From assembly GCF_039536245.1 (NCBI RefSeq), contig NZ_BAAAYN010000042.1, forward strand, positions 1-49,762: a stretch of 49,762 nucleotides of DNA, read 5' to 3'. Position 1 is the first letter of the stretch. The number at the start of each line of letters is the position of its first letter. The translations under genes and the position numbers were made by a program. The notes beneath the pieces are model-generated. The model was given only the letters and a program-made list of their open reading frames with translations, was not told the origin of the DNA and did no database searches. This DNA comes from Cryptosporangium minutisporangium. GTDB taxonomy: Bacteria > Actinomycetota > Actinomycetes > Mycobacteriales > Cryptosporangiaceae. This document shows, piece after piece, positions 1-49,762 of the stretch.

Positions 1-402
1 GGCCGGTCCGTGCCCGGCCTCGGATACTGCCGTACCCGCTCCCGCCGGGCCGGACGGTTCCGGCAGCGCGTCGGGCTGAAGCTTTCCGGTCGGGGTCCGC
101 GGCAGCCGGTCGGTAATCACGTAGGCGGACGGGTGCATGTACGGCGGAAGTCGCTGCGCCAGCCACATGCGCAGCTGGCCGTCGAGACCGTCGTGCCGCT
201 GGGCCGCGGCGAGGTAGGCGACCAGGCGAGGGTCTTCGTCGGTGCCGCGCACGTGCACTGCCGCGTCGGACACGTGGGGATGCTGCAGCAGGCTGGCACT
301 GATCTCGCCGGGCTCGACCCGGAACCCGCGGATCTTCACCTGGTCGTCGAACCGGCCGAGGATCTCGTAGCCGGCATCGGTGAACGCCACGGGACTGGTC
401 GA
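1..402 (-). pseudogene. NRPS adenylation-domain C-terminal fragment, open at the window edge
   Basis: Read on the minus strand, this frame encodes the small C-terminal subdomain of an AMP-binding adenylation domain of a nonribosomal peptide synthetase. The core A8 motif is visible as GRFDDQVKIRGFRVEPGEI. Further on comes DRLPRTPTGKLQP, which carries the A10 catalytic lysine that positions the acyl-adenylate. The frame stays open past position 1, so the rest of the protein lies outside the window. Upstream, recognisable similarity stops near position 390 to 400, where the sequence changes into a beta-galactosidase fragment in the opposite orientation. No plausible start codon or A1-A7 region is present, so this is a truncated remnant, or one half of a rearrangement or misassembly. 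The domain identification is firm. Calling it a pseudogene is inference from the missing N-terminus. Confidence 0.75.
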
Positions 403-1204
403 ACACCCGCTGCTCGCTGAGCCACCGCGGCTGTCGCTGTGGCGCCCGATGACCGACAACGACGGCTCGTCCGCGCTCGACAGCCGATTCATCCGCTCTG
501 GATTCTTCCGCCTCACACCGCAGCGGGTCGACATCACGCGGGACGGCGAGTCCACGATCGTGTCAATCGACTACGCCACCGCGTGGGGCGACACGATCGA
601 GCACCGGCAAATCGTGACCCAGGTCGCCCACGGCGACTACGTATTCGACGAACGGGTGCGGCTCCCGGAGGGGACGCGCGACGGGCTGAGCGTCGGAATC
701 GGCTTCCGCCTCGTCGACGGGTTCGAGCGGGCTGAGTGGGTCGGGCTCGGGCCTTGGGAGAACTACCCCGATCGGCGGAAGTCGGCACTGTTCGGGCGTT
801 GGAACAGCAGCGTCGACGACCTCGCCGTCCGGTACGTCGTCCCGCAAGGCAACGGTGCGCGAGGCGACGTCGACCACGCGGTTCTCACCGGACCCGCCGG
901 GACCGCCGTCGTCGACTCGGCGCACCCTCTTCACCTCACGGTTTCCCGCTACTCCGCCGACCAACTCGAGCAAGCCGCCCACTGGTGGGAACTGCCCTCC
1001 TCGACCGCGACCTACGTCAACCTCGACATCGCCCAACGCGGCGTCGGTACCGCTCTACTCGGACCTGACACACGACCGCCGTTCCGGCTTTCCGGCGAGG
1101 TCTACCAATGGAAGTGGCGCCTCGCCCTCGTGACCCATGCCGGCGCCGGGCAAAAAGACGGACGCAGCTGTTCGTCCGGTTGGGTCCGTCGCTTCCCGGG
1201 GTAG
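380..1204 (+). pseudogene. Beta-galactosidase (LacZ-type, GH2) C-terminal fragment
   Basis: The frame from about 395 to 1135 matches the last domain (domain 5, 'small chain') of LacZ-family GH2 beta-galactosidases. Visible landmarks in order are LSLWRPMTDND, GLGPWENYPDR, SRYSADQLEQAAHWWEL, and a terminal SGEVYQWKWRLAL that corresponds to the usual end of LacZ. The tail after that to the stop is not family-like. A complete enzyme has about 1000 residues. Here the sugar-binding, immunoglobulin-like and TIM-barrel domains with the two catalytic glutamates are absent, so the product cannot be an active glycosidase. The GTG at 380 is only the first available start and lies in the junction with the NRPS fragment. 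It is probably not expressed as a functional protein. Confidence 0.8.
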
Positions 1205-1286
1205 ATCCGGCGTGGCGACCCTGATACACAGCAGCTGGACGCGGCCGCCTGGCCGGGACGGCCCGCAACGGCAGGAAGCCGACCCT

Positions 1287-1583
1287 ATGGCTGCGACGTG
1301 TACGTGGCGGAAATGGGATTCGTCGCTGGGAGTGACGTTGACCGGCGCCATCGACCTTGTGCTGTATGACCGGCTCGCCGACGCCGCCCGCGCCGCCGAC
1401 AGCGGCGTCGACAGCGTGTTCGTGGACCTGGATGCCGTGACTTTTTTCGGCGCGCCGGGCTTGAATCTGCTCGGTCGGCTCGCCGCGAATGCCCACACGG
1501 TGGATCTGATCTGCCTGCCCGCCCGGGTACCTGTCGTGCGCATGCTGCGGGCCGTCGGTCTGGATGCCGTAGTCCGGTACTGA
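1287..1583 (+). CDS. STAS-domain protein (anti-sigma factor antagonist type)
   Basis: A 98-residue single-domain protein. The pattern is that of a STAS domain: an opening strand, LGVTLTGAIDLVLYDRL, then VDSVFVDLDAVTFFGAPGLNLLGRL, then a helix-strand ending VVRMLRAVGLDAVVRY. In canonical SpoIIAA/RsbV proteins the segment after the phosphate-binding loop reads D-S-x-G with a phosphorylated serine. Here the equivalent is FFGAPGLN, so the usual phosphoserine is replaced by Ala. If the alignment holds, regulation by phosphorylation may be lost. The start was chosen at the ATG preceded by AGGAAG eight bases upstream, not at the longer open frame from 1137, whose extra residues are low complexity and overlap the lacZ fragment. 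Partners would be anti-sigma kinases or other STAS regulators, none of which is nearby. Confidence 0.7.
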   Translation: MAATCTWRKWDSSLGVTLTGAIDLVLYDRLADAARAADSGVDSVFVDLDAVTFFGAPGLNLLGRLAANAHTVDLICLPARVPVVRMLRAVGLDAVVRY

Positions 1584-1995
1584 CACCGGTGGCGTTGCGG
1601 TGAGCGAAGGACCCGGTGGCGTCGGTCTCGACGTCGCGCCGCGGGTGCCGGGCGGCCGGCGTCGGTTGGGCCGGGACGACTGCGAACGGGCCGGTGGCAT
1701 GCTGCATGCAGTACGCGGTCGGCTGCGCCTAGGGCACGGCCTCTTGGTGTGCGTGCGCTGACGCAGCCGGAGCGTATGGGACAGCGCCGACCGCTCAATA
1801 CGGGGTTATCGTCAGGTCTGCTCCCCAGACCCCGGAGGGTGTCGCTGTGCGGGCCGTAGGCCCCACCGGACCAACCGTCCCGGAGACGGCGCGTCCGGCA
1901 GCGTCCGCACGAGCGGACGCGCGGGTCGCCGACCCAACCACGCACGACGCGGCGCCCGGCTAACGGGCGGGTTCCCACGGTGGAGAGCAATCGAC
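1584..1995. other. Intergenic region without a recognised gene
   Basis: About 410 bases with no supported coding frame. Long minus-strand frames cross it but have the Arg/Pro/Gly-rich composition of antisense reading. The end of the region carries a GGAGAG ribosome-binding site at about 1982-1987, serving the following GAF-ANTAR frame. It presumably holds that gene's promoter, but no convincing -35/-10 pair was seen. Confidence 0.5.
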
Positions 1996-2748
1996 ATGCA
2001 CGACAGACCTATCGACCCGGTGGGCATGCCGGGGGGCGGCGACGTCTTGAACCCCGCGCGGGCCTTCGCCGCACTCGGGCGCACTCCGGTCACCGAGCCG
2101 CCACTCGGTGAGACTCTGCAGACGATCACACTCTTCACTCACCAGACGATCGCCGCGGCCGCCGAGGTGTCCATCACCGTCATCGCACAGGACCAGACGA
2201 CCACCGTCGCTCACACCGGCACCCGGGCCCTGGCGCTCGACGAGGGCCAATACCGGGCCGGATAGGGGCCATGTCTAGACGCCGCCCGCAGCGGACAGAT
2301 CATCACTGTCACCGACATGGACACCGAGACCCGCTGGCCCGTCTACACCCCCCGCGCCCACGCGCAGGGAGCGCGCAGCTCACTGTCGGTACCGCGTCCC
2401 GTGCAGCACCGGGTCATCGGGGGCCTCAACCTTTACGCCACCAGCTCCGGCGCCTTCGACGAAGAGGCCGTCGACCTGGCCCTCGCGTTCGCAGGCTACG
2501 CGGCCGTGGCCCTCGCGAACTCCTACCGCCACACCGCTACCGCCCAGCTGATCGAAGACATGCGCGCCGCCATGCGCTCCCGTGCGGTCATTGATCAAGC
2601 CACCGGCATCCTCCTCGGCCGCCACGGCGGAACCCTGGAGGCGGCTTTCGGAGAGCTGACGCGCATCGCTCAGGACGCTCACCGCTCATTGCGCGACACC
2701 GCCGACGACCTGGTCCTGCGCGCGCAGCGCCCTACGCCACCGCAATAG
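1996..2748 (+). pseudogene. GAF-ANTAR transcription antiterminator, interrupted by an in-frame TAG
   Basis: One continuous frame of 250 sense codons is broken only by the amber codon at 2263-2265. The first part (start ATG 1996, good GGAGAG site) ends a GAF domain half with ALALDEGQYRAG. Directly after the TAG the same frame continues with GPCLDAARSGQIITVTDMD and later RSSLSVPRPVQ, the second half of the GAF domain. It then enters an ANTAR domain with AQLIEDMRAAMRSRAVIDQATGILL. In this family the position of the TAG is normally Glu (AGEGPCLDA), one G-to-T change away. ANTAR proteins bind two-hexaloop RNA and prevent transcription termination, with the GAF domain as sensor. The gene is therefore a very recent nonsense pseudogene, a readthrough gene or a sequencing error. 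The first ATG after the stop (2317) would give an ANTAR protein with half a GAF domain. Confidence 0.85.
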
Positions 2749-3106
2749 CTGCCGGTCCCGTGGCGACGCGATCCCTCGATCGGCGCCGAAACGACCAGCG
2801 TGAGCATGCCAGTGGGCAGGTCCACGCGGCCCAGGATGCCGGTGGCGAATCCGAAGCCGCAGGGGCATTCCCGTTCAGCCGCGCCGGCCGCTGCCCCTGA
2901 GCCCGTGCCACGCTGAGCGACGAGGTCAGCGACGCCGATCTCCCCATCCCGCGCACCGTGACCGCCGGCTGGTCCCACGGCACCGACACTGGGACGCCGG
3001 ACAGTTCATCCGGTACACCGTCGAGGGCCTTCCTTATCGCTCACGCGGCCGTTGTGGCGGCATGGATCACCGAGGGTGGGTAGACGGGCTGCCGCCTTGC
3101 CGCCGC
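2749..3106. other. Intergenic region, possible decayed coding traces
   Basis: No intact gene. A minus-strand frame contains FATGILGRVDLPTGMLTLVV, faintly like the substrate-side strand of SpoIIE/PP2C phosphatases. A plus-strand stretch near 2985-3045 reads like ordinary protein (HWDAGQFIRYTVEGLPYRSRG). Neither extends far enough to assign. It is probably decayed sequence at the edge of the preceding scrap zone. Confidence 0.35.
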
Positions 3107-4042
3107 TCAGGTCACTTCGATGGTGAGGCGGGGCAGGAACAGCAAGCTGCCTTGCTCTTCGGTCTCGATGGGGAACGCGTCGCTGCCGTAGCGGAACGTG
3201 GCATCGGCGGCGCCGGTGGCGTTCTCATTGGTGATCAGCCAGTTCTCGTATCCGCCGGAGCGCTCGGTGGGTGGGCTGTTGCGGAGGAGCCCGGGGGTAT
3301 CGGCGCCGTCGCCGTTCCAGTCGCCAGACACCGCGAATTCGGGGATCGCCGGGTTGGTCGTTCCGTAGGCGAAGACCGTCTGCGCGCTGCCGCCCTGCCG
3401 CTGGGCGTTGGTGAGCAGCCACTGGTTGCCGCGGAGCACGCCGGCGGTGTCCACTCCGTCCCCGTCCCAGTCGCCCACGATCGGCGCATCGGTCTCCGCC
3501 CGCCCGTAGGTGAACGTGACCTCGGGCGAGTTCGGGGTGGTGTTCAATCGGATCGTCCAGACGAGCTGGCCGGTGTCGCCCGCGATGACGTAGCCGACCT
3601 CGTACGCGTCGTCGCTGGGGTCGAAGTTGCCCACGATGGGATGGCCGCGCAGGGTATCGGTGAGCGCGGGGACACCGAACTCAAAGCTGATGTCGGCGGG
3701 GCCGCTGCTGTTGCTGTTGCGGAGGTGCCAGGTGAACGTTCCGGGAAAGTCGCCGGGTGGGCCGATTCGGGCGATGCCGACGGTCTCCGAACCGTCTCCG
3801 TTCCAGTCCCCGACGACGGGCAGGTCGCGGACGTTGTTGAAACGGCCGAAGCTGAACTTCAGATTGGCCGGGCCGCTGGTCGGCGTGGTGCGGATGTACC
3901 AGGTGCCGCCGTCGTAGATGACCGGTCCACTGGTGCCGTCCGGCGTCGCGGCCGCGCCTGGGGGTGCGCCGACAAGCGTGACTGCGCCCAGCGTGAGGGC
4001 GACCAGCGCGGAGGACAACGACCGTCGGTACTGAGAGCGCAT
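3107..4042 (-). CDS. Secreted FG-GAP/VCBS-like repeat protein
   Basis: A 311-residue protein with a clear Sec signal peptide: basic MRSQYRR, a hydrophobic core, and an Ala-rich cleavage region ending near GAAATP. The mature part is built from repeated blades. Three copies read VVGDWNGDGSETVGIAR, IVGDWDGDGVDTAGVLR and VSGDWNGDGADTPGLLR, plus a degenerate copy IVGNFDPSDDAYEVGYV. Between them recur aromatic strands such as FSFGRF, FEFGVP, FTYGRA, FAYGTT and FRYGSD. The DxNGDG/DxDGDG loops are typical Ca2+-binding loops of integrin-like beta-propeller repeats. Many actinobacteria export such proteins with unknown ligands, and function here is not assignable beyond extracellular, probably Ca2+-stabilised binding. 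It stands alone, convergent with the upstream scrap zone. The ATG is the only sensible start because it begins the signal peptide. Confidence 0.8.
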   Translation of the reverse strand: MRSQYRRSLSSALVALTLGAVTLVGAPPGAAATPDGTSGPVIYDGGTWYIRTTPTSGPANLKFSFGRFNNVRDLPVVGDWNGDGSETVGIARIGPPGDFPGTFTWHLRNSNSSGPADISFEFGVPALTDTLRGHPIVGNFDPSDDAYEVGYVIAGDTGQLVWTIRLNTTPNSPEVTFTYGRAETDAPIVGDWDGDGVDTAGVLRGNQWLLTNAQRQGGSAQTVFAYGTTNPAIPEFAVSGDWNGDGADTPGLLRNSPPTERSGGYENWLITNENATGAADATFRYGSDAFPIETEEQGSLLFLPRLTIEVT

Positions 4043-4795
4043 GTCTCCACCTCATTGAGGATGTGGCTCGCTCCGACGCCACGCCGGACAAGTCGGCCTT
4101 TTTCAGGGTGGCAGCGGCATGAGCCTGGGCGCCACAGCCGGACGCACGGTCTGCATCGGCCGATGGTCGTCAATGCGACGGTCTGCGCTGTAGGTCGAAG
4201 ACCGATGAAGACCACCCAGCCGTCGCACACTCGGCCGGCTGCAGCCGCATGCAGGTGGGCCGCTGCCGCCGTCGAGTTCGCTAGGCGGGCGGTGGCGGCG
4301 GCACGCTCAGGGCAGAACGCTCACTCGACCCGGCCGCGCATGTGGCCAAGCGGAAGGCGGCCGGTGTCCTCGCCGCGCTGCCGTCCCATCGCAGCCGATC
4401 CTCGGCCGCGTCGAGCGCCACGATGGTCGGGCTGCTGAACTCGACATCTCCGCGACCGGGCACCTGTCAGGCCGTACCGCACAGTTCGAATACTGCCGTC
4501 TACCAGCACAACGAGCAATGACGCGCGCAAGCCGACGAGAGGTCACTCGGGGCGTCCCGGGGATTGACGCGATGCCGTGGTCCGGCAGACCGAGCCGAGT
4601 CGACTACAACGACCCACAGATCGCCCTCGCGAGTCCCGGTAGCCGACGACCGCACCGAGTCGCGGCTCCGCGCATAAACGCGCGCTCGGCCGACAAGCAT
4701 GAGCTCGGCGGGACGCAGCGACCGTTCAACTACTCCCTGTCGATCGGATGGCCTCGGGGCACTGGCAATCATGACCAGCCGAATCAGACCCTATA
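4043..4795. other. Intergenic region of about 750 bases, no gene recognised
   Basis: Short overlapping frames on both strands show no family-like segments and none has a good ribosome-binding site. The part next to 4042 must hold the promoter of the secreted repeat protein. The far end marks the drop in GC content into the 4.8-6.4 kb island. Confidence 0.5.
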
Positions 4796-5449
4796 TTAAC
4801 GGTAGCGTTCTGATATTACCTCAAGTAGATCGGTAATCGTCTCCCTGTCGCGCGCCTCATCGATCGTAAGGGCGATGGCGAGCGCGGTTGACATCCAGGC
4901 AAGTTCCTCATTCATATCTACCGAGAGAGCAACCTGGTTGCGGAAGTAGGCCATGTCATAGCCGCTGCGGAGCGCCCAGATAGCCCCGGCAACTAGAGAA
5001 AAATCAACTTTGATAGTGCCACACAAATCCATCGCTCGCGAAATCATCAAATCGCAAAGCGGAAGATCGACGCCTATCGTCTGGGCGCTTGCCTTGAATT
5101 CAGTTAGCAATTCGGATATGAGCGTTATCAGGCCACCCGCGAACGACCGGAGGCCAGCTTTGCGCACTTTGGTGGTCGCATAGGCGCGGTCGAGGCCGCC
5201 GCTCGGCAGTAGGGCCAAAATACACGCCGCGGCAGCCTGCACATCGCCCGGCCGAAAGACAGGTTGGAGCGGTCGCACCTGGCTAGGATGCGTAAGCGTC
5301 GCAACATGTTCTTCGCGGTTTTTTATTAGCACGGCTCGAAGCTTTCCAGCGGAGACCCTAGAGATTAGGCTCGCCGCCGAATTTCTGAACTCAGCACACC
5401 CTACTTCGATGGTGCTCTCTGCTGTCTCGGAGAGTGGCGTCTGCGACAT
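4796..5449 (-). CDS. Phd/YefM-like antitoxin-domain fusion with an unknown helical C-terminal domain
   Basis: A 217-residue protein from the ATG at 5447-5449. Residues about 15-60 (VGCAEFRNSAASLISRVSAG, then VLIKNREEHVATLTHP) match the Phd/YefM antitoxin fold, which binds operator DNA as a dimer through 'aefr..l..ll.rv..Ge...i.r.g.pvA.L'. Typical antitoxins have only 75-90 residues with a short disordered toxin-binding tail. Here the tail is replaced by about 150 residues of predicted helices (for example LISELLTEFKASAQTIGVDL and MNEELAWMSTALAIALTIDEA) that I do not recognise. Alternative starts upstream (ATG at 5524, TTG at 5554) have no better ribosome-binding site, so the exact N-terminus is uncertain. 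The DNA is clearly less GC-rich than its surroundings, suggesting acquisition. No toxin gene follows it. Confidence 0.6.
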   Translation of the reverse strand: MSQTPLSETAESTIEVGCAEFRNSAASLISRVSAGKLRAVLIKNREEHVATLTHPSQVRPLQPVFRPGDVQAAAACILALLPSGGLDRAYATTKVRKAGLRSFAGGLITLISELLTEFKASAQTIGVDLPLCDLMISRAMDLCGTIKVDFSLVAGAIWALRSGYDMAYFRNQVALSVDMNEELAWMSTALAIALTIDEARDRETITDLLEVISERYR

Positions 5450-5600
5450 CCGGACGAGTTTAGCCGCCCGCGCCCCCACGTGTGGTCCGCCGCCGCTTGT
5501 CAACCCCGGATGTGGCTTCTTCATTGCTTGCGTGAAGACCGGACCGCGGCTCAAGCTTCACGGGTAAGCACAGACCCGCACTAGCCGATGGAGCAGCGTC

Positions 5601-5981
5601 ATGCTCGCGAAGAAGACAAGAATTGAGTCGATCAGAAGGCGAAAGAAAATCCTCACTGCCGTCGCTGGCTGCCTGATCGTCGGCGTACTGGCGCAGGTTC
5701 ATTCGATCCTTGCAGGCGCAATTACAACCGCATGTACAATCTTTGGATTGGTGGCCACCCTCCTGAAGAACGAGTGTTGTCGGCGAACTGACGACCAATC
5801 AGCTGATGAATACTCGGCACTGCAGCGCCGGTTAGCTAGGGATGAAATTGACCAGCCACCCTACGGACATAACCCCCACGCATCCTCCTCCCAAGAGGAT
5901 ACGTGGACTACTGATTTGGCCGATCGAGATGTCCGGAAAGCATCGGGTTCCTCGAGCACGAGCGAGCTGCCCGCACCCTAG
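5601..5981 (+). CDS. Small membrane-anchored hypothetical protein
   Basis: A 126-residue protein with a GGAG ribosome-binding site nine bases before ATG. The N-terminus is strongly basic (KKTRIESIRRRKK). A hydrophobic stretch at residues about 17-55 follows, long enough for one or two membrane helices (ILTAVAGCLIVGVLA, then AITTACTIFGLVATLL). After that come a CC pair and a polar, Ser/Asp-rich tail of 70 residues without visible domains. The positive-inside rule puts the N-terminus in the cytoplasm. It is divergent from the Phd-like fusion gene, with only about 150 bases between them, and shares its lower GC content. The two may therefore belong to one acquired module. No family recognised. 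Confidence 0.5.
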   Translation: MLAKKTRIESIRRRKKILTAVAGCLIVGVLAQVHSILAGAITTACTIFGLVATLLKNECCRRTDDQSADEYSALQRRLARDEIDQPPYGHNPHASSSQEDTWTTDLADRDVRKASGSSSTSELPAP

Positions 5982-6449
5982 GAAACACGGGAGGTAACGT
6001 TGCCACATCGGCTATCGCCAAATTAGTGACGCCGTGGCACGGAATGAGAGTGGTCCGACGACGAGCCTCCTTGCTGGGCCGCATCGGGATCTCATCGCTG
6101 GAGCGGATCCGATCGACCTTGATCTGATTGGCCGTCCAGAACGGTGCCGATAAGCGCCTTCCTGCGCATTGCGGCCATCTGATCGCTGTGACCGATGGCC
6201 ATGGGATCTCGATTGTCCGCCAAAAAGCAGATCCTATACATCTCCCTCCTGCAGCCGTTCACCAACCGAAGCGTGACGATGCACTAGTGCACGCCCCACG
6301 CGAATGTCGAACCTGTTCACAGATACATTTCAGAAGCATCTAGCTCACCGCGGCGTGTCATGCCGACCTCGATCGCTTGGGCACCGTTTTAGTGACAGGC
6401 GATGCGACGTGTCATTCCGACCGTCTCAGCGAGAGAGAGGGCTGCAATC
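5982..6449. other. Leader region upstream of the peptidase/paralogue operon
   Basis: About 470 bases, AT-richer than average, with no supported gene. Short frames here lack ribosome-binding sites and homology. The last 100 bases contain the pair of 18-nt direct repeats listed separately. This is the only sizeable non-coding stretch in front of the four-gene operon and so should hold its promoter. Confidence 0.5.
6351..6422 (+). promoter_or_regulatory. Pair of 18-nt direct repeats, candidate operator
   Basis: CGGCGTGTCATGCCGACC at 6351-6368 recurs as CGACGTGTCATTCCGACC at 6405-6422, with 16 of 18 bases identical. The copies start 54 bases apart (about five helical turns), in the same orientation. 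The second copy ends 27 bases before the chosen ATG of the first gene of the operon. The spacing and position fit a regulator-binding pair. No regulator gene sits next to it. Confidence 0.4.
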
Positions 6450-8606
6450 ATGACGTCGGCACTGCGTGAGCAGCTCGGGATCGGCATCGATGCGCAGTCC
6501 TGGGACGTCGATGACTTCCGGCTGTGGGCCAGCAACGCGCGTGGAGTAGTCCTGTACGCACCGACATCCCTGCGGCTCGGACGTAACTCGACCGGAAGGC
6601 CAGCGGCCGCCGTCACGCAGAATCTTCGGTGGCGTGACGGGATCTATCAGTCTCTCGGCGGATCAGCCACACTGGGATTCTTCGACGACGACCTTTCCGA
6701 TGTTGACCGATGCCGCCGCGATCGTGAGTGGCGTCGAGTGGTGTGTGCGGGTGCGAGTGTGGCGGATGCGCCGTCATTCGTGCCGTTGGAGATGCGCGAC
6801 CTGCAACTGACTGCGACCGTGGACCGTCGCTCCGCGCGACTGCTCGCGCCGGAGCTCACCTCGACGCGCACGGCCACCTTCGAGCTGACCGCAGCGGGAG
6901 CGAGCGAATGGGTCGCCGCCGTCACGGACGGGGGCGCCGTCGCCGGAAGCATCCGGATGTCCTATCGCTACCCGCGCCTGCTTAAGCCGGGCACGGTCAC
7001 GATCACCATCCATGGAGCCCAAGTTTTCAACGAGCTGGCCCGGCAGCTGGGCGGGGCCGTCGGCGACCCACCACGCGCCACCGCCGCGCGTATCGCAGAT
7101 GCGTGGTCCAGTCTCTTCACAGCCGGCGCACTTGGCCTATCGATCGACCCTCCCACGACGGGTGAGCGCGCCGACGGATTGATGGATCAGGTGCACGAGG
7201 AACTATTCAGCGCGCTGTTCGTGCCGGTTCGAAGCGACGGGCAACCAGCCGGGAAATATGAACTGCGGTGGCGGCACCCCTCCGATGTCCCAGACACCTC
7301 GCTCAGCGTGTCCGCGGCCGGATGGACCTGGGTGACAGCCGCGCTGGATTGCGAACTGTCCACGCTCCTCCGCACGGTCGATCCGGCCGACGTCCTCACG
7401 ACTTATGCGACCGCGTCGGTGCCGACGCGGGTGGTCGTGGAATCCGCCGCCGAGGTCTCCTCGGTCGAGGTCTCGCTCGACTTCGGCGACGGCCGCCCGC
7501 CCGCAGTGTTCACGTGCGACGGATCCGGCATGACTCGCCAGGTCGCGATTGCCGCGGAACGTCCCGAGCAGGTTACGGCGACTTATCACGCACGCGTTCT
7601 GTTCGCGGATCCAGACAGCTCGGCCGTAGAGGTGGCGGGCGTCGCGGCCTACGCCGCTGGATGCCTATCGGTGGATCTGCGCCCGGGAACGTGGATCCGA
7701 CGGCACACGATCTATCTCTACGCTCAGCGCGACGGCCAGATCCTGACGACCGGCAGCGAGGACGGTAGCGGGGACGTCATCACAGTCACCGCCCTCTACC
7801 AGCCGGGTGGAGCGCCGCCGATCCGGAGAGCAGCACGAATCACGACCGGCGTGCCGCTGACTTTGACCTATCCGGTCCCGCCTGGCTCACCCACGGGCAG
7901 TCTTCATCTGACCGCACTCGGGACCGTCGGCGGAAAACTGATCACGGCGTCTGTGCCCGTGGACGCCACTGCGGAGTCGATCTATCTCCTCGTCACCGGC
8001 GACACGCTCAGGGTTGTGAATCCCGCCGATCTCCCCAGCGAGTCGGACCCGGTGGCTGAGCAGCTCCGCGCCGGCCAATCGCGTCCGCTGGTCACCTGGC
8101 GCTCAGCGCCGAGGGCGGAGGCCGACCGCGAGATTGACGTCATCACCGACGTCGTCTTGATCCCGCAGCCCACGGACGTGTCGTGCTGGGCCGCGGCCCT
8201 CGCGATGGTCGTGAGCGCGCGAGACCGGGCATCCCGATCGGCGGAGGCGGTGGCTCTCCAGGCAGGAATGGACGTGAGCACCGGCTACGGCTGGAGCCAG
8301 ATCCGTGCAGCCGTCAACGCGTGGAACCTGGTTGAGGAGGGCCCGCGGAGCGCAGAGCCCGCGGAATGGGCTCGGATGCTCGAAGCCTGGGGCCCCATCT
8401 GGATCGTCGAGATCGGCGCTCCGTACCACGCCGTGGTCCTCGGCGGGATCCGGGGCGATGGCACGGCGGAAGGAACGCGGGTGACGCTTTACAACCCATG
8501 GCCACCCGGAGTCGGCGTCATCGAGTCGAAGAGCTTCCTGGACTTCGACTCGGACTTCGGGCTGGGCGCCGGCGCAGGCGCCGCAATCGTTCACGCGAGA
8601 AACTGA
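6450..8606 (+). CDS. Modular beta-rich protein with C-terminal C70/AvrRpt2-like cysteine peptidase
   Basis: 718 residues. The start at ATG 6450 has GAGAGG nine bases upstream. No signal peptide. Residues about 20-545 form the region shared with the products at 8626 and 14532. Landmarks are FRLWASNARGVVLYAPTSL near residue 23, VTITIHGAQVFNELARQL, a PKD-like strand set at about 335-385 (VSLDFGDGRPP), GSLHLTALGTVGGKLI, and VAEQLRAGQSRPLV. Residues about 565-718 are a papain-like peptidase of the C70 (AvrRpt2) / C39-like type: VLIPQPTDVSCWAAALAMV with nucleophile Cys579, APYHAVVLGGI with His660, and VTLYNPWPP with Asn682. The whole triad is intact. It is first in a four-gene operon whose third gene is a subtilisin-family peptidase. 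What it cleaves is unknown. Without export signals it should act in the cytoplasm or be delivered by another route. The peptidase call is firm, while the N-terminal region is unassigned. Confidence 0.75.
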   Translation: MTSALREQLGIGIDAQSWDVDDFRLWASNARGVVLYAPTSLRLGRNSTGRPAAAVTQNLRWRDGIYQSLGGSATLGFFDDDLSDVDRCRRDREWRRVVCAGASVADAPSFVPLEMRDLQLTATVDRRSARLLAPELTSTRTATFELTAAGASEWVAAVTDGGAVAGSIRMSYRYPRLLKPGTVTITIHGAQVFNELARQLGGAVGDPPRATAARIADAWSSLFTAGALGLSIDPPTTGERADGLMDQVHEELFSALFVPVRSDGQPAGKYELRWRHPSDVPDTSLSVSAAGWTWVTAALDCELSTLLRTVDPADVLTTYATASVPTRVVVESAAEVSSVEVSLDFGDGRPPAVFTCDGSGMTRQVAIAAERPEQVTATYHARVLFADPDSSAVEVAGVAAYAAGCLSVDLRPGTWIRRHTIYLYAQRDGQILTTGSEDGSGDVITVTALYQPGGAPPIRRAARITTGVPLTLTYPVPPGSPTGSLHLTALGTVGGKLITASVPVDATAESIYLLVTGDTLRVVNPADLPSESDPVAEQLRAGQSRPLVTWRSAPRAEADREIDVITDVVLIPQPTDVSCWAAALAMVVSARDRASRSAEAVALQAGMDVSTGYGWSQIRAAVNAWNLVEEGPRSAEPAEWARMLEAWGPIWIVEIGAPYHAVVLGGIRGDGTAEGTRVTLYNPWPPGVGVIESKSFLDFDSDFGLGAGAGAAIVHARN

Positions 8607-8625
8607 GTCTTCTACACGGGGGTAC

Positions 8626-10647
8626 ATGATGGGGACCTTCCTCACCGAGAACGTTCCGGTCAGCTTGGCCGGGACACTCGGGTCCGCCGGAAACTTCCGG
8701 CTCTTCGCTTGCGACCAGCCAGACGTCGTGCTCTACGTCGCCAAGACACCCACGCTGATGCTCGACCGCGACGGTCAGCCGGCGGTCGCGGTCACGACGT
8801 ACACGACACAGGCAGCCGACGGAAGCGTCAAGGTCACGTCGGGCGCGGCGACGATCGGCGTCAATACCGCCCCGCCGCTCGACCAAGCGGCGATCGACGA
8901 GGCGAAAGCCCGGCTCGGTCAACTGGGGTACGACCCGGCGAAGCTACGGTTCCTACCGCTGACGACCCAGAAGGGAAAAGCGCGCCTCAATTTGGCTACC
9001 GTCGCCGGAGAGCCCGACCGTGCGCACAACGAGCGGGATGTAGGGAATCCTGGTGGCTCCTTGTCCTTCCTCGCCTCGCTGACCGAGGTAGGTGCGCTCG
9101 AGTGGTCGCAAGGCATCAAGCAGCACACACGAATCACCGGCGACATCACCATTCAATTCGACTATCTGCGCCGGGTCCCGGACATGGGCGCGACCGTCCG
9201 CGTGCACGGCCAACGCGTGTTCGACCACTTCTCCGCTGCCCTGCAGGCCAGTTACAACGGCTTCTTCTACGGTGGCAGCGCGAAAATCGAAGCGGCGTGG
9301 GATGAGTTGAGCCGTAACGGTGGCGTCGAGGTGGTGTTCCAGGGCCAGGGACTGCCACCGGAACTGGAGAAGTACCGGCAAGAGATGGTCACCACCTTCA
9401 CCAAGCAGGCGACGGCCATCCTGTTCGACCAGATCTTCGCGCCGATGCCGCAGGTAGCTCCCGCGGAGCCCGACAAGAGTGGTGGCATCTTCGGTGGAGC
9501 CAACTTCGCTCTCAAATGGCAGAAGAAGACCGACGCGATCGACCTGGTTCAGGATATTCAGTTCCGCGGCACTACCTGGCTCACCGAGACGATGGACGTC
9601 AGTCTGGCGGCTCTGCTCGGCGACTTGCCGCAGAGCTGCTTGACCGAAATCCCGGCTCAGCAGGCCTTCGACTCGGTGGTCGTCGTTGACGCCGACCCGA
9701 TGCTGTCCAACGCCGCAGTGTCGATGACCTGGAGTGAAGGCCGCTCGCCCGTCGCGCCGGTCTTCGGATCAGAGGGGGGCCAGCAGCGCTACACCGTGGT
9801 GAGCACCAACCCGAACGCGGTCACCGTCACCTGCAACACCAACATCAACTACAAGCCGAGGTGGCCGGTCGTCGTTCACCGGCAGTCCAGGCCCGTGAGT
9901 GACCGAGGAAACTCTATGGTGATCAAGTCGGCCGCATCCGTCGGACGGCAAGACATCTTCCTGTTCATCCGTGAAGGCAACCGGATCCTCATGCCCCCGG
10001 CAAATATCTCCGGGGACTACCTGGTACTCAACGTCTCCTACGAAGGTCCGCATCTACCGGTGCCGGTGCGCGACTCCGCGCATATCGACGCCGGCGCACC
10101 GGTGGAGTTCGCCTACCCCCTCGATCCCGACGGACGGCCAGGCATCGCCAAGTTCAGCGCCTTCGGCGTCATCGGTGGCCAGCTCAAGCGGGCCGGCGAG
10201 CAAGTAATTCCGCAGACCGACTCGGCGGTCTTCATCCTCGCCACCCGTGGCGGGGACATCCAGCTCGTCACCAGCGAGACCATCCTCGGGGAGAGCGACA
10301 ACCTCGCCGCGGACCTCGTGCGCGGCCAGGGACGTCCGGTCGTGCTCAGCGGCGGCCCAGCCGGCTCGCCGGCCCCGGAGACGACCCGGGCCGGCCGGAA
10401 CGGATCGAATCGCGGCCCGTCGAGCAACGGTCAGGGACGCGTCATCAGCGGCCGGACCATCGGAATCGAGTACGGATCACCGGGACCGGCCCTCTGGCTG
10501 CGGCTCCCGGACGGCACGTCGCAACGTATCGGGCTGCGCAGCTCGGAGAACTGGAGCGCGTTCGAGCACGACAGTCGCGACGTGAAGGTCTACATGGAAC
10601 CTGCGGGCGAGTTCGCCGAACGGATCTACACGCCGCTCACCGTCTGA
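8626..10647 (+). CDS. Beta-rich paralogue of the operon's first gene, no enzymatic domain seen
   Basis: 673 residues, starting 19 bases after the previous stop at tandem ATG codons (8626 or 8629; GGGGGT just upstream). It follows the layout of the non-peptidase part of the first protein: FRLFACDQPDVVLYVAKTP near residue 25, ATVRVHGQRVFDHFSAAL in the middle, GIAKFSAFGVIGGQLK, then AADLVRGQGRPVV. These match segments of the first protein in the same order. Sequence between the blocks is strongly diverged. Where the first protein continues into the cysteine peptidase, this one has a Gly/Ser/Asn-rich linker (about 580-610) and a compact tail with GIEYGSPGPALWLRLPDG. There is no signal peptide, membrane helix or catalytic motif. 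A structural or binding role beside the peptidases is inference. I do not recognise a named family. Confidence 0.6.
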   Translation: MMGTFLTENVPVSLAGTLGSAGNFRLFACDQPDVVLYVAKTPTLMLDRDGQPAVAVTTYTTQAADGSVKVTSGAATIGVNTAPPLDQAAIDEAKARLGQLGYDPAKLRFLPLTTQKGKARLNLATVAGEPDRAHNERDVGNPGGSLSFLASLTEVGALEWSQGIKQHTRITGDITIQFDYLRRVPDMGATVRVHGQRVFDHFSAALQASYNGFFYGGSAKIEAAWDELSRNGGVEVVFQGQGLPPELEKYRQEMVTTFTKQATAILFDQIFAPMPQVAPAEPDKSGGIFGGANFALKWQKKTDAIDLVQDIQFRGTTWLTETMDVSLAALLGDLPQSCLTEIPAQQAFDSVVVVDADPMLSNAAVSMTWSEGRSPVAPVFGSEGGQQRYTVVSTNPNAVTVTCNTNINYKPRWPVVVHRQSRPVSDRGNSMVIKSAASVGRQDIFLFIREGNRILMPPANISGDYLVLNVSYEGPHLPVPVRDSAHIDAGAPVEFAYPLDPDGRPGIAKFSAFGVIGGQLKRAGEQVIPQTDSAVFILATRGGDIQLVTSETILGESDNLAADLVRGQGRPVVLSGGPAGSPAPETTRAGRNGSNRGPSSNGQGRVISGRTIGIEYGSPGPALWLRLPDGTSQRIGLRSSENWSAFEHDSRDVKVYMEPAGEFAERIYTPLTV

Positions 10648-10672
10648 GCACCGCTGCAGCCCCGCCCATCCT

Positions 10673-10701
10673 CCGGTGCGCCGCAGCCCGCGGCGCACCG
10701 G
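10673..10701 (+). terminator. Perfect 12-bp hairpin between the second and third operon genes
   Basis: CCGGTGCGCCGC (10673-10684) is followed by the loop AGCCC and its exact complement GCGGCGCACCGG (10690-10701). The next bases are TCTTATCC, not a clean U-tract. It lies 25 bases after the stop of the 673-residue gene and 27 before the GTG of the subtilisin gene. It could be an attenuator, or a processing or stabilising stem that sets different levels for the two halves of the operon. Confidence 0.5.
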
Positions 10702-10728
10702 TCTTATCCACACGAGAGGGTCGCCCGC

Positions 10729-13700
10729 GTGCCCGCACCGACAACCAAGTCACGGCTGCGCCTGCCGAACGCCAGCAAGGCACTTCTCGCCCGCGCCCGG
10801 CGCACGCTCGAGCCCACGGACGACCCGGCGTCGGAAGCAACACGCGACCGGATGGTCACCGCCTTCGTGGAATTCCTCGAGCCAGTCGACGCCCGCTGGT
10901 CGGCGCGCCTCCACGACCTCGGACTACAGATCATCGGCTACCAGCCGGAGAACAGCTATCTCTGTCGCGGCCCGCTCTCGGCGTTCCACCGCGCGCGTAC
11001 GGACATCACCACGAGCGGGAACCGATCGGCGGTCGCCACAGTCACCGACCTGCTCCCCGAGTTCAAACCGCAGCTGGAGTCACTCGGTGAAGCCGGGAAC
11101 GACGTCGTGATCGTGGTGGCTGCCTCCGCCGGTGAGCGGGCCGTCATCGCCGCCGAAATCGGCGCTGTTCCCGGCGTCGTCCTCCTCGACGGCGCAGGCA
11201 ACGACACCCTTGACCACGCACGCATCCGCTTCCGCGCCCGCATCCAGTCCGACAGCCAACGGGCGTTGCTGCAACACCCGCAGGTCCTCGCCGTCGAGGA
11301 CTTCGTCGCGCCGGTACCTGAAGATGAACAGGCCGGACTGATCGTCGCGGGTCTCTACGACGCTGCCGGGCACCCCGCAGGCTCCTATCTTCGGTGGTTG
11401 CGCGACCTGGACCTCGACGGACGCGGAGCCCTCATCGGCATCGTCGACAGTGGGGTCGACGTCAGCCATCCGGCGTTCACCGGCCGCGTCAGAGACCTAA
11501 CCGGCGGCCGCAAAGACTGGCACGCCACGATGGTCGCCGGACACGCCGCGGGGGACTATCGCGAATCCACAGACGATGAGGGCCTCATCTACGGCCTGGG
11601 CATCGCACCCGCCGCGCAGGTGCTCTCACAGTGGAAGAGCCTCTCCGCCGAGGAACTCTGCCGGCAAACCGTGGGCGAAGCGGCGGGGCTCTTCGCCGTG
11701 CAGAACAACTCCTGGGGCAAGCAACCGGCTGATCCGATGAGCTACGGATCCGACGAAGCGCTCTACGACGCACTCGTCCGGAACGCCGATCCGGCCGCGA
11801 CAACGCCAGCGCCCCTCGTCGTCTGCTTCAGCGCCGGGAACTCAGGCGCCGCCGGTCTCACCCGGCCGAAGGCCGCGAAGAACGTCCTCGTCACCGGCAA
11901 CTCCGAGAGCTTCCGCCCGAACGCAGGAGGCATCCAGAGCGACGACATCAGCGAGGTCTACACCGGTCTGCACGGCTCGAGCCACGGCAACTGCGGCGAC
12001 GGACGAGTACGGCCCCATGTCGTCGCGCCCGGCGAATGGACCGCGTCGGCCAACTACGACTGCCATGCCGGCGAACCCGAGTACGTCAATCCGCTGATCA
12101 CCTGGGGCGGCGGATCCTCCGGCGCCAGTCCTAAGACAGCCGGCGCCTGCGCGCTGCTCGCGCAATGGTGGCTCCGTACACACCCCGACCGGCCGCCCTC
12201 TCCAGCGCTGCTCCGAGCGCTGATCGTCAACGGCGCCGAGCCCATGCGCGGCGCCGGATCTCCGCCCAACAGCCAGCAGGGATGGGGACGGCTCAATCTC
12301 GCGAACATCCTCGATCCGGCGGTGGCTCGCGTCATCGCCGACGAAGGCGACCGCATGACGCTGGCCGGGCAAGAACGCCGCTGGACGCTGCGGGTGGCCG
12401 ATCCACGCCGGCCGGTCAAGGTCACCCTTGCCTGGACCGATCCCCCCGGGGCTGTCGGCACCGGCGCCTCGGCGGAGCTCTCCCCGATCGTCAATCGGCT
12501 TGCCCTCCGCGTCACCACGAACGGGCGTCGCTATCAAGGACTGCCCGATCGATTCCGCGAGGGCGTCACGCTCGACGACGCGGCACTGGCAACCGCGGCG
12601 AGCAAACTCCTGCCGGAGGGCGCGGACAACCTGCAGAACATCGTCCTCGCGCCGGGTACCGTCGGCGGAGAGCTCACCGTCACGGTGAACGCTCTCCGTG
12701 TGGTCGCTGACTGCCGGACCGGCCGATACATCGAGCCTGGCCAGGATTTCGCGCTCGTGATCACCAACGCGGTGGTAGACAGTGCAGCCACGCCCACGGT
12801 CGTCGCGGTGACCGCAGACCCCGAGTCGTTCCGCCCCGCCGACCCGAGCGCCGTGCGTCACTGGTCGGCCGACTCCGCCGACGGTGACCGAGTTCTCGCC
12901 GAGATTTCGGCCGGCGGCAGGGATGCCGTGTCCCTGCCTCCTGACCGGCTACCCGATGACGCAGCGTGGTGGGAGACGGAGACGCCCGCCGCGACCGTCG
13001 GCGCGGATGCCGAACGCGACGGGCTGGCCCCCGACGCGCTCATCGCAACGGCGACGGCGGTCACCGCTGGTGCGCTGGACACCGCCGGGCACCGTATCGC
13101 GATCGGTTCGACATACGCCGCGTTTGCCCCCGATCAGGCCGCTACCGGTTTGGGAGCAGCGATCTCCTCCCTCCTCAGTGCCGTCCGCTCACCCCCATGC
13201 GACGACGTCGAGCCGCCGTCACCTGCCGCGCATGCGTGCGCGATCCTGCTCGTCGGCTCCGGTACACGAGCACAGGTCGCGGACCTCCACGCCCTCCGGA
13301 CGCTCGCAGCAGCCGCGACGCTCACCATCGTGTCTGACGACGCCAGCGTCCTGGCATTTCTCGCCCAACGGATCGGTCCCGGCGCCTCAGCGAAGTATCG
13401 ATTGGCCGCCGGGCACAACCAATTGCCCGACGTCCTCAGCGAAGCGATGACGGACTCTGGCGGCCTTCAACGAATCCTCGTCTCGCAGGAGACCACCGCG
13501 ACCGGCACACGCTTCTCCTTCGGGGTCGTGCCCGCCGATCGCAGCATCGTCGTCCGTGTCGAGGGCGAACTCGCCGAGCGATCCGGCACCCTGGTGCTGC
13601 GGGCCGCCGACGGCACGGAGATCACGTGGCCCTTCGACGCGGCCCCTCAGGATGGCGCTGATATCAGGGTCGCCGTGCGCACGGGCGCGGTGGAGTTCGC

Positions 13701-14535
13701 ACACCTGGCAGCCAGCGGTCTACCCGGGCAGTGGGAACTTCGCGCGGAGGGCTGGGAGCAGCCTGTCCGCGCTCAGGCATGGGCGGTGGGTGGGACACGC
13801 CTGGCGGCGGGCCACACGCCGACGGCGTCCGGCGCGAGAGCAGAGACCGCCGACCGCACCATGCTTCGCGTCGCCGGACCGCCCGGACACCTCCTTCGGC
13901 AGCTCACCGTAGAGCCGCCCCGCCTGACTGGTACCGACACTGGCCCGCGCAGCGAGTACCCACGCGCCACCGTCATCCGCGCCGTCCCTGGACGACTGGA
14001 CAACAGCGGGCAGACGATTCCCGAAGCGCAGCGAACCGCCGCGCCTGTTCCGGCGCTCGGTCAGGTACTCCCCCTGCCCGGCGGACCCACACCGGTCGTC
14101 GGTGATCTGACGATCCACGCCGTCGGCACCGACTCCGGCGGCCATGACTTCGATCGCACCGTTCGAATCGATGTGCACCGCGTCCAGCCCTGGTCCGATT
14201 GGCGCGCGCAGGTCGCCGCCGACCGGAAGCTGCGTTACACCCGCGGCCGCATACTGGCGCTCGAGTCCGGACGAGACGGTGTCGATCGAGTCACCGTCGC
14301 CCGCGGCGGCCGAAGGCGCGTCGTCCAGGTCGTCCCCGAGCCGCTCCGCCAACAGCTGGCCGCCGCCGGTACAGCCCACCTCGCGGGCCTGGACCTGGTG
14401 CTGGGCGTGACCGGAAACGAGCTTCACGCCCTCTACCGGCCCCTCTACCCCGACCTCGGTCACCCGGCCGCACCAGTCTTCGAGGAGACACACACCCTGG
14501 CCGAGGTACCGACTGGAGCGCACCCCACGTCATGA
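10729..14535 (+). CDS. Subtilisin-family (S8) serine peptidase, very large, without signal peptide
   Basis: 1268 residues, GTG start with GAGAGGG eight bases upstream. Residues about 35-210 look like propeptide-type repeats (ending QHPQVLAVEDF). The S8 catalytic domain follows with Asp240 in IGIVDSGVD, His265 in DWHATMVAGH, oxyanion Asn371 in FSAGNSGAAG and nucleophile Ser464 in GGGSSGASPKTAG. All four positions are kept, so it should be active. After the catalytic domain comes a KP-43-like beta-sandwich (VKVTLAWTDPPG, then DNLQNIVLAPG and QDFALVITNAVV). About 600 further residues are Ala/Asp-rich and unassigned. The N-terminus is polar and basic with no Sec or Tat signal, unusual for a subtilisin. 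It lies between two members of the paralogous beta-rich family and overlaps the next gene by four bases, so they are probably translated together. Candidate substrates are the co-encoded proteins or an incoming trigger protein. Confidence 0.85.
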   Translation: MPAPTTKSRLRLPNASKALLARARRTLEPTDDPASEATRDRMVTAFVEFLEPVDARWSARLHDLGLQIIGYQPENSYLCRGPLSAFHRARTDITTSGNRSAVATVTDLLPEFKPQLESLGEAGNDVVIVVAASAGERAVIAAEIGAVPGVVLLDGAGNDTLDHARIRFRARIQSDSQRALLQHPQVLAVEDFVAPVPEDEQAGLIVAGLYDAAGHPAGSYLRWLRDLDLDGRGALIGIVDSGVDVSHPAFTGRVRDLTGGRKDWHATMVAGHAAGDYRESTDDEGLIYGLGIAPAAQVLSQWKSLSAEELCRQTVGEAAGLFAVQNNSWGKQPADPMSYGSDEALYDALVRNADPAATTPAPLVVCFSAGNSGAAGLTRPKAAKNVLVTGNSESFRPNAGGIQSDDISEVYTGLHGSSHGNCGDGRVRPHVVAPGEWTASANYDCHAGEPEYVNPLITWGGGSSGASPKTAGACALLAQWWLRTHPDRPPSPALLRALIVNGAEPMRGAGSPPNSQQGWGRLNLANILDPAVARVIADEGDRMTLAGQERRWTLRVADPRRPVKVTLAWTDPPGAVGTGASAELSPIVNRLALRVTTNGRRYQGLPDRFREGVTLDDAALATAASKLLPEGADNLQNIVLAPGTVGGELTVTVNALRVVADCRTGRYIEPGQDFALVITNAVVDSAATPTVVAVTADPESFRPADPSAVRHWSADSADGDRVLAEISAGGRDAVSLPPDRLPDDAAWWETETPAATVGADAERDGLAPDALIATATAVTAGALDTAGHRIAIGSTYAAFAPDQAATGLGAAISSLLSAVRSPPCDDVEPPSPAAHACAILLVGSGTRAQVADLHALRTLAAAATLTIVSDDASVLAFLAQRIGPGASAKYRLAAGHNQLPDVLSEAMTDSGGLQRILVSQETTATGTRFSFGVVPADRSIVVRVEGELAERSGTLVLRAADGTEITWPFDAAPQDGADIRVAVRTGAVEFAHLAASGLPGQWELRAEGWEQPVRAQAWAVGGTRLAAGHTPTASGARAETADRTMLRVAGPPGHLLRQLTVEPPRLTGTDTGPRSEYPRATVIRAVPGRLDNSGQTIPEAQRTAAPVPALGQVLPLPGGPTPVVGDLTIHAVGTDSGGHDFDRTVRIDVHRVQPWSDWRAQVAADRKLRYTRGRILALESGRDGVDRVTVARGGRRRVVQVVPEPLRQQLAAAGTAHLAGLDLVLGVTGNELHALYRPLYPDLGHPAAPVFEETHTLAEVPTGAHPTS

Positions 14536-15962
14536 ACGACAGCCCCGTCCTCGCAAGGCCCCTCCGGACGCTGACGGCCAGTCGCGTCACCACCGACTCA
14601 CTCGGATTCACGGCGGCCTGGCTCACCCGCCCGGCCTGGGACATCGGGCCGGTGCCCGCTCAGCCTCTGCCGCCGAGCCCCCCGTCCGACGACGAACCAC
14701 TCCTGAACGGGAACTTCCGCATCCAACCGTTCCCGAAAGAACGAATGGTCGTGGTCGGGTCGACCCGGCTCAGCCTCCGGACGTTCTCCCTCACGGTGCA
14801 GAAAGTCCTCAGCGCCGACGGGTCGATCCGGGTCTGCGGCGCCACGGCCGTCTTCGTCGTCAGCGCCTACGCCGAGGAGACCCTCGATGAGTTGGCCCGG
14901 AATCAGCAAAGCTGGCTCACCGATCTGTCCCGTCGGACCGCTATCGACAACAGCTGGACCTTCGTCCCCGAGACCCGGGCGAGCTTGACGATCACGCTCG
15001 AGCTACCGCCTGGCGTGGCCGTCGGGGAATCGTCGATCGCCGCCTCCGCGATAGCCGGTACCGCCATCGTCATCGTAGAACTGACCGAGGTAGCCGCACT
15101 GACGTGGATGAACGCGCTCCAGCAGGGTGCAGGTTCGACCCTGCCCGGCGTGTTTCGCGTCAGCGCCACCACGCCGCGTTTCACCACTCAGGGCTTTGGT
15201 CTGGAGCCACGCCGCCTGGACACTCCCGTCGGGGTTTTGCTCGCTGCACGAGGACCAGCCGATATCCGCGTCATCGATCCCCAGCAAACGGTGAGCGGCC
15301 GCGTGGTGGTGATGGGCAGCGCCCTCGTCGGCACGACAACCCTGACGATCAGACCGAACCAAGGCGGTAGCCCAGTCTCAGCGGCGCTCGGACCCGGCGG
15401 CGGCGACCTCGTACTCTCGGTCACCAGCGCCACCCCGCAGTCGGTCACCATGGGATGGACGGCCGAGGTCGGATTCACCCCGCCCGGATGGCCGGTCGTA
15501 CCGACGACGGGCTCACTGGACGCTGCCCGTGGATGGAACACGATCCTCAAACCCGAGGCATGGTGCGTGAGTTACCTACTCTTTCCCGTCGCTGTCGACG
15601 GTGTCGGTCGGCCCCAGGCCGCAAACGCGCAGGAGATCAGAGTGCAGGGAATCCTGTCCTACTCCGCGCCCTATATCAGTGGCGGCCACCTCACGAGCGC
15701 GTTCAACCTGCCCATTGCCACCCCGCTCAACGTCCTTCTGCCCCGCTACCCCGACCAACCGTTCGGACAGCCGGTCCTCAACGTCATCGCGACACGCAAC
15801 GGCTTCTCCGGCATGGCCTCCAAGACCCTCGGCCCTGATGACGTCGTCCTCGCGATCCTCATTCATCCGAACGGACAACCCGAAGTCCGAAGCTCGACCG
15901 ACCCGTGGCCAGAGAACGCGGCAACCGGACACCTCCTCGGCGCGCTCGGACAGTTGTCCTGA
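14532..15962 (+). CDS. Third, shorter member of the beta-rich paralogue set
   Basis: 476 residues. The ATG overlaps the stop of the peptidase gene (ATGA), which fixes the start and indicates translational coupling. The order of recognisable blocks follows the two upstream paralogues: FRIQPFPKERMVVVGSTRL near residue 60, a segment AALTWMNALQQGAG aligned with SEWVAAV and ALEWSQG of the others, a strand set ending LNVIATRNGFSGM, and a last block VVLAILIHPNGQPEVRSS. It ends there, without a linker or catalytic extension, and is the most diverged of the three. No signal peptide, transmembrane helix or known enzyme motif. It closes the operon, and the next genes are remnants. Function unknown. Confidence 0.6.
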   Translation: MNDSPVLARPLRTLTASRVTTDSLGFTAAWLTRPAWDIGPVPAQPLPPSPPSDDEPLLNGNFRIQPFPKERMVVVGSTRLSLRTFSLTVQKVLSADGSIRVCGATAVFVVSAYAEETLDELARNQQSWLTDLSRRTAIDNSWTFVPETRASLTITLELPPGVAVGESSIAASAIAGTAIVIVELTEVAALTWMNALQQGAGSTLPGVFRVSATTPRFTTQGFGLEPRRLDTPVGVLLAARGPADIRVIDPQQTVSGRVVVMGSALVGTTTLTIRPNQGGSPVSAALGPGGGDLVLSVTSATPQSVTMGWTAEVGFTPPGWPVVPTTGSLDAARGWNTILKPEAWCVSYLLFPVAVDGVGRPQAANAQEIRVQGILSYSAPYISGGHLTSAFNLPIATPLNVLLPRYPDQPFGQPVLNVIATRNGFSGMASKTLGPDDVVLAILIHPNGQPEVRSSTDPWPENAATGHLLGALGQLS

Positions 15963-16334
15963 CCCGCCAGCGAAGTCCGCGGCCGTGCGCAACCGTCGGC
16001 GCCCCATACACCGGTCGACAGCTCTGGACCCGCCAAGGCGGCCACCACATCGAGGGGACAACACTGGCGCCGTCGGACAGCAGCGTTGGAATCCCGGCCA
16101 ACACTGGATCGTCTCCCACATGTTCGGTAGTCCCCGCCTGATCACCGAACGAGACCTCCTTGCCGCCCAGACGCCAACCCGGGCACACCGGTCCCGCCTC
16201 GCCGCTACCGCCCTGATCGGCCTCATCAGGTTCGGCGTTCTGCCGACGCCGCATGGACGCGCCCATCGGCCCGCACGGCCGGCCCGCCGACCGCGGCCGG
16301 CGCAGGCACACAAGCCCCAGGCCCCGCCCAACGC
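15963..16334. other. Intergenic region with no intact gene
   Basis: About 370 bases between the operon end and the IS3 remnant. Frames are Pro/Arg/His-rich and not family-like. It probably contains the decayed remainder of the IS3 element whose OrfA begins at 16580 on the minus strand, but no OrfB motif (HSD, DNA.AE) was found in any frame. Confidence 0.4.
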
Positions 16335-16580
16335 CTACTGCCGCCACCACCAGCACTCGACACTCCTGGCCGGACACCTCCTTACGAAGGGAGCCGGCTT
16401 CGCCGACGACGAGGCCGACGTACCGGCCAGGGCAACTTCGCGGCTAGCGATCTTGAGCCTGCGGTTCAGGCACGACTCGGAGATCCTGAAGCTGCGCGCG
16501 ACTTCGGCGATCGAGCGGTCGCCCTGACGGGCGACGGCGATGACATCAGCCCGGAACTCCTTCGGGAACGGCTTGGGCAT
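16335..16580 (-). pseudogene. IS3-family transposase OrfA remnant
   Basis: The first 45 residues are the helix-turn-helix of an IS3-family OrfA: MPKPFPKEFRADVIAVARQG, then IAEVARSFRISESCLNRRLKIA. The ATG is preceded by GGGAGGA about nine bases upstream. After KIASRE the frame loses similarity. Traces that look like the coiled-coil part (GEAGSLRKEVSG) appear in another frame, so the gene has at least one frameshift and lacks the leucine-zipper end. OrfB is missing. It is a non-functional scar, probably of the same broad IS3 group as the OrfB at the right end of the window. Confidence 0.75.
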
Positions 16581-16639
16581 GACGTTGATCCTCCCAGCGA
16601 GGCCACGGCATCAGGCCTAGGAGTCAACCGAACCCTGGG

Positions 16640-16866
16640 CGGTCCCTCTGGGAGTGGTGCACGACCGAGACGACCCCGGGCCGCTTCGCGCTCCGCGGGA
16701 GCGCCTTCACCAGCTCGCTGGACATGGCGCGCACCTTCGCGGTCAACGACGCATCGGCCGGGATGTTCGATGAGGACACCGGCTTCCGCTGCGCCTGCGC
16801 CCCGGGCGCGACTTGGAGGCCGCGTTCGCGCGCGCAGAGGCCGCCAACGCGTTCGCGTCAGGATGA
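16640..16866 (+). pseudogene. C-terminal remnant of a formylglycine-generating-enzyme-like (FGE-sulfatase/SUMF1) gene
   Basis: The frame starting near 16640 reads SLWEWCTTETTPGRFALRGS, then AFTSSLDMARTF and NDASAGMFDEDTGFRCA. This is the characteristic ending of FGE-sulfatase/SUMF1-fold proteins (N-V-W-E-W-x near the active site, G-F-R-C at the end). After CAPGA the reading continues only in the next frame as DLEAAFARAEAANAFASG and a stop at 16864-16866, which fits one missing G near 16810. The N-terminal two thirds are absent, replaced by the IS3 remnant. It is an inactive fragment, and the stop lies right against the stop of the convergent aminotransferase gene. Confidence 0.65.
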
Positions 16867-16867
16867 G

Positions 16868-17659
16868 TCAGATCGGCTCGCCCGGCACCGCGAAGTAGGA
16901 CTTGCGCAGAGCGGTCAGTACGGGGTGGGCGTCGTCGAACCGATGATCGTCGATGCTGCTGATCGGCCGCACGCCCACCGAGACGTTGGCCGCGAACGCC
17001 CCCGTCATCTGCCCGAACAGGTCAGCTGTCAGCGGCGCGCTGCGGCTGGGCGTGCCGGCTTGCTGGAGAAGACCGTCGAGCAGACGCATCGTCACGCCGG
17101 GCAGGACCTCAGCATCGGGCCAAACCACGCGATCGTTCTGGTCGAGGAAGCCGATGTTCCACGTCGCCCCCTCGGTGACCCGACCATCCGGATCGAGGAA
17201 CACCACGTCGTCCCATCCAGCCCGTTGGGCAGCCCGCCGCGCATGCATGGTCGCGAACAGCCCGACGTGTTTCACTTCCGGCAGGTCCCGGGTGTATCGG
17301 ACGGTCTTCAGCCGCAGCGGAGGAGCAGCCGCCGCCGCAGGGCGGCTGGAGATCAAGATGTGCGGGTGGCTGTCCGCGCCGGGATGGGCCAAGTCCAGGT
17401 TGGGATCGTAGACCGTTACTCGGACGATCACTGGGCCTTGGGCCTCCGACGCGGCTTCCCGCAGCTGATTGCGGACGGCGTCCAGGTCAAGATCGGCGCC
17501 GAAGACCGCGGCGCAGTCCGCGCGGAGCCGCTCCAGGTGCAGCGACAGCCCGGGGACACGCGAGTTTTCGACCCGCATCGAGGTGAAGTGACCGTAGTTG
17601 TAGAGCGCCAGGCCGCTGATCTCCGCAGCGGTGACATCGCGGCCGTTGAGCTGCAGCAT
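16868..17659 (-). CDS. PLP-dependent class IV aminotransferase (BCAT / aminodeoxychorismate lyase fold)
   Basis: 263 residues from the ATG at 17657-17659, chosen over an 18-residue longer frame because the family sequence begins at LQLNGRDV. Fold-type IV PLP motifs are in place: Lys130 in LPEVKHVGLFATM is the Schiff-base lysine, and Glu163 in DGRVTEGATWNIGF binds the pyridine nitrogen side. GPVIVRVTVYDP and LPGVTMRLLDGLL are further family segments. Members include branched-chain and D-amino-acid aminotransferases and aminodeoxychorismate lyase. The sequence does not decide which reaction this one runs, though the length and the Trp-Asn after VTEGA are common in standalone 'aminotransferase IV' proteins of actinobacteria. 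It is a single gene, convergent with the FGE remnant. Confidence 0.85.
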   Translation of the reverse strand: MLQLNGRDVTAAEISGLALYNYGHFTSMRVENSRVPGLSLHLERLRADCAAVFGADLDLDAVRNQLREAASEAQGPVIVRVTVYDPNLDLAHPGADSHPHILISSRPAAAAAPPLRLKTVRYTRDLPEVKHVGLFATMHARRAAQRAGWDDVVFLDPDGRVTEGATWNIGFLDQNDRVVWPDAEVLPGVTMRLLDGLLQQAGTPSRSAPLTADLFGQMTGAFAANVSVGVRPISSIDDHRFDDAHPVLTALRKSYFAVPGEPI

Positions 17660-17876
17660 GGCGCCGACCCTAGTGGCTGCCCTCCCAGCGTGACTGTCAC
17701 CTGACCGCACGTGACCGGAGCCGCCTGGTACCCGCTCGCAACTGCCGAGCGCCTCGTCGGCTCCCGCATCGCGCGAGCGGTCATCACGCGTGCTCGGCCT
17801 CAGGGTCAGGCACGTTAGCCACCAGCAGGACGGCTACGTTCCGGCGACGGCGACCGGCACTCGACTGGCCGCGTCG

Positions 17877-18899
17877 TCATCGACTGGGTATCGGTCGGTG
17901 ATAGACGAGCATGTCGAAGTCGGCCACCCGCCAGTCTCGCTCGTAGGCGCGTCGGTAACCGCGGCGGTGGTAGAGGCGGTGCGCGGCGTGCATGTCGGTC
18001 TCGGTCGAGAGGACGACGCCCGTCAGGCCGGCCTCGCGGCTGCGGGCTTCGCAGACGGCGAGGAGCAGGGTCCCGACGCCGCGCCCTCGGACGTGCTCCG
18101 CGACGGCGAGCATGCGTACTTCGCTCTCGTGGTCCCGCGCGATCTCGGCGAGCCGGGTGCCCGGTAGGGCCAGCGTGACGGTTCCGACGACCTGCCGATC
18201 CAGGACAGCGACGTACAGCAGCGCCTGCCGCATCCGGGTGCGCGCGTCACGCAGCTCCCTGGCGTACGCCTCGCCCGCCCAGCCGCCCACTCGATACACC
18301 TGCTCGGTCAGCTCGCCGGCCGCATCCACGTCGGACGAGGTCGCCAACCGCACAGTCACTGGCGGATGCCCTGAGCGCCCAGCGTCTGCAGCGGACACAT
18401 CGCCGCGGCGGAGCACATATCGACGCTGCGCCGCCCCGTACTCCTCGAACGTGCCATCCGGCACCGCACCGAGCCCCTCGAGCAACGCCCGCGAACGGTG
18501 GTTGCCATCCTGGGTGACCGCGATCAGGACGTCGTCGGGCTTCACCGCGTGGAATGCGACGACGACCGCGCGCACAGCGTCGCTCGCCAGGCCGCGCCCC
18601 CAAAACTGCGGGAGCAGTTGGTAGGAGAATTCCCATGGACCGCGCTTGCGACGCACGTCGCCGCTGCCGAGCACCGCACCGTCCATCGCGCTGACGATCA
18701 CGAAGTCACCCGACGGCACGGCAGTCATCCGCTCAGCCCGCTTCCTCGCGACGCCGACCTCCAGCCCACCGCCTAGGTAACGCCTCACCTCCGGACTGAT
18801 GAACAGCCGAACCAACGCGTCCTCGTCACCAACCGCCGGACGACGGACAACGACGCGGCCGGCGCCCAGCGGCAACACCAACGGCGATCCCTCGAGCAT
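17877..18899 (-). CDS. Double-domain GNAT acetyltransferase
   Basis: 340 residues with two complete GNAT folds. Residues about 10-170 form a RimJ/RimL-like domain (VVVRRPAVGDEDALVRLF, QFWGRGLASDAVRAVV, NHRSRALLEGLGA). Residues about 185-340 form a second GNAT (VTVRLATSSDVDAAGEL, acetyl-CoA-binding loop VAEHVRGRGVGTLLLAVCEA, AAHRLYHRRGYRRAYERDW). Both pyrophosphate-binding loops (Q/RxxGxG/A) are present, so both may be active. The ATG at 18899 has GAGGAG six bases upstream, better than the longer frame from 18959. Tandem GNATs occur in acetylation of antibiotics, peptides or ribosomal proteins. The substrate is unknown here. The gene is divergent from the XRE regulator at the left edge of the lanthipeptide locus. 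Confidence 0.85.
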   Translation of the reverse strand: MLEGSPLVLPLGAGRVVVRRPAVGDEDALVRLFISPEVRRYLGGGLEVGVARKRAERMTAVPSGDFVIVSAMDGAVLGSGDVRRKRGPWEFSYQLLPQFWGRGLASDAVRAVVVAFHAVKPDDVLIAVTQDGNHRSRALLEGLGAVPDGTFEEYGAAQRRYVLRRGDVSAADAGRSGHPPVTVRLATSSDVDAAGELTEQVYRVGGWAGEAYARELRDARTRMRQALLYVAVLDRQVVGTVTLALPGTRLAEIARDHESEVRMLAVAEHVRGRGVGTLLLAVCEARSREAGLTGVVLSTETDMHAAHRLYHRRGYRRAYERDWRVADFDMLVYHRPIPSR

Positions 18900-19113
18900 C
18901 CGGGGCTCCTCGCGATCGCGGTCAACGGCCCGTCCAGCTTCCGTCACGACGTCCGGCAACGAGCCTTATTCATGCAATGGTGGAAGCGGCTGCACAGCAC
19001 CCGATCGCAGACGACGACGCGCCACCCGAGTTGGTCGTCAGCCCCCGTGCGGAACGGTCCAGAGTGAGATGCTCCGTGTCAAACCAGCCGACTGAGCATT
19101 GGAGGTGACGCTG

Positions 19114-20301
19114 GTGGTGAGCCGGCAGCGCGCCCAGTTCGGCGCGGACCTCGTGCGGATGCGAAAAGCCGCTGGTTTCCTCACCCAAGCCTCGTGGGCG
19201 AACGCTTTGAACCGGTATTCGGGCGCTCAGAGCCTCACGCGGAACGAAGTCTCCCGGTGGGAGCGTGGAATCCGCGTCCCGGACGGGTGGCTGTCTGCGA
19301 TCGCTGCCACGCTCGACGTGTCCCTCGAAGACCTGGAACGCCGCGCCTCAGCGGCACGGAGCAGTCACCCGATCGCCGCGTCGCATTCAGCGCCGATCGA
19401 AGACGCTGATCCCAGACTGATTCAGCACTGGGACGCCCTGCTCCGGATGCTGTCCGACCACGAGAACCTCCTGGGCGCATCCGCGGTCTACGAGGTCGCC
19501 CAGGGCGAGTTCGGCCTCGTGCGCGAGCACCGCGGGCGCAGCTCAGGCACGGCCGTGACAGAGTTGTTGCGCGTCGAGGCCCGCTGGGCGGAGTTCTGCA
19601 GCTGGACCGCCGAGAACGCCGGAGCGCGGCCTGCCGCTGTGCAGTGGCTGGACCGGGCGTTGACTCTCGCCGAGCGAGCCGACGCACGGCCGACAGCCGC
19701 GTACGTACGAATGCGCCAAGCTCAGCACGCCGCCGACCACGGCGAAGCCGAACGAGCACTCGCCCTCGCCGAACGGGCGGCGGACGCCCCTGAACTGAGC
19801 AGACGCGACCGAGCCCTGTGCGCGATCCGGCAGGCGCAAGGCCACGCGCTGCGCCACGACCAGAAACGGTGCTCAGCTGCTTTCGCTCACGCGCACCGGC
19901 TCGTGGACCAGGCTGCCGAGGTCGACGTCGACGATCCGAACACCATCGGCGCGCACGCCAGCCGCCAGTACCTGGCCGCCTACGAGTCCTACTGCCTTCT
20001 GCTCCTCGGCGATCTCCAGCAAGCCATCCACGGCTTCGAGGCGGCGCTGGCGGACTGGCCGGCGAACTATCGGCAGGACGAAGCGTTGACCCGCGCGTGG
20101 CTGGGTCAGGCCTACCTAGCTGCTGGACGGTGCGACGAGGCCGCCGCCCAAGGAACGCGCGCGCTCACTCTCACCGGGTATGGCCCCTCCGCGCGCGCCA
20201 CGCGCGCGATCCGGAAGCTGTACGCCCGTTTGGAGCCCTCAGACAGCTCGACAAGCATCGAGTTCCGCGCCGCATACGCACAAGCACCGTCAATGCCCTG
20301 A
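19114..20301 (+). CDS. XRE-family regulator with TPR-like helical repeats
   Basis: About 395 residues. The N-terminal 75 residues form a helix-turn-helix of the XRE type (RMRKAAGFLTQASWANAL, SLTRNEVSRWERGIRVP, DVSLEDLERR). The rest is an array of TPR-like helix pairs (TELLRVEARWAEFCSWTAE, AVQWLDRALTLAERADA, AERALALAERAADAPELS, AIHGFEAALADWPANY), the architecture of peptide- or ligand-sensing regulators. The start was placed at GTG 19114, six bases after GGAGGTG; GTG 19117 is equally possible. Its DNA-binding part is clearly paralogous to that of the regulator at 27527, and the two bracket the lanthipeptide genes. The creatininase homologue follows after 15 bases, so they form an operon. Confidence 0.85.
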   Translation: MVSRQRAQFGADLVRMRKAAGFLTQASWANALNRYSGAQSLTRNEVSRWERGIRVPDGWLSAIAATLDVSLEDLERRASAARSSHPIAASHSAPIEDADPRLIQHWDALLRMLSDHENLLGASAVYEVAQGEFGLVREHRGRSSGTAVTELLRVEARWAEFCSWTAENAGARPAAVQWLDRALTLAERADARPTAAYVRMRQAQHAADHGEAERALALAERAADAPELSRRDRALCAIRQAQGHALRHDQKRCSAAFAHAHRLVDQAAEVDVDDPNTIGAHASRQYLAAYESYCLLLLGDLQQAIHGFEAALADWPANYRQDEALTRAWLGQAYLAAGRCDEAAAQGTRALTLTGYGPSARATRAIRKLYARLEPSDSSTSIEFRAAYAQAPSMP

Positions 20302-20316
20302 CAGGACGCGTGATAC

Positions 20317-21045
20317 ATGGATCTTCTGACCACCGCGACGACCGCCGACGAGGAAGCCCGAGCCGCCGACGTCGCCGTACTGCCGGTGGGCAGCTTCGAG
20401 CAGCACGGGACCCACCTTCCACTGGCTACGGACACGATCATCGCCTGCGCAATCAGCCGGAGCATCGGCGACGCGTACCCCCTCCTGCTGCTGCCGCCCA
20501 TCACGATCTCGTGTTCACACGAGCATGTTGGCTGGGCAGGAACGACATCCATCAGTGCCACCACGCTTGCGGCGATCATCTCCGACGTCGCGGCGTCCTT
20601 GGACGATGCAGGCATCAGCAAGCTGGTGCTCGTCAACGGGCACGGCGGCAACTACGTCCTGTCCAACGTCGTGCAGCAGGCGAATGTCCGGGAGCCGCGG
20701 ATGGCGCTCTTCCCCGGTCGTCACCAATGGGAGCATGCCCGCCAGTTTGCGGGCTTGACGAGCTCCACCCACGACGACATGCATGCCGGCGAGATCGAGA
20801 CGTCCCTGCTCCTTCACCTAGATCCGGACCTGGTCGGGCCGGACTATCGGTCAGCCGATCACACCACCGAACGACCGGACCTGCTCGTTCAGGGAGTCCG
20901 CGGTTACTCCGACAGCGGCGTCATCGGCCGACCCTCGCTGGCAACCAGCGAGAAAGGCGCGGCACTGCTCGACTCGCTGACGACGTCGTTCGCGGACACC
21001 CTCGCGGCACTCGGCGCCAAGGTCGGCGACGGCCGCTCCAGCTGA
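20317..21045 (+). CDS. Creatininase-family amidohydrolase, candidate leader peptidase
   Basis: 242 residues, typical for the creatininase/creatinine amidohydrolase family. Metal-binding and active-site segments are all present: GSFEQHGTHLPLATDT (Glu28, His30, Asp39), LVNGHGGN (His109) and HAGEIETS (Glu159). AGGA lies about ten bases before the ATG. Family reactions include creatinine ring opening, formamide hydrolysis and, in the mycofactocin pathway, peptide-bond cleavage of the RiPP precursor by MftE. Its operon with a XRE-TPR regulator beside FxLD lanthipeptide genes, and the absence of any other peptidase in the locus, suggest a peptide-cleaving role. That role is inference. An unrelated small-molecule amidase remains possible. 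Convergent with the methyltransferase gene. Confidence 0.85.
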   Translation: MDLLTTATTADEEARAADVAVLPVGSFEQHGTHLPLATDTIIACAISRSIGDAYPLLLLPPITISCSHEHVGWAGTTSISATTLAAIISDVAASLDDAGISKLVLVNGHGGNYVLSNVVQQANVREPRMALFPGRHQWEHARQFAGLTSSTHDDMHAGEIETSLLLHLDPDLVGPDYRSADHTTERPDLLVQGVRGYSDSGVIGRPSLATSEKGAALLDSLTTSFADTLAALGAKVGDGRSS

Positions 21046-21094
21046 CGCGGGATGAAGCAGCCGACGTCCCGAGCGGACGGCGCGGCTCAGCGTC

Positions 21095-22303
21095 TTACGG
21101 AGCGATGAGCACCAGCCGCGTATGCGGCTTGTCGACGACCATCCCGGCGGGTAGGTCGGTGTCAGGTGTGCTGGCGGGATAGATGACGAGGCCGGGCTGG
21201 GCATCGCGGTCGAGTCCCCAGGCGCGGATGGTGTCACAGAGCCGTTCGGCCATCGCCTGCCCGCTGGGGCCGTGACCGCGGGCCCCGAGCTCGTGCGAGC
21301 CGTTCGAGCGCTGAACGGCGAGGTAGGCGATCGAGTCGCCTTCGGCAAGGGCAGCGGTCAGTGATGGAACGGCCGGAGCGCACAGGCCACGGTCGACGGC
21401 GGCCCGGTCGGCGGAGATGCGGCAGGTCCCGGCTTCGGTGGCGGTCAGCCGAAGCCAGATTCCGTCGAAGCTCTCGTCGCCGCGGACGGTCACTCCGCAC
21501 CAGACATCGATTCGGTCACCGGCCAGGGCGCCCGCCAGGTGCTCGGGGTCGATGGGCTGGTCGGTGTCCCAGCGCAACTCGACCTGCCGGTCGTCGTCGA
21601 GGAACACTGCGTGTTCGCCTCCCTGGCCAACGAGCGGCACGAAACCGCACAGCTTGAGCGAGTCGGCACGCAGCTGGTCGCCCTGGTGGGTGAGAGCGAC
21701 GCTGCGGGTCTGACCGCGCCAGCGCAGCGGCACGACCAGTCGACCGCCGAGGTGGAGCTGTTCCCGCCACGCTGCGGCGACGTCCCAAGCGCCGACGGTG
21801 AGAATGATCCGGTCGTAGGGGGCGCGGCCGGGATCGCCGAGGACACCGTCGGCGGTGACGACCTTGACGTGCTGATAGCCGTTGGCGTCGAGGTTGCGGC
21901 GGGCCCCGGCGGTGACGTCAGGATCAACGTCGATGGTCGTCACCTGACCACCAGGACCCACGAGGTCGGCGAGCAGCGCGGCGTTGTAGCCGGTTCCCGC
22001 GCCGATCTCCAAAACACGCTGACCGGGGCGCAGCCGGAGCTGTTCGAGCATCATGCCGACAACGCCGGGTTCAGAGGCGCAGCTGGTCGCCTTGCCGTCA
22101 GCTCCCCGTTTAGTGATGACCGCACCTTCACCGTAGGCGTCTTCTAGAGACGCCTCGGGCACGAACTGGTGGCGTGGGACGGCACGCATCACCTGGGCGA
22201 CGCGCCCGGCGCCGGGCACTCCCGCGTGGGCATTGGCGACGACACGGTCGACCATACGGTCGCGGAGAACCTCGGGCGTGGGGCTGGCGGTGGCGGAGTT
22301 CAT
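21095..22303 (-). CDS. FxLD-system methyltransferase (protein-L-isoaspartate O-methyltransferase type)
   Basis: 402 residues from the ATG with GGAAGGAA five bases upstream. The first half is a PIMT fold: DRMVDRVVANAHAGVPGAGR, VPRHQFVPEASLEDAYGEGA, the SAM-binding VLEIGAGTGYNAALLADLVG at residues about 97-116, and VTTIDVDPDV. The second half (from about 215) is a C-terminal extension typical of the RiPP-associated subgroup, not of housekeeping Pcm. In the PIMT-associated lanthipeptides the enzyme methylates an Asp side chain of the cyclised peptide, leading through succinimide to isoaspartate. The precursors encoded upstream both carry an Asp just before the first ring region (N-D-G-C and S-D-N-G-C). 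It is the last gene of the minus-strand cluster. Confidence 0.88.
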   Translation of the reverse strand: MNSATASPTPEVLRDRMVDRVVANAHAGVPGAGRVAQVMRAVPRHQFVPEASLEDAYGEGAVITKRGADGKATSCASEPGVVGMMLEQLRLRPGQRVLEIGAGTGYNAALLADLVGPGGQVTTIDVDPDVTAGARRNLDANGYQHVKVVTADGVLGDPGRAPYDRIILTVGAWDVAAAWREQLHLGGRLVVPLRWRGQTRSVALTHQGDQLRADSLKLCGFVPLVGQGGEHAVFLDDDRQVELRWDTDQPIDPEHLAGALAGDRIDVWCGVTVRGDESFDGIWLRLTATEAGTCRISADRAAVDRGLCAPAVPSLTAALAEGDSIAYLAVQRSNGSHELGARGHGPSGQAMAERLCDTIRAWGLDRDAQPGLVIYPASTPDTDLPAGMVVDKPHTRLVLIAP

Positions 22304-22320
22304 CGGTTCCTTCCGGCAGC

Positions 22321-22344
22321 GCCCGTCTCCTCGGCGGAGCGGGC
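22321..22344 (-). terminator. Nine-bp hairpin with one bulge between lanC and the methyltransferase gene
   Basis: GCCCG-T-CTCC pairs with GGAG-CGGGC around the loop TCGGC. On the minus strand it comes 30 bases after the lanC stop and 17 before the methyltransferase ATG. There is no U-tract. It may partly terminate or protect the upstream message so that the methyltransferase is made at a lower level. Confidence 0.35.
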
Positions 22345-22374
22345 GGAATCTTAACGGGCAGGGCGGGGCGCTGG

Positions 22375-23541
22375 TCACCCGTCGAGGAGCAGGCAGGCGT
22401 CCCAGCAGGTCTCCGGCGGCACGGTCGCCGCAGTAGTGAGTACGGCGAGCTCGACCCCGGTGGCTCCTTCGAGCAGGGCAGCACCCTCGGGGCAGCCGTG
22501 GGCGGCTAAATGACCGTCAAGGCGGTTCTGCAGAGCGGCGACGTGCTCGTGGAGCGGGCTGCCACCGGCGTCGAGGGCTGCGCGCCAGGTGGTCTGCAGT
22601 AGCCCGGCCCAGCCGTGGCAGAGCGTCGCGTCGCTGATTCGGGCGAGTTGCGCGGGGTCGGTGACGCAGCCTTCGAGCGCTGTCTCGGCGGACCGGGTGC
22701 GTGAGTGATCGTCGAGGGCGAGGCCGGCCAGCTGTTGCGCGCGGGCGATACCGGGCGTGCCGTAGCACCACGAGGGACGCGCCGCCTCGTGGTGCCGCAA
22801 ACGTCCGGTGGTGAGGTCGGCGCGGGCCAGCAGGCCTGGCCACCAGGCATGCGAGCCGTTGTCCTGCTGCCACTGATCCAGGAACGCGAGGATGCGGACG
22901 ATCGCGGCCTCGTGGTCAGTGACGACGACACTGCGGCGGGCGGCGAGCGCCAGCAGCGCGAGCGGCCCGGTGATGCCGTGTGCGATTCCGAGGTTGCCGT
23001 GCCCACCCGGCGGGGCCGGTTGGCCGTGGTTAGGGCTGTCGGTGGCCCACCAGCCGGGCAGGAGGTCGCCATCCACGCTAACCGGCTCAGTCAGACGCAC
23101 GAGGTAGGTGAGGACGTCTCGGAGCTCGGCACCGCCGCCGTAGCGACGCAGCAGGTAGACACCGATTCCGGTCAGCCCGCGGATCAGATCGAACTCGGCG
23201 CGTTCGGGCAAGGCCCCTCGGTCGATGCGGTCGTGCGCGACGTCCAGACGCTGCCGGGTGACCTCGGTGATGTGTCGGTCCAGCAGCGTGAGGGCGCTGG
23301 CGTAGGCGGGGTTTCCGGCTGCCTGCAGCACGAAGGCGACCGCCGGGGCGCCGAACTCCAGGCTGGCACTCAGATCGCCTACGACCTGGTCGGCGGTGAG
23401 GGCGCGCGTCCACGAATGCGCGATCGACCAAGCGGCGCGACCAGTCCTTGCTTGCTCCAGGCGCAGTAGAGCCGCGCCGGGCGCACCGGTGTACAGCGAC
23501 TGGCTCCATCCCGCCGGCGGTTCGAACACGGGGGCGTTCAC
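22375..23541 (-). CDS. lanC: Lanthionine synthetase C-like cyclase
   Basis: 388 residues. The GTG at 23539-23541 overlaps the LanB stop (GTGA), fixing the start. This is the LanC toroidal helical barrel: GNLGIAHGITGPLALLAL, PSWCYGTPGIARAQQLAG with zinc ligand Cys259, and ATLCHGWAGLLQT with zinc ligands Cys308 and His309. The complete zinc site implies an active cyclase that adds Cys thiols to dehydroalanine or dehydrobutyrine to form (methyl)lanthionine rings. It works directly after LanB in the cytoplasm. In its operon it follows the two precursors and LanB, as in other class I systems. Confidence 0.92.
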   Translation of the reverse strand: MNAPVFEPPAGWSQSLYTGAPGAALLRLEQARTGRAAWSIAHSWTRALTADQVVGDLSASLEFGAPAVAFVLQAAGNPAYASALTLLDRHITEVTRQRLDVAHDRIDRGALPERAEFDLIRGLTGIGVYLLRRYGGGAELRDVLTYLVRLTEPVSVDGDLLPGWWATDSPNHGQPAPPGGHGNLGIAHGITGPLALLALAARRSVVVTDHEAAIVRILAFLDQWQQDNGSHAWWPGLLARADLTTGRLRHHEAARPSWCYGTPGIARAQQLAGLALDDHSRTRSAETALEGCVTDPAQLARISDATLCHGWAGLLQTTWRAALDAGGSPLHEHVAALQNRLDGHLAAHGCPEGAALLEGATGVELAVLTTAATVPPETCWDACLLLDG

Positions 23542-26500
23542 GCCGCGTTCCGAGCGAGCCAGGACACGGCGATCTGTCGGGCTAGGCGGCGGCAGGCGTC
23601 TTCGTGGTCGCGGTCGATGCCGACGACGCGGTTGTGGTGCATGTGCAGAAGCGACTCGATGACGCCCTCGGCCGAAAGCGGGCAGACGCGGCCGTAGGCA
23701 GCGGCTGCTGCTGCACGGTCGTGCCAGGCGGTAATCAGCGTCGCGGGCCACGTGGCCGGTGGTCCGTCATGGACGAACGCAATTGCCTGCCGGCTGCTAT
23801 TCCGGTCGGTGGAGGTGTCGGGGGTGCTCCGGTCGGTTAGCCACCGCATCGCCTCAGCGTGGTCGCCTCCCAGGAATCCGCGGACGAGCTCGACCATTCC
23901 GACCGCTACGAGCGCTGTGGTGTTGATCAGGCCAGATGGCACTAGCCGAAGCTGTTCAATGGCCACCGCGGAGTCTGCGGCGAACACCGCAGTCGCCGCA
24001 TCGAGAGCGTCGCCCTCGCCATAGCGACCGACCTCGGGGTAGTAGGTGTCGAAGGCGAGTCGACCGCACAAGCCGTCGCCGCGCAGCTGCGCGGCCCAGG
24101 TGGTCACGGTAGGGATCGCAGCAGCCGCGCCGATATCGGGGGTGGCGATGCGCAGCCGCAGATGGTCGCTCTCGAGCGGACTGCGATAGCGCAGGAACCA
24201 GAACGGAGTGCCCTCGGGAAGGACGTCGAGCAGCGCAGGCAGGTGAAGTGCAAGCAATTCGTCGATGCGCGCGGGATGGGTGAACAGCTTGGCGTGCAGC
24301 CAGTCGGCGTCGAGGTCGGCGGGCAGCTGCCCGTGGCTTCGGTTGCGGATCAGTGGCGCGGACGCAAGCGCGGGCGAAGGTGCCGGGGGCCGGTCGCTCA
24401 TGAGAGGTACCGCGATTACATGGGTGTGGCCGCCGATCCACCCAAGGTCCGCAGCGGTGCTCAGCGTTTCGAGGAGCACCGCCTCTTCCCGGCGCTGGAC
24501 GTGATCGACGAGCAGCGCGACGTGCGCGGGCACGGTGAGGTCCAGCCGCAGAGTGTTGCTGCCGTCCTTGAGGTCGACGACGTGTGGGCACGACCAGCGG
24601 CTACGCCACCGGTCGAGCGCGGCCTGCTGCTCGGGACGGCTGCCAGCGAGCAACTCGTCCGCAGTCAGACGCCATCGGGCTGGAGAGAGGATGGCCTTGC
24701 GATAGCGGACGCGGGGCAGGAACGGCAGTCCGGAGGCGGCCTCGCCCCAGTCGAACTCGTGCCATCGGACGCGGCCCGCGCGCGGGATCGCAGTGAGGAA
24801 CCGCACGAGAGGGGGAGCCTGCTTGGACAGGTCGAGGCCGTTGATGACCTGCGGCTCGACGACTTGCCGCCGAGCGAGGCTGACCAGATACAGCCGCCCG
24901 CCGACCGCGGTGACCGCAAGATCGTCGACGTGGAGCCGCTCGTCGCCATCGCGGCGATGCTCACCGACGGGCAGCACATGTGGCAGGTAGAGCGGGGTAC
25001 GGCCGACGTTCTCCGCGTGCGGAAACAGCGGTATGAACGACACCTGCGCCTGCAGCGCCCCGGCCGTGCCCGGCGGCAGACCCCCGTACAGCTCGGGCAG
25101 GCCGGTGCCTTCGGCGACGAACGTAAATCGGCCGGTGAGGGTGCCGGCGGCGCGGGCAGGCGAGACGACCAGCAAGTAGTCGCCTCGGTCGATCGCGGCC
25201 GTATCCGGGGCTAGCAGCGTGACGCCGACCTCGACGTGCGGCGGCGCCGTGCCTCCATCGGGCGTCAGGCCGTCGGAGAGCGCGTCGATACGCTCGTCGG
25301 TGACGACGAGTTCGTTGTGGCCGTCGGCGAGAGTCTCCCAGGCCAATCCCAGCAACCGCTGATCGCGGGCCGGGGTAGCGACCACCGGATCGCCTTGGAC
25401 GCTGCCGGGCATCCCGGCTGGACAACCGAGGCCCGCATCGGGATGGAGGACGTCGCGGACGGGCACTACCGTGCCGGTGCCATACCGCTCGGCGAACGCC
25501 ACGTAGTAGTCGCGCCAGGCAGGTTCACCAGTCGGCTGGTTGGTGAGGCGAAGCAGCGCCCCTGCGGCGGACGCGGCCTCCTCGGCAACCGATGCGGGCA
25601 GGCTCACCTCAGCGTCGAGAGCGAGGTGCACCGCCAGCGGCGTTCGCCCCCGTCCGCTGAGCTCCCACATCCGGTTCGCGGCTGCGGTGCGGACCGCCGC
25701 GGGATCGGCTGGGTGGGCATTGTGTGCGGCCAGGATGCCGTGGACGGCGCGCAGCGCCGCGAGCTGCTCGGCAGACTCGGGCAGCGTCGCCGCGACCACC
25801 CGGTCGATTTCGGCGAGCACGTGGCCGAGTGGGTCGATGACGGTCGCCGGTGCACGGAGGCTGGTGATCAGGAACCGCTCGGCGACCAGCGCAGTGAGCA
25901 TCGTCCGGGCGTTGGCCTCACAGCCGGGATGCTCGGCGGTCAGCTTGTCCACCAAATCAGCGAATCGGACGGGGGTCGCAGCGGCGTGCCACACCGTCCG
26001 CACCGCTGCGGTGTACCGCACGGTGACCCGGTCGGTGCCGCGCGGCACCTCGACACGCCCACCGCGTCGCGTCGCGAGATCAGTGAAGACCACGTCGAGC
26101 GCCTCGAGAAGGGCGGGAACGGCCTCCAAGCCGGTGAGTACTGCGTCCAACCACAACGTGTCGACGCTGGCATTCGGCCGATGCGCGCTGCCCCAACTGA
26201 CTGCGGCCGGGGCGCCCATCCTCACGGGTGCAACCCCGGCGAATAGACCGAACGGCGTAGGGCGGCCGATCGAGCGCAGCAGGTAACGCAGAACCGTGAT
26301 CGTCAGCCGGTACAGCTGCCGGGCCGAAAGCGTGGGGTCGATGACCGCCGTGTCGACACGGGCGGCGAGGTCGGCGCTGGCGACGGTGACGGCCTCGGAG
26401 AATCCTGGGCGGGACCAAATCTGGTAGAGCCAATCCCGCGCGGCGTCGGGGTCGTCGAAGTCGGGCCAGGTGCCTGGAGTGTCGGTCAGGGGCGTCACGG

Positions 26501-26558
26501 CGGCACGCAGCAGGGCAGTGCCACGGTGCCGGTATAGCAACGGCTCGATCTGGCGCAT
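23538..26558 (-). CDS. lanB: Lantibiotic dehydratase, full-length class I LanB
   Basis: 1006 residues from the ATG with GGGAGAA five bases upstream. The usual early LanB block is present near residue 90-110 (LRYLLRSIGRPTPFGLFAGVA). The long glutamylation domain continues to about residue 745, with PEPAWRDYY-like and FIPLFPHAENVGRTPLYLP segments. The last 255 residues are the SpaB-type elimination domain (DADWLHAKLFTHPARIDELL, PFWFLRYRSPLESDHLRLRI, DTYYPEVGRYGEGDALDAA). Class I LanB uses glutamyl-tRNA to glutamylate Ser/Thr of the precursor and then eliminates glutamate to give dehydroamino acids. Both activities are on one chain, unlike the split thiopeptide enzymes. It lies between the hairpin behind the precursor gene and lanC. 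Confidence 0.93.
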   Translation of the reverse strand: MRQIEPLLYRHRGTALLRAAVTPLTDTPGTWPDFDDPDAARDWLYQIWSRPGFSEAVTVASADLAARVDTAVIDPTLSARQLYRLTITVLRYLLRSIGRPTPFGLFAGVAPVRMGAPAAVSWGSAHRPNASVDTLWLDAVLTGLEAVPALLEALDVVFTDLATRRGGRVEVPRGTDRVTVRYTAAVRTVWHAAATPVRFADLVDKLTAEHPGCEANARTMLTALVAERFLITSLRAPATVIDPLGHVLAEIDRVVAATLPESAEQLAALRAVHGILAAHNAHPADPAAVRTAAANRMWELSGRGRTPLAVHLALDAEVSLPASVAEEAASAAGALLRLTNQPTGEPAWRDYYVAFAERYGTGTVVPVRDVLHPDAGLGCPAGMPGSVQGDPVVATPARDQRLLGLAWETLADGHNELVVTDERIDALSDGLTPDGGTAPPHVEVGVTLLAPDTAAIDRGDYLLVVSPARAAGTLTGRFTFVAEGTGLPELYGGLPPGTAGALQAQVSFIPLFPHAENVGRTPLYLPHVLPVGEHRRDGDERLHVDDLAVTAVGGRLYLVSLARRQVVEPQVINGLDLSKQAPPLVRFLTAIPRAGRVRWHEFDWGEAASGLPFLPRVRYRKAILSPARWRLTADELLAGSRPEQQAALDRWRSRWSCPHVVDLKDGSNTLRLDLTVPAHVALLVDHVQRREEAVLLETLSTAADLGWIGGHTHVIAVPLMSDRPPAPSPALASAPLIRNRSHGQLPADLDADWLHAKLFTHPARIDELLALHLPALLDVLPEGTPFWFLRYRSPLESDHLRLRIATPDIGAAAAIPTVTTWAAQLRGDGLCGRLAFDTYYPEVGRYGEGDALDAATAVFAADSAVAIEQLRLVPSGLINTTALVAVGMVELVRGFLGGDHAEAMRWLTDRSTPDTSTDRNSSRQAIAFVHDGPPATWPATLITAWHDRAAAAAAYGRVCPLSAEGVIESLLHMHHNRVVGIDRDHEDACRRLARQIAVSWLARNAA

Positions 26559-26585
26559 CGGCTTCTCCCGTCCACGGCGGCCGGC

Positions 26586-26620
26586 GCCTCCCGGGCACAG
26601 CCGGGTCGTGCCCGGGAGGC
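26586..26620 (-). terminator. Perfect 13-bp hairpin between the first precursor gene and lanB
   Basis: GCCTCCCGGGCAC (26586-26598) and its exact complement GTGCCCGGGAGGC (26608-26620) enclose a 9-base loop. On the minus strand the stem starts 14 bases after the precursor stop and ends 27 bases before the LanB ATG. No U-tract. This placement matches the partial terminators of lantibiotic operons that let much more precursor than enzyme be made. Confidence 0.65.
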
Positions 26621-26634
26621 GGTACAAGGACGGG

Positions 26635-26778
26635 TCAGACGGCGGACGCGCACGACGATGCGCACGTCGGCGCGCAGCCGTCGTTGGTCGTGCACGGCGC
26701 CGCCGCGCCCTGCGCCACCGCCGTGTCCGTGGTGACCTGGACGTCGAGGACGAAGTCATCGTGCGTTTCGGTGAGCAT
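26635..26778 (-). CDS. lanA: FxLD-family lanthipeptide precursor 1
   Basis: A 47-residue peptide. AAGGGAG lies nine bases before ATG. The leader contains the family motif F-V-L-D at residues 9-12 within THDDFVLDVQV, the docking segment of FxLD precursors. The Ala-rich linker AVAQGAAAP leads to a core with four cysteines (29, 35, 39, 43) and Ser/Thr at 30, 31, 38, 41, 42 and 45, so up to four thioether rings are possible. Asp33 in N-D-G-C is a likely target of the FxLD methyltransferase. The exact leader cleavage site is not evident. It lies directly upstream of lanB and downstream of the 18-bp palindrome. Confidence 0.92.
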   Translation of the reverse strand: MLTETHDDFVLDVQVTTDTAVAQGAAAPCTTNDGCAPTCASSCASAV

Positions 26779-26802
26779 GTCGACGGCTCCCTTAGAGATC
26801 GA

Positions 26803-26820
26803 TGACCGTTCGAACGGTCA
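26803..26820. promoter_or_regulatory. Perfect 18-bp palindrome between the two precursor genes
   Basis: TGACCGTTCGAACGGTCA reads identically on both strands. It sits 25 bases upstream of the precursor 1 ATG and 23 bases after the precursor 2 stop. With no loop it is more like an operator for a dimeric regulator than a terminator. In RNA a short stem of up to seven pairs is also possible. The two XRE-TPR regulators of the locus are natural candidates to bind it. Confidence 0.5.
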
Positions 26821-26842
26821 GGAGAGGATGAAACGAGGGCTG

Positions 26843-26983
26843 TCAGCCCATGATGTTGCTGGCGCAGTTGCCGCCCGCGCAGGTCGCGCCGCAGCCGTTG
26901 TCGCTCGCTCCGACCGCCTCGGCACGCGGATCGGTCACGACCTGCACTTCGAGGTTGAAGTCGTCCGCACTAGATCCAGTCAC
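26843..26983 (-). CDS. lanA: FxLD-type lanthipeptide precursor 2 (FxLE variant)
   Basis: A 46-residue peptide from a GTG with GGGAGAA a few bases upstream. The leader repeats the spacing of precursor 1 (DDF at residues 7-9) but ends F-N-L-E at 9-12, not FxLD, followed by VQVVTDP. The core has three cysteines (31, 35, 40) and few dehydratable residues (Ser27, Thr34, Ser42). ASDNGCGATC and NCASN resemble the ring regions of precursor 1. Asp28 before Asn29-Gly30 corresponds to the Asp33-Gly34 site of precursor 1. It is the first precursor in transcription order. The conserved leader and different core suggest two distinct products from one enzyme set. Confidence 0.9.
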   Translation of the reverse strand: MTGSSADDFNLEVQVVTDPRAEAVGASDNGCGATCAGGNCASNIMG

Positions 26984-27015
26984 GAGGTTCTCCCTGTCTT
27001 GAGGACTTCCGTTGT

Positions 27016-27342
27016 TCAGGTGTGGCGCGCCAACTGCGCGATGTAGAGGTGTCCTCCGACGTCTCGCAGGTGATGGCAGAGGGCGCGGGCCAACAGATTG
27101 TTCGGGGCGAGTTGCTCCCAGGACGCGACGAGAACACCGTCGGCATCGCCGCCTTCCACCACCGCCAGGCAGGCACCAAAAGCCGCCGGAGGCGCGCCGC
27201 CACACCCGACGGAGTTGCGGTAGCAGGTCACTAGGTTCACCCCTTCGACCTCGGCCGCGGTGCGCAGCTTCGCGAGCAGAGGCGCCGCATCTGCGGGCGA
27301 CGAGGCGCTCAGATATCCCACGACGCGACGCGGCGACCTCAT
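27016..27342 (-). CDS. Small resolvase-fold protein, catalytic residues apparently lost
   Basis: 108 residues with a near-ideal Shine-Dalgarno (AAAGGAGGT) ahead of the ATG. The sequence follows the serine-resolvase N-terminal fold: VVGYLSASSPADA matches 'vgYaRvSs', LRTAAEVEGVNLVTCYRN the first helix and strand, FGACLAVVEGGDADGVLVASWEQLAPN the 'al..l..gead.lvv..ldRlgR' region. The arginines of YxR and of DRLxR are replaced (Ser, Ala/Pro), and there is no DNA-binding C-terminal domain, so recombination is unlikely. It starts the minus-strand cluster 32 bases before precursor 2 and probably has a role in the pathway or its control. GACCT/AGGTC arms (27346-27360) flank the ribosome-binding site and could form a small stem. 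Confidence 0.7.
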   Translation of the reverse strand: MRSPRRVVGYLSASSPADAAPLLAKLRTAAEVEGVNLVTCYRNSVGCGGAPPAAFGACLAVVEGGDADGVLVASWEQLAPNNLLARALCHHLRDVGGHLYIAQLARHT

Positions 27343-27395
27343 GGTGACCTCCTTTAGGTCAGGCGGTGCGCCAGGTAGTCCACCGTCCAGCAGAG

Positions 27396-27424
27396 TTGAC
27401 TCCTGGTGCTTGCGTCGTCACGAT
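27396..27424 (+). promoter_or_regulatory. Possible promoter for the second XRE regulator
   Basis: TTGACT, a 17-base spacer and CACGAT lie in the 184-base divergent gap, about 100 bases before the ATG at 27527. The -35 is good and the -10 is poor (3 of 6 matches). Weak evidence on its own. Confidence 0.25.
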
Positions 27425-27526
27425 CGTCGCCACTCCGCCCGCTCTCGGGAGGAGCCAGAAGGAGGCCAGTTCGGGGGCCAGCAGCGGCACCTCGTGGGGG
27501 CCTGCGGCGATGAAGAGGAGCCGAAG

Positions 27527-29068
27527 ATGGGATCGGTGACCGAGGCGCGCGCACGGTTCGGCTCCTCGCTCGCGGCAGCACGCTTCAACGCGGGCTACCT
27601 AACCCAGCAAGCGTGGGCCGACGCTCTCAACGAACTGGCGTCAGCACCGACGCTCACTCGCGCTGAGGTCGGCAGATGGGAGCGCGGAGTGCGGGTGCCC
27701 CATGCGTGGCTCCCATTGATCGCTCACAGTCTCGGACTACCGCTCCTAGACCTCGCGCGGGCTGCCGCGGTTGCCCGCCGCGCTGACGGCTCAACGGGTG
27801 CTACTCCGTCGGCGTCATCAGCGGCCGAGTCGGTCTCGCATTGTCCTGCCGACCAGCCCGACCCTGATCGGAGTTCACTGCAAACTTTTGCCGTCCCGGC
27901 CGACGACGGCCTGGACGTAGCCTGGAACGGAACTGGTTTCCTGCAACTGCTGGAGGGCTGGTCGTACCCGATGCTCAACCGGCGCAGCTTCCTGACGATC
28001 GCGGGCGTCGCGCTGACCCAGCCGGCGTGGAGCGCCGTGGACCAACCAGCCCCATCCCTCGCGGCGGCTCAGGGTGATGAGATGCGCGTGAGCGACCCTT
28101 TGCTGAGTCTGATCGAAGACGTCGTAGCCCACGCCCAGCGCCTCGACGACCACGCCGGCGGAGGAGCCGCCGACTTCGTTGAGGCTCAGTTCGGGCAGGT
28201 CGCGCAGCTCTTGCGCCGCGCCAGTTACGACGCCGCGTCCGGACGCAGGCTGGCAGCTTCTGCCGCACAGCTGGCACAGACCGCCGGATTCATGGCCTAC
28301 GACGCCGGGCACGATGGGGCAGCCCAACGCTGGTACCTCACGGGGCTGCGCGCCGCGCACGCCGCGGCGGACCCCGGCTTGTCCGCAAGCATCCTCGGTC
28401 TGATGAGCAACCAGGCCATCACCCTTGGGGCACTCGCCGACGCGACCCAGTTGGGGTCCGCCGCATCCGAAGCCGCCGCCAAGTCGCCCCCCGTAGTCCA
28501 AGCGCTCTTGGCGGCTCGGGTGAGCCTCGCGCACGCTGCGAGCGGTGACCTCACCGCTCATCGGTATGCATGCGACCGGATGCGAGGGGCGCTCAAGAGC
28601 GCTGAAGTCGGCGGAGAACCTGTACCGCGGTGGGCCACCTATGTGACACCGACCGAGTTGGACGCGATCGCCGGGCGGGGCATGGTGATGCTCGCAGGCC
28701 ATGTGCCGGGTAGCCGAGCGAAACATCTGCTGATCGAGGCCGAGCAGCTGTTGGTAGGCCGTGCGCGAACCGGTGCGGGTGAGGTCCCGCAGCGCTCGGC
28801 ATTGCGGCACGGCGCGTGGTTGGCGCTGGCCCACGTGCGAACCGGTGAGTTGGACAGTGCAGTGGCCGCTGGACGGCAATGTCTTCCGCGGCTCCGCACA
28901 GTTGCATCGGTGCGGAGCGTTCGTCTCCTCGGTCGGCTCCGCCGCGAGCTGGCACCTCACGCACGTCGGTCCATCGAGGTGAGTGAGCTGCTCCGCGAAC
29001 TCTCCGGCTACCTCGATAGCCCGACGCAGCAAGACCCCGGTGACGACGGAGTGCCGGTTCGCGTCTGA
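27527..29068 (+). CDS. XRE-family regulator with long helical-repeat sensor domain
   Basis: 513 residues. ATG 27527 has GAAGAGGAG six bases upstream, and the longer open frame to the left is ignored because the family starts at VTEARARFG. Residues 1-75 are an XRE helix-turn-helix (LTQQAWADALNELAS, LTRAEVGRWERGVRVPHAW) that aligns without gaps to the regulator at 19114. At 149-165 sits MLNRRSFLTIAGVAL, common in this regulator group and resembling a Tat signal but internal. From about 195 the protein is helical repeats (VAHAQRLDDHAGGGAADFV, RWYLTGLRAAHAAADPGLS, RTGELDSAVAAGRQCLPRL). It is divergent from the precursor operon and separated from it by one shared promoter region, so it is the prime candidate for its local regulator. 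Confidence 0.85.
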   Translation: MGSVTEARARFGSSLAAARFNAGYLTQQAWADALNELASAPTLTRAEVGRWERGVRVPHAWLPLIAHSLGLPLLDLARAAAVARRADGSTGATPSASSAAESVSHCPADQPDPDRSSLQTFAVPADDGLDVAWNGTGFLQLLEGWSYPMLNRRSFLTIAGVALTQPAWSAVDQPAPSLAAAQGDEMRVSDPLLSLIEDVVAHAQRLDDHAGGGAADFVEAQFGQVAQLLRRASYDAASGRRLAASAAQLAQTAGFMAYDAGHDGAAQRWYLTGLRAAHAAADPGLSASILGLMSNQAITLGALADATQLGSAASEAAAKSPPVVQALLAARVSLAHAASGDLTAHRYACDRMRGALKSAEVGGEPVPRWATYVTPTELDAIAGRGMVMLAGHVPGSRAKHLLIEAEQLLVGRARTGAGEVPQRSALRHGAWLALAHVRTGELDSAVAAGRQCLPRLRTVASVRSVRLLGRLRRELAPHARRSIEVSELLRELSGYLDSPTQQDPGDDGVPVRV

Positions 29069-29310
29069 ATCAGTGCTGCGCCGCAGCTCAAAGCCGAGCT
29101 GGCGGCCCACTCCACTAGCCAAGCTGCGCTGCCTACACGCTGCGGCCAGCACGTGCTGGCCCTCAACTGGCCCCTTACCTGGCTCCTCCGCCGTCGCGGG
29201 ATCACCACCAGCATCGTGGCACGAGCCGACCGCGCGTCCAGCTCCGTTGCCCAGCGGTATCGGAGCTGCGTCGCGACCCGGCACCCAGGGTGGACCGAAG
29301 GGAAGGCACG

Positions 29311-30129
29311 GTGAAATCGGCTGAGATCAGGTGGCGTGATGCTGTCGCCCCTCATCCCATCAACGGTGTCGGTCGACCGGTTCGCTGGCCGACAGACCCC
29401 GAGCCCGGTGCCGGTGCGCGGATTGGCCGGCCGTCGGTGATGGGTCAACCAAGCACGGATTTGGTGGTGGAGAGGACGGTGGCAGCAGCGGGGACGTACC
29501 TGGCCGATGACTTCTGGTTGCTCGCGCACGACCGGCCGGACGGATCGTCGTGGTTGTCCTCGCGCACGCTGAACTCTGGACTCGCAGGCGCGTTGCTGGC
29601 CGAGTTGGTGCTGGCAGGGCTTCTGGACGTCCAAGCCGGCCGATTGAAGCTGGTCAGTGAGGAAGCGCCGCCGGATTCGTTGATGCACGAGGTGCTGGCC
29701 GATCTGCGGGCGAATCCGGCAGAGCGTGATGTACGGACGTGGCTGGACTATCTGGCGGAACAGGAGTCGGGGGATGCTTCGCTGCGCGTGGCTGAGCGTC
29801 TGATCCGCGCCGGCATCGTCGAACGACGCGAACGCCGAAGCCTGCTGCGCAGGGCGGTCCGGTACGCCCCGCTGGACGCCCGAACGGGCTGGCCGGCTGT
29901 CCGGCTGCAAAGCCAGGCCCACCGCAACGCGGTTGCGCCGGTCCGGGATCTGATGCTGGTGGGTCTGGTCGGCGCCACCGAGTTGACCCGACGAGTGTTC
30001 GCCGAACATGTCTCCCACCCGGACACCTATGTCTGGTGGTGCGTCGACCGGCAACTGCCTGGACCGCTGCACCTCCTGGTGCACGAGGTCAGTGCCGCGG
30101 TGGGCAGGGCGGCCGCGACACCGCTGTGA
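29311..30129 (+). CDS. GPP34 (GOLPH3-like) family protein
   Basis: 272 residues from GTG 29311, which follows GAAGGGAAGG. GTG 29290 and ATG 29440 are alternatives, the last being nearest to where family similarity begins. The core is GPP34: TYLADDFWLLAHD, SSRTLNSGLAGALLAELVLAGLL, LMHEVLADLRANPAERDVRTWLDYLA, AERLIRAGIVERRERR. The eukaryotic homologue binds phosphatidylinositol-4-phosphate on Golgi membranes. The actinobacterial proteins are of unknown role, often near regulators or membrane proteins. It is followed 97 bases later by the permease gene. Confidence 0.8.
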   Translation: MKSAEIRWRDAVAPHPINGVGRPVRWPTDPEPGAGARIGRPSVMGQPSTDLVVERTVAAAGTYLADDFWLLAHDRPDGSSWLSSRTLNSGLAGALLAELVLAGLLDVQAGRLKLVSEEAPPDSLMHEVLADLRANPAERDVRTWLDYLAEQESGDASLRVAERLIRAGIVERRERRSLLRRAVRYAPLDARTGWPAVRLQSQAHRNAVAPVRDLMLVGLVGATELTRRVFAEHVSHPDTYVWWCVDRQLPGPLHLLVHEVSAAVGRAAATPL

Positions 30130-30226
30130 CCCACTCCCGCTGCCCTTCGACTGGAGCCGCGAACACCGGGCCATCGTCCTTGCCCTTCGTATCCGTTGTC
30201 TGTCCATATAGGACTGGAGTGACACT

Positions 30227-31732
30227 GTGGCAACAGCAACACCCGACCGGCCGAGCCTGGTCGCTGCGTCGTTGGCCCGCAGCCGATTAGGCACCTCGCA
30301 AGTAGCGTCGTTCGCGCTCTCGGCGGTGGCGCCGCTGACCGTGTCAGCCGGCGTGGTGCCGATCGCGTTCGCGGTCACAGGGCTGACCGGCCTTCCAATC
30401 GTGTTCCCCGCCGTGGCCTCGATCCTGGCCCTATTCGCCGTGGGTTACATCGCGATGGTGCGGCTGGTTCCCAACGCCGGGGCGTTCTACGCGCTGATAA
30501 CCCACGGTTTGGGGCGACAGGTCGGGGTCGCCGCCGCGTTCATGGCGTGGGCGGGTTATAGCTGCTTCGCGCTGGCTCTACTCGGATCGTTCGGGGCGGG
30601 CGCGGACGGTCTGGCCCGCGACTGGGCGGGGTTTTCGGCCCCGTGGTGGATGTGGGCGCTGGGCGCGTGGGCGCTCGCCGGCATCCTGGGCCTGATCCGC
30701 ATCAAAAGCGTCAGCACGGTCCTCGGAGTCCTGCTGCTCGGCGAGCTGCTGGTTGCCCTCATGTACGCGGCGGTGTTCCTGCTGCACCCGGCGGGCGGCA
30801 GCATCCCGACGCAGACCCTGTCGCCAACCAACCTGATCGCCCCGGGCATGGGCGCGGCAATCGCGCTGGCGGTCCTATCCTTCGTCGGTTTCGAGGGCCC
30901 GGCGGCGTACTCGGAGAACACCCGCAATCAGGGAACAGTGGGACGCGCTATCTACACGTCCCTTGCCGCAGCCGCCGGTGTCTATTTCCTCTTCGCGTTC
31001 GCCCTCATCGTCACCGTCGGGCAGGACCAGATAGTGGCGGTCAGCGCTGAGGGCGGTGCAAATACCGTGTTCGACCTCGCTGCGGTCCACCTCCCCGCCC
31101 CTCTGGTCGACCTCGGGTGGTTGTTCTTCACCACCAGCATGTTCGCCGCGCTAGTGGCCTTCCGGTCGATCTGCGACCGCTACCAGTTCAGCCTCGGCCG
31201 CGAAGGCGTCTTGCCCCCCGCGTTCGCGCGGACGAGCACCCGCACCGGTGCGCCCATCACCGCGTCCCTGCTCATGAGCACTCTCAGCGCCGCCGTCATC
31301 GCCGTCTTCGCCCTCACCGGCCTCGACCCTCTGCTCCAACTTTTCTACTACGGTGCCGGGCTCGGCGGCTTCATCATCCTCGCGCTCCTGGTCCTGACCT
31401 CGATCGGCATCGTCCGCTACTTCTCCCGAATCCCGGCCGAGGCCGCCCAGGTCACCCGCTGGCAGGGGCAAACCGCTCCGATCCTGGCTACCGGAGCGCT
31501 GCTGACCATGCTCGTCCTGGTCCTCGCCAACTTCGACGTCCTGCTCGGGGTCTCCCCACACTCGCCTCTGCGCTGGGCACTTCCAGCCACCGTCCTCCTA
31601 CCCGCAGCGGGCGGCCTCGTCTGGGCTCGAATCTTGCGAGCCAGGCAGCCCGAGACGTATCAGGCCATCGGTCTGGGTCCCAATGCGATCGGCCGCCGCA
31701 GCACCACCCAAGCCGTGACGGAGACCGCATGA
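30227..31732 (+). CDS. APC-superfamily amino acid/polyamine permease
   Basis: 501 residues, GTG start. About twelve hydrophobic segments are visible, beginning VASFALSAVAPLTVSAGVV and ending ATVLLPAAGGLVWA. Family features: the helix 1 region SAVAPLT, helix 6 motif AVLSFVGFEGPAAYSENTRN typical of APC transporters, and SICDRYQFSLGREGVLP in the helix 8-9 loop. The predicted role is proton-coupled amino acid or amine uptake or exchange in the cytoplasmic membrane. The substrate cannot be told. The GNAT gene overlaps its stop by four bases, so transport and acetylation may serve one compound. It is not a lanthipeptide exporter type. Confidence 0.87.
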   Translation: MATATPDRPSLVAASLARSRLGTSQVASFALSAVAPLTVSAGVVPIAFAVTGLTGLPIVFPAVASILALFAVGYIAMVRLVPNAGAFYALITHGLGRQVGVAAAFMAWAGYSCFALALLGSFGAGADGLARDWAGFSAPWWMWALGAWALAGILGLIRIKSVSTVLGVLLLGELLVALMYAAVFLLHPAGGSIPTQTLSPTNLIAPGMGAAIALAVLSFVGFEGPAAYSENTRNQGTVGRAIYTSLAAAAGVYFLFAFALIVTVGQDQIVAVSAEGGANTVFDLAAVHLPAPLVDLGWLFFTTSMFAALVAFRSICDRYQFSLGREGVLPPAFARTSTRTGAPITASLLMSTLSAAVIAVFALTGLDPLLQLFYYGAGLGGFIILALLVLTSIGIVRYFSRIPAEAAQVTRWQGQTAPILATGALLTMLVLVLANFDVLLGVSPHSPLRWALPATVLLPAAGGLVWARILRARQPETYQAIGLGPNAIGRRSTTQAVTETA

Positions 31733-32418
31733 ACGCGCCCCGTACCCACACGATCTATCGTGCGGGCCCCGACCACTACGGCGACCTCGGCGCTTTCGGC
31801 GCGCTGATCGGCAGCGCCTTCGCCAGCCTGTCCGCCGTCCGCTGGCTGGTGCCTGGCAACCCGACCGTCCACGGCGACCTGACCGGCCCGGGCAATCCGG
31901 CCAGCAGGGCGGTCGTGTTCGCCCGGTGGGCCGAGTTGCAGACCGCCGACGCCCTGAGCCGCGGCCACGTCGACGTTATCGACGTCGACCACGTCCCGGT
32001 CGCCATCGCGGTCTGGTTCACCAATCCGCACGCCAAACCCGCACCGGACTACGACCAACAACTCCATCGCGCAGTCGGACGCAGCCACATCGACCGGTTC
32101 CGCAGCCTCGAGGCCACGATGGGCGCCGCGCACCCGAGCGGCGACCACCACCACTTGCTCCTACTGGCCGTCCGGCCCGACCAGCAGAATCAGGGCCACG
32201 GATCAGCGCTGCTCACCCACCATCACCAAACGCTAGACCGGGTCGGCGTCCCGGCCTACCTGGAAGCCGCCAGCCCGGAGAGTTCCCGCCTCTACCTGCG
32301 ACATGGCTACACCCATCTCGGCGGACCGCTGACCCTGCCCGGCAACCACGCCCCAGATCTGTGGCCCATGTGGCGGGATCCACAACGCGCCGAGACGCAC
32401 CAACAGCCCCGTCTGTAA
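31729..32418 (+). CDS. GNAT N-acetyltransferase
   Basis: 229 residues, ATG overlapping the permease stop (ATGA). The acetyl-CoA-binding motif is LLLLAVRPDQQNQGHGSALLTHHH (Q-x-Q-G-x-G-x-A/L) at about 145-165, preceded by a long variable N-terminal half (LSAVRWLVPGNPTVHG, DVDHVPVAIAVWFT). The end has YLEAASPESSRLYLRHGYTH, the usual GNAT substrate-side strand and helix. The layout resembles acetyltransferases acting on small amines. Coupling to the permease suggests intracellular acetylation of its substrate. Ends before a strong hairpin. Confidence 0.85.
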   Translation: MNAPRTHTIYRAGPDHYGDLGAFGALIGSAFASLSAVRWLVPGNPTVHGDLTGPGNPASRAVVFARWAELQTADALSRGHVDVIDVDHVPVAIAVWFTNPHAKPAPDYDQQLHRAVGRSHIDRFRSLEATMGAAHPSGDHHHLLLLAVRPDQQNQGHGSALLTHHHQTLDRVGVPAYLEAASPESSRLYLRHGYTHLGGPLTLPGNHAPDLWPMWRDPQRAETHQQPRL

Positions 32419-32447
32419 AGAGGATCCACTGCCCGGCCCTGTTAACC

Positions 32448-32486
32448 GGCTCCGCTCGACGGCACACCCCACCGCCGAGCGGAGCC
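32448..32486 (+). terminator. Perfect 11-bp hairpin after the permease-GNAT genes
   Basis: GGCTCCGCTCG (32448-32458) pairs with CGAGCGGAGCC (32476-32486) across a 17-base loop, 29 bases after the GNAT stop and 41 before the next ATG. The downstream sequence is C-rich with TTCCCGTCTCC. A likely transcription terminator of the actinobacterial type without a U-tract. Confidence 0.6.
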
Positions 32487-32527
32487 CCCTTCCCGTCTCC
32501 CGACATCTCATCCACCAGGACAAACCC

Positions 32528-32911
32528 ATGACCGCACCGAGTAGCACGGTCACCGCCGAGTCGGTTCTGCTCTTCACCGGTCCGTTGCGGCGTGCCGCCG
32601 GAATGCTTCACCCGCTGGTCGGCGTTCCCGAGCTGACCGAGTTGGTCCTGCACTTCCTGCGGGTCTGCGCCGGCAAGGCACGCGCTGACGGCCTGCACTG
32701 CGACGCTGAACGGCTCGACCGCCTCGTCGAATGCCTGACCGCCGCGCACTACTTCACCCGCGCCGTCGACGCCTACGACCGGGCAGAGCCGGTCACCGAC
32801 CACACCAGGCCCCGCACATTGTCCGGGCCGAGCGTCGGTGCCGCCGGATTCGACGCCCTCGTCGACGGACTGGTGCCGGATCCGCGCACGCAGGCCAGCC
32901 GCCCACGATGA
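32528..32911 (+). CDS. Small hypothetical protein coupled to a methyltransferase gene
   Basis: 127 residues, ATG with AGGACA about eight bases upstream. No known domain recognised. The middle is helical (GMLHPLVGVPELTELVLHFL, CDAERLDRLVECLTAAHYF), with a polar Pro/Thr/Arg tail. It has one Cys near the centre (VCAGKA) and another in LHCDAERL. Its stop overlaps the following methyltransferase start (ATGA), so the pair is co-translated. A role as partner of that enzyme is inference. Confidence 0.55.
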   Translation: MTAPSSTVTAESVLLFTGPLRRAAGMLHPLVGVPELTELVLHFLRVCAGKARADGLHCDAERLDRLVECLTAAHYFTRAVDAYDRAEPVTDHTRPRTLSGPSVGAAGFDALVDGLVPDPRTQASRPR

Positions 32912-33753
32912 CCCTTGATGCCGCGAGTCGCGGGACGGGCTGGTCGGCAGACGGTCGACAGATCGACGTCCACGTCGCGCACCCGGCCCGCCGATATGAC
33001 TACTGGCTCGGCGGTCAGGACAACTTCGCCGCCGATCGCGCATCCGGCGACGCCGTCGCCGCCGTGTTCCCATCCATTCGAGTCGCAGCCGCGGAGAACC
33101 GTGGCTTCCTACGACGCGCGATCCGCTATCTGACCGCAGACGCTGGTGTGCGCCAGTTTCTGGACGTCGGCACCGGATTGCCGACGGCTAACAACACCCA
33201 CGACATCGCGCAGACCATCGCACCTGAGGCACGCATCGTGTACGTCGACAATGACCCCCTCGTCCTCGTGCATGCCAGGGCCCTGCTGACTAGCGCCCCA
33301 CGGGGCCGGACCGCGTATCTCGACGCCGACCTGCGCGATCCGGACAGCATTCTGGGCCACGAACAGCTACCCGAAATCCTGAACTTCGGCGAACCCGTTG
33401 GGCTGGTGCTGGCCGCGATCCTGCACTTCATCGCCGACGCGGACGATCCTGCCCGGCTCGTACGTCACTATCTGGATGCGCTGCCCAGGGGCAGCTACCT
33501 GGTGCTTTCTCATGCCGCGTGCGACGACATGGATCCGGCCACGGCGGAAGCCGTGGCCGCCGCTGCCACCAGCAACGCCAGCGGCGCGTTCCAGCTGCGC
33601 ACCCACGATCAGATCTCCCGGTTCTTTGACGGCCTGACGCTCGTTCCGCCCGGTCTTACCTCCACCGCGACCTGGCGCGCCGACCACGAACCCGAACCGC
33701 GGCCCGCCGACGAGGAGGTCTCCACGTGGGCCGGCGTCGCCTACAAATCCTGA
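32908..33753 (+). CDS. SAM-dependent methyltransferase, DUF574/Methyltransf_19 family
   Basis: 281 residues. Family features: the N-terminal HPARRYDYWLGGQDNFAADR, which is diagnostic, then RRAIRYLTADAGVRQFLDVGTGLPT (SAM-binding), ARIVYVDNDPLVLVHARALL, VGLVLAAILHFIADADDPA, and the end TWRADHEPEPRPADEEVSTWAGVAYKS. This family is strongly expanded in actinomycetes and its physiological substrates are mostly unknown. The ATG overlaps the upstream stop. All expected SAM-site residues seem to be present, so it is likely active. Confidence 0.9.
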   Translation: MTLDAASRGTGWSADGRQIDVHVAHPARRYDYWLGGQDNFAADRASGDAVAAVFPSIRVAAAENRGFLRRAIRYLTADAGVRQFLDVGTGLPTANNTHDIAQTIAPEARIVYVDNDPLVLVHARALLTSAPRGRTAYLDADLRDPDSILGHEQLPEILNFGEPVGLVLAAILHFIADADDPARLVRHYLDALPRGSYLVLSHAACDDMDPATAEAVAAAATSNASGAFQLRTHDQISRFFDGLTLVPPGLTSTATWRADHEPEPRPADEEVSTWAGVAYKS

Positions 33754-33903
33754 CCGCGCCCTCCACGTACCCGTGATCGCGCCACGGTTCTTCGGTCGGG
33801 CCGCGGAACTCTCCCGTGGACCGACCACACCTAACCGGCGAAAGGATCCCAGTGCCGCACGTGACCACCGATTCGACCGGCCGCGCATGAACCGGTCCAT
33901 GCG

Positions 33904-34569
33904 ATGACCGACCTCGAATACACGTACCGGGTCCACGGCCCGGGCGGCGCGCAGGAGCTGCTCGCTTTCGGCATCGGCGCCATCGACCGCGGATCCGGCA
34001 TTGCCAAAATCTGCATCCGGTCAGCAGGGTCGCGTTTCGGTGCGCTCGCCTACCTCATGCCGGTCCTCTGCGTCCGCGCCGCCCTTCTCGCCGCGCGGCG
34101 AACCCCCGGCGTCCGGACGCTCCTCGACGCGTGCGGCGGTGACCTGATCGTCGCGCGGACATCCGCCGGTCCGCTCGGCCAATCCGCGCTGCGGCGAGCC
34201 GACGGGCACACTGTCGCCGACCTGCGGTTCAACGCGGAGACCAACTTGAGCGCTTCGGCACCCTACGACGAGATCGCCGTGCACGGCGAGGTCGCGCAGT
34301 CGGCTGGAATCGCCGCGCTCCACAACTTCGATGCCGTCCTGGTGCCCACCAAGCCCGGCCTGATCACCGCGACGGCCGAGTACGCCGTGGACCTGACGGA
34401 CGGCGGCAGGGGCCAGGGCGTACTTTTCTGCCCCATGGACCTCCCGGTCCAGCGCGCCTCGATATCCGGCGTCCATCTGGTCACCGTCACCATTCGGCAG
34501 CAGCGATGGGGCGTCGCCGAGAGCGTCTTCGTCACCGAGTCGGCGATGACGACCGCGGGCCTTGTCTGA
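33904..34569 (+). CDS. Hypothetical protein, beta-rich
   Basis: 221 residues, ATG 33904, with only a weak upstream ribosome-binding site. No domain recognised. Composition is that of a soluble protein with alternating strands (LEYTYRVHGPGGAQELLAF, GDLIVARTSAG, FDAVLVPTKPGLI, ISGVHLVTVTIRQQRWGVAESV) and one more hydrophobic stretch near residue 50 (FGALAYLMPVLCVRAALLAA). No signal peptide. Its stop lies eight bases from that of the convergent WXG operon. Coding likelihood rests on the sustained frame and composition only. Confidence 0.55.
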   Translation: MTDLEYTYRVHGPGGAQELLAFGIGAIDRGSGIAKICIRSAGSRFGALAYLMPVLCVRAALLAARRTPGVRTLLDACGGDLIVARTSAGPLGQSALRRADGHTVADLRFNAETNLSASAPYDEIAVHGEVAQSAGIAALHNFDAVLVPTKPGLITATAEYAVDLTDGGRGQGVLFCPMDLPVQRASISGVHLVTVTIRQQRWGVAESVFVTESAMTTAGLV

Positions 34570-34577
34570 CCGGACGG

Positions 34578-34943
34578 TTAGGGCGCGGTCGAGTCCGTTG
34601 GGGCGCGGCCTGTCTCGCTGAGGCTGGCCGCGGCCTTAGCGTCTTGGACCGCTGCCCGGACTTCCTCTGGGTTTACGGTCTGCTGCCACCCGCGGAAGCG
34701 TTCGAGGCCCGCGGTCAGGGCTTCTTGGTAGAACGAGAACGATCCCGCTGACCGCAGCGTGGTGTTGCCGGCCAACACGTCGCGGGCCATCTCCTGCAGT
34801 GCCGGACCGCCGACTCCCTCGCGGAGCCGTTCGAGGCTGCGGCGCAGCAGTGCCGCGGTGTGAGGGTCGTTCCCGGCAATGTCTGTCAGCTCAGCGAGAA
34901 CGTCATCGCCGACGTCGTCGGGGTCTCGACGGCTGGCGGTCAT
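34578..34943 (-). CDS. Small hypothetical protein, last gene of the WXG operon
   Basis: 121 residues, ATG overlapping the upstream stop (ATGA). Helical and charged throughout (LAELTDIAGNDPHTAALLRRSLERL, ALQEMARDVLAGN, FYQEALTAGLERFRGWQQTV). No signal or membrane segment and no known domain recognised. Such small acidic-basic helical proteins at the end of WXG operons may be chaperones or immunity-like partners, which is inference from position only. Confidence 0.6.
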   Translation of the reverse strand: MTASRRDPDDVGDDVLAELTDIAGNDPHTAALLRRSLERLREGVGGPALQEMARDVLAGNTTLRSAGSFSFYQEALTAGLERFRGWQQTVNPEEVRAAVQDAKAAASLSETGRAPTDSTAP

Positions 34944-35659
34944 GAGAGCGCCGGGTGCTGGTAGCCGCCAGCGGGCAACTGGACGCCTTTCAGGCCGCTG
35001 ACGCGGTTCGACGTCGTCGTCACTAGCCCGATGAAGCCGAAGATCAGCGCGTTGGCGCTGGTTGCCAAGACCAGGCATCGGTTGAGCAGTTCGAGCATCT
35101 GGATCACTTGCAGGGCGGCCACGCCGTAGCCGATGACCGGAGCCACGACGGTCTCCAGCAGCGCGGTTCCCGCCGCTGCCGCGATCGCCGCGATGAGCGC
35201 CTTGTCGATGAGCTGCTTGAGCAGGCCGGTCATCGTGTCCAGCAACGCCCACATGCCCTTGCTCAGGTCCTCGTACTGCACCGCTGCATCGTCGAGGGGG
35301 AACTGGGTGCCGCTGGTCTCGGCGGCCAGGCCGGAGAAGTAGCGGTACGCGGCGTCCGCGGCGTTGCCGTCCCAGGACGGATCCAGCCGGACCGTCGTCT
35401 GCTGGACGTTGATGCCCAGGTCCTGCATGGCGCGCGCCAGGTTGGAGAGCGCGAGGCCGAACGTCGCGATCGCCTCCCAGTCGCCGGCGAAGGGCTCTAG
35501 GAGCTCGTCGAGCACATTGTGGCCGGTCATCGCCTCGATTGACTGGTTCAGCCAGTGGGTGAGGCTGAGGGAGTCCGCCCAGGACGTTGCGGTGACGTAG
35601 CCGTTGCTGACGCTGGCCTCCGGATGCGGTTCGGTCAGGTGACGCGTCGGATCTTCCAC
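34940..35659 (-). CDS. WXG100/LXG-like type VII secretion substrate
   Basis: 239 residues from a GTG with AAGGGG six bases upstream. The N-terminal 140 residues form a long helical hairpin: ALSNLARAMQDLGINVQQ, the turn DPSWDGNAADAAYRYFSGLA with a W-x-G motif, then FPLDDAAVQYEDLSKGMWALLDTM. This is followed by a hydrophobic region (IAAIAAAAGTALLETVVAPVIGYGVAAL) and a second one (VLATSANALIFGFIGLV), then a short tail ending GGYQHPALS. The architecture matches actinobacterial WXG-domain proteins exported by ESX/type VII systems. The hydrophobic segments suggest membrane contact. No toxin domain is present. Co-operonic with an EspC-like protein. Confidence 0.75.
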   Translation of the reverse strand: MEDPTRHLTEPHPEASVSNGYVTATSWADSLSLTHWLNQSIEAMTGHNVLDELLEPFAGDWEAIATFGLALSNLARAMQDLGINVQQTTVRLDPSWDGNAADAAYRYFSGLAAETSGTQFPLDDAAVQYEDLSKGMWALLDTMTGLLKQLIDKALIAAIAAAAGTALLETVVAPVIGYGVAALQVIQMLELLNRCLVLATSANALIFGFIGLVTTTSNRVSGLKGVQLPAGGYQHPALS

Positions 35660-35686
35660 CGGGTACCCCTTGTGGTGACGCCTGCG

Positions 35687-36052
35687 CTAACGGGTCGGCT
35701 GGCTTCCCGGGCCGGGTTGCAAGCTGTCGTGGTAAGTCGGCCGAGGCGCGGCGGGCAACGTGGCATCCAGGTCCGCGGCGGTCTGCGCATCGGCCTGCTC
35801 GTAGTAGGTCGCCGCCTGGTGGAGCTCGATCTGGGAGTCGCTGAGCACCGTGCGCAGGTGGGCCAGCGTCTCGGTCAGCTCGGCGAAGAACTCCCGGTGC
35901 GTGCGCGCCACGTCCGCGAACCGGCCCATTCCCTCATCGGCCACCTCGCTGTACTTCGCGGCGTAGGCGCGGAACGTGGCGGCGTCATCCGCACTCGCGT
36001 CCAGTTCGGTCGCGGCCCGCCGCATGGCGGCCGGCACCGCTCGAAACGACAT
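35687..36052 (-). CDS. EspC-like type VII secretion-associated protein
   Basis: 121 residues. The pattern fits the ESX-associated EspC/DUF2580 group: PAAMRRAATELDASADDAATF at the start, a second helix VADEGMGRFADVARTHREFF, then ELTETLAHLRTVLSDSQIELHQAATYYEQADAQTAADL, whose ending 'Y-x-x-x-D' is the general type VII export signal (YYEQAD). ATG start; upstream site weak (GCGGGTG). It lies 28 bases before the WXG protein gene, so the two are probably exported as a complex. Confidence 0.8.
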   Translation of the reverse strand: MSFRAVPAAMRRAATELDASADDAATFRAYAAKYSEVADEGMGRFADVARTHREFFAELTETLAHLRTVLSDSQIELHQAATYYEQADAQTAADLDATLPAAPRPTYHDSLQPGPGSQPTR

Positions 36053-36064
36053 CTCAGCACCCGC

Positions 36065-36451
36065 TCAGAAGAGCTGATTGAGCACGACGCCCACCAGGCA
36101 GGCCGCGAGGAACGAACCGACGTTCCAGCAGAACAGCCCCCACACCCGCGGGCCACGCCGCAGCACAATGTGCCACACCGCGGTCACCACCGACACCACG
36201 AACAGCGGCGCCGGAATCGCCCCGATCAGGAACGATCCGAGGTTGTCTTCATCCACCGCAGTGGCGCCCAGTGCCCACTGCCCGAGAAAGAGCACCAACG
36301 GGATCAAGTCCAGGATCGAGGCGATGATGATCGTGCCGATCCCGATCCACCGGCGCAGATCGACGTTCCGATCATTGTCCGCCGCCAGCTCCTGCCGGAA
36401 GCGACGCCCCCAGCTGGGCCGTTCCTGATCCCGTGGCATGTCGACACTCAC
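36065..36451 (-). CDS. Small integral membrane protein, first gene of the WXG operon
   Basis: 128 residues from GTG 36451, which has GGGGGAG five bases upstream. ATG 36439 is an alternative. A basic cytoplasmic N-terminus (QERPSWGRRFRQELAADNDRN) precedes four hydrophobic stretches: IGIGTIIIASILDLIPLVLFL, LGSFLIGAIPAPLFVVSVVTAVWHIVL and VWGLFCWNVGSFLAACLVGVVL. Not recognised as a known T7SS component (no EccB-E motif). The same frame stays open to 37024, but codon use and absence of a start signal argue against the longer form. Confidence 0.65.
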   Translation of the reverse strand: MSVDMPRDQERPSWGRRFRQELAADNDRNVDLRRWIGIGTIIIASILDLIPLVLFLGQWALGATAVDEDNLGSFLIGAIPAPLFVVSVVTAVWHIVLRRGPRVWGLFCWNVGSFLAACLVGVVLNQLF

Positions 36452-37457
36452 CGCTGCTCCCCCGGACCTAACTGTCTTCGACAGTAACCGTCGCCATGGC
36501 GGACAGTGGCGAGAACATTGATCACCGCCCGCACTGATGCCATCACGGATGGCAGCCGAGACGGGTTCACCATCCAACCCGCAGAGGCTGCGAACCGCTT
36601 CGCGCGTCAACTCGCGAAGCCTCAGTGGATCACGATGCCTGGGACATCTCGGGCATACGGCAGATACCAGCAGATCATCTGTTAACCGCCCAAGCGGCTC
36701 ATGTAGCGGCAACAACATCCCCCCGGATGGCCGGAAGGCCAGCACAGAGTGATCGCAGTGTGTGATGACGACCGCTGCAGCCGTCGGCCATCTCCGCCAC
36801 CTGTAGCCACCAACGACCCTGACTATCCGTAGCGGTCGTCCACCTGACCCGGTCGTTGAATCCTCGCCAGTGGGACAACAGAGGCCCTTATCGGTGTCAG
36901 CGACAAGCTCTCGCGCCGCCCCATTCCTACGGTACGCACACCTGCTCGACTCCGAATGGACGGCGCGAGTCCATGCCACGCCCCAATCGGGATGCGCACC
37001 CAAAGTGAATTCGCGATTCGCCATTGTCTATTGCTTCAATCAGGACTATGAAAAGGAGCCCTGAGCCGATGTAAACGGAAGGGACGCGGTGACCAGCACG
37101 TGAGGACGGACCTATCGACCCAGGTCGGTACCAGGACTAGACCAAGCAGCGGCAACACAGAAGCGCGCATCAATGGACACCAGTCTTCTAAACAGGACAG
37201 CGCTGACCATAGGCATCCAGCCGAGCTCTTCCATCCCGAATCGTGGCTCACACTGCACGACTCATCGCATAGCTCATGCTATTCATCGCCGAATCAGAAC
37301 CCTCCACGATCCAGACGCGTGTACCTCACGCGGTCCTCATCGTCGAACGAGAACTGCAGACGTGGCAGCGTCGCAGTTCGCTATGCGACGACCGCGCTGA
37401 CTCGTGGAGACCGCGCCGCCGGGCAGCACCCCGCGCGCATACCTGAGAGGCGAAACC
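36452..37457. other. About 1 kb without a supported gene
   Basis: The region has lower GC than its neighbours from about 37000 on and separates two divergent operons. The minus-strand frame continuous with the membrane protein (36452-36790) contains protein-like segments with CxxC and His (VITHCDHSVLAF, VCPRCPRHRD), so a short zinc-binding protein or N-terminal extension cannot be excluded. No RNA gene fold, repeat array or strong promoter was recognised in the rest. Confidence 0.4.
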
Positions 37458-38078
37458 GTGACGGTCTTTTCGATCCCGGCGCGACGAGCCAAGCACGAGC
37501 GCGCAGTCCCGCGTAAGGCAACGCGAAGCCGCGAACGCACGACCGGACTAGCCGCCGGCCTCATCGCGGTTCTGGCTACTGGAACGCTGCTGGCTACGGC
37601 GGGGTGCGATCGGCAGGAGGAGCCTCGACGGCCACCCGCTTCGACACCGGTCTCATCGGCCACGCCGTCAGAAGACACGGCGCGGTCGGCGGCACTGGCG
37701 GCCTACACAGGCATGTGGACGGCCTTCGCGCGGGCGGGTGAAACGGCCGACTACCAGTCGCCGGACCTTCCTCGGTACGCGACGGGCCAGGCGTTGCAGA
37801 CGCTAGTGGATGGTCTGAAGAGCAATAAGCAGAAAGGCTATGTCTACCGAGGTCGGCCCACGCTCAAGCCTCGGGTAACGGCGCTAAGTACCACCTCCTC
37901 GCCGAACACAGCCTCCATCGTCGACTGCGCCGACACCACGACGTGGCGCACGTACGACAAGACGGGCCATCCAAGCGTGCCCGAGGCCCGCGGACGGCAC
38001 ATCACGGCGTCCGTCACCAAACAGAACGGGACGTGGAAGGTCTCCACCTTTGCCGTCCAGTTGGCCGACACATGCTGA
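37458..38078 (+). CDS. Lipoprotein, first gene of the Tad locus
   Basis: 206 residues, GTG start with GAGAGGCG upstream. A long basic n-region (KHERAVPRKATRSRERT), a hydrophobic core GLAAGLIAVLATGTLLATAGC and lipobox cysteine 50 make it a membrane-anchored lipoprotein outside the cell. The mature part opens with a Pro/Ser/Thr linker. It then folds as a compact domain of about 130 residues (AALAAYTGMWTAFARAGETAD, LQTLVDGLKSNKQKG, RGRHITASVTKQNGTWKVSTFAVQ), like the NTF2-type lipoproteins common in actinobacteria. It overlaps the next gene by seven bases. A role in pilus assembly is suggested only by this position. Confidence 0.75.
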   Translation: MTVFSIPARRAKHERAVPRKATRSRERTTGLAAGLIAVLATGTLLATAGCDRQEEPRRPPASTPVSSATPSEDTARSAALAAYTGMWTAFARAGETADYQSPDLPRYATGQALQTLVDGLKSNKQKGYVYRGRPTLKPRVTALSTTSSPNTASIVDCADTTTWRTYDKTGHPSVPEARGRHITASVTKQNGTWKVSTFAVQLADTC

Positions 38079-38875
38079 GCGGGGCACGCGCCAGTTGGGC
38101 GGCGATCCCGTTGGCCACCATCTCGCTCCTTCTTGGCCTCGGCACGAACCAAGCCCACGCCGAAGAGCCGCCTCCCGATCCTTTCGCTCCCGTCGACTGC
38201 GGGACGGCCAGCCCACGTCCTGGATGCAGGGTTGAGGCGCGCACTCCTGGTTCGCGTCGCGAGAAACCAGCGCGCTCGCAGGACCGCGGGCGCCCTGCGC
38301 CCGTGCCCACCTGCGATATACCGACATTCGGTCCCGGCTGCGGCGCAGCGGGAGGTATCCGTGGTGCCGTCAGTGGGGCTTTCCCCGCGACACCGGCAGA
38401 TGCCGGAGCGTTGGCGGTGTCGCGCTTGGACCTGCCTGCGCCGCCTGTGGCGTCGAGTCCGTCGCCACAGGTGACCCACCTGGTGGGTTTGCCGGCGTGG
38501 TTTTGGGTGCCGGCCGGGTGGTGGGCGGCGCGGTCGGCGAGCGCGTCGGTGCCGGGGTTGACGGTGACGGCGACCGCGGTGCCTGCGCAGGTGGTGTGGG
38601 AGACCGGCGACGGTAGCCGGGTGGTGTGCCAGGGGCCGGGCACGCCGTGGCGGCCGGGAATGGACGCGTCAAAGCCGTCGCCGGATTGCGGCCACACCTA
38701 CGCCAGACCTTCCTCGGCGGAACCCGGTGGGGTGTTTCGGCTAACCGTGACGGTGCAGTGGCGGGTGACCTGGGCCGGCGGCGGCCAGAGCGGTGCCGTG
38801 CCGGCTTTGGGGACGTCGTCGACGACGACCCTGCGGGTCGGGGAATCCGAGGCATTGCTTACTCCGCAGCGTTGA
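38072..38875 (+). CDS. Secreted PKD-like domain protein of the Tad locus
   Basis: 267 residues with a Sec signal peptide (ASWAAIPLATISLLLGLGTNQAHA). The mature protein begins with a Pro/Arg-rich region holding three Cys (PVDCGTASPRPGC, TCDIPTFGPGC). It ends in an immunoglobulin-like PKD-type domain (LTVTATAVPAQVVWETGDG, CQGPGTPW, CGHTYARPSS, FRLTVTVQWRVTWAGGG). Such proteins are usually found directly upstream of the SAF-domain protein in actinobacterial Tad loci and were sometimes mislabelled as ATP/GTP-binding. The start is fixed by the signal peptide. A cell-wall-side pilus component is a reasonable inference. Confidence 0.75.
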   Translation: MLSGARASWAAIPLATISLLLGLGTNQAHAEEPPPDPFAPVDCGTASPRPGCRVEARTPGSRREKPARSQDRGRPAPVPTCDIPTFGPGCGAAGGIRGAVSGAFPATPADAGALAVSRLDLPAPPVASSPSPQVTHLVGLPAWFWVPAGWWAARSASASVPGLTVTATAVPAQVVWETGDGSRVVCQGPGTPWRPGMDASKPSPDCGHTYARPSSAEPGGVFRLTVTVQWRVTWAGGGQSGAVPALGTSSTTTLRVGESEALLTPQR

Positions 38876-38946
38876 GCGCTGCCTCCCTGACGGGACTCAC
38901 ACGGCGAGACGACAGCAGCGACGATGTGAAGGCGGTAACAGCACCG

Positions 38947-39630
38947 ATGGCAACGACAACGCTGGGATCAGCGGGGTCCCGCGTTCCTCCACGGGCACCG
39001 GATGGCATCGTGGGCGGTCCGCGGCGGCGACGACGAGCGTGGGTGATCGGCGGCGCCGTGCTGGTGCTGGTCTGCGCGCTGGGATCGGCATACTGGTGGT
39101 CGCACACCTCCGGGCGGATCGCGGCGCTCGCGGTGGCGGCCGACGTACCTGCCGGGCAGGTTCTGACCGACCGCGATCTCCGTACCGTGCAGGTCGCCGC
39201 GGACTCGACCGTGTCGCTTGTGCCTGCCTCGCAGCGGGAAAGTGTCGTCGGTCAGACCGCCGCGGTGCCGCTGGCAGCGGGGTCCCTGTTGAGCCGGTCG
39301 ATGCTAGGCGCTCCTGCGCCACCGCAGACCGGTCAGGCGATGGTGGCCATGCCGGTGGACGCTGGCCGGTTCCCGCCTTCGCTGACGGCCGGATCGACCG
39401 TGACCGTCGTGGCGATCGGCACCAGGCAGGACAGTGCACCGGCCGCGACGCCGTCGGCGGTGCCGGGCGGCTCAGGCCCGCGGTGGCCAGGGGTGGTGCT
39501 CGCGGTGGCTCCGGCCGCCGACGGACGCGGCGGGGCGGTGGTGACGCTGCGGATGGCCGCCGCGGACGCCACGGACGTGGCCGCCACCGGCGCGGTGGCG
39601 CTGGTCGAGCGGCATCCCGGAGAGAACTGA
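38947..39630 (+). CDS. cpaB: SAF-domain pilus assembly protein CpaB/RcpC
   Basis: 227 residues from ATG 38947. One transmembrane helix (AWVIGGAVLVLVCALGSAYWW, residues about 31-51) is followed by the SAF domain (ALAVAADVPAGQVLTDRDL, VPASQRESVVGQTAAVPLAAG, LLSRSML) and an extracellular beta part (GQAMVAMPVDAGRFPPSL). In Tad systems CpaB lies in the periplasm or wall and is needed for correct Flp export. It ends with a 1-base overlap to the next gene (TGATG). Confidence 0.82.
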   Translation: MATTTLGSAGSRVPPRAPDGIVGGPRRRRRAWVIGGAVLVLVCALGSAYWWSHTSGRIAALAVAADVPAGQVLTDRDLRTVQVAADSTVSLVPASQRESVVGQTAAVPLAAGSLLSRSMLGAPAPPQTGQAMVAMPVDAGRFPPSLTAGSTVTVVAIGTRQDSAPAATPSAVPGGSGPRWPGVVLAVAPAADGRGGAVVTLRMAAADATDVAATGAVALVERHPGEN

Positions 39631-40679
39631 TGCCACTGATCCTCTGGACCTCGGCGACGGGCGCGCCGGGCATCACCACCACGGCATGGGCGGTTGCCTC
39701 GGCGTGGCCAGGTCTCGACCATGCGCAACCGGAGGGCGCGATCCCGCAGAATCCGGCCGCGCTCGTGGTGGAGGCCGATCCCTTCGGCGGGGACCTGGCG
39801 GCATGGTTCCGGGTGAGTGAGGAGCCGGGTCTAGCCGGGCTCGCGGCAGCGGCCCGATCGCCGCGCGGTCCGGACGAGATGGCCACGATGACCCACTCCT
39901 ACAGCCGCGTGCTGGGAGGCGCGCAGGTCGTCACCGCGCCGGTCGGGTCGGGACAGACCCAGGCCGCGTTGAGCATTCTCGCCGCTGCCGGCGGGCCGCT
40001 GGCGGTGACCGGCCTCTCCCCGGTTCCGGTGCTGGTCGATGCCGGGCGATGGTCTCCGGCCTCGCCGATCATGCCGCTGCTGCAGTTCGCGGATCTGATC
40101 GTGCTGGTCACCCGGGCCAGTCTGGCCGACCTGGCGCACACCGGGGAACTGGCCGCGCGCCTGGCCGGTCTCAATCCCCGCCGGCAGGCGCTGCTGCGCG
40201 GCCCGAATCCCTACGGTCCGCTCGAGGTCGCCGACCAGCTCGGTATACCGCTGCTGGGCACCGTGCCCGACGACCGCCGCGCCGCCACTGCCCCGCTCCG
40301 AACAGGCCGGTCGCCGCGGCGCGGCAAGTGGACCCGCGCGATCACCGCGATCGCCGCCCAGCTGGCCAGTGAGATCGGCACCGGATCCGCGCGATCGCCC
40401 GTGCCGGTCGGGCAACCCGGCCGCCGCCTCACCGCGGCACCACCCCGCACCCCCGTCACCGGCGGCAGTCCCGCAGGGGCACGCCCATCGGTAGCTGGCC
40501 CCCCAGCAGGTGGGGCGTGGCCGGCGCCCTCCCCTCCCCGGTGGCCGGTTCCGGCGCAACGCCGACCCGGAAGCGGCACGCAATCCGATGCTCCCACCGC
40601 CGCAGGTCCCGGCGGCGCAGCGCCCGGAGTTCCGGGAGAGCCGACCGCTCCGGACGCACCACCCGGGAGGCCTTCATGA
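39630..40679 (+). CDS. tadZ: TadZ/CpaE-like P-loop-family localisation protein
   Basis: 349 residues. The N-terminal 245 residues follow the MinD/ParA-like fold. ILWTSATGAPGITTTAWAVA takes the place of the deviant Walker A loop (its usual Lys is not present: G-A-P-G-I-T-T). PAALVVEADPFGGDLAAWF is the switch Asp segment, PVPVLVDAGRW a further strand, and ADLIVLVTRASLADLAHTGEL follows. The tail of about 100 residues is Pro/Ala/Gly-rich and disordered. TadZ/CpaE marks the site of pilus assembly at the pole or membrane. The altered Walker A suggests weak or no ATP hydrolysis, as in several atypical TadZ proteins. Confidence 0.75.
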   Translation: MPLILWTSATGAPGITTTAWAVASAWPGLDHAQPEGAIPQNPAALVVEADPFGGDLAAWFRVSEEPGLAGLAAAARSPRGPDEMATMTHSYSRVLGGAQVVTAPVGSGQTQAALSILAAAGGPLAVTGLSPVPVLVDAGRWSPASPIMPLLQFADLIVLVTRASLADLAHTGELAARLAGLNPRRQALLRGPNPYGPLEVADQLGIPLLGTVPDDRRAATAPLRTGRSPRRGKWTRAITAIAAQLASEIGTGSARSPVPVGQPGRRLTAAPPRTPVTGGSPAGARPSVAGPPAGGAWPAPSPPRWPVPAQRRPGSGTQSDAPTAAGPGGAAPGVPGEPTAPDAPPGRPS

Positions 40680-42106
40680 CCGCTACCGGGCCACCTCCCA
40701 GCGGCAACAGGCACTCGTCTCCGTCGTGGGCACCGGTCAACGGGGTGACCCCACCAGCGCTGTCTTCTCCTGCTGCGGCTCCACCGCTGCCAGCGCCCGG
40801 AAGCGATCAGGTCACGGCGTTGCGGCAGCAGGTCGCCGAGCGACTGACCGCCCGGAGCCGCGCCGCGGACCAGGCCGGAGAAGCGCCGTGGACCCCGCAA
40901 CGGCGGCGGGCCGAAGCCGAGGCATTGCTGGCGCAGCTGCTGCAGGAGCAGGCGACCGCCGCGATCAGCGCCGGCCGAGCCCCACAGAACCCCGCCGCGG
41001 ATCAGGCGCTAAGCCTGCGGGTGCTCGACGCGCTCTTCGGGCTGGGCGGGTTGCAGCCGCTGCTGGCCGACCCACGAGTGGAGAACATCAACGTCAACGG
41101 CTGCGATGTCGTGCACGTGCGATACGCCGACGGAACCCGCGCCCGGGTGGCGCCGGTCGCCGGCAGCGACGCCGAACTCGTCGACCTCATCCGGGCGATC
41201 GCCGCCCGATCCGGGGTGGAGGAACGCCGCTTCGATCGCGGCGCGCCGACGCTCTCTGTCCAGCTACCGGACGGGTCACGGTTGTTCGCTGTCATGGGCG
41301 TCACCGCCCGCCCATCGCTGGCGATCCGCCGTCACCGCCACCCAACCACGACGCTGCGCGAGCTCGTGCGCCTGGGCACCATCGACCGCGGGCTGGAAGC
41401 CTTCCTCCTGGCAGCGGTCAGGGCACGACGCAACATCATCGTCTCCGGCGGGATGGCCGCCGGAAAGACCACCGTGCTCCGCGCGCTGGCCAGCGCCATC
41501 GACCCGCCCGAACGGCTGGTCACCGTCGAAGACGCGCTCGAACTCGGTCTGGACGCCGACGCCCGCGCTCATCCGGACGTCGTGGCGATGCAGGCCCGCG
41601 ACGCGAACATCGAAGGCGAAGGCGCCATCAGCACCGCCGATCTGGTCCGAGCGGCGCTGCGTATGTCGGCCGACCGGGTCATCGTCGGGGAGGTCCGCGG
41701 CTCGGAGGTGATCCCGATGCTGTTGGCCATGTCCCAGGGCAACGACGGATCGATGGCCACTGTGCACGCCTCCAGCTCACAGCAGGTCTTCTTGAAGCTC
41801 GCCGCGTATGCGGTGCAGTCCGCCGAACGGCTGCCGCTGGAGGCCACCGGACTGCTGGTCGCCTCCGCCGTCCACCTCGTCGTCCACCTGGAGACCACCA
41901 CAGACGGGCGGCGGGTGATCGCCAGCGTCCGGGAGGTGACCGGCGCCGACGGCGCCCAAGTGGTGTCCAACGAGCTCTACCGGCCGGGCGGCGACAAACG
42001 CGCCCGCCCGCACGTCCCGCCCAGCGAAGAGCTACTCACCACCCTGACCGCGACCGGCTTCGACCCGAAATGGCTACACAACCCCGACGGCTGGTGGCCC
42101 TCATGA
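40676..42106 (+). CDS. tadA: TadA/CpaF secretion ATPase
   Basis: 476 residues, ATG overlapping the upstream stop, with GGGAGG seven bases before it. GspE/VirB11-type ATPase: ADPRVENINVNGCDVVHVRY in the N-terminal domain, RNIIVSGGMAAGKTTVLRAL with Walker A Lys264, Asp box RLVTVEDALELGL, Walker B DRVIVGEVRGSEV and His box GNDGSMATVHASS. All nucleotide-binding elements are present, so it should power pilus polymerisation from the cytoplasm. The first 60 residues are low complexity. Confidence 0.93.
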   Translation: MTATGPPPSGNRHSSPSWAPVNGVTPPALSSPAAAPPLPAPGSDQVTALRQQVAERLTARSRAADQAGEAPWTPQRRRAEAEALLAQLLQEQATAAISAGRAPQNPAADQALSLRVLDALFGLGGLQPLLADPRVENINVNGCDVVHVRYADGTRARVAPVAGSDAELVDLIRAIAARSGVEERRFDRGAPTLSVQLPDGSRLFAVMGVTARPSLAIRRHRHPTTTLRELVRLGTIDRGLEAFLLAAVRARRNIIVSGGMAAGKTTVLRALASAIDPPERLVTVEDALELGLDADARAHPDVVAMQARDANIEGEGAISTADLVRAALRMSADRVIVGEVRGSEVIPMLLAMSQGNDGSMATVHASSSQQVFLKLAAYAVQSAERLPLEATGLLVASAVHLVVHLETTTDGRRVIASVREVTGADGAQVVSNELYRPGGDKRARPHVPPSEELLTTLTATGFDPKWLHNPDGWWPS

Positions 42107-43050
42107 ACCTGACCGTGGACGCCTCGACCGCGCTGGCTGGTCTGCTCGGCGCCGGGTTCGGTCTCGGTCTGGTGCTTATCGTCCTCGGCCTGACCAGCAC
42201 CGCCACCGCCGAGCCGTCTACCCGGGCGTCCCGCAGACCGCAGACCAGCACCGGCCGCGGGTCGGTGATGCGTACCCACGGGCGGCGCATCGCCCTCGCA
42301 GTCGTTGGTGGGTTCGCCGCGGTGCTGATCACCCGCTGGCCGGTCGCCGGTCTGCTCGCCGCCGCCGCGATCTGGTTCACGCCCGCAGTGCTCGGACCCG
42401 ACCGGGCCACCACCCGGTCGGTCGCCCGCGCCGAGGCCATCGCCACCTGGGCCGAAATGCTCCGCGACACCCTTCAGGCCGCCGCCGGCCTCGAACAAGC
42501 CCTCCTGGCCACCGCCCCGGCTGTTCCCGCGCCCATCCGCACCGAAGTGACAGCCCTCGCGGCGCGCATCCGCGCCGGGCAACACCTCCCCGCAGTTCTG
42601 CGCGCCGCCGCCGACGACTTCGCGGACCCGACCGCCGACCTCGTGCTCGCCGCGCTGCTGCTAGCCGCCGAGCACCAAGCCCGGCAACTCGGTCCGCTGC
42701 TGTCGGATCTGGCCGACGCCGCGCGCCAGCAGGCGAGCGTGCAGCTGCGGCAAGCCGCCGAACGGGCCCGCACCCGTACCTCCGTGCGGGTAATCACCGC
42801 CACCACCCTCGCCATGGCCACCGGCCTGGTCGTGCTCAACCGCACCTATCTGCAGCCCTACGACACCGCCCTCGGGCAGCTCGTCCTCGCCGCCGTCGGC
42901 GCCCTCTTCGCGGCCGGGTTCTGGTGGCTGACTCGGCTCGCCCGCCCGCAAGCTCCCGCCCGGCACCTCGCGCTTGGCGCCGAGCTCAGCGGTGAGGCGC
43001 ATCTTCCGAGCGCCCGGGCGGCAGTTCCCGGAGGAGGTCGAATGCGGTGA
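42103..43050 (+). CDS. tadB: TadB-like inner-membrane platform protein
   Basis: 315 residues, ATGA overlap with tadA. It starts with a membrane helix (AGFGLGLVLIVLGLTSTA), followed by a second hydrophobic pair (RRIALAVVGGFAAVLITRWPVAGLLAAAAIW). The T2SF domain follows (AEAIATWAEMLRDTLQAAAGLEQALL, AARIRAGQHLPAVLRAAADDFADPTADLVLAALLLAAEHQ), then two C-terminal helices (VRVITATTLAMATGLVVLN, LGQLVLAAVGALFAAGFWWL). It forms the membrane base with TadC. Confidence 0.85.
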   Translation: MNLTVDASTALAGLLGAGFGLGLVLIVLGLTSTATAEPSTRASRRPQTSTGRGSVMRTHGRRIALAVVGGFAAVLITRWPVAGLLAAAAIWFTPAVLGPDRATTRSVARAEAIATWAEMLRDTLQAAAGLEQALLATAPAVPAPIRTEVTALAARIRAGQHLPAVLRAAADDFADPTADLVLAALLLAAEHQARQLGPLLSDLADAARQQASVQLRQAAERARTRTSVRVITATTLAMATGLVVLNRTYLQPYDTALGQLVLAAVGALFAAGFWWLTRLARPQAPARHLALGAELSGEAHLPSARAAVPGGGRMR

Positions 43051-43946
43051 TCGTGCCTCTGTTGCTCGGCGCCGGCATCGGTCTCGGTCTGATGGTGATC
43101 GCAGCCGGAATCTGGCCGCCCAAGCCGTCGCTCGCCGACGAACTGGCCGCACTCCACGCCCCACCAGCCACCCCCTCCCTCGCGGCACCGACAGACAGGG
43201 CCGGGTGGGCCGCCCAGCTGGGACGACCGGCCGTGCCCCTCCTCGAGGCCGCAGGACTACCCCGAAAGAGTGTCCGCGCGGACCTCGCCGTGCTCGGCCG
43301 TCCGTCCCAGCTACACCTGGCCGAGCAGGCCGCCACCGCGGTCGCCGGTCTCTTCCTTCCTCCGCTGGTCGCCGGGCTGACCGCGCTGGTCGGGCTGCGT
43401 TGGGGCTGGACCCTGCCGGTGTGGGTCGCCGTCGCTCTCGCCGCGGGTGGGTTCCTCCTGCCCGATCTGGCCATCCACGCCGAAGCCGGCCGACGCCGTG
43501 CGGAATTCCGGCACGCGTTGAGTTCCTACCTCGATTTGGTTGTCATCTCGCTGGCCGGCGGCGCCGGCGTGCAGGCCGCCCTCCATTCCAGCGCGCAGAT
43601 CGGCACCGGCTGGGCAAATACCCGAATCCGGGACGCCCTCCAGGAAGCCGCCCTCACTCCCGGCCTGACACCGTGGCAGGCGTTAGGTCGGCTCGGCGCC
43701 GAACTCGGCATCACCGACCTGACCGAGCTGGCGGCCACCGTCTCCCTCGCCGGCACCGAAGGCGCCAAAATCCGCGCCTCTCTGCGGGCCCGCTCGTCCT
43801 CCCTGCGCGGACACCTGTTGGCCGATCTCGACGCCGCCGGCGCCTCGGCCACCGAACGCATGAGCCTCGGCGTCGTCGCCCTCTTCGCCGCGTTTCTGCT
43901 CTTTCTCGCCTACCCGGCGATCAGTCACGTCCTCACCGGGCTCTAG
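43047..43946 (+). CDS. tadC: TadC-like inner-membrane platform protein
   Basis: 299 residues, GTG start overlapping the tadB stop with GGAGGAGG upstream. Layout of TadC: first helix VPLLLGAGIGLGLMVIAAGIW, a helix pair around residue 90-140 (FLPPLVAGLTALVGLRWGW, VWVAVALAAGGFLLPDL), the T2SF domain (FRHALSSYLDLVVISLAGGAGVQAAL, LGITDLTELAATVSLAGTEGAKI) and a last helix SLGVVALFAAFLLFLAYPAI. It ends 14 bases before the pilin gene, the only real gap in this part of the operon. Confidence 0.87.
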   Translation: MIVPLLLGAGIGLGLMVIAAGIWPPKPSLADELAALHAPPATPSLAAPTDRAGWAAQLGRPAVPLLEAAGLPRKSVRADLAVLGRPSQLHLAEQAATAVAGLFLPPLVAGLTALVGLRWGWTLPVWVAVALAAGGFLLPDLAIHAEAGRRRAEFRHALSSYLDLVVISLAGGAGVQAALHSSAQIGTGWANTRIRDALQEAALTPGLTPWQALGRLGAELGITDLTELAATVSLAGTEGAKIRASLRARSSSLRGHLLADLDAAGASATERMSLGVVALFAAFLLFLAYPAISHVLTGL

Positions 43947-43960
43947 AAAGGACAGCCGCC

Positions 43961-44185
43961 ATGCACTCGATCGTTGCCAGGCTCGCCGACCGCGGCTCCC
44001 GGCTCACCCACCGCCTCGCCTCGCCGCTACGCGACCGGTTACGCCAGCGGATACCACGCGGGGACGCCGGCTACAGCACAGAGACTGTCCTCGTCACCGC
44101 ACTGCTCGTGGCGCTGGCCATCGCCGTTCTCGGGATCATCGCCGCCAAGGTCCTGGCCAAAGCCAACGCCATCAACCTCGGCTGA
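43961..44185 (+). CDS. flp: Flp-type pilin
   Basis: 74 residues with its own good ribosome-binding site (AAAGGA, eight bases before ATG), unlike the overlapping neighbours, as expected for the major subunit. The basic N-terminal part (RLTHRLASPLRDRLRQRI) leads to the pilin segment GDAGYSTETVLVTALLVALA followed by IAVLGIIAAKVLAKA. The Glu five residues into the hydrophobic stretch and the preceding Gly fit processing by a prepilin peptidase. No prepilin peptidase (TadV) is encoded in this window. Confidence 0.82.
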   Translation: MHSIVARLADRGSRLTHRLASPLRDRLRQRIPRGDAGYSTETVLVTALLVALAIAVLGIIAAKVLAKANAINLG

Positions 44186-44189
44186 CTCA

Positions 44190-44666
44190 ATGCCGATCCC
44201 CCCGCCGAGCCCATCGTGGGTCGCCGGATCCAGGTCACACCCGGCGCCACGAAGGCGCCGCCAGACCCGTGCCCTGCTTCGCGGTTCGGATCGGGGTGCG
44301 GTCTCCACCGAACTCGCGCTCGCCACACCACTGCTGCTTCTGCTGCTGATGCTCGTGGTCCAAGCCGCGCTGGGCTGGCACGCCGTGCACGTCGCCGACG
44401 CCACCGTCACCCGCGCCGCCGACGCCGCGCGCCTCTCCGGCGCCACCGACACCGACGGCCAGACCGCCGCCGACGCGCTCACCCAGCAACTCGGCTCCGG
44501 ACTCCTCACCGACGTCCAAGTCACCGTCAGCCGCACCGACGGGCAGGTCACCGTCGAGCTGACCGCCTCCACCCCCACCGTCGTGCCCGGCCTGACCTGG
44601 ACCGTGCACCGGCACGCCACCGCCCCCATCGAACAACCCACAACAGACACCGGCAGCACCCCATGA
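44190..44666 (+). CDS. tadE: TadE-like pseudopilin
   Basis: 158 residues, starting five bases after flp ends. A Pro/Arg-rich head precedes the TadE signature DRGAVSTELALATPLLLLLL, a hydrophobic helix with Glu at position 5 after the Gly-Ala. The exported part follows (GWHAVHVADATVTRAADAARL, TADALTQQLGSGLLTDVQVTV). TadE pseudopilins are thought to prime or cap the fibre. It overlaps the next gene by four bases. Confidence 0.82.
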   Translation: MPIPPPSPSWVAGSRSHPAPRRRRQTRALLRGSDRGAVSTELALATPLLLLLLMLVVQAALGWHAVHVADATVTRAADAARLSGATDTDGQTAADALTQQLGSGLLTDVQVTVSRTDGQVTVELTASTPTVVPGLTWTVHRHATAPIEQPTTDTGSTP

Positions 44667-45130
44667 CCCGGCCCACGCGCTGCCCGAAACGACGAGGCCT
44701 CCCTCGCCCTGACCGCCGCGGCCGTCGGTGGGAGGCGGGCTCGGTCACCGTCGAACTCACCCTCCTGACACCGCTCGTGCTGCTGATCGTGCTCCTGGTG
44801 GTGGCCGCCGGACGGCTCGCCGACGCCCAAGCGCGCCTCGACCAAGCCACCTACACCGCCGCTCGCGCCGCCTCCCTCAGCCGCCATCCGGCCACCGCAG
44901 CCAACGCCGCCCGCACCAGCGCGGTCGCCGCGCTCGACCTGCCCGCGACATGCGCGGCGCTCGACGTCACCGTGGACACCACGGCCTACGCGCCGGGCGG
45001 CGCGGTCATCGTGCACACCACATGCGTGGTCAACCTGGCCGACCTCACCGGCCTCGGCCTGCCCGGCAGCCGGACTCTCACCAGCACGTCTACCTCGCCG
45101 CTCGACACGTACCGGGCGGTCACCCCATGA
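44663..45130 (+). CDS. Second TadE-like pseudopilin
   Basis: 155 residues, ATGA overlap. The same plan as the previous protein: basic head, EAGSVTVELTLLTPLVLLIV helix with the conserved Glu, then LADAQARLDQATYTAARAASLS. Two Cys (PATCAALDV, VHTTCVVNL) in the exported part can form a disulfide, which the first copy lacks. It is probably the TadF-equivalent of this operon. Confidence 0.8.
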   Translation: MTRPTRCPKRRGLPRPDRRGRRWEAGSVTVELTLLTPLVLLIVLLVVAAGRLADAQARLDQATYTAARAASLSRHPATAANAARTSAVAALDLPATCAALDVTVDTTAYAPGGAVIVHTTCVVNLADLTGLGLPGSRTLTSTSTSPLDTYRAVTP

Positions 45131-45579
45131 CCCCGCCCTCCCATTCGCGCCCCGGCCTGACGGAGCTCAGGTGCCCGAGTGGCGAACAGGGCCAGGCCAC
45201 CGCGTTCCTTACCGTCCTGGTCATCGCCCTCCTACTGCTGGCCGGTCTGGTGCTCGACGGCGGCACCGCACTCGCGGCGCGCACCCGCGCCCTAGATGCC
45301 GCCCAATCCGCCGCCCGCGCCGGCGCCCAGCGACTCGACCTGCCCCTCTACCGCACCACCGGCCAGCTGCGCCTGGACCCCGGCCAAGCCGTCCGCACCG
45401 CGCAGGACTTCCTCGCCGCAGCCGGCGTACCCGGGCAGGTCACCGCCACCACCGCCGCGGTCACCGTCACCACCCACACCGACCGGCCCACCCAGCTACT
45501 GCAGCTCGTCGGCGTGCACACGCTGCGGGCCACCGGCACCGCGACCGCCGCCCCCACTACCCCCGGGAACCAGCCATGA
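45127..45579 (+). CDS. TadG-like / Rv3660c-neighbourhood TadE-like protein
   Basis: 150 residues, ATGA overlap. The N-terminal signature GEQGQATAFLTVLVIALLLLAG, then LVLDGGTALAARTRALDAAQSAARAGAQRL, is the pilus-associated TadG_N type that starts with G-x-A and lacks the TadE Glu. The remainder is a small exported domain (AVRTAQDFLAAAGVPGQVTAT). Its stop overlaps the next start. Confidence 0.8.
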   Translation: MTPPSHSRPGLTELRCPSGEQGQATAFLTVLVIALLLLAGLVLDGGTALAARTRALDAAQSAARAGAQRLDLPLYRTTGQLRLDPGQAVRTAQDFLAAAGVPGQVTATTAAVTVTTHTDRPTQLLQLVGVHTLRATGTATAAPTTPGNQP

Positions 45580-45644
45580 GCCCGCTCCCGCCCAGACCTC
45601 GCACATCTGCGACCAGCCGAACGCAACGGCGAAGGAGACCATGA
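45576..45644 (+). CDS. Possible 22-codon coupling ORF
   Basis: An ATG overlapping the TadG-like stop opens a frame of 22 codons, Arg/Pro-rich (MSPLPPRPRTSATSRTQRRR), whose TGA overlaps the ATG of the LysM-BTAD gene. Since nearly every junction of this operon is an ATGA overlap, the small frame would keep ribosomes moving to the next gene. It may only be a bridge without a functional peptide, or chance. Confidence 0.3.
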   Translation: MSPLPPRPRTSATSRTQRRRRP

Positions 45645-48613
45645 TGCGCGTTCTCGGACGCCTCCTGCGAGCACTCGGCGCCCTACTCCTGCTGGTGGCC
45701 TCCGTCGGCGGCGTGCCGTGGCTGCTGGTCGTCGCGGTCGGCTGGCCCCTCCCCCGCCACGTCCCCACCCCCAGTGATGTGGTCGCATGGCTGACCTCAC
45801 CGATCGACGACGGCGGCATCTTCCAGATCATCGCCTGCGTCACCTGGATCTTGTGGGCCATCTGGGTCGGTTCCCTGCTCCTGGAGGCCTATGACCTGAT
45901 CCGCTACGCAGGCAGGTCCCGACCGAAACCCACCGGAATCCAGGCGCTGGCGGCCGCGCTACTCACCGCGCTCACCCTCAACCTGTCCGGCGCCGCGTCC
46001 TATGCCCAACCGCCGATCCCACCGGCCACCGTCGCCGCCGCGACACCCCTACTCCCACGCCCGGCCAACCCACCGATCCTCGCCATCCACGACCAGCGCA
46101 GCACCGAGGCCCGGCAGCCGGACGGCGCCGGATCCGACGGTGCCTACCCGCCGTGGGGCACCACAACCCACACCACGGAACGCGACGGCCAGACCGCGGC
46201 GCTCACCAGAACCCGCAGTAGCACCACCACGACGCGAGTGCCGCGCTGCGTCGTTCAGGAGAACGACACACTGTGGGACCTCGCCTACAACCACCTCGGC
46301 GAGGCCGAACGGTGGGAAGAGATCTACACCCTCAACCGCGGCCTCATCCAAGCCGACGGCCGCGCCCTGTCCGACCCCGACCTCCTCATCCCCGGCTGGG
46401 TGCTGGTCCTGCCCACCCGACTCCCCGCGCCTACCCCGGCTACACCCTCGCCGCCGGCCGCGCCCGACAAGCCCGATACCCCGGACGGGGCAACCGGACA
46501 GCCACCGCCCCCTCAGCCGACGGTCCCTGGCCCGTCGCCCACCCCGCCACGTCCGACAACGCCCGGCCCTTCGACCACGGCGCCCAGTCAATCGACCAGT
46601 GGAACGGCAGCTCCCAGTCCCCTACCGCCGACGGCGCAAGACCCGGCGAAGGATCCCGCCACCGCCTCTCGGGCCGAGCACGGCGTGGAACTGTCCGGCG
46701 GGTGGGTCAGTGCCGGACTCGCCGCGGCGATCGCCGACGCCGGAACGCTGGCGTGGCTGCGCCGCCGCCGCGTCTACCGGCCTGAACCGCTCCCCGGCCC
46801 GAACCCCCAGGCCCGCGACCTGCACCCGCTCCCGCCTCTGATCGGCACCGTGCGGGAAGCCGCGCACGAACTCGACGCCGGCCTCCTCGAGCCCTGCAGC
46901 CCCGGACCGACCGTCGCTCAACTCGCCGACGCCGACTCGCCCGACCTTCCGCCACCAGGGCCCGACGGGCCGCAACTCGCCGGGCTCGACGACCCCCTCA
47001 ACCCCCGCGGACTAGGCCTCACCGGCGACGGCGCACCCGCCGCGGCCCGCGCGCTGCTCACCGCGACCCTCGCCGCAGGCGGACCCCAGGATCCCGACGC
47101 CGCCGGCACCATCCTGATCCCCGCCGCCACCCTCGCCGAGATCCTTGGCACCGCCGCCGTCGACCTCGGCCCCCTGCCACGCCTCCATGTTCACCCCGGC
47201 CTGCCCGACGCACTGACCACCCTCGAAGACCTGATCATCGCCCGTCGGCGAGAACTCGACGATCACGACGCCCCCGACTTCGAGACCCTGCACGCCGCGC
47301 ACCCCTTCCACGCCCCGCTGCCGCTGGCGCTACTCATCGCCGAAATCCCGGCCCCGGTACTACACGCCCGCGTCACCGCCGCCCTGCAACTCGGCAGCCC
47401 ACTGCGCATCGCCGCGGTCTTCCTCGGAAACTGGCCACCCGGCGACACCCTTCACGTCCACCTCGACGGCACCACCATCCGCCCACCGACCGGTGACCGC
47501 AGCGAACCACCGGCACGCCTGTCCGTCCTCGACGTGTCCACGGCCGTCGCAGCGCTCGAAGTCCTCCGCGAAGCCCACACCGGAACCCGGCCCGCGACCG
47601 CTCACTCCGCCGCGGCAGCCGCCCTGATTCCCGACCCCGGGCCAGCACCTCACCGAGTCCCGTCATCCGCCGACTCCCCGGCCTCGACCAGTCCCGCTTC
47701 GTTCGACCACCCGGCCCCGACTCGGGGCGGTCCCACCGACGAGCCCGCGCGAGTGCCAGCCGCAGTCAGCGGCGCCCTACCGTCGACGGCTGCGACCTCC
47801 GGTAGTCCGCGGGCACGCATCCAGGTGCTGGGTCAAGCCCCGTTGATCCGCCCGCTGGACGGGCCACCGGTCACCGGTGCCCGCTCCCACGCCGTCGAAC
47901 TCCTAGCCCTGCTCGCCGCGCACCGCGATGGCATGGACCTGCCCGACATCATGGAAGTCTTCTACCCCACCGCCACCGTGCGGCGCGCCTCCCAGCGACT
48001 GTCCACCACCGTCGGCAACCTCCGAAACCGCATTCGCACCGCCGCCGGCGACCCGGCCAACAAGGAGAAGCTCGAACCGGTGCTCAACACCGGCAGCCAC
48101 TACCAACTCAACCCCGCCATCCTCCACATCGACTGGTGGCACTTCCAAGACACCCTCGCCCGGGCCGTCACCGCCGATGACGACCAGCGCCTCGTCACAC
48201 TCCGGCACGCCGTCGACCTCTGGACCGGACCGCTCCTCGACGGTTGCAACTACCGCTGGGTCGAATCGCACCGCGAGTACTCCCGCAGGCAAGGCATCAC
48301 CGCCCATATTCAACTCGCCGCGCTGCTCACCGACGCCGCCCCTGACGAGGGCGCCAGCCTCCTCGACGCCGCCTGTGGGATCGACCCGATCAACGAAGAT
48401 GTCGCTCGGCTCGCCATGCGCGCGCACGCCCAAGCCGGCAACAGGGCCGCCGTGCAAGCCCGACTCCAAGCACTCACCGCCGCCCTTGCCGACATCGACG
48501 AAGACCCGGACGAAGCCACCACCCGACTCGCCGACCAGCTCATGTCCCGAACCAGTGCGCCTCGCCGCTCCGGCCCTCCACCGACAGAGACCCAGCGCGC
48601 CGACGGGCCGTGA
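45641..48613 (+). CDS. LysM-BTAD membrane regulator of the Tad locus
   Basis: 990 residues from ATG 45641 (AAGGAG upstream; ATG 45644 equally possible). Domains in order: a hydrophobic helix near 8-32 (LLRALGALLLLVASVGGV), helices near 65-85 (IIACVTWILWAIWVGSLLLEA) and near 105-125; a LysM domain at about 200-258 (VVQENDTLWDLAYNHLGEA, ERWEEIYTLNRGLI, LIPGWVLVLP). Then a Pro/Ala/Thr-rich linker to about 345 and another hydrophobic segment (VSAGLAAAIADAGTLAWL). A long cytoplasmic-type region ends in a winged-helix-like part (VELLALLAAHRDGMDLPDIM, ASQRLSTTVGNLRNRIR) and a BTAD helical domain (WHFQDTLARAVTADDDQRL, MRAHAQAGNRAAVQARLQAL). A peptidoglycan-binding sensor joined to a SARP-type output suggests wall-linked control of pilus or other genes. 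This combination is known in actinobacterial Tad clusters, but function is unproven. Confidence 0.82.
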   Translation: MMRVLGRLLRALGALLLLVASVGGVPWLLVVAVGWPLPRHVPTPSDVVAWLTSPIDDGGIFQIIACVTWILWAIWVGSLLLEAYDLIRYAGRSRPKPTGIQALAAALLTALTLNLSGAASYAQPPIPPATVAAATPLLPRPANPPILAIHDQRSTEARQPDGAGSDGAYPPWGTTTHTTERDGQTAALTRTRSSTTTTRVPRCVVQENDTLWDLAYNHLGEAERWEEIYTLNRGLIQADGRALSDPDLLIPGWVLVLPTRLPAPTPATPSPPAAPDKPDTPDGATGQPPPPQPTVPGPSPTPPRPTTPGPSTTAPSQSTSGTAAPSPLPPTAQDPAKDPATASRAEHGVELSGGWVSAGLAAAIADAGTLAWLRRRRVYRPEPLPGPNPQARDLHPLPPLIGTVREAAHELDAGLLEPCSPGPTVAQLADADSPDLPPPGPDGPQLAGLDDPLNPRGLGLTGDGAPAAARALLTATLAAGGPQDPDAAGTILIPAATLAEILGTAAVDLGPLPRLHVHPGLPDALTTLEDLIIARRRELDDHDAPDFETLHAAHPFHAPLPLALLIAEIPAPVLHARVTAALQLGSPLRIAAVFLGNWPPGDTLHVHLDGTTIRPPTGDRSEPPARLSVLDVSTAVAALEVLREAHTGTRPATAHSAAAAALIPDPGPAPHRVPSSADSPASTSPASFDHPAPTRGGPTDEPARVPAAVSGALPSTAATSGSPRARIQVLGQAPLIRPLDGPPVTGARSHAVELLALLAAHRDGMDLPDIMEVFYPTATVRRASQRLSTTVGNLRNRIRTAAGDPANKEKLEPVLNTGSHYQLNPAILHIDWWHFQDTLARAVTADDDQRLVTLRHAVDLWTGPLLDGCNYRWVESHREYSRRQGITAHIQLAALLTDAAPDEGASLLDAACGIDPINEDVARLAMRAHAQAGNRAAVQARLQALTAALADIDEDPDEATTRLADQLMSRTSAPRRSGPPPTETQRADGP

Positions 48614-48723
48614 ACCAACCCGGGCGAACACTCGGCACCCGAGCGCATCCGAGGGGCCCCGGCGGCCGTTGTGAAAGCCTGTCGCTTGCGCTTGCCCCAT
48701 GTGGGAGCGGCTGCGGGATCCGG

Positions 48724-49056
48724 TCAGTCGCGGGGTCCGTGCCATTCCTCCCAGGAATCCTCGACGGTGATCCAGGTGCGCCACGGGGGCCAGGGGTAGC
48801 GGCGGCCGATCCGGTAGGAGTGCCAACGCTCAGCGTTCGTCTTGGCATCGAGCGCGGCCATGACCTGTTTTTGCCGCCCACGGGTGCAGACGTCAATGCG
48901 GACGACGCCAGGCCGAACCTCGCGGATGGGGCCGGTGCCGATCCGGCCAAGAACGGCCCGGACGGAGGCGACGGTCACCCGTTCCAGGTCGCGGGGAATG
49001 GGCCATAGGCCGAGGGTAGCGGCGCCGTTTCCTATGCGACCTGCCCGGTCCGCCAT
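48724..49056 (-). CDS. Hypothetical protein
   Basis: 110 residues from the ATG at 49056. The frame is open further to 49116 (TTG) and neither start has a good ribosome-binding site. The C-terminal half looks like real protein: VASVRAVLGRIGTGPIREV, VVRIDVCTRGRQKQVMAAL, and an unusually Trp-rich end (YPWPPWRTWITVEDSWEEW). No family recognised. It lies between the Tad operon and an insertion sequence, so it could be accessory. Confidence 0.5.
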   Translation of the reverse strand: MADRAGRIGNGAATLGLWPIPRDLERVTVASVRAVLGRIGTGPIREVRPGVVRIDVCTRGRQKQVMAALDAKTNAERWHSYRIGRRYPWPPWRTWITVEDSWEEWHGPRD

Positions 49057-49210
49057 CGATGTGGTGGCGGGCCGCAGCGTCGCCCGATGGTGTCCACCAC
49101 CTGGCCAGGCAAGCAATAGCGCATTCGCCCACCCCGCGGTCCAGGCGCGGCCCGGCCGCCGCGCGTCGCTGGGTTTCCAGAACGCCCGGACCGAGTAGCC
49201 ATCGCGGCTC

Positions 49211-49315
49211 CTACTCGACGGGCCTCCCCAACGCCTTCATCGCCCGGTCCAGGACTTCGCCGTCCTGGCCGGCTCCGGTACGGGCGATCTGGCCGATCAG
49301 TTCACGAAGCGCCAT
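49211..49315 (-). CDS. Possible 34-residue peptide next to the insertion sequence
   Basis: ATG at 49313-49315 to TAG at 49211-49213. Sequence is helical and charged (MALRELIGQIARTGAGQDGE, then VLDRAMKALGRPVE), more protein-like than other small frames here. No strong ribosome-binding site. It may be the end of a gene cut by the IS or chance. Confidence 0.3.
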   Translation of the reverse strand: MALRELIGQIARTGAGQDGEVLDRAMKALGRPVE

Positions 49316-49360
49316 GTCAAGCGCCGGGTTTGGTGGAGGCTGTGATTACCCGCTCGGCGG

Positions 49361-49762
49361 TCAGTTGACTGCGGCGGCTGGACGGTAGGCGTGTTCGTAT
49401 TCGACGGGTGGGACTTCGCCGAGTTCGCCGTGTAAGCGCCGGTGGTTGTACCAGTCGATGTACTCGGCGACGGCGATCTCGAGGTCGTCGTGGCCTGTCC
49501 AGGGGCCTTTGTTGCGGATCAGTTCGCCCTTGAACAGCGAGTTGAACGCCTCGGCTAGGGCGTTGTCATACGAGTCGCCGGTGGAGCCGACCGACGCGAC
49601 GGCGCCGGCTTCGGCCAGCCGCTGGGTGTATCGAACGGCGACATATTGGACTCCCTTATCGCTGTGGTGGATCAGATCGGTGACGTCCTGGCCCTCGCGA
49701 CGCCGGGTCCAGAACCCCATCTCCAGGGCATCGAGGGCCAGATCGGTGCGCAGGGAGGTCGA
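49361..49762 (-). mobile_element. IS3-family transposase OrfB, C-terminal part, running off the window
   Basis: The frame is open from the right window edge to TGA at 49361-49363. It contains the end of the DDE integrase core: TDLALDALEMGFWTRRREG, the second catalytic Asp in LIHHSDKGVQYVAVRYTQRL, GSTGDSYDNALAEAFNSLFK with the catalytic Glu following in the family pattern (E of FKGELI region or AEAFN), and WYNHRRLHGELGEVPP. This part is intact, so the element may be active. The sequence just left of it (about 49316-49360, CTCCACCAAACCCGGCGC on the minus strand) resembles IS3-group terminal ends. The other end lies outside the window. Confidence 0.88.

Follow-up and report, generated by a model that had tools for sequence, protein, structure and literature searches.

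What is the function of four adjacent genes that encode three related proteins and two unlike peptidases? The question arises from a 49,762-nucleotide stretch of Cryptosporangium minutisporangium DNA (the whole stretch is called the window below). The four genes are on the forward strand. P1 (CDS 6402-8606) encodes a putative scaffold paralogue with a C-terminal C70 (AvrRpt2-like, papain-fold) peptidase. Its first codon is uncertain; the ATG at 6450 is the probable start and is preceded, by eye, by the better-placed Shine-Dalgarno-like sequence GAGAGAGAGGG. P2 (8626-10647) is a free-standing paralogue without convincing family match. The third gene (10729-14535) starts with GTG, has the Shine-Dalgarno-like sequence GAGAGGG (by eye) and encodes an S8 peptidase (subtilase) with a KP-43-like catalytic domain and a long C-terminal part. 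P4 (14532-15962) is a short paralogue devoid of the central domain. As initially annotated, the last two genes overlap, the start of P4 sharing ATGA with the S8 stop. A fragment resembling the N-terminal, helix-turn-helix part of a transposase lies just downstream of the unit on the reverse strand (16335..16580); its Pfam matches, HTH_Tnp_ISL3 (7.4e-4) and HTH_Tnp_1 (7.8e-4), are each below their own cut-off. dN/dS is below 1 for each of the four genes, with dS saturated.

Judged from their sequences, P1, P2 and P4 are paralogues, as the initial annotation had proposed for the genes at 6450, 8626 and 14532 from shared ordered blocks. BLASTP aligns P1 with P2 at 2e-36 over 579 columns, P1 with P4 at 3e-7 and P2 with P4 at 2e-7. 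A profile of five P1/P2-type sequences (A1) was compared with a profile of two P4 sequences (A2). The HMM-HMM similarity is significant (probability 98.8, E 8.3e-17, 404 columns), with a score of 133.4 versus 25.9 for the best of 16 reversed or column-shuffled controls. One of the blocks, VTITIHGAQVF / ATVRVHGQRVF, is common to P1 and P2 only, because P4 has no counterpart of the ca 140-residue central domain that contains this VHG block. The family here spans 476-734 aa, and the scaffold parts of P1, P2 and P4 give no convincing match to a known family in the libraries searched. The beta-rich character first ascribed to these proteins is an impression from their sequences.

The C70 domain predicted at the end of P1 (8160..8504, forward strand; residues 587-701) looks intact, in line with the Cys-His-Asn peptidase first described there. 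It matches PF12385 with an E value of 9.8e-17 and 61.6 bits, for a curated Pfam cut-off of 19. The motifs VSCWAA (Cys595) and PYHAVV (His676) are both conserved in the corresponding locus of a verrucomicrobial MAG (L009). These two residues and Asn698 (numbering from the 6402 start) are those that we take, from the motifs, to be catalytic. Likeness to the AvrRpt2 type thus rests on a Pfam score above the cut-off and on the Cys/His pair. The differences are that the domain here ends a carrier of 734 aa, that the bacterium is of another kind and that the third residue appears to be Asn, unlike the Asp of AvrRpt2. AvrRpt2 is secreted by a type III system and has a target in plants.

The S8 peptidase is 1268 residues long and has all its catalytic residues, as originally reported. 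Its catalytic domain (11419..12288, forward strand; residues 231-520) matches PF00082 (E 2.9e-27, 96.2 bits, cut-off 21.8) and PDB 1wmd, of the KP-43 type (E 1.8e-24). Residues D240, H265, N371 and S464 are invariant across 3/3 homologues. The N-terminal region seems prodomain-like. The resemblance to KP-43 concerns the catalytic domain and the active-site residues. The window enzyme differs in its length, in having no N-terminal signal-like stretch and in its coupling to a scaffold paralogue. In one relative, the S8 peptidase is fused to such a paralogue; in others, it bears Amidase_2 or PG_binding_1.

The unit is rare and sporadic, spanning phyla and plasmids. Relatives of P2 are absent from the other 100 of the 101 related genomes searched. 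The expectation that the four genes stay together in related genomes is borne out for gene order in a distant MAG, but not for close relatives. In the MAG, the four-gene order is the same, C70 is again fused to P1, and P2 is the most conserved of the four proteins (69% identical). A plasmid of the alphaproteobacterium Indioceanicola carries a condensed version, with S8 and a P4-like protein joined in one fusion. The first-clade unit was found in three carriers only. It was probably acquired from elsewhere. Phage carriage was considered and rejected: searches of phage records with P2 and with the Deinococcus scaffold gave no relatives, nor did a pattern scan of viral contigs for A1 or A3. A 62-residue match in genome G414 (1.3e-4; L016) was also dropped, as the gene is called on the opposite strand.

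Profile comparisons reach more remote scaffold relatives: A1 versus A3 gives an E value of 1.9e-14, A7 versus A3 1.2e-22 and A7 versus A1 5.2e-14, with scores of 120-188 and control maxima of 22-29. In HMMER genome scans, A3 retrieves P2 at 6.3e-15 and A7 retrieves A3 members. The A7 profile has no match in the window genome at E <= 0.001, and its match in the PDB is at chance level (0.018). The enzymes of the remote loci vary. They combine S8 with Amidase_2, S8 with two PG_binding_1 modules together with TIGR02594 plus PG_binding_1, caspase with PG_binding_1 (two loci), or papain C1 with PG_binding_1. A Tle1-like phospholipase (9e-73) and a patatin (2e-14) lie within a few kb of distant scaffold relatives, near which PLD-like, trypsin-like, tyrosinase and Hbl/Nhe-family proteins are also annotated.

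A peptidoglycan-binding or amidase module occurs in 5/7 locus types of the two nearer clades; the window's own enzymes have none. PG_binding_1 is scarce, with 5-9 matches per genome in 8 genomes of the window's class. It falls inside the scaffold locus for 3/3 matches of plasmid W01 and 1/1 of plasmid W02. A crude chance estimate for this placement in the four positive loci is ca 2e-10, while 7/11 carriers have no such module in the locus. Two further enzyme assignments were discarded. A lysozyme reading was based on the spacing E-x8-D-x5-T of T4 lysozyme and concerned the C-terminal part of the L012 protein with hemopexin repeats; neither Pfam nor PDB sequences support it. For L039 and L040, an M4 metallopeptidase reading does not reach the Pfam cut-off.

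The reading that we prefer, and to which we give an even chance, is that of a horizontally spread modular conflict-effector unit, in which the P1/P2/P4 family would be the constant carrier or scaffold of lytic enzymes. Because distant bacteria pair scaffold relatives with other cell-damaging enzymes, the unit may serve microbes as a weapon, or as a means of self-destruction, with exchangeable parts. The initial idea of a self-related scaffold family encoded with two unlike proteases stands as far as the family and the proteases are concerned. A role of the family as scaffold for enzymes gains support from the C70-P1 and S8-P4-like fusions and from the lytic neighbours of the distant relatives.

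The absence of signal peptides noted at first agrees with a plain Kyte-Doolittle scan, a method in which buried strands or helices and membrane stretches look alike. None of the four window proteins (0/4) has a hydrophobic N-terminal stretch, the best 15-residue mean within the first 60 residues being 0.96. The customary threshold for a 19-residue window is 1.6. All such windows of P1 and P2 are below it; S8 and P4 have one internal window each above it (1.72 at 138 and 1.78 at 169, respectively). For comparison, the constant component of EACC1-caspase / EAD conflict systems has a single TM helix. Among 20 related proteins subjected to the same simple scan, only the B protein of L013 is strongly hydrophobic near its start. 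By eye, a twin-arginine-like leader is present in the tyrosinase of Paracoccus, and therefore such enzymes do not all act inside the cell.

Because no N-terminal signal is seen, we propose that the four proteins are made, and presumably assembled, inside the cell, with no classical export signal. The C70 cysteine peptidase is part of P1, and the S8 serine peptidase is coupled to P4 through the gene overlap. P2 would be the free core subunit. S8 may be silenced by its prodomain, by the scaffold or by both, and by analogy with its family could ripen upon cell damage, infection or lysis. Active S8, and C70 perhaps released by it, would then attack proteins, possibly at the envelope or close to it, given the peptidoglycan-binding or -cutting modules of relatives. 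The carrier cell would die before a parasite spreads, or a neighbour would die once reached after lysis. Self-directed action seems slightly more likely than action on others. Of the functions first suggested, a protease-triggered defence is possible, and so is a toxin unit.

Some scaffold loci have neighbours of conflict systems. A Lamassu-like LmuB gene (1.6e-39) adjoins L015, and CHAT-TPR genes are found within ca 5 kb at L012, L014 and L033. The Paracoccus locus has genes for an EAD1 protein and an ATP-binding protein upstream. A search of the four window proteins with PADLOC-DB 2.0.0 returns the "subtilase" model for S8 only (1.6e-14) and nothing for P1, P2 and P4; core genes of a known PADLOC system were not found among the four. 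No sensor, immunity or defence gene is recognised by Pfam in ten flanking genes (up to 20.3 kb). Caspase, NTPase or EAD domains are found neither in the four proteins (Pfam, NCBIfam) nor in the flanking genes (Pfam).

In the available passages on EAD / EACC1-caspase and NucA-peptidase conflict systems, a constant component is combined with swappable peptidase or peptidoglycan-directed effectors (PMC7159879). The present loci share this arrangement, and EAD1 is upstream in Paracoccus. In contrast to the EAD / EACC1-caspase systems as presented there, the window's constant part is the 476-734-aa family without recognised NTPase or EAD. These passages do not mention the scaffold family, nor does the main text mention tyrosinase, phospholipase D or patatin. 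The words sought in PMC8195603 do not occur in it. Open-access word searches, judged from titles and the starts of abstracts, yielded no paper on this gene combination. The family and literature searches thus agree with the earlier statement that the unit matches no nameable system.

A first alternative, which we consider unlikely, is a toxin-processing unit. P1 would be the carrier and its C70 tail the toxin, S8 the maturation protease that frees it, and P2 and P4 chaperone or immunity-like carriers. Within P1, conservation is highest in the C70 tail, as expected of active cargo: the tail is 75% identical to the MAG copy (116/154 aligned residues), versus 40% (224/563) for the remainder. In the parts of PMC3482391 available, subtilisin and caspase are among the processing proteases of polymorphic toxins. 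The C-terminal enzymatic tail, the nearby proteases and the varied effectors on related carriers also recall these toxins as described there. However, the Indioceanicola locus has S8 and yet a scaffold without C70, and the Amidase_2 or PG_binding_1 modules on the S8 of relatives are effector-like rather than helper-like. In contrast to polymorphic toxins, the carrier comes in several paralogues, and no N-terminal trafficking domain is recognised in the four proteins (Pfam, NCBIfam). Pfam recognises no known immunity family in the ten flanking genes, a search that novel families would escape.

Less probable still is that a scaffolded protease complex serves feeding or wall turnover, through secreted or lysis-released proteolysis of a digestive or housekeeping kind. 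Most KP-43-like S8 enzymes are digestive proteases that act outside the cell, and turnover fits the wall-binding modules. The hydropathy scans of the window and related proteins, the scattered occurrence in different phyla and on plasmids, and effector-like neighbours such as the Tle1-like phospholipase, the patatin and the Hbl/Nhe-family protein argue against it. Cargo or an accessory of a contractile injection system, the delivered effector complex of the initial annotation, is highly improbable: injected effectors include proteases, Tle1-like lipases and hemopexin-type repeats and the window genome has one phage-sheath match, but this sheath gene (PF04984) occurs in 1/11 carriers (2/11 being plasmid records without chromosomes) and on another contig (C24 versus C42), a count on which we rejected it as a general explanation, and no tail gene is seen among the annotated or Pfam-scanned neighbours of the loci (a subset of genes).

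A broader version of the conflict-effector reading is speculative and may well go too far. P1, P2 and P4 would be the founders of a large, undescribed multi-paralogue scaffold superfamily, whose members bring exchangeable killing enzymes (proteases, wall hydrolases, phospholipases, pore-formers, tyrosinase) together in one complex. It would be a conflict machine of the window's class (taken as Actinobacteria), Deinococcus, Alphaproteobacteria and the Verrucomicrobia MAG, and in bacteria the trypsin and tyrosinase operon would correspond to the protease-phenoloxidase cascade of animals. If the conflict-effector reading holds, a single type of system, built on one undescribed constant component, brings together very different lytic enzymes across four bacterial phyla (one via a MAG, one by inference), and the scaffold profiles offer a handle on new effectors through their neighbourhood. 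More modestly, the finding draws attention to a protein family without annotation that bears C70 and S8 peptidases. With its four genes, the unit is of a size that allows a direct test in a laboratory actinomycete.

The most varied list of enzymes belongs to the most distant scaffold clade, whose function may differ. A Pararhizobium locus of this clade has cytochrome P450 and cyclase genes as neighbours and no recognised lytic enzyme. In the second clade, the long B proteins show no detectable relatedness to P1/P2 (E 0.33) or P4 (E 0.11), and the similarity of profile A8, from third-clade loci, to A7 and A1 is not significant (E 0.1 and 0.079, respectively). A weak link is observed between the second-clade B proteins and A8 (E 0.0026), with a score of 36.9, where the controls reach 20.5 at most.

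The unit occupies positions 6402-15962 of the window, where four genes lie on one strand. The first product, P1, starts at 6402 (734 aa) or at an ATG at 6450 (718 aa), which by eye has the better-placed ribosome-binding-like stretch. It is followed by P2 (673 aa), an S8 peptidase (1268 aa) and P4 (476 aa), which begins within the S8 stop codon (ATGA). Pfam assigns residues 587-701 of P1 to Peptidase_C70 (PF12385, E 9.8e-17) and the third product to Peptidase_S8 (PF00082, E 2.9e-27). Both proteases, the position of the second and the overlap of the last two genes are therefore as described in the initial annotation. Among PDB sequences, the S8 domain is closest to KP-43 (1wmd, 1.8e-24); neither P1 nor A1, the profile of P1/P2-type proteins, has a match there. 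P2 has no Pfam match, the sole match of P4 falls below that family's cut-off, and searches of NCBIfam, PADLOC and PHROGs yielded no convincing match to P1, P2 or P4. The core protein family of this scaffold appears undescribed in the libraries searched.

P1 and P2 are 25% identical over 579 columns (2e-36). P4 aligns weakly with both (3e-7 with P1, 2e-7 with P2). A comparison of P1/P2 and P4 profiles, homologues included, gave E 8.3e-17 over 404 columns, with P4 gapped across the VHG-type central domain of P1/P2. Because the score of 133.4 far exceeds the maximum of 25.9 in 16 reversed or shuffled controls, the paralogy of the three genes, for which the initial annotation had proposed this profile comparison, is real. 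P4 is a shortened paralogue.

Conservation of the four-gene order in other genomes was confirmed in one verrucomicrobial MAG, whereas a search of 101 relatives with P2 matched none of the 100 other than the window genome, three of which are congeners. When 396 genomes from the phylum of the window genome were searched with the A1 profile, the window genome was the sole match; in the MAG's phylum (288 genomes) it was the MAG itself. Scanning contigs of genomes with fixed peptides, an approach restricted to close relatives, gave this one locus, L009. It has the same genes in the same order, with C70 again on the first and an Amidase_2 domain at the C-terminus of the S8 protein. Identities to the window are 47% for P1, 69% for P2, 45% for S8 and 39% for P4. 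Within P1, the C70 part is 75% identical (116/154) and the remainder 40% (224/563). Binning of the MAG calls for caution. The third carrier of the first-clade unit, and the last one found, is an Indioceanicola profundi plasmid (L010). There, one P1/P2-type gene, 43% identical to P2, lacks C70, the second gene fuses S8, two PG_binding_1 domains and a P4-like protein, and the third encodes TIGR02594 and PG_binding_1. Integrase-like and resolvase-like genes flank L009 and transposase-like genes flank L010 (translations judged by eye), and a sub-threshold transposase fragment lies at 16335-16580 of the window. These flanks and the gap between host phyla point to horizontal spread of the unit. dN/dS values of the four genes (0.09-0.50, with dS saturated) suggest purifying selection.

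Just upstream of the unit, the genes at 4796-5554 and 5601-5981 show lower third-position GC (0.62 and 0.59) and no Pfam matches, possibly marking the boundary of an imported segment. At 49361-49762, on the minus strand, a fragment resembles, by eye, an IS3-type transposase.

Of 394 genomes in the window's class, 6 gave weak matches, counting the window genome itself and G414, which was later dropped; one more match lay on a Deinococcus plasmid. A second-clade profile built from the full proteins, A3, matches A1 with E 1.9e-14 and, as an HMM, recovers P2 in the window genome (6.3e-15). The A3 loci combine a scaffold gene, a long second gene "B" and one enzyme. "B" is present in L011, L013, L014 and L015; in L012 the gene-calling script gave no intact call. 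The enzyme is a caspase with PG_binding_1 in L011 and L015 and a papain-like C1 peptidase with PG_binding_1 in L013. L012 and L014, from the same genus, carry a four-repeat hemopexin protein (Pfam scan on the L012 copy). Its C-terminal part (L012:8046-8666) shows an E-x8-D-x5-T spacing, which is that of T4-type lysozymes, without family support.

A third clade, A7 (L033, L039 and L040), emerged from an A3 search; it matches A3 at 1.2e-22 and A1 at 5.2e-14, far over controls. The A7 HMM recovers the A3 members G182, G143 and G127; of 256 genomes in the window's class, four match, and the window genome is not among them at E <= 0.001. Each third-clade locus has several scaffold paralogues. Near those of L039 are a Tle1-like phospholipase gene (9e-73) and a sub-threshold M4-like gene, with one intervening gene that looks enoyl-CoA hydratase-like by eye. 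L040 also has a sub-threshold M4-like gene, together with a patatin gene that is encoded on the other strand, some 5 kb away from the first A7-type gene. The paralogues of L033 have a CHAT-TPR gene and a LuxR-type ATPase gene nearby; about 11 kb from the L033 scaffold cluster, L035:4917-15688 holds polyketide synthase-like genes (by eye).

An L033 protein query retrieved four plasmid records (E 9e-27, 2e-13, 2e-13 and 7e-7), three of which were examined for neighbourhoods, the fourth being a near-twin Paracoccus. Plasmid annotations were used as deposited, and genes in the relatives' genomes were called by a simple script. In Paracoccus (L042:3049-23884), scaffold-type genes, several judged by eye, run on one strand with short gaps, together with PLD-like, tyrosinase and trypsin-like genes; upstream are genes for EAD1 and an ATP-binding protein. 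By eye, the leader of the tyrosinase looks twin-arginine-like, and the trypsin-like and tyrosinase run recalls the animal phenoloxidase cascade. On the Azospirillum plasmid (L043:12227-16905), an Hbl/Nhe-family gene is found two genes upstream of the scaffold gene, with transposases on either side of the stretch. In Pararhizobium, eight consecutive genes are unannotated, and by eye several of them look scaffold-like; the surroundings hold cytochrome P450, cyclase and further genes for metabolism or regulation. No lytic enzyme was recognised at this locus, which counts against a general lytic link. A common companion, squalene-cyclase-type alpha-toroid-like by eye (L042:19325-21421, L043:17852-18937, L040:14927-16321), is possibly a constant part of third-clade loci.

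In the first two clades, the enzyme carries a peptidoglycan-binding or amidase module in five of seven locus types (window, L009, L010, L011, L012/L014, L013 and L015), those of the window and L012/L014 having neither. PG_binding_1 is scarce: the eight genomes of the window's class contain 9, 5, 5, 7, 5, 8, 6 and 7 matches, and the MAG contains one. It lies inside the scaffold locus for 3/3 matches in plasmid record W01, 1/1 in W02, 1/5 in G143 and 1/7 in G127. The loci of the other seven of 11 carriers (the window genome G000, G182, G385, G836 and the third-clade G328, G1170 and G1186) have none. Assuming one gene per kb and three neighbours on each side, the chance of such placement at the four positive loci is roughly 2e-10; because this figure omits the seven negatives, assumes independence of the two caspase loci despite their homology and is post hoc, it shows just that chance alone is unlikely.

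C70 is tied to P1 by fusion, and S8 to P4 by gene overlap and, in a relative, by fusion; P2 is the free and best conserved member. This arrangement argues for one complex, its assembly inferred, with a constant scaffold and exchangeable enzymes. The unit is probably not exported via a classical signal, since simple hydropathy profiles of 24 proteins (four of the window, 20 related) showed no signal-like N-terminus in the window proteins, in line with the initial annotation. A 19-residue window above 1.6 occurs in six of the 24: window S8 (1.72) and P4 (1.78), the L009 S8 (1.77) and P4-type (1.71) proteins, the L039 M4-like protein (1.88) and L013 B (2.00), the only one with the stretch near the N-terminus. 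Among 25 third-clade plasmid genes, the Azospirillum Hbl/Nhe-family product has a strong stretch (2.62).

The likeliest use of such a complex is in conflict, by association with genes near relatives' loci: CHAT-TPR genes near three (two in one genus), EAD1 near one (Paracoccus) and, beside the caspase-type scaffold genes of L015, a Lamassu-like neighbourhood (L015:12005-16981) in which an SMC-like LmuB gene (PADLOC 1.6e-39) accompanies a SIR2-domain gene and a gene for a 190-aa product. Against the conflict reading, PADLOC matched only S8 among the four window proteins, and Pfam recognised no sensor, immunity or defence gene among ten flanking window genes. The S8 zymogen would ripen upon damage or infection, and the enzymes might then destroy their own cell or, after lysis, its neighbours.

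The sections of PMC7159879 considered here describe peptidase-rich conflict systems with constant components, including EAD1-linked lysozyme- and papain-like peptidoglycan enzymes, and contain no description of the P1/P2/P4 scaffold. Unlike those systems, the four window proteins have no recognised caspase, EAD or NTPase. In the consulted portion of PMC3482391, subtilisin and caspase are among the processing proteases of polymorphic toxins, but the window unit has no recognised trafficking domain. Six words looked for in PMC8195603 had zero occurrences. The unit is thus not a member of any known system tested, though its mode of action may resemble that of a conflict system with swappable effectors. 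On another contig of the window genome, a phage-sheath match (G000:C24:152123-152620) possibly belongs to a contractile system, positionally unrelated to the unit.
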